Positions 1-64,000 of a DNA stretch of 64,000 nt are shown here, piece after piece. Both the position numbers and the translations under genes were made by a program. Origin of the DNA: a virus; IMG/VR virus record IMGVR_UViG_3300037725_000018, positions 62,001 through 126,000 of that record. One strand, given 5' to 3'. The notes below the pieces were generated by a model. That model saw only the letters and a list, made by a program, of their open reading frames with translations, did no database searches and was not told the origin of the DNA. Numbering within the stretch: position 1 is the stretch's first letter; the number at the start of each line of letters is the position of its first letter.

Positions 1-3000
1 ACGTTTATGTCTGTTTCTTTTTGAAGGTCTTCTTTTTCAATGCCTGTGTTCTTTGCCCGATATCTTTCTAAAAAGTGTGGTTCGAGAAGTGAGCCGTATG
101 TTAAGCTGCTTCTAGCGGGAATGATGTTTTGAAGCTGCTTAAAGAACGCTCGGTTAAACTGGTCAATGTAACGAAAATACGTGTTCCAGTCAATATCGTC
201 CGGGTACTTCTCCCAATATTTTTTGTTTAGAGATTCAAGTTCTTTGTATCTTTCGCGCCGAAGATTTTCCGGGTCTGCAAGAAGATCGTTTAGATCGTCG
301 TATCCAACCAAAGCGTTTATGTCTCTGTTGACCGCTTCATTTGGAGAGAAGTAGACTCCAATCTTGTTGCTGTCCTTTCTGTTTAGGTCAAACTCTCCAC
401 GCTCTCTTTTCTCTGTTGGGCTAAGAGATCCAAGAAGGTTAGACTCTTCGATTCGAACCTTCGTTGAAGAGTTTGATAGGCTCCCAATCTTTAAAGGCGT
501 TACGTAGTTTAACCTGTTGTAGTTAACGAAGTCTTCACTTATGTCAATGTAGCCGTTTTCGGTGATTGTTCCAAGGTACGGGTTCGTTTGATTTGGGCTT
601 TCATTTTGAAGATCGTTTTCAGAAAAGTCTAAGTTCACGTAAAGAAAGCGGTTTAAACCAACGCTAAGGTCTTTTCTTTCCGGCCCAAGAATAGACTCTT
701 TGTTATCGTAGTCGTACTTGTATGGGGCCAACACGTGCTCTTTGAACTTCGATTCGTTCAACTGCCGCCTCCATATCTTCACGTTATCTACCTCTCCACG
801 GAAAGACTCTCCAACAAAAAGCACGTCTCCGGAAGAAAGGTCAAAACTTGGGTCAAACGTAAAGTCTTCGAAGTACCAAGTTACGCCCTCGGAAGCTGTT
901 TTCGGGTCGTCAAACTCGTATGGCCCAAGTTCCCCAACCTTTCCAAGTCTTAAAGAAATAAAGTCTTCATCCGGGTTGTAATTAACGTTTAGAGAGTTGA
1001 AGTTTCCATCAAAAATGGGAACCTTGTCTACCCCTGTCCCCACAGAAAGAGTATCCCCACCAATGTTCATCTCGACGTAGCCAAACTCTTCTTTAACAGC
1101 CGGGGATGAAAACTTCTTTAAGTCTACGGTAAGAACGTCTCCACCTCCAGATTCAAGACGCAAAATTCGAAGATCCGAAGACCCTTTGTACTCTGTCCGG
1201 AAGCGAGCCTCGATGCTTTGAACTTTGTCGTCGGGGAACGTCCAATCGATTTCTACGTTTTGACTCCCCATAAATTCCAAAGCCGAAGTTTCGTCTTCGT
1301 ACTCGAAAAACCCCGGATCTGCCTCGGAACTTCCACCCCCATACTCTCGGATTGTAAGGCCGATCTTTGGAACCCCATACATCGAAAGAAGAGCTTGAAC
1401 AGACCTCCGTGTTCCCTTTGTTTTTCCAATGTACGGAACGTTATTTAGAACGCGCCTCCAAATTTGTTTTTGAACGTCTTCTGCCTCGTTTTCTCCACCA
1501 AGAAGAACTTTTTGAAGGTCTTGTTCGCTAAATCCGTTGTAAACTTCAAACCCGAAGCTGTTTGTGATAAACTGCGTCAAGTCTTTAGAAAGACTTTCTA
1601 CTTCATCTATGTCTTCGGAACGGTCTTTGATGTACTGGACATGTTTGATGTATGTGTAGATAATATCAAAGTAGTGGCCGATCATTGAAATGAAAAGCTC
1701 AAAGTTTTCATTTCTCTGGTCGGTCTTGATGTACTCCGGAAGGTTTGTTTGAAGGCTTGAATCGTTATTTCTGTCGTATAGGTCAGCCTCTTTTTTATAC
1801 TCTTCAAGGAAGTTTTGAACGGCTGTGTCACTTGTTGGAAGAAGGTCCCCATTTCCATCCCGGATCTCTTCAGACTCGAAAAGAAACGTTTCAAATCCGT
1901 CTAAGCCTTCAATAAGTGTTGATTTTCGGTCTTGAAGCCGTTGAAGTTTGTTTTGCTCGATAGGGTTGCTTGGGTTGGCTACAGACCCGGAAAAAACCAA
2001 AATTTCATCTATGTCTTGGTTGATGCTTTCGATAAGTCCAAGCTTGTACTCGAAATTTAAGACCCGTTCTTTCGCGCTTGAAAACTTTACGAAGTTTTCA
2101 AATTCAGAATAATCTACATTTAGGTCAACCGAATCTTCATTTTCAAAGATTTGCTCGATGGTTTCTCCACTTGTTTCTTCTTGGCTGTCAAGAAGCGATT
2201 CCCACGTTTGAACGCCTGTGTCTCTTAGGTCTGTCCCGTCTACATCCACAGAAAAGTCCGGTCCCCGAAGAACGGTTTTCGGCTCTTCTTCTCTTTTTTG
2301 CACAAAACGCACGCGATCTATGTACGCCGGGAAGACTTCTTCGTTTACCCAACACTCGCCTCCAGCTTCCACGTCTGGTGGAATTGTTTCATACGTCTTC
2401 AAAACAACAGAGTTTGGGTACTCTGGAAACGTTTGCCGATCAATCGTCCAGTTTACGACATGGAAAGCCGTGTCGTTTCCAAAATTAAGCACATAGCGGA
2501 ATTCTTTTCCGCTTGCGGGTTGGTTAAAGAAAGAGACGAAAGTTTCTTGAAACGGAATATCATACGCCTCAGAGCCAATAAGTTTCGGGCGAACCCGAAT
2601 CTCTTGCCTTGTTTGTGATATCTCGTCAACAACAAGTTTCATTCCAACCTCTGACCCCAAATTTTTGCGAAGAAGCTGCCTCCTTCTCGGTCCCCGGATG
2701 TTCGAGAAGTCTTGGGGAAGGCTCGGATAAAAGACCTTTCTTAGAAACTCATACTTCAAAATATAGCTTGTTTCATTGAGAAGATCAAGACCGTCTAAAT
2801 GCCTGTACGTCGGAAGAAGAAGTTTTCCTTCTTCGTCAATCTTAAACGAGTCTGTGTTTTTCCAGTCTACAAGTTGTCTGTCTTGGTTAAACACAGAAAT
2901 TTCAAGAAAGTCAGACGTTGTATCCCCGAAAAACGCAGTTTCTTTCCCGCGCCCGAACTTTTTTAAGTCCCGTTGAGATACAATTCTCCCTTTAAACGGT

Positions 3001-3050
3001 TCAAATGGGTTTTGATCTACCTGCGAAATGTTTTCTATATTTTGAAGCAT
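1..3050 (-). CDS. Large tail/baseplate-associated structural protein with LamG-like domain (3' end outside window)
   Basis: At least 1016 codons read without a stop from the ATG at 3050 to the window edge, so the C-terminus is missing. The N-terminal half is charged and helical; a segment with VPYIGKTKGTRRSVQALLSM precedes a beta-rich stretch ending in GEVDNVKIWRRQLNES, the typical closing strand of concanavalin A/laminin-G-like domains. It heads the distal end of the baseplate gene run (gp6-like, gp25-like, spike), so a peripheral baseplate or fibre-attachment role is likely. The glycan-binding role is inferred from the fold signature only. Confidence 0.6.
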   Translation of the reverse strand, partial: MLQNIENISQVDQNPFEPFKGRIVSQRDLKKFGRGKETAFFGDTTSDFLEISVFNQDRQLVDWKNTDSFKIDEEGKLLLPTYRHLDGLDLLNETSYILKYEFLRKVFYPSLPQDFSNIRGPRRRQLLRKNLGSEVGMKLVVDEISQTRQEIRVRPKLIGSEAYDIPFQETFVSFFNQPASGKEFRYVLNFGNDTAFHVVNWTIDRQTFPEYPNSVVLKTYETIPPDVEAGGECWVNEEVFPAYIDRVRFVQKREEEPKTVLRGPDFSVDVDGTDLRDTGVQTWESLLDSQEETSGETIEQIFENEDSVDLNVDYSEFENFVKFSSAKERVLNFEYKLGLIESINQDIDEILVFSGSVANPSNPIEQNKLQRLQDRKSTLIEGLDGFETFLFESEEIRDGNGDLLPTSDTAVQNFLEEYKKEADLYDRNNDSSLQTNLPEYIKTDQRNENFELFISMIGHYFDIIYTYIKHVQYIKDRSEDIDEVESLSKDLTQFITNSFGFEVYNGFSEQDLQKVLLGGENEAEDVQKQIWRRVLNNVPYIGKTKGTRRSVQALLSMYGVPKIGLTIREYGGGSSEADPGFFEYEDETSALEFMGSQNVEIDWTFPDDKVQSIEARFRTEYKGSSDLRILRLESGGGDVLTVDLKKFSSPAVKEEFGYVEMNIGGDTLSVGTGVDKVPIFDGNFNSLNVNYNPDEDFISLRLGKVGELGPYEFDDPKTASEGVTWYFEDFTFDPSFDLSSGDVLFVGESFRGEVDNVKIWRRQLNESKFKEHVLAPYKYDYDNKESILGPERKDLSVGLNRFLYVNLDFSENDLQNESPNQTNPYLGTITENGYIDISEDFVNYNRLNYVTPLKIGSLSNSSTKVRIEESNLLGSLSPTEKRERGEFDLNRKDSNKIGVYFSPNEAVNRDINALVGYDDLNDLLADPENLRRERYKELESLNKKYWEKYPDDIDWNTYFRYIDQFNRAFFKQLQNIIPARSSLTYGSLLEPHFLERYRAKNTGIEKEDLQKETDIN

Positions 3051-3053
3051 CTG

Positions 3054-3308
3054 TTAAGAAATTTCTCGCGTCTGAATTTCTTCGTTAGACTCTTCGGAAA
3101 GCTCGGTAATTTCGGTGTTAACGGTTTTTCGAAGTTCTTCGTAATCATATGTTTGGCGAAGAAGGTCTACTTGAAGTCTTTCGCTTGGGGCTTGCTCTCC
3201 GTCATACTTGATCTCCCCCTTTGGATTACGCTCGTATTCCGATATTGGAGTGTTTTCGGTTTGAATAATTACGTCTTCAAGCCGGGGATCATCTGTTGGA
3301 ACTGCCAT
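3054..3308 (-). CDS. Small acidic protein of unknown function
   Basis: 84 residues, rich in Glu and Asp, with no motif I recognise. It overlaps the end of the upstream gene by 20 bases and ends 4 bases before the large tail gene, so it is translationally packed into the baseplate operon. A small structural or assembly protein is plausible but unsupported. Confidence 0.55.
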   Translation of the reverse strand: MAVPTDDPRLEDVIIQTENTPISEYERNPKGEIKYDGEQAPSERLQVDLLRQTYDYEELRKTVNTEITELSEESNEEIQTREIS

Positions 3309-3699
3309 CGATTGTTACCGTTGTTGTTTTGTCTTCTTGCTCAATTTTTGGACCGTTAAAAACTCTGTTAAAATACCGTTTATAAATCCGATTTCTTCTA
3401 GGTTCTGCCCGGTACTTCACGCCTCTCATGCCTGAACTTTGAAGGAAGTCCCGAATGATTTTCATATTTGTGCGAATGATCTTCATCGGGTTCCCTTCAC
3501 CTGTAAGGTCGTTAAAGCCCCCTTCTTCGGTTTTGAAGCTCCAGTCTACGTATCCCCCGCCTACGTCTTTAAATATCGTTTCATAGCTATTCTCGCCGCT
3601 CTCAAAGCCGAACACAATCGGCCACCTTGCCCGAACTTTACTGTATGGGTAGGTGTCTTTTAAAGCGGCTTCAGCTAGAAGGTCGTTGAAGCGTATCAT
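3289..3699 (-). CDS. MIRFNDLL-family protein, copy 1
   Basis: 136 residues. The start MIRFNDLLAEAAL matches the starts of the proteins at 9359-9829 and 9826-10329, and all three share an aromatic middle followed by a basic C-terminal stretch. The TGEGNPMKIIRTNMKIIRDF segment corresponds to TNEGNIFKVVGTVVSIVKDF in the third copy. The function is unknown. All copies sit among baseplate genes, so a virion or assembly role is inferred. Confidence 0.6.
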   Translation of the reverse strand: MIRFNDLLAEAALKDTYPYSKVRARWPIVFGFESGENSYETIFKDVGGGYVDWSFKTEEGGFNDLTGEGNPMKIIRTNMKIIRDFLQSSGMRGVKYRAEPRRNRIYKRYFNRVFNGPKIEQEDKTTTVTIDGSSNR

Positions 3700-4715
3700 C
3701 GTGAAGAGACTTTGAATCTATTTGTGTTAGGGCTAAAGTCTACCGTTCGCCCATCGATGTGTTCAAACTGAAACTCGATAGAATAAAACCGCTCGGGCTG
3801 TACGTTTTTTAAGTCCACGTCAAAAAAGTACCCGTCTTCACCGAAGCTACATTTTGACTGCTCGCTAAACGGAATAACCCTTCTTCCATTTCGAAGGTCT
3901 TTGATCTGGTATTTTAAGTCCCCGTTTTCGATTCTTACCGGATCTTTGTCTCTTTGAAATTCTTCGACAAATTGCTGCTTGATATACTTTTCTTTAACAC
4001 TTAAACGAAACCTTTTAATTCCGTTTGGTCGATAGGTTCCCTCAATGTTTTTGATTTGGATCGTGGGGTTTGAGCCAATTCCAATAGACGTGCCTACCGA
4101 CGTGTCAATAAACGAGTCGTCATACTTTACGACAAGCTCTGGCACGTAAATTGTGTGCGTCTTATTGCCGAAGTATTTTAGCTCGTAATCAGTTTCATCA
4201 AACTCCGGGTCAGACTTTAAAAGAAACCCGTGGTTTTCAATGACATTTTCGATCCAAGCCATTACAATTGTTGTAACATCTAAAACAACATCTGTGTCTT
4301 GAAATTCGTCAAACGTTTTGAAATTGCCAAATGAAGAAATGAAGTCTCCACCGGGAGAGTCCCAATCCTCCGGGCCTCTACTTTCCCAAGAGACGCCTTC
4401 GGTCGTTTGAGGCTCGTTAAACTTCCGTCCTCTTCCGCGCTCGAAGTCTTTTTCTAACGGATGCACGTCAATATCGTATTCTGCGGGAACGTTTGACGCT
4501 TCCACGGTGTAAAGACGTAAGTCGGCCTCGAACATTTGCCCGGAAATTCCGCTTCCAATATAATTTTCAACACGCTCTAAGTCAAACTTCGATACGATTC
4601 GGCGCTCGAATCCATTTTCTCTTCCAAGCTCTAAAACCTCGTTGACCCCCACGTTTTGCGTTGGCCTGTCTTCATAGAGGGTCGAGTCTTTAAGTGGATT
4701 TAAAAAATGATACAT
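3696..4715 (-). CDS. Structural protein with N-terminal DNRLRE/CBM96-like domain
   Basis: 339 residues. The first ~200 residues follow the DNRLRE pattern: NPLKDSTLYED, then a spaced NVGVNEVLELG strand, a KFDLERV strand, an ADLRLYTVEAS strand and a late WDSPGGDF. This beta-sandwich is known from surface adhesins and carbohydrate-binding proteins. The remainder is beta-rich and unassigned. Its place beside the LamG protein suggests a tail decoration or receptor-binding component. Start and stop overlap the neighbours by 4 bases or lie close to them, as in an operon. Confidence 0.6.
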   Translation of the reverse strand: MYHFLNPLKDSTLYEDRPTQNVGVNEVLELGRENGFERRIVSKFDLERVENYIGSGISGQMFEADLRLYTVEASNVPAEYDIDVHPLEKDFERGRGRKFNEPQTTEGVSWESRGPEDWDSPGGDFISSFGNFKTFDEFQDTDVVLDVTTIVMAWIENVIENHGFLLKSDPEFDETDYELKYFGNKTHTIYVPELVVKYDDSFIDTSVGTSIGIGSNPTIQIKNIEGTYRPNGIKRFRLSVKEKYIKQQFVEEFQRDKDPVRIENGDLKYQIKDLRNGRRVIPFSEQSKCSFGEDGYFFDVDLKNVQPERFYSIEFQFEHIDGRTVDFSPNTNRFKVSSR

Positions 4716-4727
4716 ACAGCTTTTTCT

Positions 4728-5111
4728 TTATTCGTCTTCAACTTCGTGCCACTGGTTGCACCATCCTTCCGGCTTTACTTTGCCGCGAATTTGCGAGCAA
4801 ATGTGGTCTCCAGTCGCAACTTCTTTATATAGATATTCACAGTTTAAACACTTCTGTTCTCCGCTGGCTTCGTCTACGTATTGAGAATCTTCTTTCGACA
4901 TTTTATAGGGTGGAGTTCCAGACCCCAACAACCAATAAAGAAGAATGTTTGTGCTTCTTTCATCCGGGTCCATGTTTTTGAACCGCTCTATGGCCTGCTT
5001 TACTTCTTCGGGGGCGTTTTTCCCGGCGTCTGGATACTCGTATTCTTCGGACAGAAGCTTTTTTACCTCTTCCTCAACAACTGAACGAAGTTTCTTTTTT
5101 GAAAGATACAT
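4728..5111 (-). CDS. HiPIP-like four-cysteine protein
   Basis: 127 residues. An N-terminal basic helix (about 1-25) is followed by a helical middle and a C-terminal module with Cys88, Cys91, Cys105 and Cys118. The spacing C-x2-C-x13-C-x12-C and the ending VKPEGWCNQWHEVE fit high-potential iron-sulfur proteins, where the four cysteines bind a 4Fe-4S cluster. The N-terminal KKKLRSVVEEEVKKLL resembles the start of the protein at 7406-8134. It lies between two structural genes, so it may be a virion protein. Zinc binding is the main alternative. Confidence 0.6.
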   Translation of the reverse strand: MYLSKKKLRSVVEEEVKKLLSEEYEYPDAGKNAPEEVKQAIERFKNMDPDERSTNILLYWLLGSGTPPYKMSKEDSQYVDEASGEQKCLNCEYLYKEVATGDHICSQIRGKVKPEGWCNQWHEVEDE

Positions 5112-5132
5112 GGTGTGGTTTTTGTATTTGTG

Positions 5133-7013
5133 TTATTTAGCACTTCCCTTTATATCTCGATCCGGAAACTTGATTTCGAAAACTGAAGGATCTAAAGAGG
5201 GATAAATGATATTGTCTTTTGTTGCCGATTCAATGTCGTATATATTGTCTGAGTAGTCGTCTCCAGTCTTGTTTGTAATTTCAAACCTCGAAACGTTTTG
5301 AACTCCGTCAATTTCGTTAAGCTCCCGGATCACTTGGCCGATAATGATCGGCTCTGCAAACCCTTGATTGTCTATGTCAAACAGGTCTCGAAGCTTCGCT
5401 AAACAACGGGCAAGAACTTGGTTTTTGTTATACGTAGAAAAAACCAAAACCTCAAAATTTATGCCAATATTGACCACGAACCCGTCTTTGATGTTCACCG
5501 CGTCTGTAAGCATCCGGAACTGCCGAAGGTAATTTTTCAAGTTCTGTTTGGTTGCGTCGTTTACAGGAGTAAGTTTTTTGTTATCGTCGTATCCTAAGAC
5601 GTAAAGGTTAATTGCAAGCGGGTTTTCCTCTGTTCGGTTTGTAGATCCGGTTTGAACTTCGTCGTTTGTCACATACGCCTTTGCCACCGAACCGTACCTG
5701 CTTGGCATGTTTAGGCTTCGAACCACGTAGTCTTCTTTTGTCACCGCCCGGTCTTGTGCAGAGAAAAAAGCCCGTGCGTTATTTTTGATTTCTTGAACGG
5801 ACTCCGGACCTCTACCTCCTGTTGCCGGAATCGGGTTTTGAACACTTAGGCTGTCTTGAACGTCTTGGACTTGCTGCTGTTTTGTTGAAGACAGAGCTTC
5901 AAAGTCTTGAACGTCAAAATCCACTTGGTCAACAACCGTCAAATCGCTTTTAGGAACGTTAGAGGACGCTCCACCTCCAGACGAATACTGGACCGTAAGC
6001 GTTGTGTTGTAAGGAACTTGTCCGTATGTATTCGTTTGAAGAAAGTTTGACGGGTCAAGCGGTTCTTCAAGCTGCTGTTCGGGAGTAAGAACCGGGTTTC
6101 CGATGTTTTGTGGGTTTGGAACGATTTCTTCGTTTGGTTTGTCCGAAGCTCCGGAGCCAAACTGAAGAAACACGTCTCCGCTTCTGTCTACTCTTTGGAT
6201 GAATCTTCTTGGGGTTCTTTCAAGTTTCAAAAGAGAACGAACGTCAACGTCGTCTGTGAAGTTCGGGTCAGTAACGTTTGTGTTCTTAAACTCTTGAAAC
6301 GTTGTTTCTTGTGCTAGATACGGCACTTCAAACCAACGGTTTCCATCCGAATCGGTCACTTCAAGAATGTCAATGAAATCGTCGTCTCGAATGAAAATCT
6401 TTTGATACGGCTCTGGAGAACCAAAATCAAATGTTCGCGTCCGAATTTCACCTGCAACAGCCGGAACCGTTTTTGAAAGCAAGTATTGAGTCGGTTCCCC
6501 GGAAATGTCCCGATTGAAAATTTCAACGTTCAAAGGGTCGTCAAACCGATCAATGGTAAAGTCTACTTCTCTTGTTGTCCGAAACGTAACGTCAGGGTTG
6601 CTTGAACTTGTAACGGTCATTCCCTGCTCGATTGTAGGAACCACCGAAAAGTCCGGTTCAAGTTCTCCGGTTTGGCTGTTGTTTCGAACGGGTGCGACAA
6701 CAAAAACTTCAATCTCTGTTTGTGCGGGTCTGTTTTGTTTGGGAGTATACCCAAGGACTTGCGCTAAGTCCCGGACGTTCTCTTCTTCTTCAGCGTATTG
6801 AATTAAGTTCTCTCTAAACTGCTGGTCTGTGTAGTAGGAAAGAACGTCACCAACATAAGATGAAAGCTCGATAAAGACATTTCCGATGCTTTCTTCGGAG
6901 AAGTCTTGATACGTCTCCGGGAAGTACGTCTTCGTAAATTCGATTAAACCGTCTTTGATTGAATCAAAGTCGCGGTTGAGATATCGAATGTCTTTTGAAT
7001 TTTCGTTGGGCAT
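5133..7013 (-). CDS. Baseplate wedge protein, gp6/J type
   Basis: 626 residues, close to T4 gp6 (660). The N-terminus has NRDFDSIKDGLIEFTKTYFP and then SYVGDVLSYYTDQQFRE, the hallmark start of large-phage gp6 proteins. The C-terminal half carries the baseplate_J-type segment around VTKEDYVVRSLNMPSRYG and a final DGVQNVSRFEI strand region. gp6 rings join baseplate wedges around the hub. The next gene is a gp25 homologue, the partner it binds in T4-like baseplates, which supports the call. Confidence 0.88.
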   Translation of the reverse strand: MPNENSKDIRYLNRDFDSIKDGLIEFTKTYFPETYQDFSEESIGNVFIELSSYVGDVLSYYTDQQFRENLIQYAEEEENVRDLAQVLGYTPKQNRPAQTEIEVFVVAPVRNNSQTGELEPDFSVVPTIEQGMTVTSSSNPDVTFRTTREVDFTIDRFDDPLNVEIFNRDISGEPTQYLLSKTVPAVAGEIRTRTFDFGSPEPYQKIFIRDDDFIDILEVTDSDGNRWFEVPYLAQETTFQEFKNTNVTDPNFTDDVDVRSLLKLERTPRRFIQRVDRSGDVFLQFGSGASDKPNEEIVPNPQNIGNPVLTPEQQLEEPLDPSNFLQTNTYGQVPYNTTLTVQYSSGGGASSNVPKSDLTVVDQVDFDVQDFEALSSTKQQQVQDVQDSLSVQNPIPATGGRGPESVQEIKNNARAFFSAQDRAVTKEDYVVRSLNMPSRYGSVAKAYVTNDEVQTGSTNRTEENPLAINLYVLGYDDNKKLTPVNDATKQNLKNYLRQFRMLTDAVNIKDGFVVNIGINFEVLVFSTYNKNQVLARCLAKLRDLFDIDNQGFAEPIIIGQVIRELNEIDGVQNVSRFEITNKTGDDYSDNIYDIESATKDNIIYPSLDPSVFEIKFPDRDIKGSAK

Positions 7014-7034
7014 TTTGTCTTTACCTTAGCAGAT

Positions 7035-7400
7035 TTACTCTTCTTCTAAAAATATTTGCATGAATTCAGATGTACCCGGCGTAAAGTCTGTCGTGAATTT
7101 TAGTTGAACCTCTACACCGTTTGTAACAAAATTGATTTGCAAGTTCTCAATTGTCAAATAGCTCATCCACCGCTCGGTTGCAGACCGAATTTCTTCTTCA
7201 ATCCGGTCGCGAGTCCTCTCGGTTTGATTCGAGTAGGTGAGCGTGTGAAGATTTGTTCCAAACTCCGGTTTCATAAGACGCTCTCCTTTCCGGGTAGAAA
7301 GAAGGTTAAACAGGTTGACACGGACCTGCTCTAGATCCGTGTCCGTCCTGTCAAAATATCCGTCTCGGCCTCTACGTAATGGATAATCCAGTCCAATCAT
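7035..7400 (-). CDS. Baseplate wedge protein, gp25/W family
   Basis: 121 residues against 132 in T4 gp25. The family pattern is clear: an N-terminal GLDYPLRRGRDGYF, NLFNLLSTRKGERLMKPEFG in the middle and a C-terminal beta strand pair around VEVQLKFTT. gp25 forms part of the wedge core and nucleates the sheath with gp6 and gp53. It sits directly upstream of the gp6-like gene in the same operon. Confidence 0.88.
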   Translation of the reverse strand: MIGLDYPLRRGRDGYFDRTDTDLEQVRVNLFNLLSTRKGERLMKPEFGTNLHTLTYSNQTERTRDRIEEEIRSATERWMSYLTIENLQINFVTNGVEVQLKFTTDFTPGTSEFMQIFLEEE

Positions 7401-7405
7401 TTATT

Positions 7406-8134
7406 TTATTGGCCGTTTTTATCTCTGTTAATTTCTGCCTTTTTCGCTTTCGAGCGTTTTGGTTGGCGCTGACGTTTTTTCTCTTCTGTAAGCCGTTGTT
7501 TGGCGTCTTCGGAAAGCGTTTGGTCGTCATTGAACATTCCCGGTTTCCAACTTTGGCTTACCTGTGAAGGGCTTGGGCCTTGTGCTCCACCTGCTCCAGC
7601 CGCTGGAGAGTGTCCTTTCTTGTTTTTCATTTTTTCATTTAGGTCTTTCCAACGATTTGTCAAGTTTTCATCAAGAGGAGCGGAGTGTTGGTTCATCGTC
7701 TCTTGAACTGGGTTTTGCCTGCCGCCACCTTGACGTTGCTGTTGCGGTTGGGCTTGCCCTTGACCCCCACCCCCAAAGTACTGCTGATCCATCATTTGTT
7801 TAAAACTTTGGCTTGGATCTTGCTGGGCGTTAATTTGCTGTTGGCCTTGATTTCCTTGCCTGTTGTGGGCGTTAAGCATCTGATCTGCCTGTTGACTTAC
7901 GCCACCACCTTGCTGCCCACCGCCTGCTTGACGTTGAGCATTTCTTCCGATTTCAGACTGTTTGCGGCGTTTCATGATGTTGTTGACCATTTCATCCCCG
8001 GATTGAGACGGGCCAGAGCCGTTCACCTCGTTTAAGACTTCACGAACAATCTGCTTTTTAAGCTGACCGCCCATTTTCTTAACTTCTTCTTTTACGATCT
8101 TGCGAATTACTCCTACTAGTTTTTTCTTGTTCAT
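7406..8134 (-). CDS. Gln/Gly-rich low-complexity protein
   Basis: 242 residues. A basic N-terminal helix (KKLVGVIRKIVKEEVKKM) is followed by a long Gln/Gly-rich disordered stretch (about 65-150) and a basic C-terminus. No catalytic motif is seen. The N-terminal helix resembles that of the HiPIP-like protein, perhaps a shared virion-docking element. A TATATATAG box lies about 45 bases upstream of the start. Confidence 0.55.
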   Translation of the reverse strand: MNKKKLVGVIRKIVKEEVKKMGGQLKKQIVREVLNEVNGSGPSQSGDEMVNNIMKRRKQSEIGRNAQRQAGGGQQGGGVSQQADQMLNAHNRQGNQGQQQINAQQDPSQSFKQMMDQQYFGGGGQGQAQPQQQRQGGGRQNPVQETMNQHSAPLDENLTNRWKDLNEKMKNKKGHSPAAGAGGAQGPSPSQVSQSWKPGMFNDDQTLSEDAKQRLTEEKKRQRQPKRSKAKKAEINRDKNGQ

Positions 8135-8193
8135 AATATTAATGTAAAGGTCTTATGAATATAGATAACTCTTGTGATTATATATAGAGGCTA

Positions 8194-8733
8194 TTATACA
8201 TATCCTGTCCACGGGTATGGGACCGGAACAGGTGCTCCGGTCGGTTGTGGGGTTAAGCTAATTGTCACTCCCGAAACAGTTTGAAAATGTGCCCGTATAG
8301 ACTGGATAAGTCCATCAATAAATATTTCTATTGATTCAGACTCTTGGGGAAGCGTATAGTTAAATGTTCCCGGAGACGTGACTTGATTGGACGTAACCTG
8401 AATGGAGGGGGGTGGAGGAACGGCAAACTCTAAAATAGCCCCGGTCCAATACGTAATCACCCCTGTTTGAAAAGCCGTTGAAATAGTTTGATATGCAGAC
8501 GCGGTTGTGTTTCCAAAGGCAGAGGAAAACGCTCCGGTAAGAGCGGTTTGAAGCCCTGCCGGGTTTGCTTGAACAACACCGTTTCCGTAAAGTTGATCTT
8601 GTCCACTTTTCACCAGAGAATCGTACCAACTTGTGATTTGGCGAGCCACTTGGGGAATCTGTGGGTCCGAATCAAGATTCCCTTCCAATATGTCCTTTAG
8701 GTCTTGCTCTTGAGACTGGAAATTTATTGGCAT
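8194..8733 (-). CDS. Probable virion structural protein
   Basis: 179 residues with a helical N-terminal half, a hydrophobic Gly/Ala/Thr-rich middle (about 70-105) and a Pro-rich C-terminus ending PVPYPWTGYV. I do not recognise the family precisely. Composition and place between baseplate genes suggest a structural role. It overlaps the sulfotransferase gene by 10 bases. Confidence 0.5.
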   Translation of the reverse strand: MPINFQSQEQDLKDILEGNLDSDPQIPQVARQITSWYDSLVKSGQDQLYGNGVVQANPAGLQTALTGAFSSAFGNTTASAYQTISTAFQTGVITYWTGAILEFAVPPPPSIQVTSNQVTSPGTFNYTLPQESESIEIFIDGLIQSIRAHFQTVSGVTISLTPQPTGAPVPVPYPWTGYV

Positions 8734-9338
8734 ACGTTTTGATTGAAGTATTGAATCTCTTCTTCGTAGTGTCTTTTAATCATTTCTTCTGTCTCGGGGC
8801 TGTAAGTGACCGAACTTCTATTTCTTACGTTCTTGTTGTTGTGTGGAAAAGAATCTGTGTTAGAAATGCCCGTCGCCTCTTTTAAGACTCTTTCCAAGTT
8901 TTCAAATCCGTTCTTTCCGTGCCAAATTACATGGTCTACATCTTCACATTTCTCTCCCATATAATAGAAAAACCCGATGCGTCTAGGAATAAATTGCATA
9001 CTGTAATCTCCGCTCATGTTTTCGGTGTTATACGATAAATACCAATCCACATATTCTTTAAACGAATGGTCCTTTGCAAAATTGTAACACTTAGGGAACC
9101 ATTTTCTTCCGTTTCTTTTTTGGCAGTATTTATACCCGGAGTGAAGCCAGTCTACATGATTTCTTGCAATTGAAAACTTTGTGTAATCCCGGTATTTTTG
9201 CTCAACCTCTTTGACCGGGGCGTGTTTGTGTTTATATTTCTCTGTTCCTACGGATTGGTTTAGGAAATTCCGAAGCGAAGTTCCTCCGGTGTGTGGAACA
9301 TGAATAAAAATAAACTTTTTTTCATGGTTGATTCTCAT
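8724..9338 (-). CDS. Sulfotransferase-family protein
   Basis: 204 residues. FIFIHVPHTGGTSLRNFL (about 9-26) is the 5'-phosphosulfate-binding loop of the Sulfotransfer_2 family (usual form HIPKTGGTSL). The segment SIARNHVDWLHSGYKY corresponds to the 3'-phosphate-binding Arg/Ser motif. Such enzymes move sulfate from PAPS to sugars or other acceptors. It lies inside the baseplate gene run, so it might modify host surface glycans or a virion component. The target is unknown, and His replaces the usual Lys of the loop. Confidence 0.65.
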   Translation of the reverse strand: MRINHEKKFIFIHVPHTGGTSLRNFLNQSVGTEKYKHKHAPVKEVEQKYRDYTKFSIARNHVDWLHSGYKYCQKRNGRKWFPKCYNFAKDHSFKEYVDWYLSYNTENMSGDYSMQFIPRRIGFFYYMGEKCEDVDHVIWHGKNGFENLERVLKEATGISNTDSFPHNNKNVRNRSSVTYSPETEEMIKRHYEEEIQYFNQNVCQ

Positions 9339-9358
9339 TGTTTTCTTTTGTCTTGTGA

Positions 9359-9829
9359 TTATTTAATATCTACAAAAACCGTTCCGCTTTCTCTTCGAAC
9401 ATTTGCTTGCGGAAACTGTCTTCGAATAAATGCAAGATACAGTTTTTCCCGTTGCGTAACCGCATCTAGTGGGGTACTATGGTCTTTAGGAATCGGCATG
9501 AATTGAAACCCTTTTATCTCGAAGCCTTCTTTTTTCATGAAATCTAAAGCGTCTAAAGCTATTTTAATCGTAGTTGAAACCACCTTAAACTGCTTTCCTT
9601 CATTTGTGACCCCACCACCTTTTTTCGTCGTAAAATCAACTTCAAGGTATTTTGATATAGGAGATTTGTACACATTAGCTACATACGACCTATTTTCGGT
9701 TTTAAATCTGTATCGGAGGGCGATTTGCGTTCCATCGCGCATTTCCCGAATGTTTTCACTTACTCTTCGAAATTTATAGTAATCGGTCGTGTCTCCTATC
9801 TCTCTAAGCAAATCGTTGAATCTAATCAT
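9359..9829 (-). CDS. MIRFNDLL-family protein, copy 2
   Basis: 156 residues. It starts MIRFNDLLREIGDTTDYYKF and shares with copy 3 the GDT start, a YRFKTEN strand, the VTNEGKQFKVVSTTIKIALD segment and a late LYLAFIRRQFPQANVRRESG. The two genes overlap by 4 bases (ATGA), a tandem duplication. The function is unknown. Confidence 0.6.
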   Translation of the reverse strand: MIRFNDLLREIGDTTDYYKFRRVSENIREMRDGTQIALRYRFKTENRSYVANVYKSPISKYLEVDFTTKKGGGVTNEGKQFKVVSTTIKIALDALDFMKKEGFEIKGFQFMPIPKDHSTPLDAVTQREKLYLAFIRRQFPQANVRRESGTVFVDIK

Positions 9830-10329
9830 TGCTGTTCCGGAATTACTGTTACTTCATTTCTTCTAACGTGAACCTCGGCGTTTGGAAATTGATTTTTAAT
9901 AAATTTGATATAAAGTCTGTTTCTTTGGTTTGTATCCACCCCTTCTTTTTCTGTGCCGGAAAACTTATAGCCTTTGTAAAACCGGGGAAATCTTCCTTCC
10001 CTCGCCATTTCTTCATGAAAATCTTTCACGATTGAAACGACCGTTCCAACGACCTTGAAAATGTTCCCTTCATTTGTAACGGCACTAAATGGAGTTCTGT
10101 TATCTGGAACTTGATCCCAACCAATTTCAAACATTACGCCAACCCGGTTATTCCACTTACTTTTTGAAAGCTCTACGGTATAGTCAAAATTTTCTGTTTC
10201 AAATTCGTAGATATAAAGTATGTGTGCTTCTTTTCTACCTGTAAGTTTGAACACGTCTTCTACATTTCGATATCGGTAGTGTCCACTTGTATCACCGATT
10301 TCTCTAAGCAAATCGCTAAACTTAATCAT
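9826..10329 (-). CDS. MIRFNDLL-family protein, copy 3
   Basis: 167 residues, starting MIKFSDLLREIGDTSGHYRY. Its C-terminal LYIKFIKNQFPNAEVHVRRN aligns with copy 2. It begins on the last base of the spike gene stop codon. Direct linkage to the spike gene suggests a baseplate or hub accessory role, which is inference. Confidence 0.6.
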   Translation of the reverse strand: MIKFSDLLREIGDTSGHYRYRNVEDVFKLTGRKEAHILYIYEFETENFDYTVELSKSKWNNRVGVMFEIGWDQVPDNRTPFSAVTNEGNIFKVVGTVVSIVKDFHEEMAREGRFPRFYKGYKFSGTEKEGVDTNQRNRLYIKFIKNQFPNAEVHVRRNEVTVIPEQQ

Positions 10330-11639
10330 TATTTCGTGAAGTTTCTTTCGCTAAGTGCCTGTTGTAACCGTTGCTGGATTTGTGCGTATTGGCTAGAGTT
10401 GATTGGTGGACCAGACGGGCCAACCGGAGTCGGGTGCGTTTCTTGTTGCAAGGCGTTTAGAAGGTCTGTTAAAATATCAACAAGCGTTTGCCCTAATACA
10501 ATCGGCTCGGATTGGTCTTCTTCTCCAAAGTACATTTCCGGGACCTCCCAAACAATCTTATCGCTTATGCTATTGAAAACGTCTCCCCCCACTTCTTTTT
10601 CAACAGAGCCTTCGATAGAAGCGGTTAGATTGCCCTCTATAGACCGTTCGACGTTTCCCTCTGTAAGATGTGTGCGGTTGCCCAAAACGTTTGACACAAC
10701 GTTTTTCTCAACGTCGAACGTAAAGTTAGACCGGGTTGTAAGGTTTATATCCCCGGACGCAAACTGCATGATTCGACCGCCGTTTTTGGCGTCCATCACA
10801 ATCCGGTCGGAAACGGTAATTACCTGTTTTCCGGAAAACTCGTTTGGTGGGTTCTCGATGCTTGAAAAGTGAACGTCAGAGTCTTCTGTAGACGGGGTAA
10901 GCTCAAATGTCTTATCTTCCCCCATTGTAATCGAAGCGGGGTCTTTGTTTATATCTTCACGAATTCTTTCTAAATCCTCTAAGTCCGAAGCCTCTTCCGG
11001 CTGCCCACACCGGAGCCGAACAACTGGTTTACCTGTCTCTGTGTTCGAGCCAAATCGGAGGCTGTTTGAAAATCGGCCTTCAAAAATAACGTCTCCCTCG
11101 TCGTGAACAAGAGGTTTAAAATTATTAGTCGCTTCGAAAGTTTCCCCCAACACAACATCGGAGTTTGACCCTTGGCTGTTTCCAAGCCCGGTGGACGCCT
11201 CTTGGTAGTTTTGGTTTTGACCAGAAGATCCCTTTTGAAGATCCGGGTCAATGCTAACAAACGGAAGCTCGTTGTGGTTTTGATTTAACCTGTAGTTTAC
11301 AACCCCAAGGTAGTAGTAGTTTCCCACAAACCGACCAACCAAAACCATTTCGTGACGAAGCGGATACTTTTGAACGTTCCCATTAAACGGCTTCGCATAG
11401 AAAAGCTGGTCTTCTGGTTTGTTGGTTTGGCTTTCGACAAACCGAAACTTCACCTTCCCAATATCTTCAAACCCTTGAAAGTCTTCGTGATCTTCGCTTC
11501 GAATCACGTCTACAACTTCTCCCGTTTCAAGCTCGAAAAACTCTTGTGCGGTGTTGTCCTGTGCAAGCTGCTGTTCAGTTCGAAGACCGGGGCTTCCAGT
11601 TGCTTGGTACCGTTTTTGCCTTGTCTTCTTGTATGCCAT
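10329..11639 (-). CDS. Baseplate hub/central spike protein with OB-fold (gp5/gpV type)
   Basis: 436 residues. Residues ~35-130 form an OB-like domain (TGEVVDVIRSEDHEDFQGFE, then a VLVGRFVGNYYYLGVVNYR strand pair). A central acidic linker leads to a repetitive region (about 300-370) with EGN/VERSIEGN-type short repeats, expected for an intertwined beta-helix spike. The tail PIVLGQTLVDILTDLLNALQ with HPTPVGPSGPPINSSQY is common to spike proteins of large myoviruses. No lysozyme domain is present, unlike T4 gp5. Confidence 0.75.
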   Translation of the reverse strand: MAYKKTRQKRYQATGSPGLRTEQQLAQDNTAQEFFELETGEVVDVIRSEDHEDFQGFEDIGKVKFRFVESQTNKPEDQLFYAKPFNGNVQKYPLRHEMVLVGRFVGNYYYLGVVNYRLNQNHNELPFVSIDPDLQKGSSGQNQNYQEASTGLGNSQGSNSDVVLGETFEATNNFKPLVHDEGDVIFEGRFSNSLRFGSNTETGKPVVRLRCGQPEEASDLEDLERIREDINKDPASITMGEDKTFELTPSTEDSDVHFSSIENPPNEFSGKQVITVSDRIVMDAKNGGRIMQFASGDINLTTRSNFTFDVEKNVVSNVLGNRTHLTEGNVERSIEGNLTASIEGSVEKEVGGDVFNSISDKIVWEVPEMYFGEEDQSEPIVLGQTLVDILTDLLNALQQETHPTPVGPSGPPINSSQYAQIQQRLQQALSERNFTK

Positions 11640-11641
11640 TA

Positions 11642-12142
11642 CTAGTTGCTTTCTTTCCTGTTTTGTTTAACCTGTTCTTTCGCGCTTTCTGCCTTTTGCT
11701 CTAACGCTTTAATTTCTTGATCGATCTTTGAAGAATCTTCACTTGCAGTTGAAGGTTTAGTGTCGTTTTTTGATTTTTTGTCTTCTCGGATCTCTTTTGC
11801 AAGGTCTTGAAGCTGCTTCTTTTCTTCGTCGGAAATCTTTCCACCACCGCCCATCGAGTCGAGTTCTTCCGCATTTCTCATTCCGGATGTTACAAGCCTC
11901 TGGACGATTGTTGCAACCTTCACAAGCTTCTCGTCGTTTTGAACGTCAATTTCAAGATACTCTTTTACAAGCGGAACCAAAATTGTAGCGTCGTTTACGC
12001 TGTCAATCATGTCGGAAAGCTCGTCAATGAGTTCCTCGATTTTTTCGGCTTTCCGGGTAGAGTTTTTATCGATTCGCTCTAAAAGGTCGGCAAAGCTTTG
12101 ATTTCCGTATATGTCTATACTATCTAAGTCAATCATTGGCAA
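11642..12142 (-). CDS. Coiled-coil acidic protein of unknown function
   Basis: 166 residues with long charged heptad-like helices and an MGGGGKIS linker near residue 100. It ends 3 bases before the spike gene and so is in the same operon. An AAATATATAG box lies about 40 bases upstream of the start. Confidence 0.55.
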   Translation of the reverse strand: MPMIDLDSIDIYGNQSFADLLERIDKNSTRKAEKIEELIDELSDMIDSVNDATILVPLVKEYLEIDVQNDEKLVKVATIVQRLVTSGMRNAEELDSMGGGGKISDEEKKQLQDLAKEIREDKKSKNDTKPSTASEDSSKIDQEIKALEQKAESAKEQVKQNRKESN

Positions 12143-12197
12143 TTTTTGTTTGATGCATTTTATTACTGTCTATGCATAAATATATAGCCAAAAAGAA

Positions 12198-12227
12198 AAG
12201 GCCCACCGGAAAAACCGATGAGCCTTC
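12198..12227 (-). terminator. Intrinsic terminator
   Basis: On the minus strand a 12-bp stem (AAGGCTCATCGG with CCGGTGGGCCTT, two G-T pairs) closes a T5 loop and is followed by TTCTTTTT. It sits directly after the stop of the 12229-12429 gene, separating the sigma-factor unit from the late structural operon. Confidence 0.8.
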
Positions 12228-12228
12228 T

Positions 12229-12429
12229 TCACTTGTTTCGCAAATCAATCGTTTTGCATTTATCCTTGTTAAACTTTACAGAAGAAGATGCAAGATACTT
12301 AGCGTCACCGTCTTCAAGTATAAGCTTAACAGGGACGTTGTTTCTAATGCAACTGTTTATTTTTCTAGAAACTTGGGGGTATTCTTTTGACAGTCTTTTA
12401 GAAAGTTGTGACTCTGGCGCTTGCGGCAT
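12229..12429 (-). CDS. Small basic protein of unknown function
   Basis: 66 residues, Lys/Ser-rich, with no recognised motif. It lies 1 base after the sigma-factor gene and directly before a terminator, so it is the last gene of that unit. Confidence 0.5.
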   Translation of the reverse strand: MPQAPESQLSKRLSKEYPQVSRKINSCIRNNVPVKLILEDGDAKYLASSSVKFNKDKCKTIDLRNK

Positions 12430-12430
12430 G

Positions 12431-13204
12431 TTAGAAAAATTCGTTTTCTTCTTCTCCTTCAGGCGTAATGGTTCCCTCTTCTTTAAATCGCTCGATGCAC
12501 TCGAAGTAGTGGTCTTTGAATTTCTTAACGACCTTTGTAATGTACTGTGCCTTTTCTACTCCGGAATACTCCCGGATCATAAGATAGAGGTTTCTCTTTT
12601 TAAACGTGTCAATGTTGTCTCTCTTTTTGAAGATATCAATAAGAGCGTTTGCAATTCGAATGTCCCGGTCTTTGTTGAATTCTTTGTAAATCCGTTTTTC
12701 CCAATGATCGATGAAGAGGTCCATGAACTCTTCAAGTTCTTCGCTCATTTCATTGTCCGGATCAATCGGAATTTGAAAGTCGTAATCCTCCTGATCGATG
12801 GACTGTTCTTTCTTTTGCTTTTTGTAGTTCTTCTTATTTAGGCTAATTCCTTTCGTGTAAGCGATGAACGAGTAGTACGAAAACGCCTTCCCTTTATCTT
12901 CATCGTAATTTGAAAGCTTTGAAACAAGGTGAGAGAGAATGCGCTGCTTGAAATCTTCTTTTGATACTTCATAATAGTCAAAAGAGTTCATGTTCACGAC
13001 GTACTCGACAAGCTTTTTAAACGGCTCTTTGATACGCTCCCGGTAAATGTTTGAACGCTCCCTCTGGTCGTCTGTAGCATTGTACTCTAAGATTGCATCA
13101 TCTACGTCTTCGGTGAAGTAGTAATCATCGTTTTCTTGGTTTTCATTTTCTTGAACTTGATCCGAAGATACAGTTCGAGTCTCTTTAACTTTCTTTGTTG
13201 ACAT
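12431..13204 (-). CDS. Late-transcription sigma factor, gp55-like
   Basis: 257 residues against 185 in T4 gp55. After an acidic N-terminus, FTEDVDDAILEYNATDDQRE and then RIKEPFKKLVEYVVNM and KLSNYDEDKGKAFSYYSFIA match the gp55-like sigma of T4-type and jumbo phages; GKAFSYY is the region-2 core. Such factors direct host RNA polymerase to short late promoters. It lies just upstream of the structural genes. A candidate box (TATATATAG on the plus strand) precedes several genes here. Confidence 0.8.
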   Translation of the reverse strand: MSTKKVKETRTVSSDQVQENENQENDDYYFTEDVDDAILEYNATDDQRERSNIYRERIKEPFKKLVEYVVNMNSFDYYEVSKEDFKQRILSHLVSKLSNYDEDKGKAFSYYSFIAYTKGISLNKKNYKKQKKEQSIDQEDYDFQIPIDPDNEMSEELEEFMDLFIDHWEKRIYKEFNKDRDIRIANALIDIFKKRDNIDTFKKRNLYLMIREYSGVEKAQYITKVVKKFKDHYFECIERFKEEGTITPEGEEENEFF

Positions 13205-13275
13205 ATGGTATCTGTAAAATTTAAATGTTCATTCGTCCGTTCAAACCGGAGAAAGCAAGATTTGTTCCAAAACCT

Positions 13276-13569
13276 TTACTCTAAGTCAAGATCAATTTCT
13301 TCTTCATCATAAAATCCCATTCGATAAAGATCATACATGAGGCGCTTTAGACTTTTAAAAAAGAATCCAACCTCGTCGTCAGATTCAAAAGCTCCAATCC
13401 GGTCAAGACGTTCAAGTTGAGACTTGTTTTCTTCGATCCGGGTTGCAATCTGCTCGTACCATTCCTCGTAGAAAACAACCTTTTGGTTTAGGTTCCATGT
13501 GGCATATCCCAAAATCAGAGATATCCCGAAAAAAAGACCCGCAAGTATCGAAACAAATGTGTAAGACAT
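13276..13569 (-). CDS. Single-pass membrane protein
   Basis: 97 residues: a transmembrane helix at about 5-27 (FVSILAGLFFGISLILGYAT), then a coiled coil and an acidic C-terminus. It could act in lysis or envelope association; no specific family is recognised. Confidence 0.55.
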   Translation of the reverse strand: MSYTFVSILAGLFFGISLILGYATWNLNQKVVFYEEWYEQIATRIEENKSQLERLDRIGAFESDDEVGFFFKSLKRLMYDLYRMGFYDEEEIDLDLE

Positions 13570-13587
13570 GTTTTGAAAACTTAAAAC

Positions 13588-14241
13588 TTATTCATACATC
13601 GATCCGAAAACTTCATCAAAGTCCTTGCTTGCCTCGTCTTTCTTTGGATTTTCGTTTTCAGAAGAACTCTTTCTTCCATCCCCGTCATATACCTTATCGA
13701 TACCTTCGGTGCCCCCGGAAAGCTTCTTTCGAAGCATCTTATCAATCATGTGAAAGTATTTATCAAGCTGGTCTTTAGACGCCCCGGACATTTTTTTCTT
13801 GATAAAGACGTAATACTTGTCTCCGGGGTCAAGATCCCACTTGTTTGCAAGCTCTTCTGTCCGTTCTTCTCTAAGAGTTTCGATTGGTGGGTTTTGGTTT
13901 TTCCGGCTCTCCCTCTCAACGTCGTAATTCTCGTCACCTTCAAGAGCCTCGTCTTTTGTTTCTGAGGCAGTTTCTTCTTCGGAAGTGGCTTCGGTCGGGT
14001 CTTGATTTGAATCAGTTTCAAAACGGCTTTCAAGCCTTTCAAGATGCTCTTGGAAGTCTACCTCTTTTTCAATGGATTGTGCTTTATCAGTGACCCGCCG
14101 GATCACGTCCAAAGCATCTTCGGTGTTTAAATCAGAGAGGCTTTGGTTAACACGTGAATCGATTAGATCAGAAACTTCGTCAATCTTGTTTTCGATCCTT
14201 TGTTTTGAAGCTCGAATATATTTTTCGTTTGATGTTGTCAT
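13588..14241 (-). CDS. Acidic, helical protein of unknown function
   Basis: 217 residues with an N-terminal coiled coil, an acidic low-complexity middle (about 75-105) and a helical C-terminal domain. Its isoelectric bias matches many proteins here. No motif is recognised. Confidence 0.55.
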   Translation of the reverse strand: MTTSNEKYIRASKQRIENKIDEVSDLIDSRVNQSLSDLNTEDALDVIRRVTDKAQSIEKEVDFQEHLERLESRFETDSNQDPTEATSEEETASETKDEALEGDENYDVERESRKNQNPPIETLREERTEELANKWDLDPGDKYYVFIKKKMSGASKDQLDKYFHMIDKMLRKKLSGGTEGIDKVYDGDGRKSSSENENPKKDEASKDFDEVFGSMYE

Positions 14242-14265
14242 AACTCTTTTCTATCTTATGTATTC

Positions 14266-14523
14266 TTACTGCTCTTTAACTAACCGTTCTTTCTTTTGTT
14301 TCGAGTAACCTTTAATTTCATGCTCTCTTTTCAAAGCGGTGCTTCGAGTATGTCCATCTTCGGTGTACACAACTTTTGCCGGAAGCCTGCTTCGGACATA
14401 TTTACTTCCGGTTCCGTTTCGATGCTTTTCAATTCTCTTTTCAACGTCTTTGGTGATTCCACAATACAGAGAATCGTCTCGACACCGAAGAAGATAAACT
14501 TTCCACTCCTTTTTGTCTTTCAT
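14266..14523 (-). CDS. GIY-YIG nuclease domain protein (YhbQ-like)
   Basis: 85 residues. WKVYLLRCRDDSLYCGIT supplies the GIY-YIG half-motifs as VYLL and YCG. It is followed by VEKRIEKHRNGTGSKYVRSR with the conserved Arg, and ALKREHEIKGYSKQKKERL with the catalytic Glu region. Length and order fit the stand-alone YhbQ/UPF0213 family. It lies next to a DNA methyltransferase; a DNA-processing or repair role is inferred. Confidence 0.8.
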   Translation of the reverse strand: MKDKKEWKVYLLRCRDDSLYCGITKDVEKRIEKHRNGTGSKYVRSRLPAKVVYTEDGHTRSTALKREHEIKGYSKQKKERLVKEQ

Positions 14524-14584
14524 GTATAAATACGTAATTTAATTTTGAAAAGACTCAATCCCCGGCAGGTTCACAAAAACTTCA

Positions 14585-16084
14585 TTACCAAAAGCTATGA
14601 TCGTTTACTTTTGTCTGTTCTTCTGTGATTTTGTTTGACGGGTCTTCATATAGGTCTCTTTTCACTTCCGGAAGGTTTGCCTTCACGTATTCGTTTCTCT
14701 TTTTTGAAATTTCTGCGCTTTCTTCGTCTTTTTCAATGAGAGTGCATGAAACGCCTTCAAGTTGAGCGGCAATACCTGTTGTTCCACTTCCGGCAAAGGG
14801 ATCTAAAACGTGACCGTCTTTTGGCGTTATAAGCCGCACAAGGTATCCCATAAGCTCGATTGGCTTGACCGTGGGATGTGTGTTTTTTTCAACTCCCAAG
14901 TGCCTGTCTTTATCGCCGTTGGCTTTCGGGCAATAGAAAAATCGTGAAGCGCCTCCAGAATCTCCGTGCTGGTTTTGGGGACTGGAAACACCTTCGATAA
15001 ACTCTGTGGAGGGGTCAGATTCGTAACCGGAAACTGCCTCTTTCATCGCTCCTGACTTGGTTTCTCCACTTTGATCATCAAGCATCACCGAAGCCCTTTC
15101 ATCGAGAAAAAGGTTTGCTGGATAACGCCCTTTATTTTCTACTGTGTGGAAAAATCGTGAAGCGCCTCCAGAATCTCCCCGATTTGATGGAGAATTTGGT
15201 TTGTTGTCTGGAACAAATCCTTCCACTTCATAACTTTTTTCATCTGAGTAGTCGTAGGTTTTGCCACCTTCATCAATCCCGCTTTGATCGTCAAGAATCA
15301 CCGACGCTCTATCATCGAGAATCAGATTTGCGGGGTAACGTCCGTCGTTTGACATGTTCCATTCTTTTCCTTCCATAGTGCCTTCGCCTCGCCCTTGATT
15401 TCCCATAAACTTCCCTTCACTAAATCCAGATCCGGTCGTGACGGAAATAGAATCTTGAGTTGTGATTCTACAACCGTCAATATTGATTGCACCTGTGCCG
15501 TGTTTTAGGACGGTTTCAACGACCGTTCCACTTAGAGGCTTCCGGGCAAGAACAATAGGCTCGTGAGCGGGTTTTAACGCAGTCCCCCAACCTTTCCATT
15601 TCTTTGCCTCTTCGGTGGCGGGGGCGGTGATGTCAACTTCTGTTTGCTCAACAGGCTCTCGGCTGATAGCCATATCCCCTTTTTTACCGTTACGTGAGAG
15701 ATCACGGCTAACAGTTTTTTGTCCGACCACCTCGCGCTCGACGCCTGCTGCCTTGTCGAGCGCCTTTGAAACGTCGTGGTTTTTTGGAAATCCTCCACCA
15801 TATATCCACATAAGCGTGTCTCGAATTTCAAATCCGGCGTCTTCAATTGCAACCATCATTCGGTGGTGGGTCCGTGTCCCTCCAAATGCCAAAAGATGTG
15901 CCCCCGGTTTAAGAACGCGGTACACTTCTTCCCAAAATTCTTGGTTGAAGGCAATCCCGGACTCGTCCCACCGCTTGCCCATAAATCCAAGCTCGTAAGG
16001 AGGGTCTGTCACACACGAGTCGAATGTGTTTTCATCTTGATTTTGAAGTTTGTTTAAAGAGTCTCCGCTAATAACATTTACCAT
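14585..16084 (-). CDS. DNA methyltransferase, beta-class N4/N6 type
   Basis: 499 residues. Motif IV DPPY is at 27-30. The C-terminus has HPTVKPIELMGYLVRLI followed by DPFAGSGTTGIAA (motif I), the order of beta-class amino-methyltransferases. Such phage enzymes modify adenine or cytosine to evade restriction or regulate genes. The target-recognition part is duplicated: GRYPANL..LD.RASV.LDDQSG and GDSGGASRFF each occur twice (about 248-320 and 320-380), while related proteins typically have one such block. Confidence 0.85.
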   Translation of the reverse strand: MVNVISGDSLNKLQNQDENTFDSCVTDPPYELGFMGKRWDESGIAFNQEFWEEVYRVLKPGAHLLAFGGTRTHHRMMVAIEDAGFEIRDTLMWIYGGGFPKNHDVSKALDKAAGVEREVVGQKTVSRDLSRNGKKGDMAISREPVEQTEVDITAPATEEAKKWKGWGTALKPAHEPIVLARKPLSGTVVETVLKHGTGAINIDGCRITTQDSISVTTGSGFSEGKFMGNQGRGEGTMEGKEWNMSNDGRYPANLILDDRASVILDDQSGIDEGGKTYDYSDEKSYEVEGFVPDNKPNSPSNRGDSGGASRFFHTVENKGRYPANLFLDERASVMLDDQSGETKSGAMKEAVSGYESDPSTEFIEGVSSPQNQHGDSGGASRFFYCPKANGDKDRHLGVEKNTHPTVKPIELMGYLVRLITPKDGHVLDPFAGSGTTGIAAQLEGVSCTLIEKDEESAEISKKRNEYVKANLPEVKRDLYEDPSNKITEEQTKVNDHSFW

Positions 16085-16114
16085 AACGTTTTGTTCGATT
16101 TTGCATTTATACTT

Positions 16115-16441
16115 TTATCGGACCCGGATTCCCCCCGTATCTGTGCGGCTATATGTTCTTCGGTTTGGTCGGGTGTTTGAAACTCCGGAGTCTTCTTTTT
16201 CCTCTTCGCCCTTGGAAACGGCCTTGAAAAACGTTCGGACGCGCTCTTTTGTCTCTTTCTCTACGTCTAAAAGCTCGCTGTCTGTCATGTCAACATCTTC
16301 TTGATCTACAACTTCAAGAATTGAAGCCGGGGCCTCGTCGTTGTCAAGATAACTTCCTTTTCTATTAACAACTCCAAACTTCTCTGCCCAGCCAATACTT
16401 ACATAGTTTCCAGACTTGGGGTTTAGGATTTCCTCTTTCAT
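16115..16441 (-). CDS. Small acidic protein of unknown function
   Basis: 108 residues. The N-terminal KSGNYVSIGWAEKFGVVNRK looks like a folded strand unit; the rest is charged and probably disordered, with a basic tail. No function is assigned. Confidence 0.5.
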   Translation of the reverse strand: MKEEILNPKSGNYVSIGWAEKFGVVNRKGSYLDNDEAPASILEVVDQEDVDMTDSELLDVEKETKERVRTFFKAVSKGEEEKEDSGVSNTRPNRRTYSRTDTGGIRVR

Positions 16442-16463
16442 AGGCTTGTAAATTAAATTTTAG

Positions 16464-16943
16464 TTAATTTTTGATTTTTTCAAACGATGAGGGGTAGTCT
16501 AAGTCTTCACACGAGTCTGTTGTCGGTTTTGTTACAACCACATAGTCGTCTTTCATCCATGTTACACAAACAACTCCATCGTGGTTGGGGAAAACATGTT
16601 TTTCGGTAAGAGTTGGGTCGTCAATTTGATTCGGATAGCAGGACACAATGAGGTCTGCAGGCTCTGCCTCTTTTTGAATTTTAGACACTCCACGCTCTTT
16701 GAAGTGTTGAACCCAAACAGATATAGTGTCTCCGGTTATTGGCTCCTTGTTTTCATTAACTTCAATCAGATTAGCATACGCGCCTTCACAGCTTAGGCAG
16801 TTTAAGGCGTTCCACGTCTGTTTTCCATTTGGCTCTTTGAAATATCGTTGATTTACCTGTGGTCCAGTACATGAGACAAGAAACAAAAGAGCCAAAACAC
16901 AAGCTACACGGCCCCAAACTCTTTTACTTTTCACGTTCTTCAT
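16464..16943 (-). CDS. Lipoprotein
   Basis: 159 residues. A basic start (KNVKSKR), a hydrophobic core and the lipobox L22-V23-S24-C25 mark signal peptidase II processing and lipid attachment at Cys25. The mature part has several Cys residues (LNCLSCEG, VSCYPN) that may form disulfides. It overlaps the upstream membrane-protein gene by 20 bases. A superinfection-exclusion or lysis role is possible but not shown. Confidence 0.65.
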   Translation of the reverse strand: MKNVKSKRVWGRVACVLALLFLVSCTGPQVNQRYFKEPNGKQTWNALNCLSCEGAYANLIEVNENKEPITGDTISVWVQHFKERGVSKIQKEAEPADLIVSCYPNQIDDPTLTEKHVFPNHDGVVCVTWMKDDYVVVTKPTTDSCEDLDYPSSFEKIKN

Positions 16944-17184
16944 CAGCTTTCCAGTTCAAAAATCCATAAATCATAATCCCCATTGTGATGAATGAAGATA
17001 CTACAAATCCGTATTGTCCTGCAATATAAGCTATGATCCCCGCACAAAAAATTGATATCCCTTGAAATACAAATCCAAGCTTGTTCTTCCGAGAAAGAAG
17101 CCACATCCCAAAAAGCCCGAACACAAGGGATATCCAGTCTAATCCATAGTATACTTTAAAACTTTCAACAAGCAGTTCAAACAT
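16924..17184 (-). CDS. Small three-helix membrane protein
   Basis: 86 residues with hydrophobic segments at about 17-31, 38-56 and 61-78. LDWISLVFGLFGMWLLSRKN and the ending YGFLNWK resemble small PnuC-like or lipid-A-biosynthesis-like membrane proteins, but the match is too weak to name. Confidence 0.5.
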   Translation of the reverse strand: MFELLVESFKVYYGLDWISLVFGLFGMWLLSRKNKLGFVFQGISIFCAGIIAYIAGQYGFVVSSFITMGIMIYGFLNWKADEEREK

Positions 17185-17210
17185 ATTTGAAGCAGAAACA
17201 CTTTTGGTTG

Positions 17211-17267
17211 TGGACCCGGTAGGACTTGAACCTACGACCTTCGTGTTATGTAACTTTTCATAGGTCC
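17211..17267 (-). pseudogene. Truncated tRNA-like sequence
   Basis: 57 bases. A good T-arm (GTAGG-TTCAAGT-CCTAC) and acceptor strands GGACCT/GGGTCC are present, but only ~25 bases lie between them, so the D-arm and most of the anticodon arm are missing. It abuts the inverted HNH endonuclease gene and may be damage from its insertion. Confidence 0.55.
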
Positions 17268-17297
17268 AATGATATATATTAAAAAAGGGATAACATA

Positions 17298-17828
17298 ATG
17301 AAAAATAGAAACAATTATGAAGTTCAAAAAAAACGTGCGAAGTACCGTAAAATGATGCTTATTGAAAAAGCGGGTGGCGAGTGTAAAAAGTGTGGATATA
17401 GTAAAAACATAGCAGCACTTGATTTTCACCACACTAAAGATAAGAAATTTAGATTAGACTCCAGACACCTTTCTAATTCATCTTGGGATAGAATTTTAAG
17501 AGAGTTTGAAAAGTGTATTTTACTATGTGCAAACTGCCATAGAGAACACCACAACCCGAATTTTACAAAAGATAAAGTAAAATTGGAGTTAGACGAAACC
17601 TACAATCCAAAAAAGTCCACTGAAAATAGATGTTCCGAATGTGGCACTATAATATCATCTAAAGCTAAAATGTGTGTTCCATGTTTTCGTAAAAGTCGTG
17701 AAAAAATCAAATGGCCGGAAACATCTTGGTTAGAAGAAAAAGCTTTAGAATATTCTTTTTCTGCTTTATCAAGACGTTTGGGGGTTTCCGGTAACGCAAT
17801 TCGTAAACGAATTAAAAATCATAAATAA
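17298..17828 (+). CDS. HNH homing-type endonuclease (inverted insertion)
   Basis: 176 residues and the only convincing plus-strand protein gene in the window. ALDFHHTKDKKF and CILLCANCHREHHNP form the HNH core with zinc cysteines (CKKCGY). The C-terminal KALEYSFSALSRRLGVSGNA is a helix-turn-helix. It is more A/T-rich than its neighbours, opposite in strand, and wedged between a damaged tRNA and a tRNA-Met: signs of a mobile free-standing endonuclease. Confidence 0.8.
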   Translation: MKNRNNYEVQKKRAKYRKMMLIEKAGGECKKCGYSKNIAALDFHHTKDKKFRLDSRHLSNSSWDRILREFEKCILLCANCHREHHNPNFTKDKVKLELDETYNPKKSTENRCSECGTIISSKAKMCVPCFRKSREKIKWPETSWLEEKALEYSFSALSRRLGVSGNAIRKRIKNHK

Positions 17829-17837
17829 TCTTCGTCG

Positions 17838-17909
17838 TTGGCCCGATGGGATTCGAACCCATAACCAGTCGCTTATGAGGCGAACGCTCAACCATTGAGC
17901 TACGGGCCA
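17838..17909 (-). tRNA. tRNA with CAT anticodon (elongator Met or Ile2)
   Basis: 72 bases; acceptor TGGCCCG/CGGGCCA, D-arm GCTC/GAGC, anticodon loop CTCATAA, T-loop TTCGAAT. CCA is not encoded. It lacks the three G-C anticodon-stem pairs of an initiator. Met versus lysidine-modified Ile cannot be decided here. Confidence 0.85.
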
Positions 17910-17935
17910 AAATGTATATGCTACGGGTCCTTTCG

Positions 17936-18190
17936 CTACTTTATGTATTCGACAAATTCAAAAACCGTGCTTGAAGATTTTGCCTTTTCAATCAAACCGG
18001 GAAGGCTGTTTGTATCGTCAACCCGTGTCCAATCGGTCTTTTCCTCTTGACCTTTGTTAGACACTCCAACCCAAGTTGTTCCCATGTTTGTTGAAACTCC
18101 TGTGCAACTACCCGGTGGCTTCTGGCAAGGAGACGTTCCGATCTTTATCGTTCCATCGCTTTTTTCGAAGATTCTCATGTCCACATCCAC
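17936..18190 (-). CDS. Small protein of unknown function
   Basis: 84 residues with two Cys (PCQKPPGSC) and a beta-rich middle. It overlaps the next upstream gene by 16 bases. No function is assigned. Confidence 0.5.
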   Translation of the reverse strand: MDVDMRIFEKSDGTIKIGTSPCQKPPGSCTGVSTNMGTTWVGVSNKGQEEKTDWTRVDDTNSLPGLIEKAKSSSTVFEFVEYIK

Positions 18191-18750
18191 GGAATAAGTT
18201 TTGCGATTCGTTCGTATGCTTCTTGGTCTTTTAATCTAATTCGGCGTTCAAGGCGTGAAGCTTTTGTTTTATAGACTTTTCCTTTGTCTGTTCGCTTGTA
18301 GCCTTGCATTTCTTCAAGCTTTGTGTTTTCTTGTCCCAAAGGAATTCTTTGGTTTCTTTCCATTTCCCTGTATTCGGAGATCACGTCAAGAAGACGCTCC
18401 CGGTCTTCTTTAAACCATTTATACACGCGGTAAGCAGTTCGGTAATACCCGTTTGAACGGCTTGAATTTGCGTTTTGATCCAAAGCGGACAAAACTTCCT
18501 CTTCGGTTTCCGCTCGCCGCGTAGAGCTTTCTTGCTCTTCTACAAACTTGAAGAATTGCTTTTTCATAACAGTTGGCAAACGGTCGGAAGGCTCTGCCCA
18601 CATTCCAACCGGAACGTCTGTTCGGTACAGGTGTGTTCGGGTTTTAAAGTTTGACCGAAATATGCGGAAGGCTCTACGTATTCCACTTGTTTTAGCGTTG
18701 GAAAGAAAATACTTCAAGCCTTCCCACCACATTCGAATCCAATAGATCAT
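18175..18750 (-). CDS. Basic helical protein of unknown function
   Basis: 191 residues, Arg/Lys/Trp-rich, with a helical N-terminus (IRMWWEGLKYFLSN) and a C-terminal run of charged helices. No catalytic motif; nucleic-acid or membrane association is possible. Confidence 0.5.
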   Translation of the reverse strand: MIYWIRMWWEGLKYFLSNAKTSGIRRAFRIFRSNFKTRTHLYRTDVPVGMWAEPSDRLPTVMKKQFFKFVEEQESSTRRAETEEEVLSALDQNANSSRSNGYYRTAYRVYKWFKEDRERLLDVISEYREMERNQRIPLGQENTKLEEMQGYKRTDKGKVYKTKASRLERRIRLKDQEAYERIAKLIPWMWT

Positions 18751-18798
18751 GGCAAGTTAAAAATTGTGTTTAGCTTGCAGATAGAAGGCTGTGTGTTG

Positions 18799-19020
18799 CT
18801 ATTCCATTTCCCGCTTGCTTATGTCACAACGGCGAATTTCCAGTTCATCGGGATCATACCCTTCATATTGAACCAAATCCCGTTTAAGATCCAATACCGT
18901 GCCTGAAACCATTGATTCTACCGGGGTTCCGTTGGCAAGATAAACGTATCCCGCATGAACCGGATAGTTATTTTCAAGAACGGTTTCAGTTTCGTAAATC
19001 ACGCCTTCATCTTTGCTCAT
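18799..19020 (-). CDS. Small acidic protein of unknown function
   Basis: 73 residues, probably a small beta domain (VHAGYVYLANGTPVESMVSG). It overlaps the upstream gene by 4 bases (ATGA), so it is translationally coupled. Confidence 0.5.
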   Translation of the reverse strand: MSKDEGVIYETETVLENNYPVHAGYVYLANGTPVESMVSGTVLDLKRDLVQYEGYDPDELEIRRCDISKREME

Positions 19021-19208
19021 TGGTCTTTACTGTTTAGTTGAGATACAGTTTCACTTTCGTTAAAACGCTTTCTCCTCGCCTTTGGTGAAAACACCGAAAC
19101 CCCACGTGTGGGGGAATACTTTCGCCAGAGAGTATTGCCCCAACGAAAGCGTTCCCCCACCGAAAGGGAACCAAAATTCACCTTCTCCTTATTGTTATTA
19201 GTCTTCAT
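19017..19208 (-). CDS. Small basic protein, beta-barrel-like
   Basis: 63 residues. FGSLSVGERFRWGNTLWRKY resembles a widespread small phage/plasmid family of unknown role (pattern F..L.VGERF...G....K). It overlaps both neighbours. Confidence 0.5.
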   Translation of the reverse strand: MKTNNNKEKVNFGSLSVGERFRWGNTLWRKYSPTRGVSVFSPKARRKRFNESETVSQLNSKDQ

Positions 19209-19374
19209 TGACCACCTCGAACTTGTCGTTTGGGACCCAAAGCGTAACGTTGTCCGAACGCTTCAAAAGCGTGTACACGTTGTCTTCGGAAAGAACCGTG
19301 CAAACCTCATGCTTTTCAAACGTCACGTTTCCGAATCCGTACGTGTCGTTCATCTTAACCTTTTGCGTACTCAT
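19198..19374 (-). CDS. Small protein of unknown function (58 aa)
   Basis: 58 residues from the ATG at 19374. The TAA at 19198-19200 lies inside the next gene's first codons (11-base overlap), the pattern of coupled genes here. The sequence is regular and beta-rich (NVTFEKHEVCTVLSEDNVYT). Confidence 0.5.
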   Translation of the reverse strand: MSTQKVKMNDTYGFGNVTFEKHEVCTVLSEDNVYTLLKRSDNVTLWVPNDKFEVVNED

Positions 19375-19438
19375 AAGTTTTAAGGTGTTTGTGTCGTGAA
19401 AGTTAGTTGTGAAAAAGGCCCGCCCCCAAGTAGCTAAC

Positions 19439-19684
19439 CTAAGCTACAACCTCTCGCTTCTTCTGGTCTTCCCGCTCGATCCGGGCACGCTTCCGTGCAA
19501 CCTCCTGAATTTCGTCTTCGTAGTCGTCTACCATACCGGACTCGAAGAACTTGGAAGTCACGTCCACGTCCCGGACGTTTCCGTCTTGAAGCGGATTGAC
19601 GGAAAGCAGGTCAACGGTTTCCCCGTCGAACCGTCCGCGAATCTTGTATGCGTTATCGCTGGTCTTGAAAGTAAAAACAGTCAT
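19439..19684 (-). CDS. Small charged protein of unknown function
   Basis: 81 residues from the ATG at 19684; the longer reading to 19744 would run into the leader, and the conserved-looking part starts MTVFTFKTSDNAYKI. The C-terminus is a basic helix (VARKRARIEREDQKK). Confidence 0.5.
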   Translation of the reverse strand: MTVFTFKTSDNAYKIRGRFDGETVDLLSVNPLQDGNVRDVDVTSKFFESGMVDDYEDEIQEVARKRARIEREDQKKREVVA

Positions 19685-19749
19685 TGTACTTTGTAACTTG
19701 ATTTTGCCTTGTGTTAGTGAATGGGGCTTCCCCCGTTGATCCACCCTTT

Positions 19750-19938
19750 TTAATGATCTCGGTTAAGAAGGGTTCCAATGTTCTCTGTGAAATTTGTGTG
19801 ACCGCGCAATTCGTTTATCTTCTCCTGCACGTCCAGCTCAATTGATTTTGTTGAATAATCTGTGGATTCAAGTAAGCTCTTGGCCGCTTTAAGCCTTTTG
19901 AGATTATCCGCAGTTTCTAGTAGCTTATTTAGTTTCAT
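19750..19938 (-). CDS. Small helical protein of unknown function
   Basis: 62 residues, Leu/Lys-rich helices (NKLLETADNLKRLKAAKSLL). Its start overlaps the 3' end of the interrupted gene 19925-20302 by 14 bases, which supports that reading frame as real. Confidence 0.45.
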   Translation of the reverse strand: MKLNKLLETADNLKRLKAAKSLLESTDYSTKSIELDVQEKINELRGHTNFTENIGTLLNRDH

Positions 19939-20302
19939 TTTCCTTTGTGATTTTGTAATTGACTTCTATTAAATGGCCGTATGCATTTATTTCATCTACT
20001 CTGCAAAACTTGACCTTTGTTGTGTCCTTTGCATTGTTATAAATATATACGTCGCTAGAAGATACAAGATGATCTTCGTATATGTACTTTACCTTAGATT
20101 CGTTTTTAATAACGGTGTACTCGCTGCGTGGGAGACAATTTTTTTCGGTATGTCAAGGCTCAAAATATGTCCCAACCGCAAGCGCAGAGAGGATAACAAA
20201 AAACACGGCAACGCCGTTTTCTTTCTTCCCAATCACCCCAAATACAAGCCCGATTATAAAGGCTACGGAAAAAATTATTAGCCAAAGGCCAAGTACAAAC
20301 AT
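19925..20302 (-). pseudogene. Membrane protein gene interrupted by in-frame TGA
   Basis: The ATG at 20302 opens 49 codons with two transmembrane segments, then TGA at 20153-20155. The same frame continues for 75 more sense codons to TAA at 19925. The second part contains no Met, has good coding character (EYTVIKNESKVKYIYEDHL) and overlaps the next gene's start as normal genes do here. TGA is a normal stop elsewhere in the window, so nonsense mutation, readthrough or sequence error are the options. Confidence 0.55.
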
Positions 20303-20307
20303 AATTT

Positions 20308-21312
20308 TTATAGGTTATTTACAGATTTAAACCTTTCTACCGCCACTTCTCTACCTTCCTGCAAAAGAAACGTGTGATACTCTTCAGTTGTTTCAAATTG
20401 GTCTTTGAAACGCCCAAGAGCCGTTCCAAGTTCTTTTCCCGTCAAGTTCGAATGATTCATGGCGACGTTTCCGTTAAACACTTCACGGGCTTTCTCGCGC
20501 CTTCTGTGCTCTTTTTCAAGCCGGGTTTCCCAAGCGTTTAGGTCCACTCCGGTCATTGAAAGAACCTTTTCTTTCATATGGCTTTTTGAAGGCCGGGTCT
20601 TGTTTTGACTTTTAGGAACGCTTTCAAGATACTTCATCCACTTCTGGTAGGTCTTTCTTTTTGTGTCCCGGTGCCTCTGGTCTGCCGTTAAATTTTCGGA
20701 CACGAAAGCCTTTCTATGAAAATACTTCGAACCTACGACGTATTCGAAAACTTCTTCTAGGTCTTCAAAACCTTTCTTGAACCGATCCCATGAAAACCCA
20801 AGAAGCCCAAATGCAGTTTCCGGGTCGGTCGTAACTGCAAGTTCTCCAAGCTTTACGCTTTTGTCTTCGGTATAATGCGTGTACCGAACGCCTTGAAACC
20901 CATGCTTTAGGCCAACCCACCGGGCAACCTTTCCCATAAGGTTCCCAAGGTCGTTATAGGCAAAAAACGCCTTTGCCATGTCCCACCACTTATGCCGCAT
21001 AAACACAAGGTCAAGTTGAAATGGGGCTCCTTTAACGGATGTGTAGTCTAAAGACACAACGTTTCCGTTGTTGAACGTTTCTTTTGGCCCAAGGGAGTTA
21101 ACAAGCTTCCATTTGTCAACAGCAGGTTTCCGGACAAGAACATCCATATCCCCGTGACTTGACTTTGAGTGATATGGGCGAACAAAATGATAATCGGTTT
21201 CTTCGGAAAGTCCAAACCTACGGCTAAACTGGTTTGATAGCTTCTGTTGTGTCCGGTAAAAATCAGAACTAAGAAGCCTCTCTGTATGTGTATCAAGTGC
21301 GTTTCCACCCAT
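20308..21312 (-). CDS. Nucleotidyltransferase-like protein (Pol beta fold)
   Basis: 334 residues. MGGNAL starts the chain, and HGDMDVLV with Asp55 and Asp57 plus PFQLDLVFM near 100 fit the metal-binding G..D.D...D pattern of the Pol-beta nucleotidyltransferase superfamily. YNDLGNLMGKVARWVGLK resembles viral relatives with a helical C-terminus. The substrate is unknown. It sits two genes from the CCA-adding enzyme, so an RNA-modifying role is possible. Confidence 0.5.
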   Translation of the reverse strand: MGGNALDTHTERLLSSDFYRTQQKLSNQFSRRFGLSEETDYHFVRPYHSKSSHGDMDVLVRKPAVDKWKLVNSLGPKETFNNGNVVSLDYTSVKGAPFQLDLVFMRHKWWDMAKAFFAYNDLGNLMGKVARWVGLKHGFQGVRYTHYTEDKSVKLGELAVTTDPETAFGLLGFSWDRFKKGFEDLEEVFEYVVGSKYFHRKAFVSENLTADQRHRDTKRKTYQKWMKYLESVPKSQNKTRPSKSHMKEKVLSMTGVDLNAWETRLEKEHRRREKAREVFNGNVAMNHSNLTGKELGTALGRFKDQFETTEEYHTFLLQEGREVAVERFKSVNNL

Positions 21313-21399
21313 GTCTTCTTTGCCATTTGTTGTTAAAACCGTTCACCATTTTATATTACTGCCTCACTTCTTCGGTGTTCCCGCCTTCGCAACGAAAAC

Positions 21400-21633
21400 T
21401 TACAGGTAACGTAAAACTCTTGGCTTGATATAGCTATTGTAGTAGTAACGCACGTCAATCGGAATTGGATATTTTCCATTGTTGTGATAATAGCATATTG
21501 GGCTTGAAATCTTAAACACAACTATATTTTTCTTTCTAGACCACCGTTTAAAGTCTGAATTGCTTAAACCAGTATCATCTTCGTTAGACACTATTACCAT
21601 TGTTAAGGTGTTATCAAATTGTAGAGTCTTCAT
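21400..21633 (-). CDS. Small protein of unknown function
   Basis: 77 residues, or 66 if it starts at the internal Met of MVIVSNEDDTGLSN. That internal start matches the short hydrophobic-strand starts (MLVIIED, MIIVFED) of several other small proteins here. The C-terminus is Tyr/Arg-rich. Confidence 0.45.
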   Translation of the reverse strand: MKTLQFDNTLTMVIVSNEDDTGLSNSDFKRWSRKKNIVVFKISSPICYYHNNGKYPIPIDVRYYYNSYIKPRVLRYL

Positions 21634-21764
21634 TTAGAAAGTCAAATTTGCGCTTCGCCTCATCTAGAGAAAGCTTGTTTAAGTCTTGAAAATCCGGTAC
21701 TTCGTAATAGTAGATTACAGAAACTTCTCGCCTTTTTTACGCTTTTTGGATAAAGTGTAGTCAT
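21614..21764 (-). pseudogene. Small gene with apparent +1 frameshift
   Basis: The ATG at 21764 opens a frame that changes character at an A6 run. Dropping one base there would give a ~49-residue protein with coding character (EVPDFQDLNKLSLDEAKRKF), ending in a TGA that overlaps the next gene's start. As written the frame ends early. Indel, programmed slippage and decay are the options. Confidence 0.35.
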
Positions 21765-21797
21765 TTTTTTGTTTGTTTTTTAATTGATAAATTCTTG

Positions 21798-22934
21798 TTA
21801 AAGAGTTCCTTCTGCAGCTTCAATGAGAACCTCTTTATCTTCGATTCCAGTTCGAAGCTGAAAGCTATGTGCCCGTTCGATCATTTCTCCAAACTTCGGG
21901 CCGGGTTTGTGCCCACGATCAATGAGGTCTTTCCCTTGAACAATCGGGTCAACTTCTACGCCTGTATCCCGAAACCACCGAAAATCTCCCAAACGAATGG
22001 CGCAAATAACCTTCTTAAAGTCTTTAAAGCGGTCTCCAAGTCTGTGTTGAAGCATTCTTACCTCAAAAGGGGTAGGGTTCGGGCTTGACGTTTGAATCGT
22101 TTCTAAACCCTTCTGGAAAGCCTTAACGCGACTTACCAAATTATTTGAAAGTTTGAGGCTTTCTCCAAGAGCCTCCGGGTCTTCCGCGTTTAAAAGAAAC
22201 GTTTCCATCCGGAGACGTTTCGGGGCCGAATCAATGGCAATCTTTCGAAAAACGTCCGTTTCCGGAAATCCAAAGTCTTCAAGAAGCCCAACCTTTTCCA
22301 TAATCGAAAGAAACCGGGAAGGTTTTTTGTCTTTAAACGCCTTCTTAACTTCCATGACCACCCGCTCGACGGAAACCACATTGGAAACGTCCGGGCCGAA
22401 TCGCTTCATCATTTGAAACGTTTCCGGTTCAATGTCAAACCCGAACCTTCCGGCAAACCGGGCTGCGCGAACAATCCGAAGGAGGTCTTCTTTGAACCTG
22501 CGCTTCGGAGCCCCAACGGTTTTTACAATGCCGTTTTGAAGGTTTTCTTTTCCCCCAAAGGGGTCAACAAGGTTTCCACTTGCGTCTATTGCCATTGCGT
22601 TGATTGTGAAGTCCCGGCGAGAAAGGTCCGTGGAAATGTCGTTTGCAAACTCTACGGTTGCTCTACGTCCATCAGTGGACACGTCCTTTCGAAAGGTTGT
22701 GATTTCAAACGGGAAACCATCGACCACGGCTGTAACTGTTCCGTGGTCTACCCCGGTCTTTTTGACGGGAACGCCTCTCTTCTCACACTTTTGAACCACA
22801 GTTTTCGGAACATCAGATGTTGCAAGATCAATGTCGTCAAACTCGCGGCCAAAAATTGAGTCCCGAACGCACCCGCCAACCGCATGAATATCGGAAAGAA
22901 AGTCAAACGTGTCAAGCGCCTCGTTTACTGTCAT
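21798..22934 (-). CDS. cca: CCA-adding tRNA nucleotidyltransferase (class II)
   Basis: 378 residues, the usual length. AVGGCVRDSIFG (19-29) and the metal ligands Asp34 and Asp36 (FDDIDLAT) begin the head. RRDFTINAMA and DLLRIVRAARFAGRFGF mark the neck and RNA-contact motifs of class II enzymes. It rebuilds the 3' CCA of tRNA from CTP and ATP. None of the tRNA genes I read encodes CCA, so this enzyme is probably needed to mature them. A terminator lies just upstream (22953-23002). Confidence 0.92.
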   Translation of the reverse strand: MTVNEALDTFDFLSDIHAVGGCVRDSIFGREFDDIDLATSDVPKTVVQKCEKRGVPVKKTGVDHGTVTAVVDGFPFEITTFRKDVSTDGRRATVEFANDISTDLSRRDFTINAMAIDASGNLVDPFGGKENLQNGIVKTVGAPKRRFKEDLLRIVRAARFAGRFGFDIEPETFQMMKRFGPDVSNVVSVERVVMEVKKAFKDKKPSRFLSIMEKVGLLEDFGFPETDVFRKIAIDSAPKRLRMETFLLNAEDPEALGESLKLSNNLVSRVKAFQKGLETIQTSSPNPTPFEVRMLQHRLGDRFKDFKKVICAIRLGDFRWFRDTGVEVDPIVQGKDLIDRGHKPGPKFGEMIERAHSFQLRTGIEDKEVLIEAAEGTL

Positions 22935-22952
22935 TGTTTTTTTTTTTTGTTT

Positions 22953-23002
22953 AGATTAAAACAAAAAACGTGGAAACAGGCCATGCAAGACCCATTTCCA
23001 CG
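22953..23002 (-). terminator. Intrinsic terminator
   Basis: Minus strand: CGTGGAAA pairs with TTTCCACG around an 18-base loop and is followed by TTTTTTGTTTT. It ends the unit of the 23042-23608 gene before the CCA-enzyme gene. Confidence 0.75.
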
Positions 23003-23041
23003 CCAATGCCCTGTAGGAGGTGATTACAAGAGCAATTTGAT

Positions 23042-23608
23042 TTAGCCGATCATCGGTCCATCGGTGCGAATCACGTCGTACGTCTCACCGAACATGGTGA
23101 TTTCGTCAACGTTTTCAAGGCGATAGTCCCGGAGAATCACCCGGTCTTCAACGCCTTGCCGACTAGAACCGGACGAAGAATAAAGGTACTCTTCGATTTC
23201 TTCCCGGTCGATTTCGTTCCAGTTTTCATCGTAGTAAGTGGACGTTGCCGATTCCACCTTGACTTCAAGGTAAAACCGCTCTTCACCGTTCTTGACGTGT
23301 CGCACAAGCGGCGTTCCGTCAACCCGGCTACCCCACCGACGCGGTTCCGGTTCAAAATCCGGCTCGACGCCTTCTCGCTCCCTCTGGTTGTTCACAGAGT
23401 TTGCGTAGACGAAATTAACAAGCCCCCGAACTTCCGAAACTTTTCGGACGGTGCAATTTCCGTCTTCGTCGTGATACTCGTTGTAAGGAGTACCCCGACC
23501 ATTGACGGTTTTCCGCATACGCGGCGTTGTCACCGTTCGGAACGAAACGAACGACGCCCGTGAAGGCACGTTTTCAAGAACCGCTCGCAAGTCTTCAAGG
23601 CGAATCAT
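23042..23608 (-). CDS. Charged protein of unknown function
   Basis: 188 residues, Arg- and Glu-rich, starting MIRLEDLRAVLEN, which faintly resembles the MIRFNDLL starts. No motif is recognised. Confidence 0.55.
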   Translation of the reverse strand: MIRLEDLRAVLENVPSRASFVSFRTVTTPRMRKTVNGRGTPYNEYHDEDGNCTVRKVSEVRGLVNFVYANSVNNQREREGVEPDFEPEPRRWGSRVDGTPLVRHVKNGEERFYLEVKVESATSTYYDENWNEIDREEIEEYLYSSSGSSRQGVEDRVILRDYRLENVDEITMFGETYDVIRTDGPMIG

Positions 23609-23723
23609 AACTTCAAAAGTTTTTTGTGACCGTTTCTGTTAACCCCTTCCCTCCCTGACGCAATACTTACACGCAGGGAAGAAAGGCTGGTTTCGCTTTG
23701 TATGTGAAGACGGGGTGAAGGTT

Positions 23724-24002
23724 TTATGAAGACCCTTCAATGTCGGTTTCAGAAAAGTCAACCCCCAACATAAAAGACTGCACTTCCCCGATGTTCATAA
23801 ACACATACTTTCGACCGGACGGTTTAATTTCGACGTATGCCCGTTCGATCCGGTTGTTTTTAAAAAGACGTTCAACTCCGGATAGGTCGTTTATAAGGCT
23901 GTCTACGTCTTCAAAACCGTTAATTTGAAGCATTCCGGTTTTGTTTGACGTAACCTCATTTACGACCAAATTTCCGGTTTCGTATCTTGAAAGATCGCTC
24001 AT
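23724..24002 (-). CDS. Small protein of unknown function
   Basis: 92 residues from the ATG at 24002; an upstream extension would overlap the previous gene. It is an alternating alpha/beta small domain (RAYVEIKPSGRKYVFMNIGE). No family is recognised. Confidence 0.5.
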   Translation of the reverse strand: MSDLSRYETGNLVVNEVTSNKTGMLQINGFEDVDSLINDLSGVERLFKNNRIERAYVEIKPSGRKYVFMNIGEVQSFMLGVDFSETDIEGSS

Positions 24003-24018
24003 AACAGGGAAAGGTTTT

Positions 24019-24243
24019 TTAATTGAGCTTGTGGTTTTCGATTCCAAAACGCCCAAGAGCACCGGACGCTAAACGCTGTTCCCGCTTCGTTTCAAACTCC
24101 ATCCGGTGAAACTCTTTATCGGACGGATGAGGATACGATGCATACGGAATAACGTCTTCTCCAGTATGCGTCGAAATAATGTCTGCCGCATTGTCCAGAT
24201 CGTCAGCGGGAACGTCAAGGTAGTAGTGAGCAGAAGAGTTCAT
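24019..24243 (-). CDS. Small protein of unknown function
   Basis: 74 residues. The N-terminal part (YYLDVPADDLDNAADIISTH) could be an alpha/beta fold; the tail is basic. It follows a terminator and starts a new unit. Confidence 0.5.
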   Translation of the reverse strand: MNSSAHYYLDVPADDLDNAADIISTHTGEDVIPYASYPHPSDKEFHRMEFETKREQRLASGALGRFGIENHKLN

Positions 24244-24295
24244 CGGCTTGCTTTTTTATTAAAAGTGGTTCTTTGTCTATCTACCGTATAAAATG

Positions 24296-24323
24296 CGAAA
24301 GGCCGGGAGCGGTTCCCGGCCTT
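24296..24323. terminator. Bidirectional-type intrinsic terminator
   Basis: AAAGGCCGGGA pairs with the facing TCCCGGCCTTT around a 5-base loop, an 11-bp stem with A/T tracts on both sides. For the minus-strand genes it ends the TrmH-family transcript. Confidence 0.75.
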
Positions 24324-24356
24324 TCGGTGAAGATTCTATTAAGTGTTTTTCGTTCT

Positions 24357-24902
24357 TTATTGGACAAGTCCTTCTCTACCTACAGTCTTTTGGACATAAT
24401 CATACATCCCAATCCCGCTTGACACGCCTGCGTTTAGGCTTCGAACACTTCCAAACTGCGGGATGGATACAATATGGTCGCAAAGGTCAAGAACATTTTC
24501 GGACAAACCATTTCCTTCGCTTCCGAAAACCAAAAGAGGGTTTTCCGGCCAATCAAAAGAACGCAGGTCTTCGGTTTCGTAGTTTGAAAGTTGGTTTTCA
24601 AACCCAACCCATGTAAATCGGGTTTTCAAAAGACGGGCTTCAATTGGTACCTCGATGTGTTGCACGTCTGTATAATGATAGGTGCCAACCGCCCCGCGCT
24701 TGTCCCACTGCCTCTTTCCTACGTAAAAAACTCTTTGCGCCCCAAACGCATTTGCGTTTCGGACCAAGCTTCCGATATTAAAGTCTCCTTCCCAATTTTG
24801 CATCAAAACGGCAAAACCGTTGTTGTTTTCGGAAAGGTGCTTACGGATCTTTTCAGTTTCGTGGGATCGAAACTGGTCAAGTACGTTTCTGTTTGCTGAC
24901 AT
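24357..24902 (-). CDS. TrmH/SpoU-family RNA 2'-O-methyltransferase
   Basis: 181 residues. The three SPOUT motifs are present: NIGSLVRNANAFGAQRVFYV, PLLVFGSEGNGLSE and VSIPQFGSVRSLNAGVSSGI. The family forms a deep-knot dimer and methylates ribose in tRNA or rRNA using S-adenosylmethionine. With the tRNA array and the CCA enzyme, tRNA is the likely target; the position modified is unknown. Confidence 0.85.
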   Translation of the reverse strand: MSANRNVLDQFRSHETEKIRKHLSENNNGFAVLMQNWEGDFNIGSLVRNANAFGAQRVFYVGKRQWDKRGAVGTYHYTDVQHIEVPIEARLLKTRFTWVGFENQLSNYETEDLRSFDWPENPLLVFGSEGNGLSENVLDLCDHIVSIPQFGSVRSLNAGVSSGIGMYDYVQKTVGREGLVQ

Positions 24903-24943
24903 ATGAATTGAAGTAACCGTTTTGTTATAAAGAAAGCGCGTTC

Positions 24944-25138
24944 TTAAAAGTGCTCAAATGGCTTCGACTCTGAATGCCCGGTACTTAACCGATTTTTAGC
25001 CCAACCCAAAACGTATTTTGGATCTTCGTCATTTGAAATTGTGGTTAGGTTCACGACAGGAATAGCTTTGCCTTCTAAGCCTGACCGATACTCTTTGAAC
25101 TCTTCATAATTTGAGTTTTCATCAAACACAACAAGCAT
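24944..25138 (-). CDS. Small protein of unknown function (MLVVFDE start)
   Basis: 64 residues. It begins with a hydrophobic strand then acidic residues (MLVVFDENSNYEEF), like the small proteins at 25374, 46672, 47575 and 58358. Function unknown. Confidence 0.45.
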   Translation of the reverse strand: MLVVFDENSNYEEFKEYRSGLEGKAIPVVNLTTISNDEDPKYVLGWAKNRLSTGHSESKPFEHF

Positions 25139-25155
25139 AAGCAGAAACCTTCCAT

Positions 25156-25368
25156 TTACGTGATTTTGAAAAACTCGCGGTCAATTTCTCCCATAACGTA
25201 CGTTCCGTTTGAAGTGTCAAACTCGACGTAGGTTCTTCGAATTCCGGTCTTCACATTCCCGGCGTCGTATTCTTTCTTTTCTATAGAGTTGACGGTATAT
25301 TCACTGCCGCCAAGGGTGATTGTAACCGTTTTTCCATCATCAAGAGCCTGCTTTAATACTTCAAACAT
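25156..25368 (-). CDS. Small beta-rich protein of unknown function
   Basis: 70 residues: one helix then a series of strands (TVTITLGGSEYTVNSIEKKE). No family is recognised. Confidence 0.45.
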   Translation of the reverse strand: MFEVLKQALDDGKTVTITLGGSEYTVNSIEKKEYDAGNVKTGIRRTYVEFDTSNGTYVMGEIDREFFKIT

Positions 25369-25373
25369 GTTCG

Positions 25374-25643
25374 TTATATGTATTTATTTATAATTGTTTT
25401 GGTCTTTCTGTAAGTAGGGACAAACGTTCTTGGCAGAAAACCTCTACCCTCTTGCTTTGGAAACTTTTGAACACAAACAAAACTGTCTTCTTCTTCAACC
25501 TTAAAGTCAAGAATGCAGAGAGGAAAAACTATATCCACTTTCCATCTTGTGCCACCATCTTCAGGATCGACCCGAACTGTAAGTCCGATTTCTTCTTTTA
25601 TCGAATCTTCAAGGTCTTCAAAAACGATAATCATACCTGACAA
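25374..25643 (-). CDS. Small protein of unknown function (MIIVFED start)
   Basis: 89 residues, 86 from the internal Met. It begins MIIVFEDLEDSIKEEI and belongs to the short-protein group with a shared strand-plus-acidic start. It lies directly after the tRNA-Arg gene. Confidence 0.45.
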   Translation of the reverse strand: MSGMIIVFEDLEDSIKEEIGLTVRVDPEDGGTRWKVDIVFPLCILDFKVEEEDSFVCVQKFPKQEGRGFLPRTFVPTYRKTKTIINKYI

Positions 25644-25651
25644 GTTATTGG

Positions 25652-25726
25652 TACACTTGGGAGGACTCGAACCCCCAACCCCGGCATTAGAAGTGCCGTG
25701 CTCTAATCCAGTTGAGCTACAAGTGT
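25652..25726 (-). tRNA. tRNA-Arg(TCT)
   Basis: 75 bases; acceptor ACACTTG/CAAGTGT, anticodon loop CTTCTAA on a GGCA stem, T-loop TTCGAGT. No encoded CCA; discriminator A. Confidence 0.9.
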
Positions 25727-25733
25727 ATTTTTT

Positions 25734-25967
25734 TCATTGACTTTTTTGAAACTGGTTCCACCTGTCGGCCCATTCTTTGAAAGCTTGCCCGATCTCTTTT
25801 TCGTCTTCGGTTTTGTTACCGCAGACAAAAACGTTTTGTTCCCTGTCTACGGAGAGAATTTCTTCCCCTTCCGGGGATTTAAGGTCAAACGGGAAGATGT
25901 CCCAATACACACTTTCTTTATCGATTTTGACCTTGTTAAATTCAAAAACCTCTTTGTCATTAGACAT
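25734..25967 (-). CDS. Small acidic protein of unknown function
   Basis: 77 residues with a beta-rich core (ILSVDREQNVFVCGNKTEDE) and a C-terminal amphipathic helix. It lies between two tRNA genes. Confidence 0.45.
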   Translation of the reverse strand: MSNDKEVFEFNKVKIDKESVYWDIFPFDLKSPEGEEILSVDREQNVFVCGNKTEDEKEIGQAFKEWADRWNQFQKSQ

Positions 25968-26003
25968 GATCTATGAATTTGGATTTGTAATTGGGTTAAT
26001 ATG

Positions 26004-26076
26004 AGCGGGTGATGGGATTCGAACCCACGACCTTCTGCATGGCAAGCAGACGCTCTAACCACTGAGCTACACCCGC
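26004..26076 (-). tRNA. tRNA-Gly(GCC)
   Basis: 73 bases; acceptor GCGGGTG/CACCCGC, anticodon stem TCTGC/GCAGA with loop TTGCCAT, T-loop TTCGAAT. No encoded CCA. Very bacterial in sequence. Confidence 0.92.
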
Positions 26077-26216
26077 TGGCTCCTATTTGGTATAGCGCCG
26101 GGGGGCGCTCCATTAATGAGAAATCCTTAATGGCTCCACCTTTCTTTACTGTAAGGTCCGTGTGGCCGCGATCTTTTTACTAACTCGACACGCCTTCCGG
26201 TTGGCAAATCAAGCGT

Positions 26217-26540
26217 TCAAAAAGATTCGTTTGAAAAAATGATTTCATCCGGGTCTACATATACCGTTCCATCCCATCGGATATACACGCGCCTTTCTCC
26301 ATTTGTTCCTAAAGCCCGGTACATTTTTTTAAGCGTGTAAGAGCTATTTAGCTTTCCGGTGTTTAAATCTTTTTTTACAACCCTCGTTCCATTTGTGGCA
26401 TAGTATTTGACTTCAACAGTTTCAAGCCAAGCAAAAGTTCTATCTTCGTTTATAAGGCGAACCGGACGCCACGCAAACCACTTATGCCAGCCTTTTTCTA
26501 TCTTAGCAATTCGGTCTACGAAACTCTCTACGCCATTCAT
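26217..26540 (-). CDS. Protein of unknown function
   Basis: 107 residues, Trp-rich N-terminus (EKGWHKWFAWRPVRL) then a beta-rich domain. The 140 bases after it hold two small hairpins before tRNA-Gly(GCC) but no gene. Confidence 0.5.
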   Translation of the reverse strand: MNGVESFVDRIAKIEKGWHKWFAWRPVRLINEDRTFAWLETVEVKYYATNGTRVVKKDLNTGKLNSSYTLKKMYRALGTNGERRVYIRWDGTVYVDPDEIIFSNESF

Positions 26541-26595
26541 TTTTGACTTTTTGACTTTTTGACTTTAAGGGGTCTTTAAAAACTGAAAAATGCTG

Positions 26596-26667
26596 CTGCT
26601 CCGGATGGATTCGAACCATCACTGACGGGTCCAAAGCCCGTTGTCCTGCCAATTAGACGACGGAGCA
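26596..26667 (-). tRNA. tRNA-Gln(TTG)
   Basis: 72 bases; acceptor TGCTCCG/CGGAGCA, anticodon stem ACGGG/CCCGT with loop CTTTGGA, T-loop TTCGAAT. No encoded CCA. Confidence 0.9.
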
Positions 26668-26676
26668 GTGATTGAG

Positions 26677-26964
26677 TTACATTTCGTTTTCAGAGTCAAA
26701 AGAACGAACAAGAGCGTCTTTAACAACGTGAAGACTGTTCGGGCCTTCAAACTTGTACTTTTCTTCGAAGCGGTCAGTTCCAAGAGCTTCTATCGATTCG
26801 TAAAAAACGCCTCGAAAGAAAGAACTTGTTACTGCCATTACAAAATCCGGGAAAACGAACTTGTAACTTTGATTGTCTTTGTCAAGTGTTGAAAGCCCAT
26901 AAGATTCTCGGAAGCTTTTCCCGTTTTCATAGCCGCTAAAAATCGTTGCATCTTCAGGGATCAT
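26677..26964 (-). CDS. STAS-like DUF4325 domain protein
   Basis: 95 residues. FVFPDFVMAVTSSFFRGVFY and then DRFEEKYKFEGPN match the DUF4325 pattern (a strand, S-SF, a helix and a late strand), a STAS-like fold often found beside phage and defence genes. Its role is unknown. It overlaps the next gene by 11 bases. Confidence 0.5.
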   Translation of the reverse strand: MIPEDATIFSGYENGKSFRESYGLSTLDKDNQSYKFVFPDFVMAVTSSFFRGVFYESIEALGTDRFEEKYKFEGPNSLHVVKDALVRSFDSENEM

Positions 26965-27151
26965 TTTTTGTCTTGGATTTTAAAAATCGTTTAAGAGCAT
27001 AATGGGCGTCTAATTCCAATGCTGCTTTTGTTTCTGATGAAACGCCGTCTCTCTTAGAGCCAAGCAAAGAGCTAATGAACGTTTTAACATCACTTTTTTG
27101 ATTGGCTCGAACTTTAATTTGATTTTGAACAACTTTTTTTACTTCGTCCAT
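26954..27151 (-). CDS. Small basic helical protein
   Basis: 65 residues, Lys-rich, all helical by composition. Coupled to the downstream DUF4325-like gene by overlap. Function unknown. Confidence 0.45.
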   Translation of the reverse strand: MDEVKKVVQNQIKVRANQKSDVKTFISSLLGSKRDGVSSETKAALELDAHYALKRFLKSKTKNDP

Positions 27152-27188
27152 TTAGATGTTATATATCAATTTAAAAGATAAAATAAGG

Positions 27189-27263
27189 TCGGGTGAGTTG
27201 GATTTGAACCAACGGCTCCCTGCTCCCAAAGCAGGTGCTCTGGCCTGACTGAACTATCACCCG
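27189..27263 (-). tRNA. tRNA-Pro(TGG)
   Basis: 75 bases; acceptor CGGGTGA/TCACCCG, anticodon stem CCTGC/GCAGG with loop TTTGGGA, T-loop TTCAAAT. No encoded CCA. Confidence 0.92.
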
Positions 27264-27286
27264 ATGTTTCCGTGAGACCTGTTTAA

Positions 27287-27397
27287 CTAAAAACCCTTGC
27301 ACTCCCACAGGTCATGGGGGGACCAATTCGCCACGTTCGGTGACATAGCCGTATTCTTATCGACGGAAAGCGAAGATTTCGGCGTCGGGATTATCAC
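27287..27397 (-). CDS. Candidate small ORF (36 aa, GTG start)
   Basis: 36 codons from a GTG, with coding-like composition (TPKSSLSVDKNTAMSPNVAN). A TATATATAG box lies about 20 bases upstream. Size and start make it uncertain. Confidence 0.3.
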   Translation of the reverse strand: MIIPTPKSSLSVDKNTAMSPNVANWSPHDLWECKGF

Positions 27398-27419
27398 GTG
27401 TCTACCAATAATATATAGC

Positions 27420-27557
27420 AGATTGCCAATTTTAACGCCTTATTTGGCGAATGCGTTTAAGTGTTTTCTTCACCTTTAAAAGAACTTTCAATCAAGTCCT
27501 TCTTGGAATCGAACCAAGGTATCCGTATATTTAAGGATAAATTGCTGTAGGCAATCT
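27420..27557 (-). ncRNA. Permuted tRNA-like / Y-like RNA module C
   Basis: Minus-strand order: AGATTGCC, CTACAG bulge, CAATTT, a hairpin, T-arm CTTGG-TTCGATT-CCAAG, acceptor-like hairpin AAGGACT/AGTTCTT, further hairpins, AAATTG, GGCAATCT. The outer strands pair perfectly (8 bp) and CAATTT/AAATTG adds 6 bp, leaving only the CTACAG bulge. The 3' half of a tRNA therefore precedes its 5' strand. The D-arm part is degenerate. Y RNA-like architecture; see also 28024 and 29697. Confidence 0.5.
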
Positions 27558-27559
27558 TG

Positions 27560-27633
27560 CGATCCCTCCCGGATTCGAACCGGGGACCTCTTCCGTGACA
27601 GGGAAGCATCCTAAACCACTAGACCAAGGGACC
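27560..27633 (-). tRNA. tRNA-Asp(GTC), copy 1
   Basis: 74 bases; acceptor GGTCCCT/AGGGATC, anticodon stem CTTCC/GGAAG with loop CTGTCAC, T-loop TTCGAAT. No encoded CCA; discriminator G as expected for Asp. Confidence 0.92.
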
Positions 27634-27636
27634 GTT

Positions 27637-27819
27637 TCATTCTTCAATCGCTTCCATCCAAACGGACGGTTCGTTTACCGTAAACCGAACAACGGTTCCG
27701 TCTTCAAATTTTAATCGAACGATATTTCCAGAATTTGCAAACCGCTTTGTAATCGTTGTTGATTCAACGGTTTTTCCTTCCATCCAATCGGCAATTTCTT
27801 CTTGGTAGTTTGAAACCAT
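27637..27819 (-). CDS. Small protein of unknown function
   Basis: 60 residues from the ATG at 27819 (a TTG upstream is less likely). Helix then beta strands (NIVRLKFEDGTVVRFTVNEP). It ends 4 bases before tRNA-Asp. Confidence 0.45.
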   Translation of the reverse strand: MVSNYQEEIADWMEGKTVESTTITKRFANSGNIVRLKFEDGTVVRFTVNEPSVWMEAIEE

Positions 27820-27944
27820 CTTCTGTATATTTGTTAACAAAAGCGCAAAGAATTAGTTCCTACTTTATAGAACTTTAAAACAAACTGCTTTTTCTTTTTT
27901 TTGATATATGTAATCAAAGAGAAAAGTTGCTGTTAGCAGCTTTG

Positions 27945-28018
27945 TGTGGGTGGTGGGGATCGAACCCACAGCCTCCTGCTTGGAAGGCAGGCTATCTAGC
28001 CAATTGATATACACCCAC
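27945..28018 (-). tRNA. tRNA-Gly(TCC)
   Basis: 74 bases; acceptor GTGGGTG/CACCCAC, anticodon stem CCTGC/GCAGG with loop CTTCCAA, T-loop TTCGATC. No encoded CCA. It follows module B within a few bases. Confidence 0.92.
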
Positions 28019-28023
28019 AAAAC

Positions 28024-28140
28024 AGGCTACACAAGAAAAGTGTGCTACCATTACACCATACGGGTTAAACCCGCACTTGGATTCGAACCAAGACCTTCTG
28101 CTTATAGGCAGATAAAAGTATGTCTGCTGCAGGTAGCCCT
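28024..28140 (-). ncRNA. Permuted tRNA-like / Y-like RNA module B
   Basis: Order on the minus strand: AGGGCTAC, CTGCAGCAGA, hairpin TCTGC-CTATAA-GCAGA, T-arm CTTGG-TTCGAAT-CCAAG, acceptor strand TGCGGGT, TTA, acceptor strand ACCCGTA, D-arm GTGT-AATGGTA-GCAC, linker, GTAGCCT, then GTTTT. The two acceptor strands pair (7 bp) although the 3' strand comes first, and the ends pair (7 bp with one bulge). The anticodon-like loop has only 6 bases. This fits a YrlA-type RNA better than a tRNA. Confidence 0.6.
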
Positions 28141-28200
28141 ATGTTTATCGTACGTCTATATATAGACTTTAGAAGCACTTGGTTCCGTAAGTCTATATAT

Positions 28201-28467
28201 TCACTTGTTCTTAACTTGGACTACAACTTCGTCCGAGTTTGAAACATATGCGTAAATTGCATATCCTAAATTACCGAGACCGAATGTGAACCACACAGTT
28301 AGTATGAACCAGATGAAATGAACAAACCCGGACCCGTAACTGTTCTTTCTAACCCTAACGTGTTTATCACTTTGTTCGGATACGGAATAGCCTTGGATTT
28401 GGTAATCGTCTACTTTGTTGTGAAGTTCTTCTTCGGTAGAGACTTTTCTAATTCTAACGTTTGGCAT
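28201..28467 (-). CDS. Small membrane protein with cytoplasmic N-terminus
   Basis: 88 residues. A ~45-residue soluble part is followed by hydrophobic segments GFVHFIWFILTVWFTFGLGN and LGYAIYAYV. Similar two-segment proteins occur in many prokaryotes; no function is known. Confidence 0.5.
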   Translation of the reverse strand: MPNVRIRKVSTEEELHNKVDDYQIQGYSVSEQSDKHVRVRKNSYGSGFVHFIWFILTVWFTFGLGNLGYAIYAYVSNSDEVVVQVKNK

Positions 28468-28548
28468 AACTGTATTTTAGTTTATAAATGATAGGAAGTT
28501 AAAATTTAGATGAATATATTTGTTCATCTGTTACTTTTATGCTATTCG

Positions 28549-28621
28549 GGTGAGTATCCGGATTTGAACCGGAACTAAGGCGACCACAACGCCTCGTGCT
28601 ACCAATTACACCATACCCACC
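28549..28621 (-). tRNA. tRNA-His(GTG)
   Basis: 73 bases including G-1 opposite C73; acceptor GTGGGTA/TACTCAC, anticodon stem AGGCG/CGCCT with loop TTGTGGT, T-loop TTCAAAT. The encoded G-1:C73 pair is the His identity mark. Confidence 0.92.
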
Positions 28622-28679
28622 ATGTTTGGCGATTGTTTCACGCCAAACCGTCGCACGCAACCACGTGAACGGAAATATG

Positions 28680-28753
28680 TAACACGGGTGGGACTCGAAC
28701 CCACTAAAGACAGCTTGAAAGACTGCCTACGCGACCGCTTTGTATTCCGTGTC
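28680..28753 (-). tRNA. tRNA-Glu(TTC), copy 1
   Basis: 74 bases; acceptor GACACGG/CCGTGTT, loop CTTTCAA, T-loop TTCGAGT. Its 5' half through the D-arm is identical to copy 2 at 35378, showing duplication. Confidence 0.85.
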
Positions 28754-28761
28754 AAATATTG

Positions 28762-28834
28762 CACGGGTACTAGGACTTGCACCTAGATCCCCGGTTTTGG
28801 AGACCGGGATGTTTCTAAATTCCACCATACCCGT
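28762..28834 (-). tRNA. tRNA-Trp(CCA)
   Basis: 73 bases; acceptor ACGGGTA/TACCCGT, anticodon stem CCGGT/ACCGG with loop CTCCAAA, T-loop TGCAAGT, discriminator G. No encoded 3' CCA. Confidence 0.9.
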
Positions 28835-28849
28835 GTACCAATTCTAATT

Positions 28850-29155
28850 CTAATAGTCTTCGAAGCGGTCGTGAACCTTAATCGGATCATCGGAAGGAAA
28901 CCGCTTGTCGCTGGAATAAATGAAGTTTCCACCGAACATCGGTCCCCGCTTTCCATCCGGAGTTTCAACCGGAACTGCGTACGTGACCGTTTTACCGAAC
29001 ACGGTCTTTTCGGCAATCCGAACGGCAGGGGAATCTTCGGAAGGCTCAAACGGCCCTTCGGCGTTTACGATTACAACCGAGTCAACACGGCTCGTAACAC
29101 CGCCGTTGGTCGTGTCCGCTCCGTTTCGAGAATAAACGTTTGCGCGAATACCCAT
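28850..29155 (-). CDS. Protein of unknown function
   Basis: 101 residues with regular beta-strand content (RVDSVVIVNAEGPFEPSEDS). No motif is recognised. It ends 15 bases before tRNA-Trp. Confidence 0.5.
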   Translation of the reverse strand: MGIRANVYSRNGADTTNGGVTSRVDSVVIVNAEGPFEPSEDSPAVRIAEKTVFGKTVTYAVPVETPDGKRGPMFGGNFIYSSDKRFPSDDPIKVHDRFEDY

Positions 29156-29262
29156 AGCTTCAAGTGTCTTTGATTGGGGTTTCCTTTCTTAACTTCACTA
29201 TATTCAATGCAACGCAAAGGAATTGGTTCCGAAAGAAACGGCACTTCACAAAAGCTTCATAC

Positions 29263-29541
29263 TTACTCTGTGCTATCGGAAACTTCGTCAAACGCTTCAT
29301 CTAAACTCTGCTCTTCCGGAGAGGCAAAACCTTTTTCGTCGCCACTGCTTCTTACGTCCCGTTCAACGCGCCAAATGTCGTTTACAGGGTACTTATACAC
29401 TTTTCCGTTTAGGTCCTCGATGCAGTAAAAACTTCCTTTCTCGTACGTGTTAACCGCTCCGTGATAGACCTTTTGAAAAGAAGACTTCAATTGAACTTTT
29501 ACTGTATGTGTATCTTGTTTTTCGTAACTATGCTGACTCAT
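29263..29541 (-). CDS. Small acidic protein of unknown function
   Basis: 92 residues. A beta-barrel-like first half (GSFYCIEDLNGKVYKYPVND) and an acidic tail. It follows tRNA-Ala. The ~110 bases between it and the gene at 29155 hold no gene. Confidence 0.5.
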   Translation of the reverse strand: MSQHSYEKQDTHTVKVQLKSSFQKVYHGAVNTYEKGSFYCIEDLNGKVYKYPVNDIWRVERDVRSSGDEKGFASPEEQSLDEAFDEVSDSTE

Positions 29542-29568
29542 ATTGGCTTTTTACTACGGGTGAATGTG

Positions 29569-29641
29569 TGGAGCCAGTCGGATTCGAACCGACAACTTGA
29601 ACCGTGCAAAAGTTCCGCTCTACCGTTAGAGCTATGGCCCC
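29569..29641 (-). tRNA. tRNA-Ala(TGC), copy 1
   Basis: 73 bases; acceptor GGGGCCA/TGGCTCC with the G3-U70 Ala identity pair, anticodon loop TTTGCAC, T-loop TTCGAAT. No encoded CCA. Confidence 0.92.
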
Positions 29642-29696
29642 ATAAGTCAAGGGTGACTCTACCAAAGTCCATTTAATCGGCAACTTACCGACCCTT

Positions 29697-29829
29697 GAAA
29701 AATAAAACAGACTGCAATTGATTTAGTGCTCTGCCAGTTGAGCTACCCGTCCAAAAGCGGACGGGGTAGGACTCGAACCTACAACCTCTCCTTCCATGTA
29801 GGATATCAATGGATTGCTGTATGCAGCCT
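29697..29829 (-). ncRNA. Permuted tRNA-like / Y-like RNA module A
   Basis: Order on the minus strand: AGGCTGCA, TACAGCAATCC bulge, ATTGAT, hairpin ATCCT-ACATGGA-AGGAG, T-arm GTAGG-TTCGAGT-CCTAC, acceptor CCCGTCC, GCTTTT, acceptor GGACGGG, TA, D-arm GCTC-AACTGGCA-GAGC, ATCAAT, TGCAGTCT, then GTTTTATTTTT. Acceptor strands pair perfectly in permuted order. AGGCTGCA/TGCAGTCT (8 bp) and ATTGAT/ATCAAT (6 bp) close the module around a 5'-strand bulge. A U-rich tail follows. This is the clearest of three related modules. Confidence 0.65.
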
Positions 29830-29902
29830 TGGAAATCAACATTTCTTTTTTATCTTGGCACTATTATATATGCTCTATCTATGTAAATGTTTCAAGTTTC
29901 CC

Positions 29903-30088
29903 TTATTCTTCATCTTTTTTCATGTCTTCTATGAACAACTTCGAAGCTACCTTCGCTTCTTCCACAGACTTTTCCGGCGTGCCGCCAATTCCCGACATAC
30001 CCGGAAGGTCCGGAGAAGTTGTTACGTAGCACTCGTCTTTTGAGTTCCACCGTGTTTTAAACCGAACATCTTTTATGCTTTCAATCAT
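29903..30088 (-). CDS. HicB-like antitoxin-fold protein
   Basis: 61 residues. ECYVTTSPDLPGMSGIGGTP followed by EKSVEEAKVASKLFIEDM matches the HicB RNase-H-like core (strand, LPG turn, T-P-E helix). HicB proteins neutralise HicA mRNA interferases; no HicA gene is seen beside it, so it is an orphan, perhaps an antitoxin against host systems (inference). Confidence 0.65.
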   Translation of the reverse strand: MIESIKDVRFKTRWNSKDECYVTTSPDLPGMSGIGGTPEKSVEEAKVASKLFIEDMKKDEE

Positions 30089-30288
30089 TGTTTTTTAAGG
30101 TCTTGAATGACTTCGTACGTAGAAGGACGATATTTTTCTCCGGAAAACCCAAACGTGTAAGAAAGCTCTTCACGTTTATCCATCACACGGTCAAGTAAAC
30201 TATCCCATAGCACTTTGGCTTCTTCTTTTGTCAAATCTACATTTTTTTCTTCTACAAAATCTACGTACCAGTCTTCAAAATCGTTCAT
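30085..30288 (-). CDS. Small acidic helical protein
   Basis: 67 residues from the ATG at 30288; the longer reading would run into the macro-domain gene. It overlaps the HicB-like gene by 4 bases (ATGA). Mostly helical; function unknown. Confidence 0.5.
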   Translation of the reverse strand: MNDFEDWYVDFVEEKNVDLTKEEAKVLWDSLLDRVMDKREELSYTFGFSGEKYRPSTYEVIQDLKKQ

Positions 30289-30295
30289 ATCACTT

Positions 30296-30751
30296 TTACT
30301 TTTGGTTTTTAAATCTCCACACGTGAACATTTTCAGGCAAAACCTCAACTGCGGGTTCTACCTTTGAAACTTTAAGCCCACCGTTTCCGATCCCCGGATA
30401 ATTTAGGTCAAAACGTTTGTCCGAATTCCGGTTCGCAATCTGTCTAAGCAAAAGAGCAGACTTTGCAATCAAAGAAAGATCGGCCTCTTCTTTAAAGTGT
30501 GTTTTTACTTGAAAGGCCACAATCTTGTTTGAAGAGGTTACAAGTCCATACGAACCCAAGTCCCCGCACTTGTTTTGAATCTTCTCTCCAAGCCTTCTGT
30601 CAAGGCCCTCGAACCTATCTCTTGCGGTTTTGGCAATCCCACGCCCCATAACAACCGCACCATTTTTTTTGATGAAGCTGTTTGTTGTTATGCAGAAGGC
30701 GTCGGTTTCTTCATAAACGCTCCACATGTCTCCAAATTCGTAGGTAGGCAT
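30296..30751 (-). CDS. Macro-domain-like protein
   Basis: 151 residues. FGDMWSVYEETDAFCITTNS and then KKNGAVVMGRGIAKTARDRF match phage macro-like proteins (GD-x, a T-N strand and the G-R-G-I-A loop that holds ADP-ribose). LNYPGIGNGGLK supplies the second Gly-rich loop. Family members bind or hydrolyse ADP-ribose derivatives, including ADP-ribose-1''-phosphate from tRNA ligation. Next to tRNA genes and RNA ligases a nucleotide-salvage role is attractive but inferred. Confidence 0.65.
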   Translation of the reverse strand: MPTYEFGDMWSVYEETDAFCITTNSFIKKNGAVVMGRGIAKTARDRFEGLDRRLGEKIQNKCGDLGSYGLVTSSNKIVAFQVKTHFKEEADLSLIAKSALLLRQIANRNSDKRFDLNYPGIGNGGLKVSKVEPAVEVLPENVHVWRFKNQK

Positions 30752-30760
30752 AAGCTGTTT

Positions 30761-31105
30761 TTAAATGAACACGTGTAGAAGAATCGAAAGTACGGTTGCG
30801 GCCCCGGTAGCGATAAACCAAATAGCTTGTTTGTTGAAAAGTCTGTTTGACTCTTTCAAAATATCTTCTGCTTTTCGTCTAACTTCGCGACGTTTTGAAA
30901 GTTGGTTGTAAATGTGGGAGATTCCTTTCCCGCCATAGAACGTTGAAAATGCCGTTCCAACAAAACAAGAAATAACGCCAAATGGAATCGTTCCGGTAAC
31001 AAGAGAAGCTAAAATTGTCGAGAAGCAAAAAATCAACAGGGTAAACATCAACACAAAAGAAAGTGAAACTGCTATAAGGAGCGACAGTATCTTTTCGGTT
31101 CTCAT
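30761..31105 (-). CDS. Membrane protein
   Basis: 114 residues from the ATG at 31105 (the upstream extension crosses tRNA-Ile). Hydrophobic segments at about 7-30, 33-55 and 92-113 with a basic cytoplasmic helix between them. Function unknown. Confidence 0.5.
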   Translation of the reverse strand: MRTEKILSLLIAVSLSFVLMFTLLIFCFSTILASLVTGTIPFGVISCFVGTAFSTFYGGKGISHIYNQLSKRREVRRKAEDILKESNRLFNKQAIWFIATGAATVLSILLHVFI

Positions 31106-31152
31106 AATAGTCTTGTAGGTAACTGGTTTATAGTGGGCACGTGATAAAGATG

Positions 31153-31228
31153 TACTCCCGGCGGGATTTGAACCCACGATCTCCAATTTATAAGATTGGG
31201 GCTTTATGCCAGACTAAGCTACGGGAGT
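31153..31228 (-). tRNA. tRNA-Ile(TAT)
   Basis: 76 bases; acceptor ACTCCCG/CGGGAGT, anticodon stem CCAAT/ATTGG with loop CTTATAA, T-loop TTCAAAT. It reads AUA directly with a TAT anticodon, unusual in bacteria, which normally use lysidine-modified CAT. Confidence 0.9.
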
Positions 31229-31246
31229 ATCCCACCTTTTTGCGTT

Positions 31247-31510
31247 TTACCCGATCAGCTTTCGCTTTCCTGCGTTTTCGTATTCCTCTTTCTCTTTCTG
31301 TACGCCTTGAAGGATCATCCGGATTCGATCACGAAGAACCCCACTTGTAGCGGAAAGGGGGATAGAGATCCAAAATAAAAAGAAATTGGTAATGAAGAAC
31401 CCAACCCAATATGGGCGTCCCTGCGGACGTTGGAAAACGTAGGTTTCAACGGACATATAAAGTGTCCAAAGAGTTGCGATAGTAAGAAGAACTACAGATA
31501 GCGTGTTCAT
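31247..31510 (-). CDS. Two-helix membrane protein
   Basis: 87 residues from the ATG at 31510. Transmembrane segments at about 3-22 and 36-58, then a charged C-terminal helix. Function unknown. Confidence 0.5.
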   Translation of the reverse strand: MNTLSVVLLTIATLWTLYMSVETYVFQRPQGRPYWVGFFITNFFLFWISIPLSATSGVLRDRIRMILQGVQKEKEEYENAGKRKLIG

Positions 31511-31560
31511 TTTTTCTTTTGGTTTCTTTAGATTTAAAAGTTTCAACTTATAGCAAACGT

Positions 31561-32220
31561 TCACCCGTACTGGCTTACGCCTTCAAACATATCATACCGA
31601 AGCTTCGCATATGGAAGTGTGTCGATATCGGAAGGCTTAGGATGGGTGAACATGATTCCTTCTACATAGGCATTGTTTTCATGCGCCTCTTGAAAAGACG
31701 TTCCGTGAAACGTCGAATAAAACAGAGGAATCAACCCGTTTTCAAACCAGCTTTCAATTGCGTCGAACGTCTTCGGGTACTTTCCCCAACTTTCGTATTG
31801 AAGCTTTCTTCGGCTATAAGAGCTAAAAGGAATCCAGATGTGTTCGTTTAGGTCATAAGGGTTTCCTTGAACTTTCGGGCCAACGACTTCCCCAAAGTGT
31901 TGACCGTCTGTTAGCGTTTCAACATACCCACGATCTACAGAATTTCGAATTGCATCTGTGATCCTACGGTCCCCATGAAAAGCAGGAACCCGGTTCTTTC
32001 GGTTCATAACTTGAACAATTTGCCCGTTTTGAATCAAAACAGACACGTTTGTTCCGTCAATTTTTTCAATTGCCATTGTACGCGGATCATTAAAAACCCA
32101 ATCGTAGCTATTGCCGTTGTCGTCTGTGTTTACTTCGTCAACGACAAAGTATCCACCGTTTCGCTCTTCACGAACAAACGGCGAATGAATCTTCGGCATG
32201 TCTCGCATAAAAGACTGCAT
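31561..32220 (-). CDS. RNA ligase-family protein 1
   Basis: 219 residues from the ATG at 32220 (upstream lies tRNA-Ile). AIEKIDGTNVSV carries the nucleotidyl-accepting Lys53 of motif I (KxDG). EVVGPKVQGNPY and AYVEGIMFTHPKPSD with PYAKLRYDMF fit motifs III-V of the RNA ligase/mRNA-capping superfamily. These enzymes seal RNA after AMP transfer. A second ligase is at 59065. Amid 40 tRNAs, repair of cleaved tRNAs is the likely job. Confidence 0.8.
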   Translation of the reverse strand: MQSFMRDMPKIHSPFVREERNGGYFVVDEVNTDDNGNSYDWVFNDPRTMAIEKIDGTNVSVLIQNGQIVQVMNRKNRVPAFHGDRRITDAIRNSVDRGYVETLTDGQHFGEVVGPKVQGNPYDLNEHIWIPFSSYSRRKLQYESWGKYPKTFDAIESWFENGLIPLFYSTFHGTSFQEAHENNAYVEGIMFTHPKPSDIDTLPYAKLRYDMFEGVSQYG

Positions 32221-32269
32221 ATAGAATTGACGTAGCCTTTTAATTAAGCAAATATAAAGAGAGTTTTTG

Positions 32270-32343
32270 TTGTCCCGGTAGGATTTGAACCTACGGCACA
32301 CGATGTATCAGACCGATGCTCTACCAGACTGAGCTACGGGACA
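32270..32343 (-). tRNA. tRNA-Ile(GAT)
   Basis: 74 bases; acceptor TGTCCCG/CGGGACA, anticodon loop CTGATAC, T-loop TTCAAAT. The outermost anticodon-stem pair is a T-T mismatch. Confidence 0.85.
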
Positions 32344-32359
32344 ATACTACTTTTGCTAT

Positions 32360-32560
32360 CTATTGAATTGCTTCCTCGTTGAACTTACTAGCGGGTTCGC
32401 GGCTCACAATGACATTTGCTTCGTCGTCTTCGTACTGCATGTATTCCGCGTCAACCGCGTTCATAAACTCGTAAGCTTCCGGGTAGTGGTCTTGCATCGT
32501 AGAAGATGAAAGAATTCCACTCTTTCCGTCGCCGTTGTTGGACACGTGATAGACAACCAT
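32360..32560 (-). CDS. Small acidic protein of unknown function
   Basis: 66 residues. MVVYHVSNNGDGKSGILSSS starts it; the middle is Met/Tyr/Asp-rich. No motif. Confidence 0.45.
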   Translation of the reverse strand: MVVYHVSNNGDGKSGILSSSTMQDHYPEAYEFMNAVDAEYMQYEDDEANVIVSREPASKFNEEAIQ

Positions 32561-32681
32561 GATCTTGAGGCTTTTTGATTAGCGGTTAGCTTTCTTTCCT
32601 CGCAAATGCACCTATTACATGCGGAAAACCGCGTTGTGTTTCAAATAAAAGTGTGAAGCCTCTTTGAAGATATTTGATCTG

Positions 32682-32765
32682 TGTTGGTGGAGGGATTCGA
32701 ACCCACACGGTATGAAAACCACAAGATCCTAAATCTTGCGCGTCTACCAATTTCGCCACACCAAC
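32682..32765 (-). tRNA. tRNA-Leu(TAG)
   Basis: 84 bases with long variable arm; acceptor GTTGGTG/CACCAAC, anticodon stem CAAGA/TCTTG with loop TTTAGGA, T-loop TTCGAAT. Confidence 0.9.
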
Positions 32766-32785
32766 ATTGAACCCCAAGCTTTCAT

Positions 32786-32986
32786 TTACGTGTCTGAATG
32801 TGAACTTGGGGTTCTTGATACTTTAGGCCGCAAAGACGGCTCTTTTGGTCCATACCCAACTTTCTCTTTTCCATATGGAGTTCCCTCTTTTCCATATGGA
32901 GTTCCGGTTTCAAAATCCAAATCGGATTTGAAAATAAGATAGAGAACTGCAGAAACAAAAAGTAAGAAAAGGTATGGTCCGGTCAT
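32786..32986 (-). CDS. Small membrane-anchored protein with GTPYGKE repeats
   Basis: 66 residues from the ATG at 32986: an N-terminal transmembrane helix (YLFLLFVSAVLYLIF) then a hydrophilic tail with a tandem GTPYGKE repeat. The same 18-21 bases are repeated in the DNA, so recent slippage is likely. Confidence 0.5.
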   Translation of the reverse strand: MTGPYLFLLFVSAVLYLIFKSDLDFETGTPYGKEGTPYGKEKVGYGPKEPSLRPKVSRTPSSHSDT

Positions 32987-32993
32987 TTTTGAT

Positions 32994-33134
32994 TTAAATC
33001 GAGAGAACAAGGATTGCAATGATGAAAAGAACCACCACAAGAACGCCAAGTCCAAGTGCAACCTTGGAAATTGTGTTCTCGGTAAGCTCATCTTTTACGT
33101 CTTCGAAGCTGTCTAGATCGTTTGGTTCTTGCAT
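32994..33134 (-). CDS. Small single-pass membrane protein (46 aa)
   Basis: 46 residues from the ATG at 33134: a soluble acidic start and a C-terminal transmembrane helix (VALGLGVLVVVLFIIAILVL). It ends 8 bases before the next gene. Confidence 0.45.
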   Translation of the reverse strand: MQEPNDLDSFEDVKDELTENTISKVALGLGVLVVVLFIIAILVLSI

Positions 33135-33191
33135 AATAAAAGGCGTCTAAGCTATAAGAATGGATTCTAAGGCGTAACAGTTAACGTTTAG

Positions 33192-33277
33192 TACCGGAGA
33201 CGGGACTCGAACCCGTACGCCCGTTAAAGAGCATCAGATCCTTAATCTGACCTGTCTTCCAATTCCAGCACTCCGGT
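33192..33277 (-). tRNA. tRNA-Leu(AAG)
   Basis: 86 bases with long variable arm; acceptor ACCGGAG/CTCCGGT, anticodon stem TCAGA/TCTGA with loop TTAAGGA, T-loop TTCGAGT. An A34 Leu anticodon is rare in bacteria and would need A-to-I editing to read beyond CUU. Confidence 0.85.
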
Positions 33278-33283
33278 ATAAAT

Positions 33284-33457
33284 GACCGATTTTTTTCGTT
33301 TGGCGGCTCAACAAATTTAAATGGCGCTAGACGCCAGCATAATTCATTGTCCACATACTGTACAAATCATGAAAATTAATGAACAAACAATCACAAGATA
33401 CTCTTTACGGAAGTAAATCACTCTTCCGGTTGAGCCGCCAAACGAAAAAAACCGATC
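33284..33457 (+). ncRNA. Long-stem RNA element 1 of tandem pair
   Basis: A perfect 23-base inverted repeat (33290-33312 with 33429-33451) encloses 116 bases that contain the hairpin TGGCG-CTAGA-CGCCA and, at the end, ACGGAAGTAAATCACTCTTC. The last ~35 bases of the loop plus GGTTGAGCC are nearly identical to element 2. Strand set from the terminator that ends the pair; minus-strand transcription cannot be excluded. Confidence 0.5.
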
Positions 33458-33458
33458 A

Positions 33459-33573
33459 AGATTCCCTCTGGTTGGTGGCTCAACATATGCCATAGCATGA
33501 ACACCAATTCACAATACTAATAAATTTACGGAAGTAAATCACTCTTCCGGTTGAGCCACCAACCGGAGGGAAC
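33459..33573 (+). ncRNA. Long-stem RNA element 2 of tandem pair
   Basis: Arms 33462-33484 and 33550-33572 pair over 23 bases with one G-T. The outer stem differs from element 1, but both arms change together (GGCGGC/GCCGCC versus GGTGGC/GCCACC), which is covariation and argues for a conserved RNA fold. The loop is shorter (65 bases) and keeps the terminal CGGAAG...CTTCCG hairpin. Confidence 0.5.
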
Positions 33574-33589
33574 CTATTCCCTCCTTTTT
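33565..33589 (+). terminator. Intrinsic terminator on plus strand, competing with element 2
   Basis: GGAGGGAA-CCTA-TTCCCTCC followed by TTTTT is a textbook terminator. Its 5' arm is also the 3' arm of element 2's stem, so the two folds exclude each other as in an attenuator. Confidence 0.65.
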
Positions 33590-33633
33590 ACTCACTTGGG
33601 TTTAACTTACGTCGTGCCCAAGTGTTTCAAAGA

Positions 33634-34059
33634 TTACTCGACTTCAATCTTCTTCGTGACCTCTTCATCTTGACCACTCTTAGGAACAGAAACGGTCAAG
33701 ACTCCACGGTCAAGAGAAGCGGAAATCGAATCCGCTTCCATACTTGGTTGAAGCCGAATGCTCCAAGAACGGCTTACCTGTGATTGACCACGGATTACCG
33801 TTCCTTCGTTGCCTGACTCTTTTTCGGTCGAGTCAGACATTTGGACTCTCAAAACGTTGTCTTTGGTTACTTCAACGCTTACGTCTTCCCGGTCAATTCC
33901 GGGAACATCAAAACCGATTTCATATCGGTCGTCATATTCGACAATCCGATAATCACTTCGGTTTTGGCGAGTAAGTCCGTTGAAGATATCATCAAAGAAA
34001 TTATCGAAACGAGAGATTCGGTTGTTTCGATTCATCGTAGGGACAACAGAGTTTGTCAT
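33634..34059 (-). CDS. Small heat-shock protein (Hsp20/alpha-crystallin family)
   Basis: 141 residues. DYRIVEYDDRYEIGFDVPGI begins the alpha-crystallin domain, with GIDREDVSVEVTKDNVLRVQ and the closing GVLTVSVPK. The short N-terminal arm has FDNFFDDIFNG, typical of bacterial members. It works as an ATP-independent holdase; T4-like phages of several hosts carry one, perhaps for virion assembly. Its 130-base leader holds two small hairpins. Confidence 0.9.
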   Translation of the reverse strand: MTNSVVPTMNRNNRISRFDNFFDDIFNGLTRQNRSDYRIVEYDDRYEIGFDVPGIDREDVSVEVTKDNVLRVQMSDSTEKESGNEGTVIRGQSQVSRSWSIRLQPSMEADSISASLDRGVLTVSVPKSGQDEEVTKKIEVE

Positions 34060-34189
34060 GGTTGGTTCTTATGGTTTTTTGGTTCATTCATGAACTCCAC
34101 TGATTTATGTATACGACATTTGAGCAGCGTGGAGCGTGCTGCCCAAAACTCTTGGTAAAATCCGGTATTTCAAAGAAACAAAGTTGTTG

Positions 34190-34263
34190 TAGCGGGAAGT
34201 GGATTTGAACCACTGGCCTTCGGGTTATGAGCCCGATGAGCTTCCAAACTGCTCTATCCCGCA
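34190..34263 (-). tRNA. Initiator tRNA-fMet(CAT)
   Basis: 74 bases. The anticodon stem TCGGG/CCCGA has three consecutive G-C pairs below loop CTCATAA, position 1:72 is a T-T mismatch, and the D-stem has A11-T24: all three initiator marks. No encoded CCA. A TATATATTAACAC box lies just upstream. Confidence 0.9.
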
Positions 34264-34344
34264 ATGTGTGTTAATATATATCTTCTAAACCGAAATTTGT
34301 TTCGGCTTTTATATGAAGACTCTATAAATCATCACTAATGTTTG

Positions 34345-34417
34345 CTTCGGGGGTAGGATTCGAACCTACAGCAACACGGTTAACAGCCGTGCGTTCTACC
34401 AATTGAACTACCCCGAA
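34345..34417 (-). tRNA. tRNA-Asn(GTT), copy 1
   Basis: 73 bases; acceptor TTCGGGG/CCCCGAA, anticodon stem CACGG/CCGTG with loop CTGTTAA, T-loop TTCGAAT, discriminator G. Confidence 0.92.
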
Positions 34418-34584
34418 GTGTAATGTGTCTTACTTGTTTCCTTGTTTCCGTGTTTTCTCTTCATTCTTCTATACCAACGGGTGTTTTCATTGGTCTTTGC
34501 GACTTTCCCGCTTCCAGAACACACGTCACAACCGTCTCCGCTGCATTTAGGGCAAGTGACAGACTCTTTATTTTTGTATTTCAT
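34408..34584 (-). CDS. Small zinc-finger protein, DnaJ CxxCxGxG type
   Basis: 58 residues from the ATG at 34584. CPKCSGDGCDVCSGSGKV holds two CxxC units with the Gly pattern of the DnaJ zinc domain, followed by a basic tail. The stop codon lies inside the tRNA-Asn gene (10-base overlap). Confidence 0.5.
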   Translation of the reverse strand: MKYKNKESVTCPKCSGDGCDVCSGSGKVAKTNENTRWYRRMKRKHGNKETSKTHYTSG

Positions 34585-34599
34585 ACTTCCGGTTATAGG

Positions 34600-34800
34600 T
34601 TATTTTGACTTTGAAATAGCGTATCGAAAGTTGCTTGCATTTTCTCCGTTTTCTTCTATCCAACCACTTGCTTGAACCCACTTCCCTTTGATTGGGTTCC
34701 AAAGAAGGTCTTCTTTGTATACAGTTTCATCCGAACTTAATTTTCTATACCCCTTTGGAATCTCGTTGGGGAAGGGATGTTTCAAAGAAGGAATGCCCAT
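34600..34800 (-). CDS. Small protein of unknown function
   Basis: 66 residues from the ATG at 34800; the longer reading crosses tRNA-Val. Basic, Trp-containing (NPIKGKWVQASGWIEENGE). Function unknown. Confidence 0.45.
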   Translation of the reverse strand: MGIPSLKHPFPNEIPKGYRKLSSDETVYKEDLLWNPIKGKWVQASGWIEENGENASNFRYAISKSK

Positions 34801-34840
34801 TTTAAAAGCGGTTTTCAATTTGAACGTATTTAAAAGATGG

Positions 34841-34913
34841 TAGCCGGGGTGGGGCACGATCCCACAACATTCGCCTTGTAAGGACGATGTTCTTCCAATT
34901 GAACTACCCGGCT
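34841..34913 (-). tRNA. tRNA-Val(TAC)
   Basis: 73 bases; acceptor AGCCGGG/CCCGGCT, anticodon stem TCGTC/GGCGA with loop CTTACAA. The T-loop ATCGTGC departs from TTCRANY; the same oddity occurs in tRNA-Ser(GGA). Confidence 0.85.
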
Positions 34914-34935
34914 GTGTATATGTCTTTTCTTCGTG

Positions 34936-35008
34936 TAACCCCGGCAGGAATCGAACCTGCAACTAGACGGACATGAACCGTCTGCTCTACCGATTGAGCT
35001 ACGGAGTT
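34936..35008 (-). tRNA. tRNA-Met(CAT), elongator type
   Basis: 73 bases; acceptor AACTCCG/CGGGGTT, anticodon stem GACGG/CCGTC with loop TTCATGT, T-loop TTCGATT. Lacks initiator marks. Confidence 0.88.
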
Positions 35009-35090
35009 ATTCAAGCCATTCAGCCAACTCGTAAACAAAGAAGAAGAAAGCTGGAACGACAATGATAATTGTAACCAAAGTTTGAATCAT
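35007..35090 (-). CDS. Tiny membrane peptide (27 aa)
   Basis: 27 residues, one hydrophobic helix (TLVTIIIVVPAFFFFVYE) with an acidic end, fitted exactly between tRNA-Thr and tRNA-Met. Small but typical of phage membrane peptides; translation is uncertain. Confidence 0.35.
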   Translation of the reverse strand: MIQTLVTIIIVVPAFFFFVYELAEWLE

Positions 35091-35091
35091 G

Positions 35092-35166
35092 AGCCGTGTG
35101 AGGGATTTGAACCCCCGGCATGCTCATTACAAGTGAGCTGCTCTGGCCAGACTGAGCTAACACGGC
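35092..35166 (-). tRNA. tRNA-Thr(TGT)
   Basis: 75 bases; acceptor GCCGTGT/ACACGGC, anticodon stem GCTCA/TGAGC with loop CTTGTAA, T-loop TTCAAAT, discriminator T. Confidence 0.92.
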
Positions 35167-35250
35167 GTGTTTGCGGGATTCGAACCCGCGATTCCTTTTC
35201 AGGCTGGTTTCCCGGCACCGCTTTGTTTTGCTATACCGAACACCGTCATG
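35167..35250 (-). pseudogene. Degenerate tRNA-like sequence
   Basis: A perfect T-arm GCGGG-TTCGAAT-CCCGC and an acceptor-like GTGTT/AACAC are present, with CTGAAAA (a Phe-type anticodon loop) lacking a matching stem. The segment ACAAAGCGGT is shared with the tRNA-Glu(TTC) D-arm. A chimeric or decayed tRNA is likely; a true tRNA-Phe is at 57516. Confidence 0.4.
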
Positions 35251-35291
35251 TCCGGTTTGCCTTCTACGTAGAAAACAACTTTCACATTTGG

Positions 35292-35366
35292 AGACCCCGG
35301 TGGGATTCGAACCCACGTCAACCACGTTAACAGCGTGGCGCTCGAACCTAACTGAGCTACGGAGTC
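35292..35366 (-). tRNA. tRNA-Asn(GTT), copy 2
   Basis: 75 bases; acceptor GACTCCG/CGGGGTC, anticodon stem CCACG/CGTGG with loop CTGTTAA, T-loop TTCGAAT, discriminator T. Different acceptor from copy 1, so not a simple duplicate. Confidence 0.9.
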
Positions 35367-35377
35367 TTAAATAAAAG

Positions 35378-35451
35378 TAACACGGGCCGGACTCGAACCG
35401 ACTAGAACATGATTGAAAGTCATGCTACGCGACCGCTTTGTATTCCGTGTC
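35378..35451 (-). tRNA. tRNA-Glu(TTC), copy 2
   Basis: 74 bases; acceptor GACACGG/CCGTGTT, anticodon stem CATGA/TCATG with loop CTTTCAA, T-arm GTCGG/CCGGC. Same 5' half as copy 1 but a different anticodon stem and T-arm. Confidence 0.88.
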
Positions 35452-35472
35452 ATATCAAGTCAACTGGTTTTG

Positions 35473-35546
35473 TAAGGGTGGTGGGACTCGAACCCACTAT
35501 CCACAGATTAAAAGTCTGTTGCTTATGCCACTTAAGCTTCACCCCT
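35473..35546 (-). tRNA. tRNA-Lys(TTT), copy 1
   Basis: 74 bases; acceptor AGGGGTG/CACCCTT, anticodon stem ACAGA/TCTGT with loop CTTTTAA, T-loop TTCGAGT. Confidence 0.92.
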
Positions 35547-35620
35547 ATGTTTTTTTAACCCACCTTTTTACACGTAGAGAGTAAAAACCTGTTTCATGAA
35601 AAGCAATTAAACTCAATTTG

Positions 35621-35694
35621 CACGGCTGACGGGATTCGAACCCGCGACCTCTTCCGTGACAGGGAAGCATTCTAGACCACTGAACTACAGCCGT
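35621..35694 (-). tRNA. tRNA-Asp(GTC), copy 2
   Basis: 74 bases; acceptor ACGGCTG/CAGCCGT, anticodon stem CTTCC/GGAAG with loop CTGTCAC, identical in the anticodon arm to copy 1 but different in the acceptor. Confidence 0.92.
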
Positions 35695-35702
35695 GTACTT
35701 AG

Positions 35703-35856
35703 GAGAATGTTGCATCCACCACCTTAGCGGGATTCGAACCCGCGACTACCGCAATCTAGCGCGGCACTCTGACCTACCTGAGTTATAAGGTGTCACCAAC
35801 GGCGGTGGGATTCGAACCCACAGATACCGATCAAGCACCGTTACAGCAACATTCTC
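35703..35856 (-). ncRNA. Stem-closed module with two tRNA-like parts
   Basis: GAGAATGTTGC (35846-35856 on the minus strand) pairs perfectly with GCAACATTCTC (35703-35713), an 11-bp stem. Inside are a D-armless tRNA-like part (T-arm GTGGG-TTCGAAT-CCCAC, AACGGTG/CGCCGTT) and the odd tRNA 35719-35792. The layout resembles the permuted modules at 27.4-29.8 kb but without their TACAG bulge on this strand. Confidence 0.4.
35719..35792 (-). tRNA. tRNA-like gene with abnormal anticodon loop
   Basis: 74 bases; acceptor CACCTTA/TAAGGTG, D-arm and T-arm (GCGGG-TTCGAAT-CCCGC) are regular. The anticodon arm CCGC-GCTAGATT-GCGG gives an 8-base loop, or a 6-base loop if the closing G-T forms, never 7. The amino acid cannot be assigned; candidates are AGA (Ser) or a four-base anticodon. 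Confidence 0.5.
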
Positions 35857-36060
35857 TTATTATACATTGTCCTTGATTCCGGCCTACAAGGACTATAACA
35901 CACGCTTTATAAATCCGGACGTGTGGGTTCGGCTATAAACGCCTACGGGAAGTCACCGTGCTGGCGGTTTCCTGTCCCGCTCTTCTACAAAGGCCAGCAC
36001 CTTTGGAAGCAACCGTTCATAAGTATTAAAGAACGTCTTTCTCTCTTAACTTCACTACAG
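35857..36060 (-). ncRNA. Multi-hairpin RNA candidate, no gene
   Basis: No ORF. Minus-strand hairpins in order: CGTTC/GAACG, CAAAGG/CCTTTG, GCGG/CCGC, GGC/GCC, CACACG/CGTGTG and GTCCTTG/CAAGGAC. GTGCTGGC and GCCAGCAC can pair as a longer alternative. It ends at the 11-bp-closed module, so the two may be one RNA. Confidence 0.4.
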
Positions 36061-36112
36061 TAAACAACTCTGCTTGGAAGTTGTTTCGTGAAGGTCGCTT
36101 AAAGAAATTTTG

Positions 36113-36187
36113 TACTCCGTCACGGATTTGAACCGTGGTTTCATGGATGAGAACCATGCGTCCTTAGCCAGACTAGACGAACGGAGC
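36113..36187 (-). tRNA. tRNA-Glu(CTC)
   Basis: 75 bases; acceptor GCTCCGT/ACGGAGT, anticodon stem CATGG/CCATG with loop TTCTCAT, T-arm CACGG-TTCAAAT-CCGTG. Confidence 0.9.
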
Positions 36188-36192
36188 ATGTA

Positions 36193-36296
36193 AGACATAA
36201 AGCATTAGGATTCGAACCCTGTTTTTTAAGGCTTCGGCACCACATTTTACGGATTCGAACCGCGCCGGGTGCGACCATACCAACCACTTTATGTCT
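36193..36296 (-). ncRNA. tRNA-like RNA closed by a 10-bp stem
   Basis: AGACATAAAG and CTTTATGTCT pair over 10 bases and enclose two TTCGAAT loops (GCGG/CCGT and AGGG/CCT stems) and a GCACC/GGTGC stem. No reading gives a normal cloverleaf. A TATATATAG box is 20-30 bases upstream. Either a Y-like RNA or two fused tRNA fragments. Confidence 0.4.
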
Positions 36297-36380
36297 CAAC
36301 AAGTCATGTTGGTTTTTATATATAGGCTCTAACCGATAAAGTTTCAATCCGTTTGGTTATGAAATTTTTACCTGTATGTG

Positions 36381-36456
36381 TAAGGGTAGAGGGATTTGAA
36401 CCCCCGACTCACGGATTAAAAGTCCGTTGCTCTAGGCCAGACTGAGCTATACCCCT
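36381..36456 (-). tRNA. tRNA-Lys(TTT), copy 2
   Basis: 76 bases; acceptor AGGGGTA/TACCCTT, anticodon stem ACGGA/TCCGT with loop CTTTTAA, T-loop TTCAAAT. Confidence 0.92.
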
Positions 36457-36768
36457 AAGTGGACACGTGCTTTGAAATTATTGACAAGCGGTGTGCTTTT
36501 ACGCCAAATCGCGAGAGTATTAATCACAGGACGCCTTACCAGTTACGGGGTGCGCTCTCACTTCGTTGACAGCCATCTATTTTCACATACGCGGTCAACG
36601 GCGAACTCTTTAAAGGATGGATGCTTCTAATCCCACCTTCCGCTTTGTCAACAGTTTCAAAAGAACAACGCTTCTTTCTTATTTCCAATATGCTTTACTG
36701 CGTTTTATCAAGTTTGATCCGTAGTTTTTATGAAGAAACTGTTAATTATTATCAACTCAAGGCCATAT
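36457..36768 (-). other. 312-bp region without a gene, hairpin-rich
   Basis: I find no convincing ORF. Inverted repeats include GTTGAC/GTCAAC (36.56-36.62 kb), a CGAGAG/CTCTC pair enclosing ~50 bases, and several copies of TTGTCAAC-like words. A structured non-coding RNA is possible; this is inference from pairing by eye. Confidence 0.3.
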
Positions 36769-36954
36769 TTAGTTCATTCGAATAAGGAACGCTTGGCGAA
36801 TCTTTAGGTCCCGGTACCGCTTCTTATACTGCTCTCGAAGAACGGGGTTCGGCTCACTTTTGAAACTCTCTTTCGTTTCTTCAATGGCTTCACCAAGCTC
36901 GCCAGCCTTGTTGTAGAGGTCTTTGGTAGCTTTGCTTTTGCCAATGATGTTCAT
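36769..36954 (-). CDS. Small charged helical protein
   Basis: 61 residues from the ATG at 36954; an upstream GTG adds 14 residues. Lys/Glu-rich helices (KATKDLYNKAGELGEAIEET). Function unknown. Confidence 0.45.
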   Translation of the reverse strand: MNIIGKSKATKDLYNKAGELGEAIEETKESFKSEPNPVLREQYKKRYRDLKIRQAFLIRMN

Positions 36955-37009
36955 AATCAAGCTTTTTTGTGTGAAAGGATCTCTCTCTTTATCCACAGGC
37001 TTTAATGCG

Positions 37010-37300
37010 TTAGCTTGTCTGCCGTTCCGGAATCGTCATTTCAATCTCGACTTTCACATCATCTTCAATCTCTTTGTTTACAGAAAGCTTAATTCCACCG
37101 GAAGCCACATACGTTTGGTCAGAATCTTCGCTTACGTCAAGGTGCCTGTAAAGTTGATCAATGGTTTCTATAATCTTGTCTTCATCGGGAACTTTCATCT
37201 TCCCCCATGAATGAAGTAGTTTCCAATCTAAGTGTTCATAGATTGGTTGGACTTTTTTTGCAAACGAGCGAACACGTTTCCTACTAAGTTTGTCTTCCAT
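37010..37300 (-). CDS. Protein of unknown function
   Basis: 96 residues: a basic helical half, then beta strands (GGIKLSVNKEIEDDVKVEIE). No family is recognised. It follows tRNA-Lys(CTT). Confidence 0.5.
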   Translation of the reverse strand: MEDKLSRKRVRSFAKKVQPIYEHLDWKLLHSWGKMKVPDEDKIIETIDQLYRHLDVSEDSDQTYVASGGIKLSVNKEIEDDVKVEIEMTIPERQTS

Positions 37301-37354
37301 ATTATGTGCGGTTTTTGGGTTACAACAGGTTTGTTATATGACCCGCGACTGTGG

Positions 37355-37430
37355 TTCTCCCGGTAGGACTCGAACCTACGCATACAGAGATTAAGAGTCT
37401 CCAGCTCTGACCTGACTGAGCTACGGGAGA
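37355..37430 (-). tRNA. tRNA-Lys(CTT)
   Basis: 76 bases; acceptor TCTCCCG/CGGGAGA, anticodon stem GGAGA/TCTCT with loop CTCTTAA, T-loop TTCGAGT. Confidence 0.9.
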
Positions 37431-37467
37431 ATGTGGGCGGGAGTTGCACCCGCCTCTTTGGTTATGG

Positions 37468-37674
37468 CTACTTCGACCACCGATTCCGGTAAAAACGCAA
37501 GGTCTTTTCGACCTTTTTTGCCTTCCTTCGGTGATCCGGTTCGTTACGGTTGGTTTCCTGCTTACGCTTCCCGCAACCGTGGCGACTCGGGTTGGCGTGA
37601 AAGGCGCAGCAAACTCCCCGGTAATGGGCCGCAACGCTAACCTTTTGGTCAGGATGCTTCCGATTAACCTGCAT
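37468..37674 (-). CDS. Small basic Cys/His protein
   Basis: 68 residues, ~40% basic. RGVCCAFHANPSRHGCGKRK could bind zinc, with a strongly basic C-terminus suited to RNA binding. It is more G/C-rich than neighbours, and a T-arm-like hairpin follows it, so it might instead be structured RNA. Confidence 0.4.
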   Translation of the reverse strand: MQVNRKHPDQKVSVAAHYRGVCCAFHANPSRHGCGKRKQETNRNEPDHRRKAKKVEKTLRFYRNRWSK

Positions 37675-37734
37675 ATCAATTCACCTTCTTGGCTTTCTTT
37701 GATAACGCACCCCTTTAAATGGAGCCTTTCGAAA

Positions 37735-38187
37735 CTAGTTTCGTGAAGCTTTTGTGAACGTTACGTTAGAAAGGTCAACACTTGAACCTTTTAGATACCC
37801 CTTCAAAACTTCTTTGCTTGGCTCGTCACAAGAGTAACGGATCTCTACTTCTCCGTGCTTTTTGACCTCATCTACAACGCCGGAAAACGAATTCGCAGAA
37901 TCAATGCTGTCAAAAAAGATCACTTCTGGCTCGTCTTCAACAAACCGAACGTCTTCGATGCTTTCAGGGAAGTATCCACCCCCGGTCATTTCACGAGATG
38001 AAAACCATCTATAACTCACTTCTTTTTCTTCGTAAGAAGAGACGTTGCCGTTAGCCTTTTCTAAAATAATGTTCATCATTCTAGAAATTGCTAGATCATC
38101 ATAATCGTAAACGAGATACCCGTCTACGTAGACCGCGTTCCAACTATCAGAAAATACTCGCACTATATCGTGACCCTCATTTTTCAT
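37735..38187 (-). CDS. Acidic protein of unknown function
   Basis: 150 residues with alternating helices and strands (VFSDSWNAVYVDGYLVYDYD). It overlaps the upstream gene by 4 bases (ATGA). No motif. Confidence 0.55.
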   Translation of the reverse strand: MKNEGHDIVRVFSDSWNAVYVDGYLVYDYDDLAISRMMNIILEKANGNVSSYEEKEVSYRWFSSREMTGGGYFPESIEDVRFVEDEPEVIFFDSIDSANSFSGVVDEVKKHGEVEIRYSCDEPSKEVLKGYLKGSSVDLSNVTFTKASRN

Positions 38188-38441
38188 AACGTGTGGTTTT
38201 TTACGTGTTTTTGAATTTCAAGAAACGTGAGGCTTTTCAAATCAATCTTGTCAAACCGGGTAGAACTTACAATAAACGAATAGCCATGTTCCCCCTCTTT
38301 TACCCTTACTAAGTCAAAATCATTTATATTGGAGGTCGTTACCTTTAGGTTGCTTGAAAGCCTATCATATAGGCCGACAACTTCATACCATTCTCCTTTA
38401 TTTAAACCCTTTAAACTATCTGTGGAACACCTTAGCTTCAT
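38184..38441 (-). CDS. Small beta-rich protein of unknown function
   Basis: 85 residues from the ATG at 38441; longer readings overlap the cytidine deaminase gene. GLNKGEWYEVVGLYDRLSSN suggests a small barrel. Function unknown. Confidence 0.5.
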   Translation of the reverse strand: MKLRCSTDSLKGLNKGEWYEVVGLYDRLSSNLKVTTSNINDFDLVRVKEGEHGYSFIVSSTRFDKIDLKSLTFLEIQKHVKNHTL

Positions 38442-38448
38442 GACGCAA

Positions 38449-38853
38449 TCAATTTTTGTTTCTAGTAGACGCAGAGTAAGCGGGGCCAATAAGCTCGGAA
38501 AGTTTATACTCTACAAACTTGTCGTCTTTTCCCACATCTTCGATGATAAGAAGATCGTCGCAAAATTCCGACAACGTGTGTTGACAAAGACCACACGGCG
38601 CTTCTCCAGTCTGGTTTTGGGCAGACACCGCCAACATATCAAAATTTGTGTGGCCGTCTTCAACCGCTTTGAAAGCGGCAAGCATTTCCGCATGAACAGA
38701 CGTAGACCTTCCGGAAACCTCTACGTTACAGCCCCCATAAGTGTTGTTATTGACTAAAACAGCAGCACCAACTTTGTACCCGCTATATTTGGCATATGCC
38801 TTTTCTTTAAATTTTCTAGCCACTTTTACTAACCGTAACTTTTGATCTTTCAT
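38449..38853 (-). CDS. cdd: Cytidine deaminase
   Basis: 134 residues, the usual length of the tetrameric form. The zinc site is complete: VHAEML (His54, catalytic Glu56) and PCGLCQ (Cys87, Cys90). YSGYKVGAAVL is the substrate-binding strand. It converts cytidine or deoxycytidine to uridine forms for pyrimidine salvage. It overlaps the chorismate mutase gene by 4 bases, so the two are coupled. Confidence 0.9.
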   Translation of the reverse strand: MKDQKLRLVKVARKFKEKAYAKYSGYKVGAAVLVNNNTYGGCNVEVSGRSTSVHAEMLAAFKAVEDGHTNFDMLAVSAQNQTGEAPCGLCQHTLSEFCDDLLIIEDVGKDDKFVEYKLSELIGPAYSASTRNKN

Positions 38854-39104
38854 TTTTTCGAGTTCTTAAAAATTCGTTTCCAAACGTCTTCAATAAGCGG
38901 GGAAAGGTCTTCATTTTCTAAAACCGAAGTTACGTGACTAATAACCTCTCTTTCCCGGCACTTATCTTCAGTTTCAACACCGTTTTCTTCTTTGATTCTT
39001 TGTATTTCGTCTACAATAAGCTGGCGTTGATCTAGAAGCTTGACAATTCGTTGGTCTACATCGTCAATCTTTTCTCTGTGCTCTTCAATTCGGTTTTTAC
39101 TCAT
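38850..39104 (-). CDS. Chorismate mutase, AroQ type
   Basis: 84 residues, as in stand-alone AroQ domains. HREKIDDVDQRIVKLLDQRQ and IVDEIQRIKEENG with a later REREVISHV give the family order of catalytic Arg (about 10 and 27), Lys (about 38) and Arg/Glu (about 50). It converts chorismate to prephenate for Phe and Tyr synthesis. This is an unusual phage cargo. It lies between cytidine deaminase and a 2H phosphoesterase in one operon. Confidence 0.75.
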   Translation of the reverse strand: MSKNRIEEHREKIDDVDQRIVKLLDQRQLIVDEIQRIKEENGVETEDKCREREVISHVTSVLENEDLSPLIEDVWKRIFKNSKK

Positions 39105-39619
39105 ATTTGGCTATTTGACTTTTTAATGAGAACTTTATCTTTTGTGTCATATCTGTACGTTAGGGAGAAAGGCAAAATGGAAAATGTTCCTTGAAAATCA
39201 AGTTCATCGACGTATTTTTCGCCTCTTCCTTTTTTTAGGTACGCAATTGTAACGTGTGGATCATAGTCAAACCGGATTTCGTTTTTTCTTTGCTTACAAA
39301 AGCTATGCTCTTCTTTAAGGCGACCGGACTTAACGTTGAACTTTAAAACATCAAACCAAGGGTTTTCAAAAAGCCCAACCCCGGTAATTTTTAAATTTGG
39401 AAATTCAAACTTGTTTTCATTTTCAACGATCCAGTCTTTTTCATCATTTATCCAACCGTAAAAGACGGTACAATGTGGAAAAAGCTCGTATCCGTATGTG
39501 TCTGCTTTTCCGTATACGTCTTTTTCATCGACGGTTTGAAGAATCGAAAGCCAACCGTCCCACTTCAAATCATACATTAAACAGCCTTTTGGAGACCGAC
39601 GTTTTTCTTTGGTTTTCAT
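39101..39619 (-). CDS. 2H phosphoesterase-like protein (LigT/2'-5' ligase superfamily)
   Basis: 172 residues from the ATG at 39619 (further upstream it would overlap the next gene). Two H-x-T motifs, PHCTVFYG and PHVTIAYLKKG, are the catalytic pair of the 2H superfamily, which opens 2',3'-cyclic phosphates or hydrolyses 2'-5' linkages in RNA. With two RNA ligases in the window, an RNA-end healing role is plausible (inference). Confidence 0.75.
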   Translation of the reverse strand: MKTKEKRRSPKGCLMYDLKWDGWLSILQTVDEKDVYGKADTYGYELFPHCTVFYGWINDEKDWIVENENKFEFPNLKITGVGLFENPWFDVLKFNVKSGRLKEEHSFCKQRKNEIRFDYDPHVTIAYLKKGRGEKYVDELDFQGTFSILPFSLTYRYDTKDKVLIKKSNSQI

Positions 39620-39629
39620 GTTTTTATCT

Positions 39630-40289
39630 TTACTTTTGAACAGTTCGTTTAACCCTTTGATCTTTAGGCTTTTCAAGAAGATAAAAGGTTCCCTTCTCTC
39701 GAATAAAGTGCTTAGAGTGAAGTTCCATATTCACCCGGACAAAATCTTGACCTTCAACCTCTTCTTTCTCTGCCACTTCATCAACGGTTTCGCCGTGCGG
39801 TTTAAAATAGAAGATTTGAAATTCTTCGTTGGAAAGCTCTTCCTCGTCGTAAATGATTTGCGTTAGGTCGTCCATGTTGCTAATGTTGTACTTTTCGTCT
39901 ACGGCGTCGTATTGATCTCTAACCCGCTCTTGAAGATCATCAATCCAACTGCCAAGGTTGTTGATCTCTTTTACTTCTACCGGGTCTTGATCGGCAAACA
40001 CAAAAGAGCCAAAACAGGAAAAATCTGTTCCGTCCGGGTTCCCGTCTTCATCTACGGTGAGGTGCTCTTTCTCGGAAAGGCTAAAGACGTAAGCTTTTCC
40101 CTTGTCTTTATTTCTTTCTGCAAAATCTTCAATGTCTTCAACAATGTAGTTACGCGGAAGGTAATATTCATCACCTATCTTCACATAGTTTTGATCTTGG
40201 ACAACTTCAATGTCCATGTTCATCCCAAGATCGATAAGCATATCTTCATCTAAAGGATTTTGCTGCTGTTTTTCAATAAGCTCAAACAT
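39630..40289 (-). CDS. Acidic protein of unknown function
   Basis: 219 residues, Asp/Glu-rich, alpha/beta pattern (YVKIGDEYYLPRNYIVEDIE). It follows the Ro60-like gene in transcription order with a 47-base gap. No motif is recognised. Confidence 0.55.
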   Translation of the reverse strand: MFELIEKQQQNPLDEDMLIDLGMNMDIEVVQDQNYVKIGDEYYLPRNYIVEDIEDFAERNKDKGKAYVFSLSEKEHLTVDEDGNPDGTDFSCFGSFVFADQDPVEVKEINNLGSWIDDLQERVRDQYDAVDEKYNISNMDDLTQIIYDEEELSNEEFQIFYFKPHGETVDEVAEKEEVEGQDFVRVNMELHSKHFIREKGTFYLLEKPKDQRVKRTVQK

Positions 40290-40336
40290 ATACTGTTATT
40301 GGTTGTTTTAATTGAATATAAATAACGCAAGATGCA

Positions 40337-41812
40337 TTACACGCGAACCATGTCGTAACGATCATCCATGATCGTATTCAACGTAATTTGAATCGGGGTA
40401 ATGTTTTGGCCGGAAAGAATGTTCTTCATAATTGACGGGCTAAATCCGCTCACAAGAGCAGCTCCGCTTTCGGAAAACCGAACCGGATTATTCCCGCTAT
40501 CATCTAGGTTCCAAAACACAATGTTTGGGGCTTCGTATCCAGCTTTTTCGTACTTCTCCCGGACCATGTTCATCGCAGACACCGAACGCCCATCAATATT
40601 GTATGAATCAAACTGCATGTCGGACATAACAAGAATTGTTTCCGGCATTTGGTTTTCGGGTACGTTTCTGCTTTTTGCAAAGGAAAGCAAGCTTTCAAAC
40701 ATCGCAGAAATGTTTGTATTCATTCCCCAAGAAATTTCGTTTAGGCTTTCTACCCGATCTCGGAGATTTGAGCCTCCGATTTCAACGAAACTTGGGTTTT
40801 CGCTAAACGTCACAACCCGGTTTTGAAATGGTCCGGTGTTGTGCTCTGCCGTGTAAAGTCCAAGCCCGATAGCAACGTCAATCGGCCTTGTGGACGAGTT
40901 AGAGTTATAGGAAGCAGTCATGCTTCCGGACACGTCAACAACGGATAGAACATTATCTTCCATCCACACAGGAAGGTTCTTCCACTGCCCTTCAAGTTGC
41001 TTTAGCTCTTTGTCTCCGATAGAAGAGCCGCTTCCAAAAGCATTTCGGGATTGAAGAATGGGCTTGACAATTTCATGTGGAAAAATCGCCCCCGCACTCA
41101 TTTTTGTGTCTGTAGATTCGTCAAGCACGTCGTCTAGGTAAGCTTCAAAACGATCTTCGTCGTTTCGAACAAATGCATTCCGATACTTCCGGATTGCTTG
41201 AGATGGAACAGACTCGTAATCAATGCTATCCCAATTTTCTTCGCACATGTCCTGTTCAACTACGTCACGAAGACCGGACACAAGCTTTCTGTACCGCTTA
41301 GAGCGGTTTCCTACACTTCCACTATCAAACATGTGGTCACGGAGATCCGTAAACATGTCGTGGTCGGACTTGCCTTCAGACGGTGCCCACTTCGCCGCAA
41401 GACTGTCTCCGGACTCCAAGGCTTTTTCATAAAAATTCAAAGCGTCTTCATACACTTCGGTTCCCTTCGTTGAGTGAAGAACATCGTCCCAACGCCCGTA
41501 TTCGGGAATTAGATCAAGGTTTTTTCGGGCCGTTTCTGGATCGTTCTCTGCAAGCCACCGGAACATAATCCGAAACGTTCGCCGCTCTCCTTGTCCCCCG
41601 CGAATGTCGCGGTTATAGAAAAGTGACCGAAGAGCACCTTCCTTCGTTTCTTGATACGCCTTTCGAAAAAGGTCTTCGATGTATTCCGGGTCTTTTGAGC
41701 GAGACGCGCCCATAGAGAAGAAAAGATCCACAAGGTCTTTGCCGCTTGTGGAATGGGTCTTCATCCCATTTTCGGTCGTCTCGTCGTAAATTCCGGTTAG
41801 AATCTTGTTCAT
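40337..41812 (-). CDS. Ro60/TROVE-DUF2828-like protein with vWA domain
   Basis: 491 residues. TENGMKTHSTSGKDLVDLFF and YNRDIRGGQGERRTFRIMF followed by IPEYGRWDDVLH mark the helical-repeat domain shared by DUF2828 and TROVE-like proteins. The C-terminal half is a von Willebrand A domain with MIDAS motif DVSGSM (about 295) and a later MSDMQFD. Ro60 proteins ring-bind Y RNAs and misfolded RNAs such as 5S rRNA; a Ro homologue is known in mycobacteriophage Bxz1. RNA binding here is inferred from fold resemblance and from the Y-like RNAs nearby. Confidence 0.65.
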   Translation of the reverse strand: MNKILTGIYDETTENGMKTHSTSGKDLVDLFFSMGASRSKDPEYIEDLFRKAYQETKEGALRSLFYNRDIRGGQGERRTFRIMFRWLAENDPETARKNLDLIPEYGRWDDVLHSTKGTEVYEDALNFYEKALESGDSLAAKWAPSEGKSDHDMFTDLRDHMFDSGSVGNRSKRYRKLVSGLRDVVEQDMCEENWDSIDYESVPSQAIRKYRNAFVRNDEDRFEAYLDDVLDESTDTKMSAGAIFPHEIVKPILQSRNAFGSGSSIGDKELKQLEGQWKNLPVWMEDNVLSVVDVSGSMTASYNSNSSTRPIDVAIGLGLYTAEHNTGPFQNRVVTFSENPSFVEIGGSNLRDRVESLNEISWGMNTNISAMFESLLSFAKSRNVPENQMPETILVMSDMQFDSYNIDGRSVSAMNMVREKYEKAGYEAPNIVFWNLDDSGNNPVRFSESGAALVSGFSPSIMKNILSGQNITPIQITLNTIMDDRYDMVRV

Positions 41813-41917
41813 GGCGATAATTTATAACTTTAGTTTCGTTAATAGTAAAAAGCTTCTTCTCTTTCTCTAACCTCTAAAACAAAAAAACGAAGGGATGGTT
41901 CCAAGTTCAAACACTCT

Positions 41918-42373
41918 TCACAACACGTTTTGAACAGAAGCTATTTTAGAATTGTAGTAAGAAGATTCTCCTGTAACTTCTTCTCCCGCCCACGAAGGAA
42001 CATCTTCATCTGTATTTTCCATTTCAAGAAGAATTAGATCCCGGTCTTCAAAAAAGTCTACGCTAACAGACCCGGTTTCAGTTTTAAGGTAATACCGTTT
42101 CTTTTTAAGCCCGGACACCGCAGACTTTTTTAATTCTCTGTACTGGTGCTTGTTAATCACCGTTTCATTTTCTTCCCGGCAGTGGGCATACCCGCCTTGT
42201 TTGACCGTAAGCCGATAAGACTCTCCACCGTTTCTTTTTCGAATCCGAACTTCCGGGTCACTTTGGCTTATGTAGTACTGCTCAATTTCAACAGTTTTCT
42301 CAACGTCTTCTCGGCTTACTTTCGAATTCCAATCATCTTTTGAAACCAAAAACTTTCTTTCTTTTTCGACCAT
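41918..42373 (-). CDS. CYTH/triphosphate tunnel metalloenzyme-like protein
   Basis: 151 residues. MVEKERKFLV holds the ExExK signature (Glu3, Glu5, Lys7). VRIRKRNGGESYRLTVKQG supplies the basic strands, and VDFFEDRDLILLEME the acidic strands of the tunnel. Family members hydrolyse triphosphates (thiamine triphosphate, RNA 5'-triphosphate) or cyclise ATP. The substrate is unknown. Confidence 0.8.
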   Translation of the reverse strand: MVEKERKFLVSKDDWNSKVSREDVEKTVEIEQYYISQSDPEVRIRKRNGGESYRLTVKQGGYAHCREENETVINKHQYRELKKSAVSGLKKKRYYLKTETGSVSVDFFEDRDLILLEMENTDEDVPSWAGEEVTGESSYYNSKIASVQNVL

Positions 42374-42402
42374 AACACTTGAATATAACTTTTATGAATA
42401 AA

Positions 42403-43686
42403 TTACCACCAAACCTTCTTGTTCACGTTTTCAACCGAACCTTTTCGGTCGTACGTCCAAAGGTAAGCGGTTTTTGGAACTCCAGTCCATCCGTTTTGCC
42501 ATTCGTATTTTCCGGAGTTTGTAACGCTTCGCATAAACTGGACATTTAGGCCAACAGAGTCTTTTGAGCGAAGGAATTGATACTGTTCTTCGTTGTGAAT
42601 ATCTCCAAGGAAGGCTTTTCGAATGCCCCCCTTTGTATTTGCCCAAATATCTGTTGCCTCTTCCGCAAAGTTTGAAGGGAGGCGCTGCATCTTTGAACGA
42701 GTCTTGCAATGGTATCCGTGAGCCATAAGGAATCCACATTTTCCAAACCTATAATACTTGCGCTCTTTCCGGGAATAGTCAATATTCACATGCGAAGTAG
42801 AGCTAAACGCATGTTTTAAAAGCATCCCCAAAAAGAAGTCCAAGTCTTCGTCGTGGTTCCCGTAAATCACCGGAACGGTAACAACCGGAAACTGCTCGGC
42901 TGCGTACCGGAGAACTTCAATGAGCATTTCCGACCCGGTTTCAAAACTCTCTTGAAACGGCACAATGACCCGTTGAGGCGTTCCACGCTTTGTTGTGTTT
43001 CGGTCGTCGTTTACCGTCCAAAAGTCCGATCCAACCGGGAAGAAAAGCCGTTTAACGCCTTTTTCTTTTGCCTCGTCAATAAGTCGTATAGATTTTTCTT
43101 TAAACGTCTGGACGTTGTCTTCAATCGTATCGTCTGTGTCGTATCCAGTTTCAGACGCCAAAACAACTTTGTCAATATGGGCGTCGTGAAGTCCAATAAC
43201 TCCACAAAAGTCTTTTGGGTTGGAAGGAGTCGGTTTATCAATTTTCGGCGTTGATATGTTTTCGAGCCGATCCGAAAAATACTTCGTTATGTGTTCGAAA
43301 TCTGAACGGTAGTCAGACCGGACCTTCACAGAAAACTTTGTGCTTCCGTCTGCACCTTCCCAAATCGTGTATTTGGAAACTTCTTCTTCGTCAAGCCCGT
43401 GCTGGTTTAAAAACCGTTGAAGCGGCGTAAGGTTTGAATCGTCTTCATCTGAAACGTTGGAAGGGGGAGCTGGCTTAACTTCACCTTCATACGTAGTCTC
43501 CGGGCTTTCTTCATCCCGAACCTTTTCTCTTACTTTAGACCGGATCTTTTGTACCTGAGTTTCGTCTACGTTGTCGGAGGCAAACATGTCTTTAATTTTG
43601 CCTACCCCCCACTTTAGGTATCCGGTGTTTTCTTCAAGGTACTTTCGAAGTTCTTCCGCGCTAAGATGCTTTTTTTCTCTTCCCAT
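42403..43686 (-). CDS. Metallophosphoesterase with long N-terminal region
   Basis: 427 residues. The first ~150 hold a possible helix-turn-helix (YLKWGVGKIKDMFAS) and an acidic linker. From ~165 the calcineurin-like motifs appear: GLHDAHIDK, FPVGSDFW, VIYGNHDEDL, MAHGYHCKT and LGDIHNEEQY. The family cleaves phosphodiesters with two metals. Similar long forms occur in phages of varied hosts; a DNA-processing role is possible. Confidence 0.75.
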   Translation of the reverse strand: MGREKKHLSAEELRKYLEENTGYLKWGVGKIKDMFASDNVDETQVQKIRSKVREKVRDEESPETTYEGEVKPAPPSNVSDEDDSNLTPLQRFLNQHGLDEEEVSKYTIWEGADGSTKFSVKVRSDYRSDFEHITKYFSDRLENISTPKIDKPTPSNPKDFCGVIGLHDAHIDKVVLASETGYDTDDTIEDNVQTFKEKSIRLIDEAKEKGVKRLFFPVGSDFWTVNDDRNTTKRGTPQRVIVPFQESFETGSEMLIEVLRYAAEQFPVVTVPVIYGNHDEDLDFFLGMLLKHAFSSTSHVNIDYSRKERKYYRFGKCGFLMAHGYHCKTRSKMQRLPSNFAEEATDIWANTKGGIRKAFLGDIHNEEQYQFLRSKDSVGLNVQFMRSVTNSGKYEWQNGWTGVPKTAYLWTYDRKGSVENVNKKVWW

Positions 43687-43815
43687 TTGATATAAATCTG
43701 TTTGAAACTTGTGTATATTGGTAGGTCATTCGGAGAAGTAACTTTGTTTTATAGATAGTTTAGGGTGTAGATAATACGGCAACTGCATGTTAAAATTCAT
43801 ACAGACTTCATCTTG

Positions 43816-43907
43816 CGGTAGGAGTGGGGGACGATCCCACAAGGCCATATTTCAGGTTCGGCACCTTTCCAAGATGCTACAGTCGCCAACTATCTGTTTG
43901 CCCTACC
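43816..43907 (-). tRNA. tRNA-Ser(GGA)
   Basis: 92 bases; acceptor GGTAGGG/TCCTACC, D-arm ACAG/CTGT, anticodon stem GCATC/GGTGC with loop TTGGAAA, long variable arm. The T-loop ATCGTCC is non-standard. Confidence 0.82.
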
Positions 43908-43917
43908 ATGTATGTAG

Positions 43918-43989
43918 TAGCCACGTGGAGAATCGAACTCCAACTCTCCTGCACGTCAAGCAGGCGCTTTTCCGTTAAGCTACGTGGCT
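43918..43989 (-). tRNA. tRNA-Val(GAC)
   Basis: 72 bases; acceptor AGCCACG/CGTGGCT, anticodon stem CCTGC/GCAGG with loop TTGACGT, T-loop TTCGATT. Its 5' end overlaps the stop codon of the next gene by 2 bases. Confidence 0.92.
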
Positions 43990-44182
43990 ATGGGTTTGGA
44001 ACTCCCCAACTGGCAAGTTCCAATTTCCACGTCACAACGTCGATTTCTTCGTCGTAATCGAAACCCAAAACGTAGTAATACTTTCTTCCGATTTCAATCG
44101 CGTAACACTTCTTCAAAGCGTCAGAAAACTTGTTGAGCGTTTTCGTCTGGCTTAAAGAAACATCAATCCACTTCTTCGTCAT
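43988..44182 (-). CDS. Small protein of unknown function
   Basis: 64 residues; basic N-terminal helix then strands (GRKYYYVLGFDYDEEIDVVT). The TAG stop falls on the tRNA-Val 5' end. Confidence 0.45.
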   Translation of the reverse strand: MTKKWIDVSLSQTKTLNKFSDALKKCYAIEIGRKYYYVLGFDYDEEIDVVTWKLELASWGVPNP

Positions 44183-44188
44183 TCTTTT

Positions 44189-44701
44189 TTAGTGAAACAC
44201 ATATGGCTTCCAAGATTCATCTAATGTACCCATATTTTTGAAGATCGAGAAGTATGTTGGTCGGTAAATATCCAAGTCCTCTTTTCCGGTTCCAAGAATA
44301 TCTTCGACCTCCGAAAGCGGCTTGTCTCCTTTCGTTTGGTTGCAACTTTTGCAAGCGGTCACAAGATTTTTCCACGTGTTCTTTCCACCTTTACTTTTTG
44401 GTTTGACGTGATCTAGCGTAAGATTATCTTCACTTCCGCAGTACACGCACTCGTGATTATCTCGCTTGTAAATGTTTGAGCGGGTAAGGCTTACGTTGCC
44501 TCGGGGACGCTGCACGTACTGTTCAATCACCCGGACAATGGAAGGGGCATAAATTTCTGTAGATGGAGAGCGAAGAACCGTGTTTTCATAGCGGTTGATA
44601 ACTTCTACCCGGTTTTTAAACTCCAACGTAAATCCTCTCTCAATAGGAACAACGTAAAGTGGTGTGTAATCTTTATTTAGAACAAGTGTCTGCTTATTCA
44701 T
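44189..44701 (-). CDS. HNH endonuclease domain protein
   Basis: 170 residues. CVYCGSEDNLTLDHVKPK and NLVTACKSCNQTKGDKP form the HNH core with two CxxC zinc units. The N-terminal LVLNKDYTPLYVVPI is typical of the chromosomal HNH family of cyanobacteria and Bacteroidota, not of intron-type homing enzymes. It may serve in DNA processing; the role is unknown. Confidence 0.82.
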   Translation of the reverse strand: MNKQTLVLNKDYTPLYVVPIERGFTLEFKNRVEVINRYENTVLRSPSTEIYAPSIVRVIEQYVQRPRGNVSLTRSNIYKRDNHECVYCGSEDNLTLDHVKPKSKGGKNTWKNLVTACKSCNQTKGDKPLSEVEDILGTGKEDLDIYRPTYFSIFKNMGTLDESWKPYVFH

Positions 44702-44758
44702 GGCTTAACCATTATCTTGTTAGCTCGCTTGTATGAATTAGTTAATTGGTTGCTTTGA

Positions 44759-45025
44759 TTAGATGTTGTTGTGACTATATTCTAAAGTCCTTGTTCCACT
44801 TTCAGTTTCAAATTCCCAACAAATTGAAATAAGACCCCTTGCCCATTTTCCCTGCGAATAGTTATCTACTAGCCTTGCCCATTCTTCCATAGGAAGACTG
44901 TCAAATGGAAGGGTCAATTCTGTTTTTGAATCCGCATAAAAAGGCCCATCGTATTTTTTGGTCTTCTTTTTGTCTCCCGGTAAACGGTACTTGATGGTCA
45001 AATGTTCTTTGTGTATCTTAATCAT
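44759..45025 (-). CDS. Protein of unknown function
   Basis: 88 residues from the ATG at 45025; longer readings cross tRNA-Leu(CAA). Beta-rich (KEHLTIKYRLPGDKKKTKKY). No family is recognised. Confidence 0.5.
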   Translation of the reverse strand: MIKIHKEHLTIKYRLPGDKKKTKKYDGPFYADSKTELTLPFDSLPMEEWARLVDNYSQGKWARGLISICWEFETESGTRTLEYSHNNI

Positions 45026-45063
45026 TTTTATATATCTCAACCGGGAAAAAAGTAGCAATAAAG

Positions 45064-45147
45064 TACCTCCGGTGGGACTCGAACCCACACGCCTCAAAGG
45101 ACACCGAATTTTGAATTCGGCACGTCTGCCGATTCCGTCACGGAGGC
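45064..45147 (-). tRNA. tRNA-Leu(CAA)
   Basis: 84 bases with long variable arm; acceptor GCCTCCG/CGGAGGT, anticodon stem CCGAA/TTCGG with loop TTCAAAA, T-loop TTCGAGT. Confidence 0.92.
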
Positions 45148-45155
45148 TTTCGTTT

Positions 45156-45356
45156 CTATTCTTCTTGTGTGTGCTTTGAGCAACCAAATTCGCTCCCGTC
45201 TTCTCCTGCTGGAGGGTTGAACGGGTACTTCAGACCTCCAAACTCTTGCGAAAGTTCTTTGTTCCCGCAAAGAGGAACGCCTTCTTGAACTTCAAAGAAA
45301 ACGCATGTTTCGCATGTATCGTTCATAGCAAACTCACCTTTTGACTTTTGATTCAT
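45156..45356 (-). CDS. Small Cys-rich protein, possible zinc or Fe-S site
   Basis: 66 residues, or 56 from an internal Met. CETCVFFEVQEGVPLCGN and a late FGCSKH give four Cys in a pattern seen in many small phage proteins of unknown role. Confidence 0.5.
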   Translation of the reverse strand: MNQKSKGEFAMNDTCETCVFFEVQEGVPLCGNKELSQEFGGLKYPFNPPAGEDGSEFGCSKHTQEE

Positions 45357-45363
45357 TGATTAG

Positions 45364-45729
45364 CTATTCTTCATCCCAATACTTTTCCGTGAACTCTTTG
45401 AACTCTTCTTTGTCCTCTTCCCAATCCCCGCTCCAGTTTGGAAATACTTTTTGAAAGCCAATGTATCCTAAACGGGAACGAAGCTTTTCGTACTCTACTT
45501 CAAGAGTTTTTTCTTCATCGACCGGAACCAAACTTGAATGTGAAATAAGTCTTTCCACAGACCCGGCAGAAGACTTCGTTCTTCCGGTTTCAACGTTTTG
45601 CAAGATGTATCGCTTCAAAGTTATTGTTTCCCCGGCTTTTGATCCACGTCTTGCCTCTTTCTTCGTTTCTTGAACGTGAACTTCATATACTCTTTCTCCG
45701 TCTGTAAACCTATCTCCAACCTCGATCAT
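45364..45729 (-). CDS. Acidic protein of unknown function
   Basis: 121 residues from the ATG at 45729 (an upstream TTG is less likely). The first half looks like a beta barrel (VGDRFTDGERVYEVHVQETK), the second is helical and acidic. Confidence 0.5.
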   Translation of the reverse strand: MIEVGDRFTDGERVYEVHVQETKKEARRGSKAGETITLKRYILQNVETGRTKSSAGSVERLISHSSLVPVDEEKTLEVEYEKLRSRLGYIGFQKVFPNWSGDWEEDKEEFKEFTEKYWDEE

Positions 45730-45819
45730 AACAGTTTTTTGTTTTATGTTCGTCAATTATAAACGGTCTGAATTGTACCATTGTTTTTCATGTAACCGAA
45801 AAGTTAACGATGAAAAAGG

Positions 45820-45862
45820 TAGCCCCGGTGGGGATCGAACCCACACTGAACAGTTTTTAATG
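45820..45862 (-). pseudogene. Orphan tRNA 3' half
   Basis: A T-arm GTGGG-TTCGATC-CCCAC with acceptor strand CGGGGCT and discriminator A, but no 5' half beside it. Its acceptor strand pairs over 7 positions (two wobbles) with the orphan 5' half at 46628-46664. Confidence 0.5.
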
Positions 45863-45863
45863 G

Positions 45864-45949
45864 TACTCCCGGAGGGACTCGAACCCCCAATCCATATTTC
45901 AGGCGTCTGATCTTAAGTCAGAAGTGTATTCCAATTCCACCACGGGAGC
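45864..45949 (-). tRNA. tRNA-Leu(TAA)
   Basis: 86 bases with long variable arm; acceptor GCTCCCG/CGGGAGT, anticodon stem TCTGA/TCAGA with loop CTTAAGA, T-loop TTCGAGT. Confidence 0.92.
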
Positions 45950-45957
45950 ATATACTT

Positions 45958-46572
45958 TTAGTTCATGTTAATGCTGTTTTCATCTATCAAACGTTTACAT
46001 CTATAATAATTTCCACCTTTCGCTGCTAATCCTACTTCTAACAATGCCTGTCTTATATTATCGTTTCGTTTCAAAGATGAAATCAATGTTGAATCACTCA
46101 CCTTTTTGCTTCCGGTATTTATATTTCTTCCTCTAAAGTAACTTGTCTGTGAATGGCAGTTGGGACAGAGAAGTCTCAAATTTTCAACACGGTGGTCTAG
46201 GCTATTGCCGTTTATGTGATCTATTTCTAAAGTTATGGGTTTTCCATTCCATGTATCCGATAAACCGCACTCATAACACTTTTCTTTCAAAATGCCTTTT
46301 TTTAATGCAAATTTTTTAACATACGCTCCCGGAAGATTAGAGTTCTTTTGAAAAACTTCTTCCTTTGATTTCAGCAGTTTTCCTTTTGACCAATCTCTTT
46401 TGCCATCAAAGTGAGAAAGGTCTTTTTTTCCCTCTTCATAAGCTTTTTTCAGACCATTGCTATTCTTCTTTTTAACTTATGGACACTTTTGATATGTTTC
46501 TTCGCAACATTTTTTTCCATTACTTAAAACATACCTTGCTTCTCTATCGCAACCATAATCGCACTTATTCAT
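45958..46572 (-). pseudogene. HNH homing endonuclease gene broken by an in-frame stop
   Basis: The ATG at 46572 opens MNKCDYGCDREARYVLSNGK, then TAA at 46477-46479 (codon 32), after which the same frame runs 172 codons to the TAG at 45958. The downstream part has the HNH core (LEIDHINGNSLDHRVENLRL, LLCPNCHSQTSY) and a helix-turn-helix. The N-terminal zinc knuckle and the rest form one typical ~200-residue phage HNH protein, so this is a nonsense-inactivated copy, unless translation restarts at the TTG near 46290. A/T-rich, sign of recent arrival. Confidence 0.7.
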
Positions 46573-46627
46573 TATACCTACTTTTTTAATTCATTCGCGG
46601 ATATATAGTAGGTATACGAAAGTTTTA

Positions 46628-46664
46628 ATGGTTAAACTGCCTCTTCCGGTTGGGCTACAGGGCC
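46628..46664 (-). pseudogene. Orphan tRNA 5' half
   Basis: Acceptor strand GGCCCTG, TA and a D-arm (GCC...GGC) followed by CAGTTTAACCATTAAAA, with no T-arm. CCATTAAAA recurs next to the orphan 3' half at 45862, as if one tRNA had been split by the HNH/tRNA-Leu insertion. Confidence 0.5.
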
Positions 46665-46671
46665 GTAAAAA

Positions 46672-46893
46672 TTATTCGAGAGTATGACTTCCACTTCCGG
46701 TAGAAAAGTAAACAAGTTCTCGGACTGAAAAAGGTTTGATTTCTATGTCAAACCGATCATCCCAATCTTCAACGTACCAGCACTTCCTATAAAGAGTGTT
46801 TAAAATCGCATCAGAGTTCGGACCGGATGTTAAAAGAGGTTTGTTAACTTCGGCCTTAAACGCTTCCTCAGAATCTTCGATTATAACAAGCAT
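46672..46893 (-). CDS. Small protein of unknown function (MLVIIED start)
   Basis: 73 residues. It begins MLVIIEDSEEAFKAEV, then ILNTLYRKCWYVEDWDDRFD, close in plan to the protein at 47575 (strand start, ~30 residues, D-rich strand, helix). Part of a small paralogous group. Confidence 0.5.
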   Translation of the reverse strand: MLVIIEDSEEAFKAEVNKPLLTSGPNSDAILNTLYRKCWYVEDWDDRFDIEIKPFSVRELVYFSTGSGSHTLE

Positions 46894-46902
46894 AGGTGGT
46901 TT

Positions 46903-47346
46903 TTAAAGTTTAATGTAGGCATACGCAAGCCCACAGGCGGTCAAAAACCCAAGTGCAAACGGGTTGTCAATGGGAATAGGTGTACTACAAATATTAGGGT
47001 CAATAGCACATGCTTGTCTACATTTAATATCACTTGGGTTGTTTTCACAATATTCAGCACATTTTTGTGAATTTCCATTTCCGTTGATAATTCCGTTACA
47101 AGCGTTTTTACTTCCCTTCCCCTTTCCATTATTCCAAGTTACAGGTCCGGGCGTGTAATCACCTGAAAGCCCACTAGAGCGTTCACGTTGGCTTCTATCG
47201 GGCGTTTGGCGTTCGGCCCGTGTGGTACCAAAGGAACTGTCTTCACTTGGCTCTGCCCAACTTGGAAGGTTCTGTGCGTTTGCCGGGGCAAAAAGCAGTA
47301 TAAGTGAAAAAATGCAAACGATCTGTTTTATTGGTTTCTTTTTCAT
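46903..47346 (-). CDS. Secreted protein with C-terminal PID-type anchor
   Basis: 147 residues from the ATG at 47346. A signal peptide (KKKPIKQIVCIFSLILLFAP, cleavage after ANA) leads to a Ser/Gly-rich region, a Cys cluster (CAEYCENNPSDIKCRQAC) and a C-terminal PIDNPFALGFLTACGLAYAY helix. A short P-[IL]-D motif followed by one hydrophobic helix resembles sorting tails of Bacteroidota. Envelope display is inferred. Confidence 0.55.
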   Translation of the reverse strand: MKKKPIKQIVCIFSLILLFAPANAQNLPSWAEPSEDSSFGTTRAERQTPDRSQRERSSGLSGDYTPGPVTWNNGKGKGSKNACNGIINGNGNSQKCAEYCENNPSDIKCRQACAIDPNICSTPIPIDNPFALGFLTACGLAYAYIKL

Positions 47347-47371
47347 TTTGTTTGTGATATGTATACACGCT

Positions 47372-47491
47372 TTATGCAAAAAAATCAAGCACAAGAAGCG
47401 TCATGGCAATTGAAGTTTGCCCGTTCCAGTAAAAGTACAAAGCGATGTTTTCTACGATGTAAGTGCTGTAGCTTTCGATTGTCTTAATCAT
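47372..47491 (-). CDS. Tiny membrane-associated protein
   Basis: 39 residues from the ATG at 47491 (a TTG at 47569 would add 26). Hydrophobic C-terminal half (TSIAMTLLVLDFFA). Translation is uncertain. Confidence 0.35.
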   Translation of the reverse strand: MIKTIESYSTYIVENIALYFYWNGQTSIAMTLLVLDFFA

Positions 47492-47574
47492 CGGTTTTCG
47501 TTTTTTGTTGTGAAAGGCTCTCTCTATTTGTTTGTAACTACGCTCCTTCTTCAATGTTCCACCGGACAATCATT

Positions 47575-47817
47575 TCACAAAAGGGGTGAAAGAATCATAA
47601 GCTCTTTAATTTTTTCCGGGTTCAAGGTCGTTTCGTAAACTTTTTCCCACTTATCTGCGTACCTAACTTTTCTTTTGGGCACATTGATGATTATGTCCAC
47701 AAAATCGAAGTCTTCATCATCGTATGCGGCGGGGTTTGACTTCGTTTTTTGTTCGTAAAGGCCCCGGTTTGACCGGACACAAGAAGCCTCTTTTTTGTCT
47801 TCGATCAAAATGAGCAT
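47575..47817 (-). CDS. Small protein of unknown function (MLILIED start)
   Basis: 80 residues. MLILIEDKKEASCVRSNRGL then DFVDIIINVPKRKVRYADKW; same plan as 46672. It is followed closely by the gene upstream at 47821. Confidence 0.5.
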   Translation of the reverse strand: MLILIEDKKEASCVRSNRGLYEQKTKSNPAAYDDEDFDFVDIIINVPKRKVRYADKWEKVYETTLNPEKIKELMILSPLL

Positions 47818-47820
47818 TTT

Positions 47821-48159
47821 CTACATCACTCTTGTAAGTAGCCAAAGCTTAACAGGGCCTTCAAAATAGTCAAGGTGCTCTAACGTTTCTTTTACCTCTT
47901 CTTTAACCCGTTCAAGTTTATCAATTGAATATCCAACATCTTCGTCTTCGGTGTACTTAGACCTACCGCTTAGATGTTTTCCAATGTACACGTCTTTTGA
48001 ATCGTGTCCCCGGTGTGGTTCCCCGTAAAAAACGGCTGTGTACCCGTCTAAATCGTCATTATCTTCAATGTCCGGGTAGTAAAGGTTATCGTAATCCTCT
48101 CTGCTGTCGTTTTCTATCTTTACGCCTACCAAAAGCGTATGCCGTTTATACATTCCCAT
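47821..48159 (-). CDS. Protein of unknown function
   Basis: 112 residues, acidic, alpha/beta pattern (GYTAVFYGEPHRGHDSKDVY). It follows the terminator at 48185. Confidence 0.5.
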   Translation of the reverse strand: MGMYKRHTLLVGVKIENDSREDYDNLYYPDIEDNDDLDGYTAVFYGEPHRGHDSKDVYIGKHLSGRSKYTEDEDVGYSIDKLERVKEEVKETLEHLDYFEGPVKLWLLTRVM

Positions 48160-48184
48160 AGCTTTGAAAACCGTTTGTGTTTAT

Positions 48185-48214
48185 AAAAAAAGGGTGGCGT
48201 TTGCCACCCTTTTT
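48185..48214 (-). terminator. Intrinsic terminator
   Basis: Minus strand: AAAGGGTGGC pairs with GCCACCCTTT around a 4-base loop and runs into a T-rich tract. It ends the transcript of the zinc-ribbon gene at 48231. Confidence 0.8.
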
Positions 48215-48230
48215 GTTTCAATTGAACGTG

Positions 48231-48680
48231 TTAGCTCACCTGCTCGGTGTGCTTGCAATTCGGGTAATTGTTGCAACCGTAAAACTCTCCGTACTTCCCA
48301 TCCCGCTTGACCATAGGGCCGTGGCCGTGAGGGCAATCCGGACCAAGAAGATCCCGCCAATTTTCAAGGCGGCTTGCAAGGTTTTTGCGCCAAGTCTTGA
48401 TCCGGTTCACGCGCTTGGTTCCCCCAACGCGCTTGATTTCACCGTCACCATCTTTCATGAAGATTCCAACGCGAATTGCGTCCTTTCCACGACCACGGGC
48501 AGAACCGTCTTTGATGGACGTGTAAACCCGAACGGTAAGCGGAATGCCTTCTTCAGAACGGTGAAAGCGTCCGTACACCTTCTCTTTCGTTCCGGCAACG
48601 TCAACGGGAAGAAAACCTCGGTCGGAAAGAAATTCATCCATTTCCGACTCCGAAATGTTTGCGTAACTGCGAGCACTCAT
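48231..48680 (-). CDS. Protein with topoisomerase-type zinc ribbon
   Basis: 149 residues from the ATG at 48680. The N-terminal ~100 residues form a charged domain (VYGRFHRSEEGIPLTVRVYT); the C-terminus CPHGHGPMVKRDGKYGEFYG then CNNYPNCKHTE is a topoisomerase I-type C4-like zinc ribbon. Nucleic-acid binding is likely. It has its own terminator. Confidence 0.65.
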   Translation of the reverse strand: MSARSYANISESEMDEFLSDRGFLPVDVAGTKEKVYGRFHRSEEGIPLTVRVYTSIKDGSARGRGKDAIRVGIFMKDGDGEIKRVGGTKRVNRIKTWRKNLASRLENWRDLLGPDCPHGHGPMVKRDGKYGEFYGCNNYPNCKHTEQVS

Positions 48681-48728
48681 TGGTCTTTGGTTTTTTGTCA
48701 AGGGGCGTCCTTTGTCAAATCCACTACG

Positions 48729-49457
48729 TTACACGCGAGCAAGCTTTCTCTGTTTCAAAACCTTGTGTGAAGATTCTGTGTAATCAATGGCGATTCTCTC
48801 TATCCCACTTTTTGAAATTTCAGAAATCGTCGGATGAATCTTTTTGTTCTTTTCCCACGCTTTTTCTGCTTTTTCTGTTTGAATGCCGGAGGCGTAAAGC
48901 CGAAGGTCGAAACAATTTCCAAGAATTTTCGCCATTGTTTCATAGAGCATAGAGCCGATCCCTTTTCTTCGGTGCTCTTCTTCTACGCAAATATAATCTA
49001 CAATAGGCTTGCCCACATGAAAATCAAAGAATTCTTCGTATTTTTCCCAATACCTCTCCTTTAGCTTTTTAACGTATTCCCAAAAAAGCGTCCTCTTTTC
49101 TTCTTCGGTCTTTTTAGAATACTGCTTTCGGTTATTTGAGATCCATTTGTCCCAAGATTCAACCTCTTTAGAGAACCCGGACGTATACGCTGCAATTGGA
49201 CCATTCATCTCCCGATCCGGGCGAATCACAGACTTTACGTCTCGTAGCCAACGAATAAAGCCAAAGTCCCCGGAATACTTCTCTTCCCAAGTTTCTTCTG
49301 GAACGTAAGAAACTTTAATGTGTCCGACGCTGGTTTTGGGATTTATGAACTTTGGGTGATCTAACTTCCCGTAAGCTTCAAGCGAATGGACGACCCAACC
49401 CCGGTCGTCAATTTCTTTCTCTTCGGTGAACTCAAATTCAACACCTGAGAGATTCAT
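48729..49457 (-). CDS. GNAT-fold acetyltransferase-like protein
   Basis: 242 residues from the ATG at 49457 (upstream lies tRNA-Ser). IVDYICVEEEHRRKGIGSML carries the acetyl-CoA loop R-x-x-G-x-G. A long charged insertion (about 95-150) precedes it. The substrate is unknown. Confidence 0.7.
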   Translation of the reverse strand: MNLSGVEFEFTEEKEIDDRGWVVHSLEAYGKLDHPKFINPKTSVGHIKVSYVPEETWEEKYSGDFGFIRWLRDVKSVIRPDREMNGPIAAYTSGFSKEVESWDKWISNNRKQYSKKTEEEKRTLFWEYVKKLKERYWEKYEEFFDFHVGKPIVDYICVEEEHRRKGIGSMLYETMAKILGNCFDLRLYASGIQTEKAEKAWEKNKKIHPTISEISKSGIERIAIDYTESSHKVLKQRKLARV

Positions 49458-49483
49458 CGTTTCATCGGGTTTGTTCAAAAGAG

Positions 49484-49574
49484 CGGAGGGGGAGGGATTT
49501 GAACCCCCGTGACTATATTTCAAGCCAACTCCCTTAGCAGGGGAGCGCGATAAGCCGAACTCTGCCACCCCTCC
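49484..49574 (-). tRNA. tRNA-Ser(GCT)
   Basis: 91 bases with long variable arm; acceptor GGAGGGG/CCCCTCC, anticodon stem CTCCC/GGGAG with loop CTGCTAA, T-loop TTCAAAT, discriminator G. Confidence 0.92.
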
Positions 49575-49616
49575 TTGTCAACTTCAATACATAAACCTAT
49601 TCTCGCTTTTCAAGTT

Positions 49617-49970
49617 TCAAGAATCAAAGTGCTTCACAGCCTTTTCATACGAAGAAGAGCCTTTTGGAATTTCAATCCAGTTTTTTTCAAAACGCACGCT
49701 TTCGCATCTAGGTCTGTAGTTTCTTCGGTAGACTTCCCCGGTTTCTTTACAATACTTCACGTCCATTAAAAGTAGTTCTTTTTGTCCCCCGCTTACAGAC
49801 TTCACCGGAAGAGGAACCTTTTTGTATTCCCAATCCCGACCCCTATGCTTGCGGTTTTGTTTGTTTTTAGGGTGTATGTATTCAAAGACAAGGTTAATTG
49901 CAAAAATACCTGCAGAGGCTAAAACAACTACCGATCCCAAAAGGATAAAAAGGGTAAGATACGGTTCCAT
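49617..49970 (-). CDS. Single-pass membrane protein
   Basis: 117 residues; N-terminal transmembrane helix (LFILLGSVVVLASAGIFAIN) then a basic soluble domain with CKETGEVYRRNYRPRC. Function unknown. Confidence 0.5.
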   Translation of the reverse strand: MEPYLTLFILLGSVVVLASAGIFAINLVFEYIHPKNKQNRKHRGRDWEYKKVPLPVKSVSGGQKELLLMDVKYCKETGEVYRRNYRPRCESVRFEKNWIEIPKGSSSYEKAVKHFDS

Positions 49971-49980
49971 AGTCTATGTG

Positions 49981-50229
49981 TTAAGCCGGGTGTCCATAAA
50001 TTGATTGAAAGGATCTGTACAAACGCCGCTCTACATTTTGAACCCATTCTCTGTACTGAAACTCTTCGGCAATCAAATCGTCTTCAATAACTGAATCTGC
50101 AGCTTCGTTGACATTGATGTATGTATTAATTTCTTCGTCAACAAAAAGCTCGCCGTCTTCGATGTGAAACTTAGTTTCGGGATGATTCAATCGAAGGTCT
50201 TTCAAAAGAGATTCGTGATTATACGTCAT
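49981..50229 (-). CDS. Small acidic protein of unknown function
   Basis: 82 residues, helical, overlapping the protease gene by 4 bases. No motif. Confidence 0.5.
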   Translation of the reverse strand: MTYNHESLLKDLRLNHPETKFHIEDGELFVDEEINTYINVNEAADSVIEDDLIAEEFQYREWVQNVERRLYRSFQSIYGHPA

Positions 50230-50771
50230 TTTTGTTTCGGATTTAAATTTCTTTTAAAGTGTTTGCGGTTGAAAAACATTAAAAGACGCGCAAGAAAGTT
50301 CCGGATAGGTCCACGGTCATGCAAAAGCACAATTTCAAGAAGACGGCGTCCATCGGTTTTATAAGCCTTCCCGTTTCTGTCAATCCCTTTATTGGGGGTT
50401 AACGAACCCATTAAGATTTTCGCGTTTACAAACAGGAAGGCAAAGGAAATAGCGGACATAAACCCGTAGAAAATGCTTCCAGCCATAAAAAGCGAAAAGA
50501 AAAAGTTTACCGATTCTGCAAAAAGAGAGAACAAAATGTAAGTAAAAATCGGCCCGGAAGCCACGATCATGAGGGTGTCATTAACTGGAAGTCTTCTTGG
50601 GACATTAAAGCCTATGCACCCACTTTTTCCACTTGAAGAAATATGAAGATAGTCCGGGATGTTTCCTGTGCATATAGATCCAAAGTAATGCCCAACCTCG
50701 TGAAACGCAACCGAAATTAGATAAAACGGATAAAGAAGAAGTTCAATAAAGTTTTTTATCTTTGTTTTCAT
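50226..50771 (-). CDS. M50/site-2-protease-like membrane metallopeptidase
   Basis: 181 residues from the ATG at 50771. VAFHEVGHYFGS (HEVGH at 24-28) is an HExxH zinc site in a hydrophobic segment. Four or so membrane helices follow, and NAKILMGSLTPNKGIDRNG could supply the third ligand region of the M50 family. Such proteases cut within membranes. It is coupled to the small gene at 49981. Target unknown. Confidence 0.6.
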   Translation of the reverse strand: MKTKIKNFIELLLYPFYLISVAFHEVGHYFGSICTGNIPDYLHISSSGKSGCIGFNVPRRLPVNDTLMIVASGPIFTYILFSLFAESVNFFFSLFMAGSIFYGFMSAISFAFLFVNAKILMGSLTPNKGIDRNGKAYKTDGRRLLEIVLLHDRGPIRNFLARLLMFFNRKHFKRNLNPKQK

Positions 50772-50809
50772 ATTGTAACTGGCTTTAATTGCTAATGTAA
50801 ACTTGGTAA

Positions 50810-50896
50810 CGGAGAGCGGAGGCATCGAACCTCAAGATTTTTCAATCTCCATCTGATTTCGAATCAGCGATAGGTGCCAAACCTACGTCACTCTCC
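50810..50896 (-). tRNA. tRNA-Ser(CGA)
   Basis: 87 bases with long variable arm; acceptor GGAGAGT/GCTCTCC, anticodon stem CTGA/TCAG with loop TTCGAAA, T-loop TTCGATG, discriminator G. Confidence 0.88.
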
Positions 50897-50900
50897 ACAG

Positions 50901-50975
50901 AGGACGGGGTAGGATTTAAACCTACATAGTTGGAGTTGCAATCCAACGCCTAAAGTCAGGTTCGGCCACCCGTCC
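50901..50975 (-). tRNA. tRNA-Cys(GCA)
   Basis: 75 bases; acceptor GGACGGG/CCCGTCC, anticodon stem TTGGA/TCCAA with loop TTGCAAC, T-loop TTTAAAT. Acceptor and T-stem are the same as in module A at 29697, which suggests module A derives from this tRNA. Confidence 0.92.
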
Positions 50976-50982
50976 TTTCCTT

Positions 50983-51162
50983 TTACTTGTACTCTTCGCT
51001 TTCTTCTACAAGCTCAGAGTCCCAATCTTTAATTGAAGAGCGGGGAATTCCGTGAGCAAGTTCAAGCCCGGTTAGGATCTTATCAACGTCTTCGATCCAG
51101 ATTCCGCGCTTTTCAATGATATTTCCGTTTTTCTTCTCCACTCGAACGTTAATAAAAGGCAT
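50983..51162 (-). CDS. Small protein of unknown function (59 aa)
   Basis: 59 residues from the ATG at 51162: a basic strand start (MPFINVRVEKKNGNIIEKRG) and an acidic helix. It fits exactly between the HAD gene and tRNA-Cys. Confidence 0.5.
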   Translation of the reverse strand: MPFINVRVEKKNGNIIEKRGIWIEDVDKILTGLELAHGIPRSSIKDWDSELVEESEEYK

Positions 51163-51180
51163 ATAATTAAGTTGGGTAAG

Positions 51181-51606
51181 TTATGATTGATTGATGATCG
51201 AATCCACGTGCGTAAACTTCTTTACACGCTTTGGGTGCTTCTTTTCGTCCCAAGGGTGAGGAACAATTATTGGCTTGATTCCTTCGGCAAGGTCTACAAG
51301 ATTAAGCTCATTTACACTATCATCAAAATGCATAACGGAGCCTAGGCTTTGAAGTTTCTCCGCTTTAAGTGAACCATTTGTGAAATGAATATCTTCTACC
51401 GGAAGGTCGTGCTTGTCAGCAAAATCGAAAACGTCTTTTGAGTGAATCTTGTTTCTTGAAGTTACGATATGAACAGTATGCTCTCTAGCCAAGTTTCGAA
51501 GAAGGTCCAGAATTTTTTCGTTTGCGTGAAGCGAAGAAACCCAAAACCCGTCTTCAAGTTTCGGCTCTGTCAACGTATCATCGAAATCGAACGTGACTAC
51601 AGCCAT
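51181..51606 (-). CDS. HAD-superfamily phosphatase
   Basis: 141 residues. VVTFDFDDTLTEP gives Asp7 and Asp9 of motif I, HIVTSRNKI motif II, and MHFDDSVNELN motif IV. No large cap is present. Small HAD phosphatases of phages often act on nucleotides or 3'-phosphate ends of nucleic acids; the substrate is unproven. Confidence 0.8.
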   Translation of the reverse strand: MAVVTFDFDDTLTEPKLEDGFWVSSLHANEKILDLLRNLAREHTVHIVTSRNKIHSKDVFDFADKHDLPVEDIHFTNGSLKAEKLQSLGSVMHFDDSVNELNLVDLAEGIKPIIVPHPWDEKKHPKRVKKFTHVDSIINQS

Positions 51607-51626
51607 TAGCTTTTCGGTTTTTTAAT

Positions 51627-51845
51627 CTAAAGGGTATATTTTACTTCCTTCTTTACGCTGTTAATACCGTGTCGAGACTTAATTGTTTCACCACTTATAG
51701 AATACACAGCGTCACAAATAGAGAGAATTTCAAAAGAAACCAACCGGGCCGCAACTTCAATACTTGGATTTGGATTAAAAAAAGCCGAACGTCTTTTGGG
51801 TGAAGAAACCTCTTCAATTTGTTTATTACCAAATAAAAGAATCAT
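51627..51845 (-). CDS. Small protein of unknown function
   Basis: 72 residues, basic, beginning MILLFGNKQIEEVSS. NPSIEVAARLVSFEILSICD is a probable helix pair. Function unknown. Confidence 0.45.
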   Translation of the reverse strand: MILLFGNKQIEEVSSPKRRSAFFNPNPSIEVAARLVSFEILSICDAVYSISGETIKSRHGINSVKKEVKYTL

Positions 51846-51877
51846 AACTTACGTGAAGATTTTAAAATGCAGAAATG

Positions 51878-51949
51878 TGGAGCCAGTAGGATTCGAACCT
51901 ACAACATTCTGTATGCCATACAGACACTCTACCGTTGAGTTATGACCCC
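51878..51949 (-). tRNA. tRNA-Ala(GGC)
   Basis: 72 bases; acceptor GGGGTCA/TGGCTCC with G3-U70, anticodon stem TCTGT/ACAGA with loop ATGGCAT, T-loop TTCGAAT. Close in sequence to tRNA-Ala(TGC) copy 1. Confidence 0.9.
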
Positions 51950-52037
51950 ATTTGGGGCGAACCGGGGGGCTACTCCGGCGTTTAACGGTTGATCTTTAAT
52001 CGCTCCCTACCCAACCCGCTAAGACAGATCAACTTGA

Positions 52038-52253
52038 TTAATCGTCGCTTTCAGACGTTAGATACCATTCGCCAATCACGTGTTCTTTTTCTACGACAAA
52101 CCTACTTGGAGTCACCGTCTTTTCACGAAGACAACTTTTTGCCGCATTTTGTTTTACAATGTCACGAACTTGTCGTGGAACATTTTGAAGCGTGCGTTCT
52201 GCCTCTTCTGTAAATACAACCTTGTCTTCACCAGCAACGTCTGTCATCTTCAT
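52038..52253 (-). CDS. Small protein with PCP_red-like helical domain
   Basis: 71 residues. FTEEAERTLQNVPRQVRDIV followed by SCLREKTVTPSRF resembles the small C-terminal domain found in protochlorophyllide reductase B and in many short bacterial proteins (pattern A...L..VP..VR). No photosynthetic role is implied. Confidence 0.45.
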   Translation of the reverse strand: MKMTDVAGEDKVVFTEEAERTLQNVPRQVRDIVKQNAAKSCLREKTVTPSRFVVEKEHVIGEWYLTSESDD

Positions 52254-52291
52254 CACCCCTTTGTTTTTGAATTTTAGTTAGAGTAAAGTAG

Positions 52292-52373
52292 TGGATGGAG
52301 TAGGAGTCGAACCTACACAGCCAGAGGCGACAGATTTACAGTCTGCGGGGCTCGCCAAGTGCCCAGCCCATCC
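52292..52373 (-). tRNA. tRNA-Tyr(GTA)
   Basis: 82 bases with long variable arm; acceptor GGATGGG/TCCATCC, anticodon stem CAGA/TCTG with loop CTGTAAA, T-loop TTCGACT. Confidence 0.92.
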
Positions 52374-52440
52374 GTTTATTCATTCATATGTAATAGCCTA
52401 CAAGTTTTTTTGTTCCCAGATCAAGAACGCGCTTTTAGTT

Positions 52441-52737
52441 TTAATCTGTATTTAACACGTCAATCATATTTTCAATGCCTTCAACGTTTAAAGATACCGC
52501 GTCAATGTTTTCAAACATCGAAAGCACATTAGGTTTAATGAGAGACAGGTAGAATTTTTCTCCACCAACTACAATTGCGGTTTCGTCTTCTAAGAACGTG
52601 AAATCCAATCCGGGATTTCGATGTTTTAAAACCGCAACCGTGCAGTAGTCTAGATTTTCTCTTCCTATGTCTTCTACAATTTTTTTTTCTTGATCTGTGA
52701 GTTTTGATTTTGAGATTTCTTCAATATTGAAGTTCAC
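52441..52737 (-). CDS. Protein of unknown function (GTG start)
   Basis: 98 residues from a GTG at 52737, which lies just after the previous stop; longer readings would run antiparallel in frame over that gene. Alpha/beta pattern (ETAIVVGGEKFYLSLIKPNV). Confidence 0.5.
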   Translation of the reverse strand: MNFNIEEISKSKLTDQEKKIVEDIGRENLDYCTVAVLKHRNPGLDFTFLEDETAIVVGGEKFYLSLIKPNVLSMFENIDAVSLNVEGIENMIDVLNTD

Positions 52738-52741
52738 TTGA

Positions 52742-52945
52742 TTAGTTATTTGTGGGATGATTGCTATGTTCGCCGTCTTGATTGCTATGTTCGCCGTCTT
52801 GAACGCGACGAACCACAACTCGCTTATCTTCCCCTCCAACGTTGACGTTGCGTTCGTCAACTTTCTTTGAACAACGCTTCCCCTTAGCGTACTCTATAGC
52901 CTGCTTTACGCCTTTTACAAGTTTGTTGAAATTATTTTCATCCAT
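52742..52945 (-). CDS. Small basic protein with tandem QDGEHSN repeat
   Basis: 67 residues. Basic helical start, then the C-terminus QDGEHSNQDGEHSN from a perfect 21-base tandem repeat, probably replication slippage. Function unknown. Confidence 0.5.
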   Translation of the reverse strand: MDENNFNKLVKGVKQAIEYAKGKRCSKKVDERNVNVGGEDKRVVVRRVQDGEHSNQDGEHSNHPTNN

Positions 52946-52988
52946 TTTTTAAAAACGTTTTGTGTCCGAAATACACGTGTTTAAAAAG

Positions 52989-53062
52989 TAACCCTAGGAG
53001 GACTCGAACCCCCACTCTCCGCGTCCGTAGCGCGGCGTCGTATCCAGTTGGACTATAGGGTT
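52989..53062 (-). tRNA. tRNA-Arg(ACG)
   Basis: 74 bases; acceptor AACCCTA/TAGGGTT, anticodon stem CCGCG/CGCGG with loop CTACGGA, T-loop TTCGAGT. Confidence 0.92.
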
Positions 53063-53074
53063 AAAGGATTGTTG

Positions 53075-53148
53075 TACGCCCGGAAGGATTCGAACCCTCA
53101 ACTTTCTGATCCGAAATCAGAAGCTCTATCCAGTTGAGCTACGGGCGC
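53075..53148 (-). tRNA. tRNA-Arg(TCG)
   Basis: 74 bases; acceptor GCGCCCG/CGGGCGT, anticodon stem TCTGA/TCAGA with loop TTTCGGA, T-loop TTCGAAT. Confidence 0.9.
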
Positions 53149-53234
53149 ATAATTTAAGAAAAAATTCTTGTTAACGGCTAAGTACAAGTCTTATTTGTAT
53201 TCACCAATAAGTATCTCTTAAAGAGGCTAATGTT

Positions 53235-53795
53235 TCAAGAGTGGTGGTTTTTTTCAAATGGATTGTCTACCGGGCTTGATTTTTCACATGTGGTTAGGAC
53301 CTCTTCTAAACTTACAGGTCGGTAGTTCCAAGAGTCAACGCCAACATCAATTCTATTTTTTCCCGTAAGCTTGTGTCCGGTGTGTTCATGCCCGTGCAAA
53401 TGAATGGCGCTATAGTGCCGTTTGTTCCACATTTCAATCGGGTAGTGAAAAAGAACAATCGTTTTCGGGTGCTTCGAATTTTCTTGAGGAATCGTTAGCT
53501 CTTTGTAGTTTTGAAAAGATGCAAACTCGCTACGAACGCTTGAAGTCGGTCGGTCATGATTGCCCGTAACCAGATGAACATTTCCATTCAAAACGTCGAG
53601 AAGGCTTCGAACGCGATTTGAATCTCCAAAGGTTAGGTCGCCCAAGTGATAAATATCATCGCCGCTTGAAACCTCTCTATTCCAGTTTTCAATTAAAGTG
53701 GAGTTCATCTGCGAAACCGATTTGAAAGGTCTTTCCGCATAATTGATGATATTTCGGTGATCAAAATGGGTATCACTTGTGAAGTACGTAGCCAT
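53235..53795 (-). CDS. Calcineurin-like metallophosphoesterase
   Basis: 186 residues. All metal motifs are in order: SDTHFDH (Asp8, His10), YHLGDLTF, VTGNHD, VLFHYP and HLHGHEHTG. The compact form resembles common phage and bacterial phosphoesterases acting on nucleic acids or nucleotides. It is a second phosphoesterase beside 42403-43686 but not closely similar to it. Confidence 0.9.
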   Translation of the reverse strand: MATYFTSDTHFDHRNIINYAERPFKSVSQMNSTLIENWNREVSSGDDIYHLGDLTFGDSNRVRSLLDVLNGNVHLVTGNHDRPTSSVRSEFASFQNYKELTIPQENSKHPKTIVLFHYPIEMWNKRHYSAIHLHGHEHTGHKLTGKNRIDVGVDSWNYRPVSLEEVLTTCEKSSPVDNPFEKNHHS

Positions 53796-54032
53796 TCAGT
53801 TTTCTTCTAGATACTTTTCAAATTCGTCAAGAAGCTCCGGGTAGTCAGAAGGAGAACCCTTGTCTAGAAAGTAAAACAAAGAGTAAAAATTCATTTCATC
53901 TGCAATCTGTTTTACCCCTTGTCTATCAAACATGTTCGTCTTTCCAGAATTTTTTACCTTTTTCATCTGGCTAAGAACAAATGTTCGCCTCTGATTTGAA
54001 TCAAATATTTCACTTCTGTAAACCGGATGCAT
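53796..54032 (-). CDS. Small protein of unknown function
   Basis: 78 residues from the ATG at 54032 (a GTG at 54041 is possible). Basic first half, acidic helical end. It abuts the phosphoesterase gene. Confidence 0.5.
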   Translation of the reverse strand: MHPVYRSEIFDSNQRRTFVLSQMKKVKNSGKTNMFDRQGVKQIADEMNFYSLFYFLDKGSPSDYPELLDEFEKYLEEN

Positions 54033-54059
54033 GGTTTTCACCTCACTTGAAAATTTTCG

Positions 54060-54218
54060 CTAAAGCATAAACGCAAAAGTCAAAAGAAGAACAATCAAGC
54101 TTGCAAGGAAAGCGATAAATGTCTTCGTAAGCTTTGCGCCAGTTGTATTTTGGTTGTGACGGGCAGAGACGTCCAAAAAATCTGCCATAAGGAAAGACAA
54201 GAGCATCCCTGCCGCCAC
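54060..54218 (-). CDS. Small membrane protein (52 aa, GTG start)
   Basis: 52 residues with two hydrophobic segments (AAGMLLSFLMADFL and FIAFLASLIVLLLTFAFM). The true start could be slightly upstream at a non-standard codon. Confidence 0.45.
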   Translation of the reverse strand: MAAGMLLSFLMADFLDVSARHNQNTTGAKLTKTFIAFLASLIVLLLTFAFML

Positions 54219-54229
54219 AAGAATTTGAG

Positions 54230-54436
54230 TTAAATTGATTGGTTAATTCGGATTTCTCCGTACGTTCGAAGGTCTTCATATGCTTCAAAAGCTACGTCTT
54301 CAAATTGAATATAGCTTTTGATTGTAGACTTAGGCGTTGAAATCACCGTTCGGTTTCCAGTGTCATGATTAGAAACCCGCGTCCACCCGTGAACTCGAAC
54401 GACACCCGGATTTGGTTTGTGAACTAGGGTTCGATT
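54230..54436 (-). pseudogene. ORF with coding character but no ATG
   Basis: 68 sense codons open after a TAA at 54437. PNPGVVRVHGWTRVSNHDTG and STIKSYIQFEDVAFEAYEDL look translated, but the only standard start is an internal GTG leaving 38 residues. Probably a 5'-truncated gene. Confidence 0.35.
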
Positions 54437-54460
54437 TTAGTGTGAAAAAGTTATCAAAAG

Positions 54461-54551
54461 AGGTAGGAGGGGGATTCGAACCCCCGTGACCGTATTGCAG
54501 GCCAGTCGGTTTTCAAGACCGATGCAATAAACCAGACTCTGCCATCCTACC
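54461..54551 (-). tRNA. tRNA-Ser(TGA)
   Basis: 91 bases with long variable arm; acceptor GGTAGGA/TCCTACC, anticodon stem TCGGT/ACCGA with loop CTTGAAA, T-loop TTCGAAT. Confidence 0.92.
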
Positions 54552-54567
54552 TTGTCAAATATGAATG

Positions 54568-54714
54568 CTAAATCTTGTTAATGATTTTCATCGCCTGCTT
54601 GTGAAGCCATTTCCGGATGTAACGCTTGAGGATCTTCTTCGGGCTTAGAGAAGCCCAAGTCTCAATGTCGGAAATGTGCTTTCTAATTTTGTAAATTTTG
54701 CTTGAAAGACTCAT
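54568..54714 (-). CDS. Small basic protein (48 aa)
   Basis: 48 residues from the ATG at 54714, Lys/Arg-rich helices (LSPKKILKRYIRKWLHKQAM). Between tRNA-Ser and the next gene. Confidence 0.45.
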   Translation of the reverse strand: MSLSSKIYKIRKHISDIETWASLSPKKILKRYIRKWLHKQAMKIINKI

Positions 54715-54767
54715 AACAGTCTGAAAGCTGTTTCTTTCCTAATGCATTTAGGTAAACGCCGCCTCCT

Positions 54768-54950
54768 TTACGCTGTTCCCTTCTCGCAAGTGTGATATAC
54801 GGAGTTTACAGCCTCTTCACATTTTTTACAATAGAAACCATTTCCAAAGCCCAAAATTACAACGTTGGGATTCCCGGAAACAAGACGGTTAATAATCTTT
54901 TTCGTTTTGATCGCGCAAGTCTGAAAGAAGTTTTGTGTTTCCTCGATCAT
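54768..54950 (-). CDS. Small protein with CxxC
   Basis: 60 residues from the ATG at 54950. GNGFYCKKCEEAVNSVYHTC may bind zinc. It overlaps the upstream gene in another frame. Confidence 0.45.
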   Translation of the reverse strand: MIEETQNFFQTCAIKTKKIINRLVSGNPNVVILGFGNGFYCKKCEEAVNSVYHTCEKGTA

Positions 54951-55269
54951 AGTCTTTTCTTGCTTGTTCAATTAGGTCGTTTAGTCTTCCTTGCCGAACA
55001 TTTTCTTCAATTTGAATGTCCCACTCGTCTTTTGCTCCTAGCTCTTCGTAAATGTCTCTCGCAATATCGTAGAATTTCGAGTCACAAAGCTTTGCTTCCG
55101 AAAGAAGAACATAAAACGCAAGACGCATGTTAGCGATTTCCCGGAGAAGAAGGTCGTTTTCTTCGTTCGGTGGCGGGTTCTTTCTTTGGTTTTTCTCCTT
55201 GATTTTTTCTGCTTTCAAAATGTAATTTTTGACCCTCTCTAGCTTTTCTCTGTCCATCCTATCACTCAT
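54889..55269 (-). CDS. Charged helical protein of unknown function
   Basis: 126 residues, helical throughout (REKLERVKNYILKAEKIKEK). It overlaps both neighbours (62 and 8 bases). No motif. Confidence 0.5.
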   Translation of the reverse strand: MSDRMDREKLERVKNYILKAEKIKEKNQRKNPPPNEENDLLLREIANMRLAFYVLLSEAKLCDSKFYDIARDIYEELGAKDEWDIQIEENVRQGRLNDLIEQARKDYDRGNTKLLSDLRDQNEKDY

Positions 55270-56014
55270 TTCTTTTTTTGACTATGTGTTGTAGAATATA
55301 ATTTTTAGTTTCAAAAGCAAGGCTTCTGTCGTTGGAAGTAACGTAGCCGAGCCTTCGCGTGTTCCCGACCCCTGCCTCCGGGTTTCCGTTTGAGTCTACA
55401 GTTACGATAGACTCTGCGCCTTTGATTGTTCTGTTTAGAACTCGAAGCATTTTTTGGTTCACGTCGTACTTTCCCGGACTCCCAAAAAACGGAACGCAAA
55501 CTCCGTGACCGCTCTTTTTCATTTTCTGCATCTGGTCGCTGTTTCGAAGATGAACTTCGATGATCTTGTCTCCGATGAACTCGAAGTTAAGATTCCCTGT
55601 ATATCCGACAAGATATTTTGAAGTCCAGCTTTTTGCTACCGTTAGATCCGGGTTTTTGATCTCTTCCCAACAGGAAAACACATCCTTCTTTTTATCGACT
55701 CTAAGGGCAAACACGTCACTTACAGAGCCGTTTTTAAGCGAGCAGTCAAACGTCCAATGCTTTCCCTCTAAATACTCGCTCCAAAAAAGGCCGGGATGAA
55801 GCCTTCCCTTTACAGGGGAGTTTGCTTTAAACGATTTCGCTCCTAAAGAATACAGGTTCGTAATCGGTTTGTAAAAAACCGGATAGTTTTTTGGCTCAAC
55901 GCCTGCAGGGGCGCAAGTTATGTTTTGCGTCTTTGAAAGCCAAAGCTTGTTGTATACAAAGTTGTAACCGGGATTTTGAATCCATGCTTTACCGTCTGTT
56001 TCTTTTGACCTCAA
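55262..56014 (-). CDS. Conserved-looking phage protein, possibly ATP-grasp-like
   Basis: 250 residues from a TTG at 56014; no in-frame ATG is near. NPGYNFVYNKLWLSKTQNIT, YPVFYKPITNLYSLGAKSF and GLFWSEYLEGKHWTFDCSL resemble phage proteins with an ATP-grasp-like plan (Lys strand, glycine loop, acidic strand). I do not know the substrate; the fold call is tentative. Confidence 0.45.
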   Translation of the reverse strand: MRSKETDGKAWIQNPGYNFVYNKLWLSKTQNITCAPAGVEPKNYPVFYKPITNLYSLGAKSFKANSPVKGRLHPGLFWSEYLEGKHWTFDCSLKNGSVSDVFALRVDKKKDVFSCWEEIKNPDLTVAKSWTSKYLVGYTGNLNFEFIGDKIIEVHLRNSDQMQKMKKSGHGVCVPFFGSPGKYDVNQKMLRVLNRTIKGAESIVTVDSNGNPEAGVGNTRRLGYVTSNDRSLAFETKNYILQHIVKKRNE

Positions 56015-56047
56015 CGCTCTTGACTGAATTTAAATGCCACTACATAG

Positions 56048-56413
56048 TTAACCTCTTTCCCACTTACTAATATGTAGCTTTTCAGGGTAGTAAAAATTCA
56101 CCTTCGCAGAAGCGTTTGAAACTCTACATGGTTTTCTGGTCTTAACGACCGTTTCGTAAATTACGCTTCCGGAGTCAAGGTGTTTGAAGTTTGTATGTGT
56201 GTGGTGATGTTTTTCGATAAGATCAGAATCTACTTTCAACGACCAACTATAAAAATCGTCTTCAAGTTTAACGTTGTCAACAAAAAATCCAATCCACCAA
56301 AGCCCGGAAACCGTTTTTCCGGGGCCAACAAGCAGTTTTGGGTCAAAATCTATGCTACAAGGTGTGGCCTTTTTAAAGTACAGAATGTCTTTTTCGGCTT
56401 TAAGTTTATCCAT
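56048..56413 (-). CDS. Protein of unknown function
   Basis: 121 residues; beta-rich with a HHHTHTNFKH cluster near residue 70. No family is recognised. It follows the gene at 56421 within 10 bases. Confidence 0.5.
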   Translation of the reverse strand: MDKLKAEKDILYFKKATPCSIDFDPKLLVGPGKTVSGLWWIGFFVDNVKLEDDFYSWSLKVDSDLIEKHHHTHTNFKHLDSGSVIYETVVKTRKPCRVSNASAKVNFYYPEKLHISKWERG

Positions 56414-56420
56414 TTCTTCT

Positions 56421-56672
56421 TTACTTTAGGCGATTTACCACTTTCTTTCTCCACTCGTTTGTAAGAAGGTCTGCCCGGAGGATATCATCTTCGGTAGGTG
56501 GACTACATGTGACCCCGTGAGTCATTGAACTCCATTTTTCCTGAATTCGAAAAAGAGTACGTTCAAGCCACTGGTCAACGTTTTCTTCTTCGATTTCAAA
56601 CTCAAAACGCCCATACGGGTGTCCATCAATGTAGTACGAAACAAGATACTTTGCGTCTTCTTCTTCTGACAT
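56421..56672 (-). CDS. Small acidic protein of unknown function
   Basis: 83 residues: a strand pair (YLVSYYIDGHPYGRFEFEIE) then helices. The 150 bases upstream hold no gene. Confidence 0.5.
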   Translation of the reverse strand: MSEEEDAKYLVSYYIDGHPYGRFEFEIEEENVDQWLERTLFRIQEKWSSMTHGVTCSPPTEDDILRADLLTNEWRKKVVNRLK

Positions 56673-56822
56673 TTTACTTGTTGTAATCTGTTTGTTAATG
56701 TTATCTACAAGTCTTTCAATGCGTGTAATTTAATTAGTCTACTACCATCTTGTTTCTTACATATGAATGATTGCCGTTTATTTAAAGGGTATTTTACAGA
56801 AGGTTTGCAAGAACATTGTTTA

Positions 56823-57041
56823 CTAATCGTCAAATACGGTAGGCCAGAGTTCTTCAGGAGTGTTTGGGTCTTTCTTTCGTTCTTCTACGATTTTTTTAAA
56901 CCGTTTATTCATACCTTCTTTAAAGTGTTTGTAGAATTTTTTTCTTTCCTGTTTGGTTTCGGAAACAATATATGCGTATATTAGAGACAGAGCTTCAAAT
57001 ATTACTTCAAACTCCGGTTCAGGGATAGAATTTTCCTCCAT
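56823..57041 (-). CDS. Small helical protein of unknown function
   Basis: 72 residues with a possible coiled coil (KQERKKFYKHFKEGMNKRFK). A TAATATATAG box sits ~65 bases upstream. Confidence 0.45.
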   Translation of the reverse strand: MEENSIPEPEFEVIFEALSLIYAYIVSETKQERKKFYKHFKEGMNKRFKKIVEERKKDPNTPEELWPTVFDD

Positions 57042-57112
57042 AAATATAATTTCAAAAGGATAAGTGATGCATAAGCTTTTGAGATATTAATGCGATGCAA
57101 TAATATATAGGT

Positions 57113-57451
57113 TCAAAGTAGTAGAAAATATGAAAGTAAAGTGAGAATACTAATGAATGACCTCCCATTGGTAATCCCCCGAACGAGTTCTGCGTTTACG
57201 TATCGAAAAATCTTTTTCTCTATCGAAAGTCCCGCATATCCGGTGAACCTTCGATTTTCTCTTTCGTGAAGAGACTTACTATTTTCATAAAACCCAACAA
57301 TGTAAGTATCGTTAAACCCAATTTCAACACCCGGATTAACTTCGTTGTAGCCCTTACTACGGTCGGTATGGTAGCTACTAAACATAATAGAGACAGAAGT
57401 TATCTCTTGTGTGGGAGCCGGATTGACCGACGCCAAAAAAACAAATTTCAA
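57113..57451 (-). CDS. Exported protein with recombined C-terminus
   Basis: 112 residues from a TTG at 57451; the first ~15 residues (KFVFLASVNPAPTQ) look like a short signal peptide. SYHTDRSKGYNEVNPGVEIG resembles small outer-membrane or periplasmic proteins of phages and bacteria. The last ~25 codons overlie, in another frame, DNA 80% identical to the 3' end of the gene at 58113 (KRRT-SG-Y-WE ending), so the gene end was probably replaced. Confidence 0.45.
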   Translation of the reverse strand: MKFVFLASVNPAPTQEITSVSIMFSSYHTDRSKGYNEVNPGVEIGFNDTYIVGFYENSKSLHERENRRFTGYAGLSIEKKIFRYVNAELVRGITNGRSFISILTLLSYFLLL

Positions 57452-57515
57452 GAGAACAGAAAAAACCTCTTCACGATACTTTGTAACTGATTTAAAGTTT
57501 TGTTGCCATGTTTTG

Positions 57516-57588
57516 TGCTACCGGGTGGAGTCGAACCACCGACACCTAGAGCTTCAATCTAGTGCTCTACCAACTGAGCTACGGCAGC
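57516..57588 (-). tRNA. tRNA-Phe(GAA)
   Basis: 73 bases; acceptor GCTGCCG/CGGTAGC, anticodon stem CTAGA/TCTAG with loop TTGAAGC, T-loop TTCGACT. Confidence 0.92.
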
Positions 57589-57597
57589 ATGTGTGAT

Positions 57598-57807
57598 TTA
57601 TGTCCAATTTTTTGCCTTTTTGTGTGCCTTTGTAATAAACATTTTTCGGGAACGTATCGAGCAATCTTCATAAACATACCGTTCAAGCCGACGATGTTGA
57701 CTGGCAAACTCTTCAACGTATGCTTTAAAGTCTTCCCGGCTTTTAGCACGGTTGGCTTTTGCCGCTTGAACCGCAACCATGTTTATTAGCTCTTCTCGGT
57801 CTGTCAT
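57598..57807 (-). CDS. Small basic protein of unknown function
   Basis: 69 residues, helical and basic (VAVQAAKANRAKSREDFKAY). It lies just before tRNA-Phe in sequence. Function unknown. Confidence 0.45.
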   Translation of the reverse strand: MTDREELINMVAVQAAKANRAKSREDFKAYVEEFASQHRRLERYVYEDCSIRSRKMFITKAHKKAKNWT

Positions 57808-57891
57808 TTTTTTTCGTGTGTTTCTCTTTGTTAACTCACTCTATAAAACCGCAATCTCGACATGTTGTTCCAAAATCAAATGTGAAGAAAT

Positions 57892-57926
57892 AAAAAAGCC
57901 CCGATCCGCGCCAAACGAACCGGGGC
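57892..57926 (-). terminator. Intrinsic terminator of the 5S-antisense-like RNA
   Basis: Minus strand: GCCCCG pairs with CGGGGC around a 17-base loop and is followed by TTTTTTA. No gene lies between it and the promoter-like box at 58079, so it should end a short non-coding transcript. Confidence 0.7.
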
Positions 57927-57927
57927 A

Positions 57928-58062
57928 AGCTGTCGCCTATGCAACGTAAGCCAACCAGTCATGGCACGAAGGTCACATTCCCATCCCGAACGCTTGAAAA
58001 GCGTGAGAAGCGGTAAAAACGCTGTTGAAATTTCTGGTTTTGAAAGGTCATGACAGTTAGCT
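57928..58062 (-). ncRNA. Non-coding RNA; opposite strand resembles 5S rRNA
   Basis: No ORF. On the plus strand GTCATGGCACGAAGGTCACA and then CCCATCCCGAAC (57980-57991) match the helix II-loop C region of bacterial 5S rRNA, where CCCATCCCGAAC is nearly invariant. AGCTGTC and GACAG-TT-AGCT pair to close a 135-base unit like helix I. The 3' domain does not match. The box TATATATTAACAC (58079-58091) and the terminator at 57892 are oriented for minus-strand transcription, which would give a 5S-antisense RNA. Confidence 0.45.
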
Positions 58063-58078
58063 GAATTTGCATAATGTG

Positions 58079-58091
58079 TTAATATATAGGT
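58079..58091 (-). promoter_or_regulatory. TATATATAG-box promoter candidate
   Basis: Plus-strand GTTAATATATAG, i.e. CTATATATTAAC on the minus strand. The same box precedes other starts, at 8177, 12178, 27407, 36317, 46600 and 57101, 20-68 bases upstream of each, and the related TATATATTAACAC precedes tRNA-fMet at 34264. It may be read by the gp55-like sigma factor. Confidence 0.4.
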
Positions 58092-58112
58092 CCAACGCCC
58101 GATTTTTTCAGT

Positions 58113-58361
58113 TTAATGAACGATCTCCCATTTGTATTCTCCAGAACAGGTCCTGCGTTTAAACGTTTTCAAAGAAAAACACGGAAGAGAAAGCCCAACC
58201 TTCTCGCAAGATTTTTTAATCCCGCTTCGAAACTTAGAAGGAACTGCTTTCCCGTTAACGTAATCCGGCTCTTTATGAAAGAAAAAACAGGTCCCGTCCT
58301 CGTCTACGCCAATGTATCTGTGCCAGCTTTCAATTTCTCTTTCAATTCCAAGTTCATTCAT
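58113..58361 (-). CDS. Small protein of unknown function
   Basis: 82 residues. YIGVDEDGTCFFFHKEPDYV then a C-terminal TFKRRTCSGEYKWEIVH, like the tails of homing-endonuclease-associated modules. Its last ~45 bases are 80% identical to DNA at 57151-57196. It overlaps the gene upstream by 4 bases. Confidence 0.5.
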   Translation of the reverse strand: MNELGIEREIESWHRYIGVDEDGTCFFFHKEPDYVNGKAVPSKFRSGIKKSCEKVGLSLPCFSLKTFKRRTCSGEYKWEIVH

Positions 58362-58594
58362 CGCATTTTTTCTTCTATTTTGCTAGAAAGTTTTGACTTT
58401 GAAACTTCAAACCCTCCAAGTCTAGTGTACCAGTCAAGCCCAATCTCACTGCTCAAAAGTCTTTTAGAAATCCTATACTTGTCGGGTTTGATAGGATCGG
58501 GCTTAATTAGATAATCGCCTTCAGAAGTGCCATTCAAAATAGCAGAGGAAACATCACCTTCTGAAATTTCTGTTCTTTCAATTATAATGAACAT
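58358..58594 (-). CDS. Small protein of unknown function (MFIIIER start)
   Basis: 78 residues from the ATG at 58594. MFIIIERTEISEGDVSSAIL then YLIKPDPIKPDKYRISKRLL; same strand start as 46672 and 47575. Overlaps both neighbours. Confidence 0.5.
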   Translation of the reverse strand: MFIIIERTEISEGDVSSAILNGTSEGDYLIKPDPIKPDKYRISKRLLSSEIGLDWYTRLGGFEVSKSKLSSKIEEKMR

Positions 58595-58944
58595 CAAACC
58601 GCGTGTCTATTAGAATGAACATCGCCACCGCACTTCGGGCAAACAGGGTTTCCATCTTCGTCCCTATTTACGTCACCAGAATCAAACATCTGGTCCCAAC
58701 CGCAACGGCGATCCTCTTTTTTCACCTTTCGAATGTGTTTGCAATACCCGTTTTCGTCGGTGCCGTTTTGAAACTTATACGAACTACACGTGCAAGACCA
58801 ATCGTTTTGATACTTATCTTCCCGATGGTGATCGGGACCAAACTTCACCGTGTATGTCTTTGAAGAGCTTGAAGACTCTACTCCCGTAGAAAACGTTCGA
58901 GCCGTGTTGCAAGCCCACTTGTGAACAACCGTATTCGCTGGCAT
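58594..58944 (-). CDS. SWIM zinc-finger protein
   Basis: 116 residues. WSCTCSSYKFQNGTDENGYC with KHI gives CxC...CxH (Cys51, Cys53, Cys68, His70), the SWIM finger. A C-terminal CPKCGGDVHSNRH is a second zinc site. SWIM domains bind nucleic acid or protein partners. Function here unknown. Confidence 0.75.
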   Translation of the reverse strand: MPANTVVHKWACNTARTFSTGVESSSSSKTYTVKFGPDHHREDKYQNDWSCTCSSYKFQNGTDENGYCKHIRKVKKEDRRCGWDQMFDSGDVNRDEDGNPVCPKCGGDVHSNRHAV

Positions 58945-59064
58945 AGCTTAAAAAAGGTGTGTTTGTTCTCTTCTCTATTTCACTTTCTGTAACGGCGCAG
59001 GGTAAGTTTTGTTTCCTACTTTACAAAAACTTAATTCATGAAATTCATGGCTTCACCATTTAAG

Positions 59065-59709
59065 CTATTTATTAAGCTCGTTTGGTTCAACCTCTTTTCG
59101 AAGCCAATCTTCATCGGTTTGCACGTGATCGGGACGAACCCATTTCGCTAAATGCAGACTAAAGTCTTCAAAATCAAACCCCGAAACAGTTCGCATTACA
59201 TAACCCTCTACCGGATCTTCGGATGTTTCATTCAAACGCTTCTCGTTGAACTTTCGGATCTTACTTTCATCATACATCCCCCGCCAAATAACAGGGACGT
59301 GATTTAAATCCAAGAGGCCACACCACTCCACAGTTTTATCCCAACTTAGGCACTTGTTTTCTTCGTTCCAAATGGAAAACACGTAGAAGTATGAATCCAG
59401 ATTTTCATACTTGATGGAGTGTTTTGCGTACACGTTTTCCCCACAAATTCGCCACCCGTCCGGAAGTTGGTGCCCAACCCTTCCGGCTGTCTTTCCTGCC
59501 CATGTGCGGGAGGGGTGATACGGCGTCTGTAGGCTTCGTGCATGGTATTCGCCGTTGGAGTAGATGGTTGTGTTTTCACCGTCCATCTTCTCCGTTAAAA
59601 TGACTTCACGGCCTTCAAAAAAGCTAACGTCTTCATGGTAATCATCGTCTCTGTGCTTTTCAGGAGACCACGGAACGTGTTTGGTTGAAGGGTACTTTTG
59701 CTTTTTCAT
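59065..59709 (-). CDS. RNA ligase-family protein 2
   Basis: 214 residues from the ATG at 59709. VILTEKMDGENTTIYSNG has the adenylated Lys41 (KxDG), ICGENVYAKHSI motif III, PVEGYVMRTVSGFDF motif IV and LAKWVR motif V. The short form resembles Rnl-type RNA-repair ligases of phages. It overlaps the small gene upstream by 4 bases (ATGA). Confidence 0.82.
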   Translation of the reverse strand: MKKQKYPSTKHVPWSPEKHRDDDYHEDVSFFEGREVILTEKMDGENTTIYSNGEYHARSLQTPYHPSRTWAGKTAGRVGHQLPDGWRICGENVYAKHSIKYENLDSYFYVFSIWNEENKCLSWDKTVEWCGLLDLNHVPVIWRGMYDESKIRKFNEKRLNETSEDPVEGYVMRTVSGFDFEDFSLHLAKWVRPDHVQTDEDWLRKEVEPNELNK

Positions 59710-59849
59710 GGGTCTAACTTTAAAATGAGCCTTCTTACTACTTCGGGTTTTTGTGTTGAAGCTTCTCTGTTGCAAATGTAAACCGAATCCGTGTCGTATG
59801 TAAAAAACTTCGTGGCAACGGACTTGTTCCTAGCAACAACAACGATCAT
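59706..59849 (-). CDS. Small protein of unknown function (47 aa)
   Basis: 47 residues from the ATG at 59849, starting MIVVVARNKSVATKFFTYDT, again a hydrophobic strand start. Its TGA overlaps the RNA ligase ATG, so the pair is coupled. Confidence 0.5.
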   Translation of the reverse strand: MIVVVARNKSVATKFFTYDTDSVYICNREASTQKPEVVRRLILKLDP

Positions 59850-59875
59850 GTTATTTAAATTTCAACCAGACACTT

Positions 59876-59909
59876 AAAAAAATGGGGGCAAGCTTTTTGG
59901 CTTGCCCCC
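59876..59909 (-). terminator. Intrinsic terminator
   Basis: Minus strand: GGGGGCAAGC pairs with GCTTGCCCCC around a 6-base loop, then ATTTTTTT. It ends the DUF932-like gene transcript. Confidence 0.85.
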
Positions 59910-59937
59910 GGTATTGATTCAAATGTTTGGCGCGTTT

Positions 59938-61035
59938 TTAAAGGCCAAACGGATTCGGAACGACGTTTTCGCAATCAAGAGTCTTCTTTTCAAGAAGATC
60001 CCCGGCTCGGCGTTGAAGCCGCACTTGATCTCCGTCCGCAATATTGAATCCATCGGACGTGTAATCGTGACTTGCAAACCGGGTAATCCCGTTAATCACG
60101 TCCCAAACGGACACGTCGGTTAGAGCGTTCTTACGTTGCGTGATCGACATGTCCCGAACGTTTGGAGAGTTATCAAGGGAAGCATATGCGTCTCGAATGT
60201 GGGCAACCGGAATAAGCTTTTCAACCACCGCATTCGGCCCGTCCTCTGCCTTGTATTCATTAATAAGGCTTCGGGACTTCATTACTTCGTCCACGCTTGC
60301 GCGTGTGTTTGCGGCCCGGTCAATGTAATCGGGCAGGTCCTCTCGAATGAAGCCGTTTTGGGCTAGGGTGTCAAACTTCTCGAAGAAGCTTTCCATGTTG
60401 CGGTCGTCAAGCCCGGAAATGCTGTAATCGGAATCGTACGTTCCGATAAGCTGGTTAGTACACCACAGCCGCTCAATTTGCGGGAGAAACTTCATTTCTC
60501 CACGGTCCATCATGAACGTCATTCCCGTACTAAACATTTCATCTTCCATGCCTTGAAAACCTGTAAGGTCAAGCTGTTTGTTTGCCTTCACGCTAACAGC
60601 GACCTTATTGCTTCCCGCAAGAAAATTGTTGTCGAAAAGGTCAAGCCCGTAACGGTCCATCATACGCTCTACAAGGTCGAAAAACCCTTCGGCGGTAATG
60701 TGATTCATGTCCGTGCTAAAACCGGACACAGACCCGTTCTTGCGGTCAAGAGCAACGGACACGTTAAGGCCCTTCTTGTTTGCAAGCCCGGAACGAAGTG
60801 CCCGGATAAGGCCAACACGTGCGTCGTCTCCAAGGACCTCTTCAACGTGATTTCCAAACTTGTTGGACATACCAACAATGTCGTGAAGATCCTCTACGGC
60901 AGACCGTTCCATTTGAAGGTTCTTGCCTTCAACCGAAACAGAGTTTAGACTTTCAAGATCAACATTTGAAAGCTCTGTTTCGTAGTATACAGGCTGCTCG
61001 TCAATTGCGGTTTGCTTAAAGCTGGAGTAATCCAT
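59938..61035 (-). CDS. DUF932-like protein
   Basis: 365 residues. RLWCTNQLIGTYDSDYS and the C-terminal VWDVINGITRFASHDYTSDG match the DUF932 plan (a C-TN-L motif mid-chain and W...N..T..AS near the end), widespread in phages and plasmids with unknown biochemical role. It is flanked by hairpin terminators at both ends, so it is a single-gene unit, probably well expressed. Confidence 0.55.
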   Translation of the reverse strand: MDYSSFKQTAIDEQPVYYETELSNVDLESLNSVSVEGKNLQMERSAVEDLHDIVGMSNKFGNHVEEVLGDDARVGLIRALRSGLANKKGLNVSVALDRKNGSVSGFSTDMNHITAEGFFDLVERMMDRYGLDLFDNNFLAGSNKVAVSVKANKQLDLTGFQGMEDEMFSTGMTFMMDRGEMKFLPQIERLWCTNQLIGTYDSDYSISGLDDRNMESFFEKFDTLAQNGFIREDLPDYIDRAANTRASVDEVMKSRSLINEYKAEDGPNAVVEKLIPVAHIRDAYASLDNSPNVRDMSITQRKNALTDVSVWDVINGITRFASHDYTSDGFNIADGDQVRLQRRAGDLLEKKTLDCENVVPNPFGL

Positions 61036-61119
61036 ATTGAAGTGTTTTGGTTTTGGGTTTCTTCGTTTAATGCACTAAGTTACACGCAGGCAAGAAGAGT
61101 TTTGTTTCATGAAGAGTAT

Positions 61120-61155
61120 GTGAAGGGTTGGCGGCTTTTATCACCAACCCTTCAC
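61120..61155 (-). terminator. Strong hairpin, probable terminator
   Basis: GTGAAGGGTTGG and CCAACCCTTCAC form a perfect 12-bp stem with a 12-base loop just after the RecA-fold gene. There is no T-run, so it may stabilise or process RNA instead of terminating. Confidence 0.5.
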
Positions 61156-61169
61156 CACATCTGTTTTAT

Positions 61170-62252
61170 TTAGTTGTTGTTCCACGTTCGACGTTCAAGC
61201 CCGTAACGGTCCACAAACTTTTGAACGTAGTATCGGGAAACGGATTCGGGAATGATTCCACGGTCCCGAAGTGCCCGGTGCGTTGCAGACACGTTGCCGT
61301 TGTTTTCGTTTAGAACCTCTCTCGCAACGTCTACGTCAAGGTCTTCCATAATGTCATACTCTTCCCCGCCCGTAGACGAACTTTCGTTAGAAGCGTTCTC
61401 TGAGGCTTGAGTGGACTCTCCATTTTCGGACGTTCCGTTAAGAAGGTCTTCAATGGAATCGAAGTTATTTTTCTTTTCGTTTCTCTTCCGCTCTTTTTCG
61501 GCAAATTCACGGGCTTCGTCGTGGGTTTTCTTTTTGTGCTCGTCAAACTCGATGCTACTGTTCGTGATTTGAAAATACAGCCGTTCGTTTCCGTTTCCAC
61601 GCCGATTTTTGTCAAACATCATATACCGTTCTTCCCCATCCCACCGAAGCATAAGGCTTGCGGTGATAAGGTGCTTTAGCATGTTTGACCCGGTAAATTC
61701 ACCGGACTTGTTTACCTGTTGGATAAGGCCGAAAGAAGTGTAGTACACATCCCCGTCTACTTCCACCCCTTCGGTCATGTCGTACATGAGGTTGATCAGA
61801 TTAAGAATCGTTGACTTTTTTGTGGACGTGTTCATCGAATAGGCAAATTCAAGAAACGCGGCCCAACTGTCAACGACCACATAATCATACCCTTTTTGAA
61901 GCTCTTCTTCAAAGTCTTCAACCGGGTTACTTCCGGTTCGTGTATCCACGTACCAAACAGGAATGTCCGCAAACTCCGGAAACCTACGTGTCATGTATGC
62001 CACGTCATTCTTCCGCATTTCAGCAGATACAAACAGGACATTATATCCCGCTTCATTCATGTTCGATAGCATGTCCATCGTAAACGTAGACTTTCCGATT
62101 CCCGGATCACCGAAAATCATCGTAACCGTTCCACGGGAAAGCCCACCATCTGCGGACAGGAAATCATCCAGAACATCATGCCCGGTCGAAAGAGGCTCCC
62201 AAAGCTTAGGATCAATCGTTTCATTCGAAATCTTCGTCGTCTCTACAGACAT
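61170..62252 (-). CDS. RecA/RadA-fold ATPase with C-terminal helix-turn-helix
   Basis: 360 residues. MIFGDPGIGKSTFT (Walker A at 48-56), VLFVSAEM and YDYVVVDSW (Walker B near 125) fit RadA/KaiC/DnaB-type ATPases. After an acidic linker (about 260-310), AREVLNENNGNVSATHRALR is a Fis-type helix-turn-helix. In large phages such proteins act in recombination or helicase loading. No zinc finger or Lon-like part of RadA is present. Confidence 0.75.
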   Translation of the reverse strand: MSVETTKISNETIDPKLWEPLSTGHDVLDDFLSADGGLSRGTVTMIFGDPGIGKSTFTMDMLSNMNEAGYNVLFVSAEMRKNDVAYMTRRFPEFADIPVWYVDTRTGSNPVEDFEEELQKGYDYVVVDSWAAFLEFAYSMNTSTKKSTILNLINLMYDMTEGVEVDGDVYYTSFGLIQQVNKSGEFTGSNMLKHLITASLMLRWDGEERYMMFDKNRRGNGNERLYFQITNSSIEFDEHKKKTHDEAREFAEKERKRNEKKNNFDSIEDLLNGTSENGESTQASENASNESSSTGGEEYDIMEDLDVDVAREVLNENNGNVSATHRALRDRGIIPESVSRYYVQKFVDRYGLERRTWNNN

Positions 62253-62371
62253 AAAAGGACGTTGGCGTTTGTGATTGGTTGCTTTCTTTTAAATCCAATC
62301 TTTCAAACAAGCCTTTTTTAAAACAGTTCCGATTTCAAATGTGAAGCTTCTGTTTAGAAACTTAGGTTCGT

Positions 62372-62584
62372 TTAATCTTCATCATCTTCATTGTCGTCAT
62401 TTTGGGAGCGGCTTTTGTCATTTGCCATAGCCCGAAGCTTTTTTGAATCTTGCCTGCTCTTCCAATACTTCTTTTGACTTTCTTCAGAAGCGGTGCCTTT
62501 GAGCTTTTGCTTCATTTGATCGGTCTTCCCTTCTTTTTCTGCCTGCTCTTTTTTTTCTTTGAACTTATCAAAAAAATCTGACAT
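62372..62584 (-). CDS. Small charged, disordered protein
   Basis: 70 residues, Lys/Glu/Gln-rich with an acidic tail. No motif. The 120 bases upstream to the RecA-fold gene hold no gene. Confidence 0.45.
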   Translation of the reverse strand: MSDFFDKFKEKKEQAEKEGKTDQMKQKLKGTASEESQKKYWKSRQDSKKLRAMANDKSRSQNDDNEDDED

Positions 62585-62618
62585 TATACTACGTTACATG
62601 TTTTTAGATGTTATTTTA

Positions 62619-62813
62619 TCAATTTAAAAGTAAATTTTCTCTCTGTATGCGGCTTCTAATAGCATATACTCGTTGAGAATATGTATACTTTACTTTGTCA
62701 TTTATATATTTTGAATTAATTGTGAAGAAGAATATACTTCTTTCTCTAAGACTTAATATTTCAAGGTCTGGGAACTCGCTGGATTCATTTTCAGTTAGTA
62801 TAACAATAGCCAT
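62619..62813 (-). CDS. Small protein of unknown function (MAIVILTEN start)
   Basis: 64 residues. MAIVILTENESSEFPDLEIL shares the hydrophobic-strand plus acidic start of the small-protein group; the C-terminus is basic. Confidence 0.4.
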   Translation of the reverse strand: MAIVILTENESSEFPDLEILSLRERSIFFFTINSKYINDKVKYTYSQRVYAIRSRIQRENLLLN

Positions 62814-62821
62814 CGCTGTTA

Positions 62822-63280
62822 TTAGCCATATCTGTTTTTAATTTTGTCTTTAAGCCCAAGACCACGGTTTACATCCACGATCATGTTTCTGACTCGACCC
62901 GAATGGTTTTTCCATCCGGGCTTTTCGGTGTCTTCACCATTGAAGATTTTTTGAATAGCAAACGCGGTTGCCGGGGACCTGCTTTGCCCCGCTTGACAAT
63001 GAACGAAAATATTTTCAGCTTGTGCTTTGTGTTTGTTTACAAAATCAAGAATCTTTCGGGCGTGATACTTTTGAATTGGAAGAAAACGCCCACCAAAGTC
63101 GTCTTCGGAATCGTGAAAGCTTACATAGAGAACGTCCACAAACGCTTCTTCATTAAGGCTGGCGTTTTCAATATCCGGAGAAGATATAGAAATCATAATC
63201 GTATTCAACGGAACGTCTTCTTTTGTTAGACGTTCTGCTTCTCCACGATTAAAAACCCGGATACTTTTAAACTTTTTCAT
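62822..63280 (-). CDS. Protein-tyrosine-phosphatase-like protein
   Basis: 152 residues. IFVHCQAGQSRSPATAFAIQ holds the CX5R loop (Cys95, Arg101) of cysteine-based phosphatases, and a preceding YVSFHDSEDDFGG could give the general acid Asp. Compact form as in phage and bacterial dual-specificity types. Target may be host protein or RNA 5' ends; unknown. Confidence 0.75.
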   Translation of the reverse strand: MKKFKSIRVFNRGEAERLTKEDVPLNTIMISISSPDIENASLNEEAFVDVLYVSFHDSEDDFGGRFLPIQKYHARKILDFVNKHKAQAENIFVHCQAGQSRSPATAFAIQKIFNGEDTEKPGWKNHSGRVRNMIVDVNRGLGLKDKIKNRYG

Positions 63281-63329
63281 AGAATATAGACATTAATATT
63301 TGAATTGAAAACAGATAAAAATTTTATAG

Positions 63330-63743
63330 TGGACCCGGCGGGATTCGAACCCGCGTCCGCAGCACCTTTGCAACATCGGTTGTCACAGTCTTAGAATGGT
63401 CTTTATTTTTGACCGACAGACTATTGTATTAGACCACACAAAAGTTTGTGGGTTTTATTTCAACCCGCTATCGGACTTGTTTTACGTTCTGCCTACCAAG
63501 CAAAACAAGTTGAAGCCCAGTAGGAATATCCGATGGTGTGTGCCTTACTCTCTATCGGAGTCGAGAAGTAAGGCTGCAGTTACGCCGCAAGAGAAGCGCC
63601 GAAGTGCTCCTCCATGTTGACGCCTGCAGGAACGCGGTTAACGTTGCCAAGTATTGATTCCGTCAGTTATTTTATGCCCACCTAACGGTAAGGGCAGACT
63701 GCCGACCTTGCTCCGCGTGCTACGTCGAAGCCGTGTCAGGCCC
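63330..63743 (-). ncRNA. ssrA: tmRNA
   Basis: 414 bases. The ends fold as a tRNA-Ala-like domain: GGGCCTG/CGGGTCC with G3-U70, T-arm CGCGGG-TTCGAAT-CCCGC, and the typical GACACGGCTTCGACG 5' segment. A tag frame at 63580-63648 runs 22 codons from GGC to TAA and ends in EEHFGASLAA, the -LAA ending recognised by ClpXP in bacterial tags. CCA is not encoded. tmRNA with SmpB rescues stalled ribosomes. Confidence 0.9.
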
Positions 63744-63884
63744 ATTATGTGAAAGAACCAAGAGGGATTAGACCTTACCGAAACTGAATCGGGGTTGCCC
63801 CTTTGCCTCTTTTTGCGTGTAACTAAATGGTGCTGAAAACAAGTTGTTCCCCGCGAAATAAATCTTCATAGAACCTTTAAAGAG

Positions 63885-63956
63885 TGGAGGATAGGGGAAT
63901 CGAACCCCTAACTCTGCCGTGCAAAAGCAGCGTGTTTCCGTTAGCACCAATCCCCC
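63885..63956 (-). tRNA. tRNA-Ala(TGC), copy 2
   Basis: 72 bases; acceptor GGGGGAT/ATCCTCC with G3-U70, anticodon stem CTGCT/GGCAG with loop TTTGCAC, T-loop TTCGATT. Same anticodon as 29569 but different arms. Confidence 0.88.
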
Positions 63957-64000
63957 ATGTCAAAACTTAATACCAGAAAAAACCGTTACATAGATGATCA

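What the first reader, a model, noticed from the sequence alone, without database searches (positions are those of the whole stretch)
27420..29829. Three permuted tRNA-like RNAs with a shared design, resembling bacterial Y RNAs
At 27420-27557, 28024-28140 and 29697-29829 the T-arm plus 3' acceptor strand comes before the 5' acceptor strand plus D-arm. In each, the two acceptor strands pair (7 bp), the linker between them is only 3-8 bases, and the outer ends pair (7-8 bp). Two of the three keep a 5'-strand bulge TACAG before a second 6-bp stem; the third has CTGCAG at that place. This is the architecture of YrlA-type Y RNAs, whose tRNA-like module is opened at the anticodon and closed at the acceptor. 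The same window encodes a Ro60-like protein at 40337. Several Y-like RNAs in one phage locus would be new to my knowledge.
Basis: partly seen in the sequence, partly recalled or inferred. Interest (0 to 1): 0.92.

Follow-up and report, generated by a model that had tools for sequence, protein, structure and literature searches.

The report
Phage Y RNAs with tRNA-like heads
A large phage carries four small RNAs, three with a tRNA-shaped head, that belong to a widespread but poorly catalogued branch of the Y RNAs, alongside a protein with the fold of the human lupus antigen Ro60; phages and bacteria seem to share a second version of the Ro60-Y RNA machine.

Summary
On the minus strand, 27420-27557, 28024-28139 and 29709-29829 are permuted tRNA-like RNAs: T-arm plus acceptor 3' strand, short linker, acceptor 5' strand plus D-arm, closed by an outer stem. 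They are not tRNAs. A covariance model built without the window finds all three (E 3.5e-16, 1.3e-10, 1.2e-6). A fourth, 'minimal' member without the tRNA head lies at 27882-27942.

Independent hits lie on the strand of the protein gene, often within 500 nt. Four tRNA-rich phages lacking the protein have none.

The protein (40337-41812) is DUF2828/DUF7788, not Pfam TROVE, but its predicted structure matches Ro60/Rsr best (seven top PDB hits).

So these are Y RNAs by architecture and genomic partner, of a branch distinct from YrlA: the canonical GAAUGC/GAACUAC/CUUGUC site is absent, and Rfam's cut-off is missed. Several per phage is normal, and phage Y RNAs were reported before; the DUF2828 partner, CAGCAA signature and minimal form appear new. 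Binding and function are untested.

The parts
29709..29829 (-). Y RNA 3 (tRNA-like): outer stem 29822-29829/29709-29716, CAGCAA 29814-29819, inner stem 29805-29810/29717-29722, T-arm 29766-29782, acceptor 29759-29765/29746-29752, D-arm 29728-29743
   Evidence: coordinates; R2 model without the window 90.7 bits, E 3.5e-16; Rfam YrlA 40.5 bits, below cut-off
28024..28139 (-). Y RNA 2 (tRNA-like): outer stem 28133-28139/28024-28030, CAGCAG 28124-28129, extra hairpin 28097-28112, T-arm 28076-28092, acceptor 28069-28075/28059-28065, D-arm 28042-28056
   Evidence: R2 63.6 bits, E 1.3e-10. The unconstrained MFE prefers another fold by 2.5 kcal/mol
27420..27557 (-). Y RNA 1 (degenerate tRNA-like): outer stem 27550-27557/27420-27427, CAGCAA 27542-27547, T-arm 27502-27518, acceptor-like stem 27494-27501/27480-27487, D-like hairpin 27459-27475 without GG
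   Evidence: R2 44.3 bits, E 1.2e-6; the MFE contains every stem named here
27882..27942 (-). Minimal Y RNA, not in the finding: outer stem 27935-27942/27882-27889, CAGCAA 27927-27932, A-rich inner stem, no tRNA head
   Evidence: R1 model 45.4 bits (this sequence was in R1's training set); R2, which contains no window sequence, 24.6 bits, E 0.013
40337..41812 (-). Ro60-fold protein, DUF2828 + DUF7788 (vWA with MIDAS D293-x-S295-x-S297, T366, D398), 491 aa; presumed binding partner
   Evidence: Pfam, PHROG 850 'RNA-binding protein', AlphaFold pLDDT 89.5, Foldseek top seven hits Ro60/Rsr/TROVE, E 5e-8 to 7e-6
27945..28018 (-). tRNA-Gly lying 5 nt after Y RNA 2 and 2 nt before the minimal Y RNA
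   Evidence: suggests release from one tRNA/Y RNA precursor (inference)
27560..27633 (-). tRNA-Asp ending 2 nt before the 5' end of Y RNA 1
   Evidence: same inference

Best explanation
The four elements are phage-encoded Y RNAs. Their outer stem and the asymmetric bulge NNN-CAGCAA form the docking site for the phage's DUF2828/DUF7788 Ro60-fold ring protein. In three of them the head is a closed tRNA mimic, with elbow and acceptor arm but no anticodon arm and no free 3' acceptor end. The minimal RNA has only the docking stem. Shown here: architecture, covariation, a conserved motif, linkage and co-occurrence with the protein, and the Ro60 fold of the protein. Inferred: the RNAs are cut out of a tRNA/Y RNA transcript by tRNA-processing enzymes; they bind the ring; bound RNA gates its access to damaged or misfolded RNA; the tRNA-like head tethers a tRNA-handling protein (modification enzyme, exonuclease or ligase), so that the particle serves RNA quality control in a phage that carries about 40 tRNAs, a tmRNA and an RNA ligase.
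For: Model R2, trained without the window, detects all three. Outer stem covaries in 34 minimal RNAs: 82 cells changed on both sides against 22.5 shuffled, 0/500, and it collapses when slid. On the bacterial set the four-helix structure gives a covariation score of 0.493 against 0.188, 0/500 (that alignment was fitted to the model). The tRNA-like finder gives 34 hits against 1 in shuffled sequence, and a GG-containing D-arm is present in 29 of 33 although not required. In 80 IMG/VR loci R1 gives 73 hits at E<=0.1, all on the strand of the DUF2828 gene (none of these loci trained R1), 41 within 500 nt. CBB, picked as a presumed negative, proved to have both protein and RNAs; T5, T4, phiCbK and XacN1 have neither (one partial tandem-tRNA match in phiCbK). 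Bacterial DUF2828 genes carry one to four RNAs directly upstream. Protein fold. Literature: HHpred match of the Listeria CKA15 homologue to D. radiodurans Rsr (PMC12282133); overexpression of the LeBron homologue gp53 is toxic (PMC13148394).
Against: No expression, end-mapping or binding data for any RNA of this branch. In the window the RNAs lie 10.5 kb from the protein gene. Y RNA 1 has a degenerate D-arm and Y RNA 2 does not fold to the consensus as its MFE. PHROG and Pfam names do not establish function. The only abundant noncoding transcripts reported near such a protein (CKA15_059-061) are not at my predicted sites. The downstream role (gating, tethering) is borrowed from Deinococcus and Salmonella and is weaker (about 0.35).
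Confidence: 0.85

Rival explanations
1. tRNA decoys: the tRNA-like heads mimic tRNAs to soak up host tRNA-targeting nucleases or modification enzymes, without depending on the Ro60-like protein.
For: Heads keep the tRNA elbow and acceptor but lack an anticodon arm. The window encodes about 40 tRNAs and a predicted RNA ligase. PMC7790460 proposes competitive inhibition as one possible role of Salmonella YrlA.
Against: Minimal members have no tRNA head yet share stem and motif; the RNAs track the DUF2828 gene; four tRNA-rich phages without the protein have none.
Confidence: 0.12
2. Circularly permuted tRNA genes matured into working tRNAs by cutting and religation.
For: The order of T-arm, acceptor and D-arm is permuted; a predicted RNA ligase is encoded nearby; Y RNA 2 has a hairpin before its T-arm.
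Against: No anticodon arm closes the ends: the outer stem carries CAGCAA instead and varies freely in sequence; the hairpin of Y RNA 2 has a 6-nt loop; ARAGORN and Rfam tRNA give no call; tRNAs for all 20 amino acids are already encoded.
Confidence: 0.02
3. Artefact: tandem tRNA genes or tRNA remnants that imitate a permuted module.
For: Tandem tRNAs do give weak YrlA and R2 matches.
Against: The acceptor strands pair with each other across 3-8 nt and the whole is closed by a covarying outer stem; scores stand clear of the tandem-tRNA background; 34 hits against 1 in shuffles.
Confidence: 0.01

Closest known systems
YrlA, bacterial Y RNA with TROVE Ro60 (Rfam RF02553; Chen et al. 2014; Wang et al. 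2018)
   Same: Permuted T-arm/acceptor/D-arm module closed at the acceptor, terminal stem, placed next to a Ro60-type gene, can be tandem (four in L262)
   Different: Canonical site GAAUGC / GAACUAC / U(C/U)GUC absent; NNN-CAGCAA instead; below Rfam's cut-off; partner DUF2828/DUF7788 rather than TROVE/vWA_Ro60; minimal headless members
Ro60 / Rsr (1yvr, 2nvo, 9kop)
   Same: Same overall fold in the predicted model (TM 0.46-0.63), vWA with MIDAS residues
   Different: 11-17% identity; Pfam TROVE does not match; profile search of PDB sequences gives only E 1.3 to TROVE proteins
Phage Y RNAs: mycobacteriophages (Chen et al. 2014, cited in PMC12282133) and the proposal for Listeria phage CKA15 (PMC12282133)
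   Same: Y RNAs near a Ro-like gene in phages; the CKA15 gene is a homologue of the protein studied here
   Different: The CKA15 proposal points to CKA15_059-061; the CAGCAA RNAs lie elsewhere, 74 nt upstream of CKA15_055. Whether the mycobacteriophage RNAs of 2014 are of this branch could not be read
Deinococcus Rsr-Y RNA-PNPase particle (RYPER)
   Same: Model for how a Ro60 ring plus a tRNA-like Y RNA head could tether a partner
   Different: No partner enzyme identified here

Membership tests
YrlA-type bacterial Y RNA (RF02553) | Permuted tRNA-like head (T-arm, acceptor closed by a short loop, D-arm) | tested here: met
   Y RNA 1 with a degenerate D-arm; not present in the minimal RNA
YrlA-type bacterial Y RNA (RF02553) | 5' and 3' ends pair in a terminal stem | tested here: met
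   7-8 bp in all four; covariation
YrlA-type bacterial Y RNA (RF02553) | Canonical Ro-stem sequence GAAUGC / GAACUAC / U(C/U)GUC (seen in YrlA loci next to vWA_Ro60/TROVE genes) | tested here: not met
   CAGCAA/CAGCAG instead
YrlA-type bacterial Y RNA (RF02553) | Score at or above Rfam's gathering threshold of 69 bits | tested here: not met
   40.5 bits for Y RNA 3, no match for the others
Y RNA in the broad sense | Genomic association with a Ro60-type protein | tested here: met
   21 of 22 DUF2828 phage records against 0 of 4 records without DUF2828 (most of the 22 contributed to training); strand and distance bias in loci not used to train R1
Y RNA in the broad sense | Physical binding to the Ro60-type protein | not testable with these tools
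   needs pull-down or EMSA
Ro60/Rsr protein | Ro60 fold: helical-repeat domain plus vWA domain | tested here: met
   AlphaFold pLDDT 89.5, Foldseek top seven hits all Ro60/Rsr/TROVE
Ro60/Rsr protein | Pfam TROVE (PF05731) match | tested here: not met
   no TROVE match (DUF2828, DUF7788 and a weak VWA_2 only)
Ro60/Rsr protein | MIDAS residues DxSxS...T...D in the vWA domain | tested here: met
   D293, S295, S297, T366, D398 invariant in 71 sequences
tRNA or permuted tRNA gene | Anticodon arm and detection by tRNA models | tested here: not met

The most novel reading that the evidence does not exclude
There is a second Ro60-Y RNA lineage: DUF2828/DUF7788 Ro60-fold proteins paired with Y RNAs that carry a CAGCAA docking motif, in tRNA-headed and minimal forms, spread over phages of many hosts and bacteria such as Lachnospiraceae and Chloroflexi, and largely unrecognised because neither Pfam TROVE nor Rfam YrlA reaches it. 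Phages often carry sets of several, inserted between tRNA genes.
Probability: 0.6. Interest if true: 0.78.

Novelty: new variant of a known kind. Interest (0 to 1): 0.66.

Why it matters
Why phages keep Ro60-like proteins is an open question. This gives the RNA half of the system in hundreds of cultured phages, with a motif that can be mutated. A natural two-lineage comparison (TROVE with GAAUGC/CUUGUC, DUF2828 with CAGCAA) can show how a Ro ring reads its Y RNA, and the minimal members separate the docking function from the tRNA-like head. It also gives a likely RNA-binding role to two Pfam 'unknown function' domains and to PHROG 850.

Tried and rejected
Single-sequence AlphaFold model: useless (pLDDT 39), replaced by a 71-sequence alignment. 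Rfam alone as a detector: YrlA matches ring in 13 of 14 control genomes at a loose cut-off, so own models were built. A bare stem-plus-motif scan without a noncoding filter was too noisy (72 hits against 49-63 in shuffles); the noncoding version gives 99 against 18-33 for ten other motifs. CKA15_059-061 as expression evidence for this branch: rejected, the coordinates differ. Permuted tRNA gene and tandem-tRNA artefact: rejected as above. The search for related loci with the single window protein and with the window KaiC/RecA-like protein as a control set: nothing found. Bxz1 as a control phage: not in the collection. Chen et al. 2014 and the Wolin reviews: not held, so prior claims about phage Y RNAs are known only through citing papers. 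The window match 35119-35243 (32.3 bits) was read as an uncalled tRNA-like gene followed by tRNA-Thr, not counted as a Y RNA.

Full report
1. Observation. The window is bases 62001-126000 of a 223-kb IMG/VR virus record. The three elements lie on the minus strand among 40 tRNA genes, with a tmRNA at the far end of the window. Each has, in 5' to 3' order, an outer strand, a variable stretch, a T-arm with a TTCGA loop, the acceptor 3' strand, a 3-8 nt linker, the complementary acceptor strand, a D-arm and the closing outer strand. ARAGORN and Rfam call no tRNA there. Rfam YrlA hits the third at 40.5 bits (gathering score 69) and neither of the others. The strict scan gives 0 comparable hits in 100 shuffles of the window.

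2. From three elements to a class. The window protein 40337-41812 has homologues in 682 phage records. The same scan over 28 stretches (26 from phages with that protein, two from the window's own record) returned 20 hits and none in shuffles. Searching noncoding DNA for stem plus motif gave 99 hits against 18-33 for ten other motifs, and revealed a second, minimal form of 46-80 nt without a tRNA head. The window holds one at 27882-27942.

3. Tests. R1, a covariance model of 34 minimal RNAs, rests on an outer stem with strong covariation (85% paired against 57% shuffled; 38% and 53% when slid by one column). R2, a model of 26 tRNA-like RNAs, contains no window sequence and finds the three window elements at 90.7, 63.6 and 44.3 bits, ahead of everything else in the window. 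In 80 IMG/VR loci around DUF2828 genes, R1 (for which none of them was used) gives 73 hits in 49 loci, all on the strand of the gene, 41 within 500 nt. Some of these loci are near-duplicates (L091/L092/L093/L100, L147/L149, L113/L114), so the number of independent events is smaller. R2 also hits only that strand, but 12 of its 26 training sequences came from these loci. Of 22 DUF2828 phage records 21 have hits; the exception, Prevotella phage Lak-B2, has the most divergent full-length homologue. Most of the 22 contributed training sequences; CBB did not and was picked as a presumed negative. T5, T4, phiCbK and XacN1 lack the protein and have no convincing hit. In bacterial genomes DUF2828 genes carry one to four such RNAs immediately upstream (75 R2 hits at E<=0.01, all on the gene strand), 18 of 24 inspected with exact CAGCAA and the rest mostly with GCAA. 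Rfam at its gathering score finds none in the eight loci scanned.

4. The protein. Pfam gives DUF2828 and DUF7788, the latter a vWA-type domain, and no TROVE match. With 71 sequences in the alignment AlphaFold reaches pLDDT 89.5, and Foldseek's seven significant PDB matches are all Ro60, Rsr or TROVE structures. MIDAS residues are invariant. This agrees with the published HHpred match of the Listeria homologue CKA15_055 to D. radiodurans Rsr (PMC12282133) and the 'Ro-like' annotation of LeBron gp53.

5. Comparison with canonical YrlA. Three bacterial genomes with strong YrlA hits were read. In the two whose neighbouring proteins were scanned, the YrlA loci sit beside vWA_Ro60 proteins (one also TROVE) and RtcB or RtcR genes. 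Their RNAs share GAAUGC, GAACUAC (with small variations) and U(C/U)GUC and have no CAGCAA; one locus has four tandem copies. So the head is shared, while the Ro-facing stem differs together with the protein family. This is the main reason to call the window RNAs Y RNAs in kind but not members of RF02553.

6. How it probably works. Shown: architecture, covariation, motif, linkage, fold. Inferred: the CAGCAA bulge and outer stem dock onto the Ro60-type ring. The spacing of 2-5 nt between Y RNAs and tRNA-Gly and tRNA-Asp suggests that tRNA-processing enzymes free the RNAs from one transcript. The bound RNA would cover the ring's RNA-binding surface, as Y RNAs do in the Ro60 systems studied (general knowledge). 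Toxicity of overproduced LeBron gp53 (PMC13148394) would fit an ungated protein but has other explanations. The tRNA-like head would recruit a tRNA-handling partner, as in the Rsr-Y RNA-PNPase particle. The window also encodes a predicted RNA ligase (31561-32301) and a weak 2H-phosphoesterase/RNA-ligase match (39101-39676), in keeping with RNA upkeep during infection.

7. Prior art and novelty. Y RNAs in >250 bacterial and phage species were reported by Chen et al. 2014 (my recollection of the abstract; the paper is not held, and PMC12282133 cites it for mycobacteriophages). PMC12282133 proposes Y RNAs at CKA15_059-061; the CAGCAA RNAs of that phage lie elsewhere, directly upstream of CKA15_055. 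I found no paper linking DUF2828 to Y RNAs or describing the motif, but the library is incomplete. Verdict: new variant of a known kind.

Noticed in passing
window 27882-27942 (-): Fourth Y RNA, minimal form without a tRNA-like head, 2 nt after tRNA-Gly.
   Followed up: yes
L088 3431-3695 (Listeria phage cka15): Three CAGCAA RNAs lie 74 nt upstream of the Rsr-like gene CKA15_055; they differ from the abundant transcripts CKA15_059-061 that the authors proposed as Y RNAs.
   Followed up: partly
window 35165-35260, 35795-35880, 36195-36330, 45820-45860, 50815-50900 (-): Orphan TTCGA T-arm-like sequences outside the called tRNAs, possibly uncalled or decayed tRNAs.
   Followed up: partly
L177-L256: DUF2828/DUF7788 Ro60-fold genes occur in at least 80 bacterial genome assemblies (many Lachnospiraceae and Oscillospiraceae), commonly with tandem Y RNAs upstream; some contigs may be phage.
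   Followed up: partly
L012 6982-7095 (Citrobacter phage Ci1) and L010 4911-5342 (Klebsiella phage KP2025): Public annotation calls a 114-nt 'tRNA-Pseudo-AAC' near the DUF2828 gene of Ci1, overlapping an R2 match at 77135-77247 of the record; in KP2025 a 432-nt 'tRNA-Arg' call overlaps the start of the DUF2828 gene.
   Followed up: partly
window 35719-35792 (-): ARAGORN reports a tRNA with an undefined two-base anticodon.
   Followed up: no
window 31561-32301 (-), 39101-39676 (-): Predicted RNA ligase and a weak 2H-phosphoesterase/RNA-ligase match in the same tRNA-rich region.
   Followed up: partly

Follow-up and report, generated by a model that had tools for sequence, protein, structure and literature searches.

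A probable orphan small RNA gene among the tRNA genes of a large phage, with a 5S rRNA-like stretch on its opposite strand

We conclude from the arrangement of promoter, terminator and predicted fold that a gap between two genes of a large phage probably holds an orphan, independently transcribed minus-strand small RNA of ~180 nt. The DNA analysed here (the window) is 64,000 nucleotides long and corresponds to bases 62001-126000 of an IMG/VR virus record of 223,357 bases. The features that bear on this reading and on its alternatives are as follows, in window coordinates:

58080-58089, minus strand: promoter box CTATATATTA, placed by genome-wide motif counts in the phage's own late-type promoter class
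57892-58074, minus strand: inferred transcript of ~180 nt, its start estimated from the box and its end taken as the T-run of the terminator
58049-58074, minus strand: predicted 5′ arm of the end-closing helix (8 bp, a 4x4 internal loop, 14 bp)
58009-58023, minus strand: predicted small internal hairpin AGCG-UUUUUAC-CGCU
57990-58004, minus strand: predicted small internal hairpin ACGCUU-UUC-AAGCGU
57937-57963, minus strand: predicted 3′ arm of the end-closing helix, with a single bulged U at 57957
57898-57926, minus strand: intrinsic terminator, a stem of 12 pairs with T6 behind it (to 57892)
57959-58072, minus strand: 37-codon open frame inside the small RNA, probably not translated
57957-57991, plus strand: stretch resembling bacterial 5S rRNA from loop A through loop C but lacking 4 nt, and thus complementary to 5S on the transcribed strand

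Some 40 tRNA genes and a tmRNA lie in the window, along with genes for a Ro-like protein, a tRNA nucleotidyltransferase and baseplate proteins; almost all of these are on the minus strand. Surrounded by tRNA genes and small-protein genes, the small RNA locus occupies the gap between a minus-strand gene that stops at 58113, immediately ahead of the promoter box, and the next, which starts at 57807; no ORF of at least 60 aa was found in the 57807-58113 gap, and the protein of the upstream gene (58113-58361) has no relatives in IMG/VR. The closest known relative of the phage is the 484 kb uncultured phage LR756508.1, in which the RNA ligase is 63% identical and the baseplate and Ro-like proteins are ~51% identical. 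Other relatives recovered through the RNA ligase or the baseplate protein reach at most ~50% identity, with the exception of one short contig that encodes a baseplate protein identical to that of the phage. Past its RNA ligase gene, LR756508.1 (L004) has ~1 kb lacking clear ORFs (8500-9490), which may hold more noncoding RNA. The tmRNA of the window (63329-63743, minus strand) has an unusually long predicted tag, GNVNRVPAGVNMEEHFGASLAA. A tRNA-Sec-like RNA at 50810-50897 (minus strand), which maps just before tRNA-Cys and is absent from the ARAGORN list, scores 40.6 bits against a gathering score of 47 (E 1.2e-4).

In the whole 223,357-base genome, the motif CTATATATWW occurs at 19 minus-strand sites and 1 plus-strand site, and shuffled sequence contains a slightly wider form 0.05 times per window on average. 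On these counts the CTATATATTA box is not a chance word. Most CTATATATWW sites lie 23-73 nt upstream of ORFs and have A-rich leaders, and the promoter class of the box is common to late-type genes. Written as CTATATATAA/TTA, the phage promoter motif has 19 minus-strand sites in the record, a strand bias of 19:1, and A-rich leaders without Shine-Dalgarno words. The same class is found at 27418 and 36325, each followed by a tRNA-containing noncoding stretch. These two promoter-led stretches (27270-27418 and 36190-36325, both minus strand) have no convincing ORF and stand ahead of tRNA-Pro and tRNA-Glu, respectively, and the second contains two T-arm-like words, GGTTCGAATCC.

The terminator at 57898-57926 is among the strongest within the window, and by analogy with T4-type late promoters, transcription would start near 58074. 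The earlier note had read the box and the terminator as signs of minus-strand transcription, and the 19:1 strand bias of the promoter class and the strength of the terminator uphold that claim. These signals support minus-strand transcription that begins at a promoter and ends at a terminator both belonging to the locus, and the two elements by which an independent phage small RNA is recognized are both present.

Folding of the minus-strand RNA predicted a multiloop closed by a single long stem in which the two ends pair. The closing helix encloses ~137 nt, in agreement with the total of ~135 bases given in the earlier note. As many long-range pairs as in the terminal helix arose in 16 of 1000 shuffles, and by itself the predicted helix is modest evidence, being moderately unusual. 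The minus-strand fold has a z of -3.7 with the terminator included and -2.6 for the core alone, and the plus-strand fold of the core has a z of -1.8; the interior of the minus-strand RNA is no more stable than shuffles (z +0.65). Since a promoter, a terminator and paired ends occur together with no sizeable ORF, the locus would be a small noncoding RNA gene, presumably expressed.

Relatives of this RNA were sought in several collections. Rfam searches of both strands, at gathering thresholds and at E up to 10, gave no family at the locus, and BLASTN against phages and plasmids returned chance matches and Listeria 5S only. Neither nhmmer nor a single-sequence covariance model found a homologue in 30 whole relative records, in 57 loci that carry a GTPase-associated-centre-like RNA (see below) and are rich in phage tRNA genes, or in LR756508.1, the closest relative, for which filters were switched off; the phage's own genome holds no second copy. 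The absence of homologues in these searches, the shuffle-like stability of the interior and the 37-codon frame count against the small RNA reading.

We regard this small RNA as a real yet fairly ordinary phage RNA. Protection would come from the terminator stem and the terminal helix, and activity from a loop domain of ~85 nt, in which the two small hairpins are accompanied by a G-rich stretch, GGGAUGGGAAUGUGACC, that is predicted to be partly open. Its most likely mode of action would be trans-acting regulation during infection, in which the G-rich stretch may pair with a host or phage RNA or bind a protein. Like stand-alone phage small RNAs, the locus has its own promoter, its own intrinsic terminator, no convincing ORF and a position in a gap; unlike them, it has no sequence relative that we could find. 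Such an RNA would extend the noncoding repertoire by one well-delimited gene, complete with promoter, ends and terminator, in a large phage that already has about 40 tRNAs, a tmRNA and a Y RNA, beside a Ro-like protein.

The last two touch on an alternative reading. The Ro-like protein (40337-41812, minus strand) is a Ro60/TROVE-like RNA-binding protein with DUF2828 and DUF7788 (phrog_850) and has relatives in 682 GenBank phage records. Separately, an RNA at 29699-29822 (minus strand) with clear T-arm and D-arm mimics matches the bacterial Y RNA family YrlA (RF02553) at E 6.4e-8 in its own stretch, below the Rfam gathering score, and this YrlA-like RNA is the likely partner of the Ro-like protein. 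PMC12282133 discusses a Listeria phage with a Ro-like protein and putative Y RNAs. That the locus under study encodes a second Y-RNA-like partner of the protein, bound through the bulged end-closing helix, seems unlikely. Its 5′ and 3′ ends are indeed predicted to pair in a bulged helix, as in Y RNAs, and the Ro-like protein is encoded in the same window. However, the locus has no YrlA covariance-model match, a T or D arm (the tRNA-mimic module) is absent both by eye and by model, no helix sequence in common with the RNA at 29699-29822 was seen, and that separate gene can take the role. Because a real YrlA match lies elsewhere in the window, we demoted the Y-RNA hypothesis to a rival.

It is distinctly unlikely that the gap is a functionless spacer, made of the terminator of the upstream operon and a promoter remnant. 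The stop of the upstream gene just ahead of the box would suit such an arrangement, as would the lack of conservation in the relatives searched, but a promoter placed directly before its own terminator with no intervening gene suggests a purpose, and the paired ends fit the predicted transcript ends. We consider it very unlikely that the transcript is a small mRNA for a leaderless peptide of 37 aa. An ATG-to-TGA frame does span most of the RNA body; however, the ATG follows the box by 7 nt, as against the 23-73 nt A-rich leaders of most ORFs behind such boxes, the chance of a 37-codon frame is about one in six, and the peptide has no homologue.

The remaining alternatives arise from the likeness of the plus strand to 5S rRNA. 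The 5S words that the earlier note had pointed out were all found there (GTCATGGC at 57958-57965, GAAGGTCACA at 57968-57977 and CCCATCCCGAAC at 57980-57991), the last of these positions holding the conserved loop C word CCCAUNCCGAAC. Plus-strand bases 57957-57991 match Listeria 5S at 32 of 35 bases with one 4-nt gap, and Trichococcus and Aerococcus 5S are nearer, at 41 bits over the 31 bases 57961-57991, these Bacilli genes having been hand-picked with a pattern derived from the phage sequence itself. When 32 Bacillota 5S genes, of which 29 were unselected, were combined in a sequence profile, the locus scored 9.5 bits (E = 0.72 over 1.9 Mb of DNA from large phages; ~0.02 per 64-kb window). 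It is the best 5S-like place in that DNA. With an unselected panel of 29 Bacillota genes and six from other phyla, the locus scored 29 and the next tile of the window 27.

The Rfam 5S model (RF00001) matched neither strand at any threshold tried, with E as high as 10 in the case of one genome, in searches in which control genomes did give 5S matches. The three-way junction of 5S helices I, II-III and IV-V is absent from the predicted fold, in which the helix II word pairs with a distal arm instead. According to the earlier note, its 5S reading would fall if no 5S model score was obtained or if the similarity was limited to a short word, and this is largely how it turned out: the model score is nil, and Flavobacterium 5S shares only TTCCCATCCCGAAC, 14 bases. 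The 5S likeness is real as DNA letters, with a significance that is weak once the hand-picked panel is set aside. Since the locus was singled out from many windows, some such coincidence is expected, and the likeness on the opposite strand is probably one.

If the likeness were meaningful, the transcript might be antisense to the 5S rRNA of the host and pair through its GUUCGGGAUGGGAA / UGUGACC segment with the conserved region of loop C and helix III, a reading that we consider highly improbable. The consequence drawn from it, that ribosomal-protein binding would be blocked and 50S assembly disturbed or 5S marked for decay, is just as improbable. In its favor are the matches to Listeria, Trichococcus and Aerococcus 5S described above, a 14-nt core that is the complement of the best-conserved part of bacterial 5S, and the presence of another rRNA-like RNA in the same phage. 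The predicted duplex energy with Listeria 5S also went beyond that of 1000 of 1000 random window segments and 1000 of 1000 shuffles, but Listeria was chosen for its likeness, and since the energy follows from letter likeness it is not independent evidence. Against an antisense role, the duplex is broken by the 4-nt gap, the high score depends on the hand-picked Bacilli genes, and GCCAUGAC is predicted to be locked in the terminal helix. The exact phage word was absent among 84,980 genomes and the exact anti-5S word had no match in IMG/VR, where the 5S pattern with a gap of 0-8 occurred in no other viral contig.

The likely host also argues against pairing with a Bacilli-type 5S. A 4-base Shine-Dalgarno word precedes 2 of 37 phage starts, compared with 7% of random ATGs, and the missing Shine-Dalgarno sites make a Bacilli host unlikely. 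Bacteroidota largely do without Shine-Dalgarno sites, and their absence here points to a Bacteroidota-like host and not to Bacilli; it is with 5S of Flavobacterium that the shared stretch shrinks to 14 nt. The earlier note's proposal that the RNA is antisense to host 5S is unsupported, given this 14-base limit, the 4-nt gap, the selected Bacilli genes needed to reach 41 bits and the lack of the pattern in other viral contigs. We know of no earlier phage antisense RNA against a ribosomal RNA; if the reading were true, this RNA would be the first one aimed at rRNA.

The other proposal made earlier, a derived 5S-like RNA transcribed from the plus strand, can be dismissed almost entirely: the 5S words stand in the right order on that strand and resemble 5S over 35 nt, but the model search was negative, the helix junction and 4 nt are missing, the promoter class has no plus-strand box here and a single one genome-wide and so does not read the 5S-like strand, and the strong terminator serves the opposite strand.

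The other rRNA-like RNA of the phage lies at 36479-36653 on the minus strand and contains both conserved halves, GGAAGGTGGGATTAGAAGCATCCATCCTTTAAAGAGT and TTTGGCGTAAAAGCACAC, of the L11-binding GTPase-associated centre (GAC) of 23S rRNA. Read from 36653 to 36479, the halves are joined through a 102-nt insert and closed by the helix TTGACAA/TTGTCAA. It is even harder to credit that an antisense RNA to conserved 5S and this stand-alone copy of the GAC form an RNA set aimed at the host ribosome. The GAC-like RNA was matched by the Rfam archaeal LSU model, and no Rfam family besides LSU rRNA was found for it; a gathering-level Rfam search of 17 GAC loci named no family.

The GAC hairpin word is present in 57 IMG/VR contigs (L296-L352), of which only L342 has it in a 23S context; in the rest, every 23S mark tested is missing and the flanks are unrelated. 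Of the 37 non-redundant phage copies, 29 have the second half at most 330 nt downstream, after an insert of 64-315 nt, compared with 2 nt in the 23S copy, and most phage copies are closed by a flanking helix of at least 6 pairs whose sequence changes. Our literature search found no published report of a stand-alone phage GAC-like RNA. This widespread RNA matters more than the small RNA locus and is the stronger discovery; it is also present, unannotated, in cultured jumbo phages, for example Cronobacter GAP32, Pectobacterium CBB, Serratia BF and Xanthomonas XbC2.
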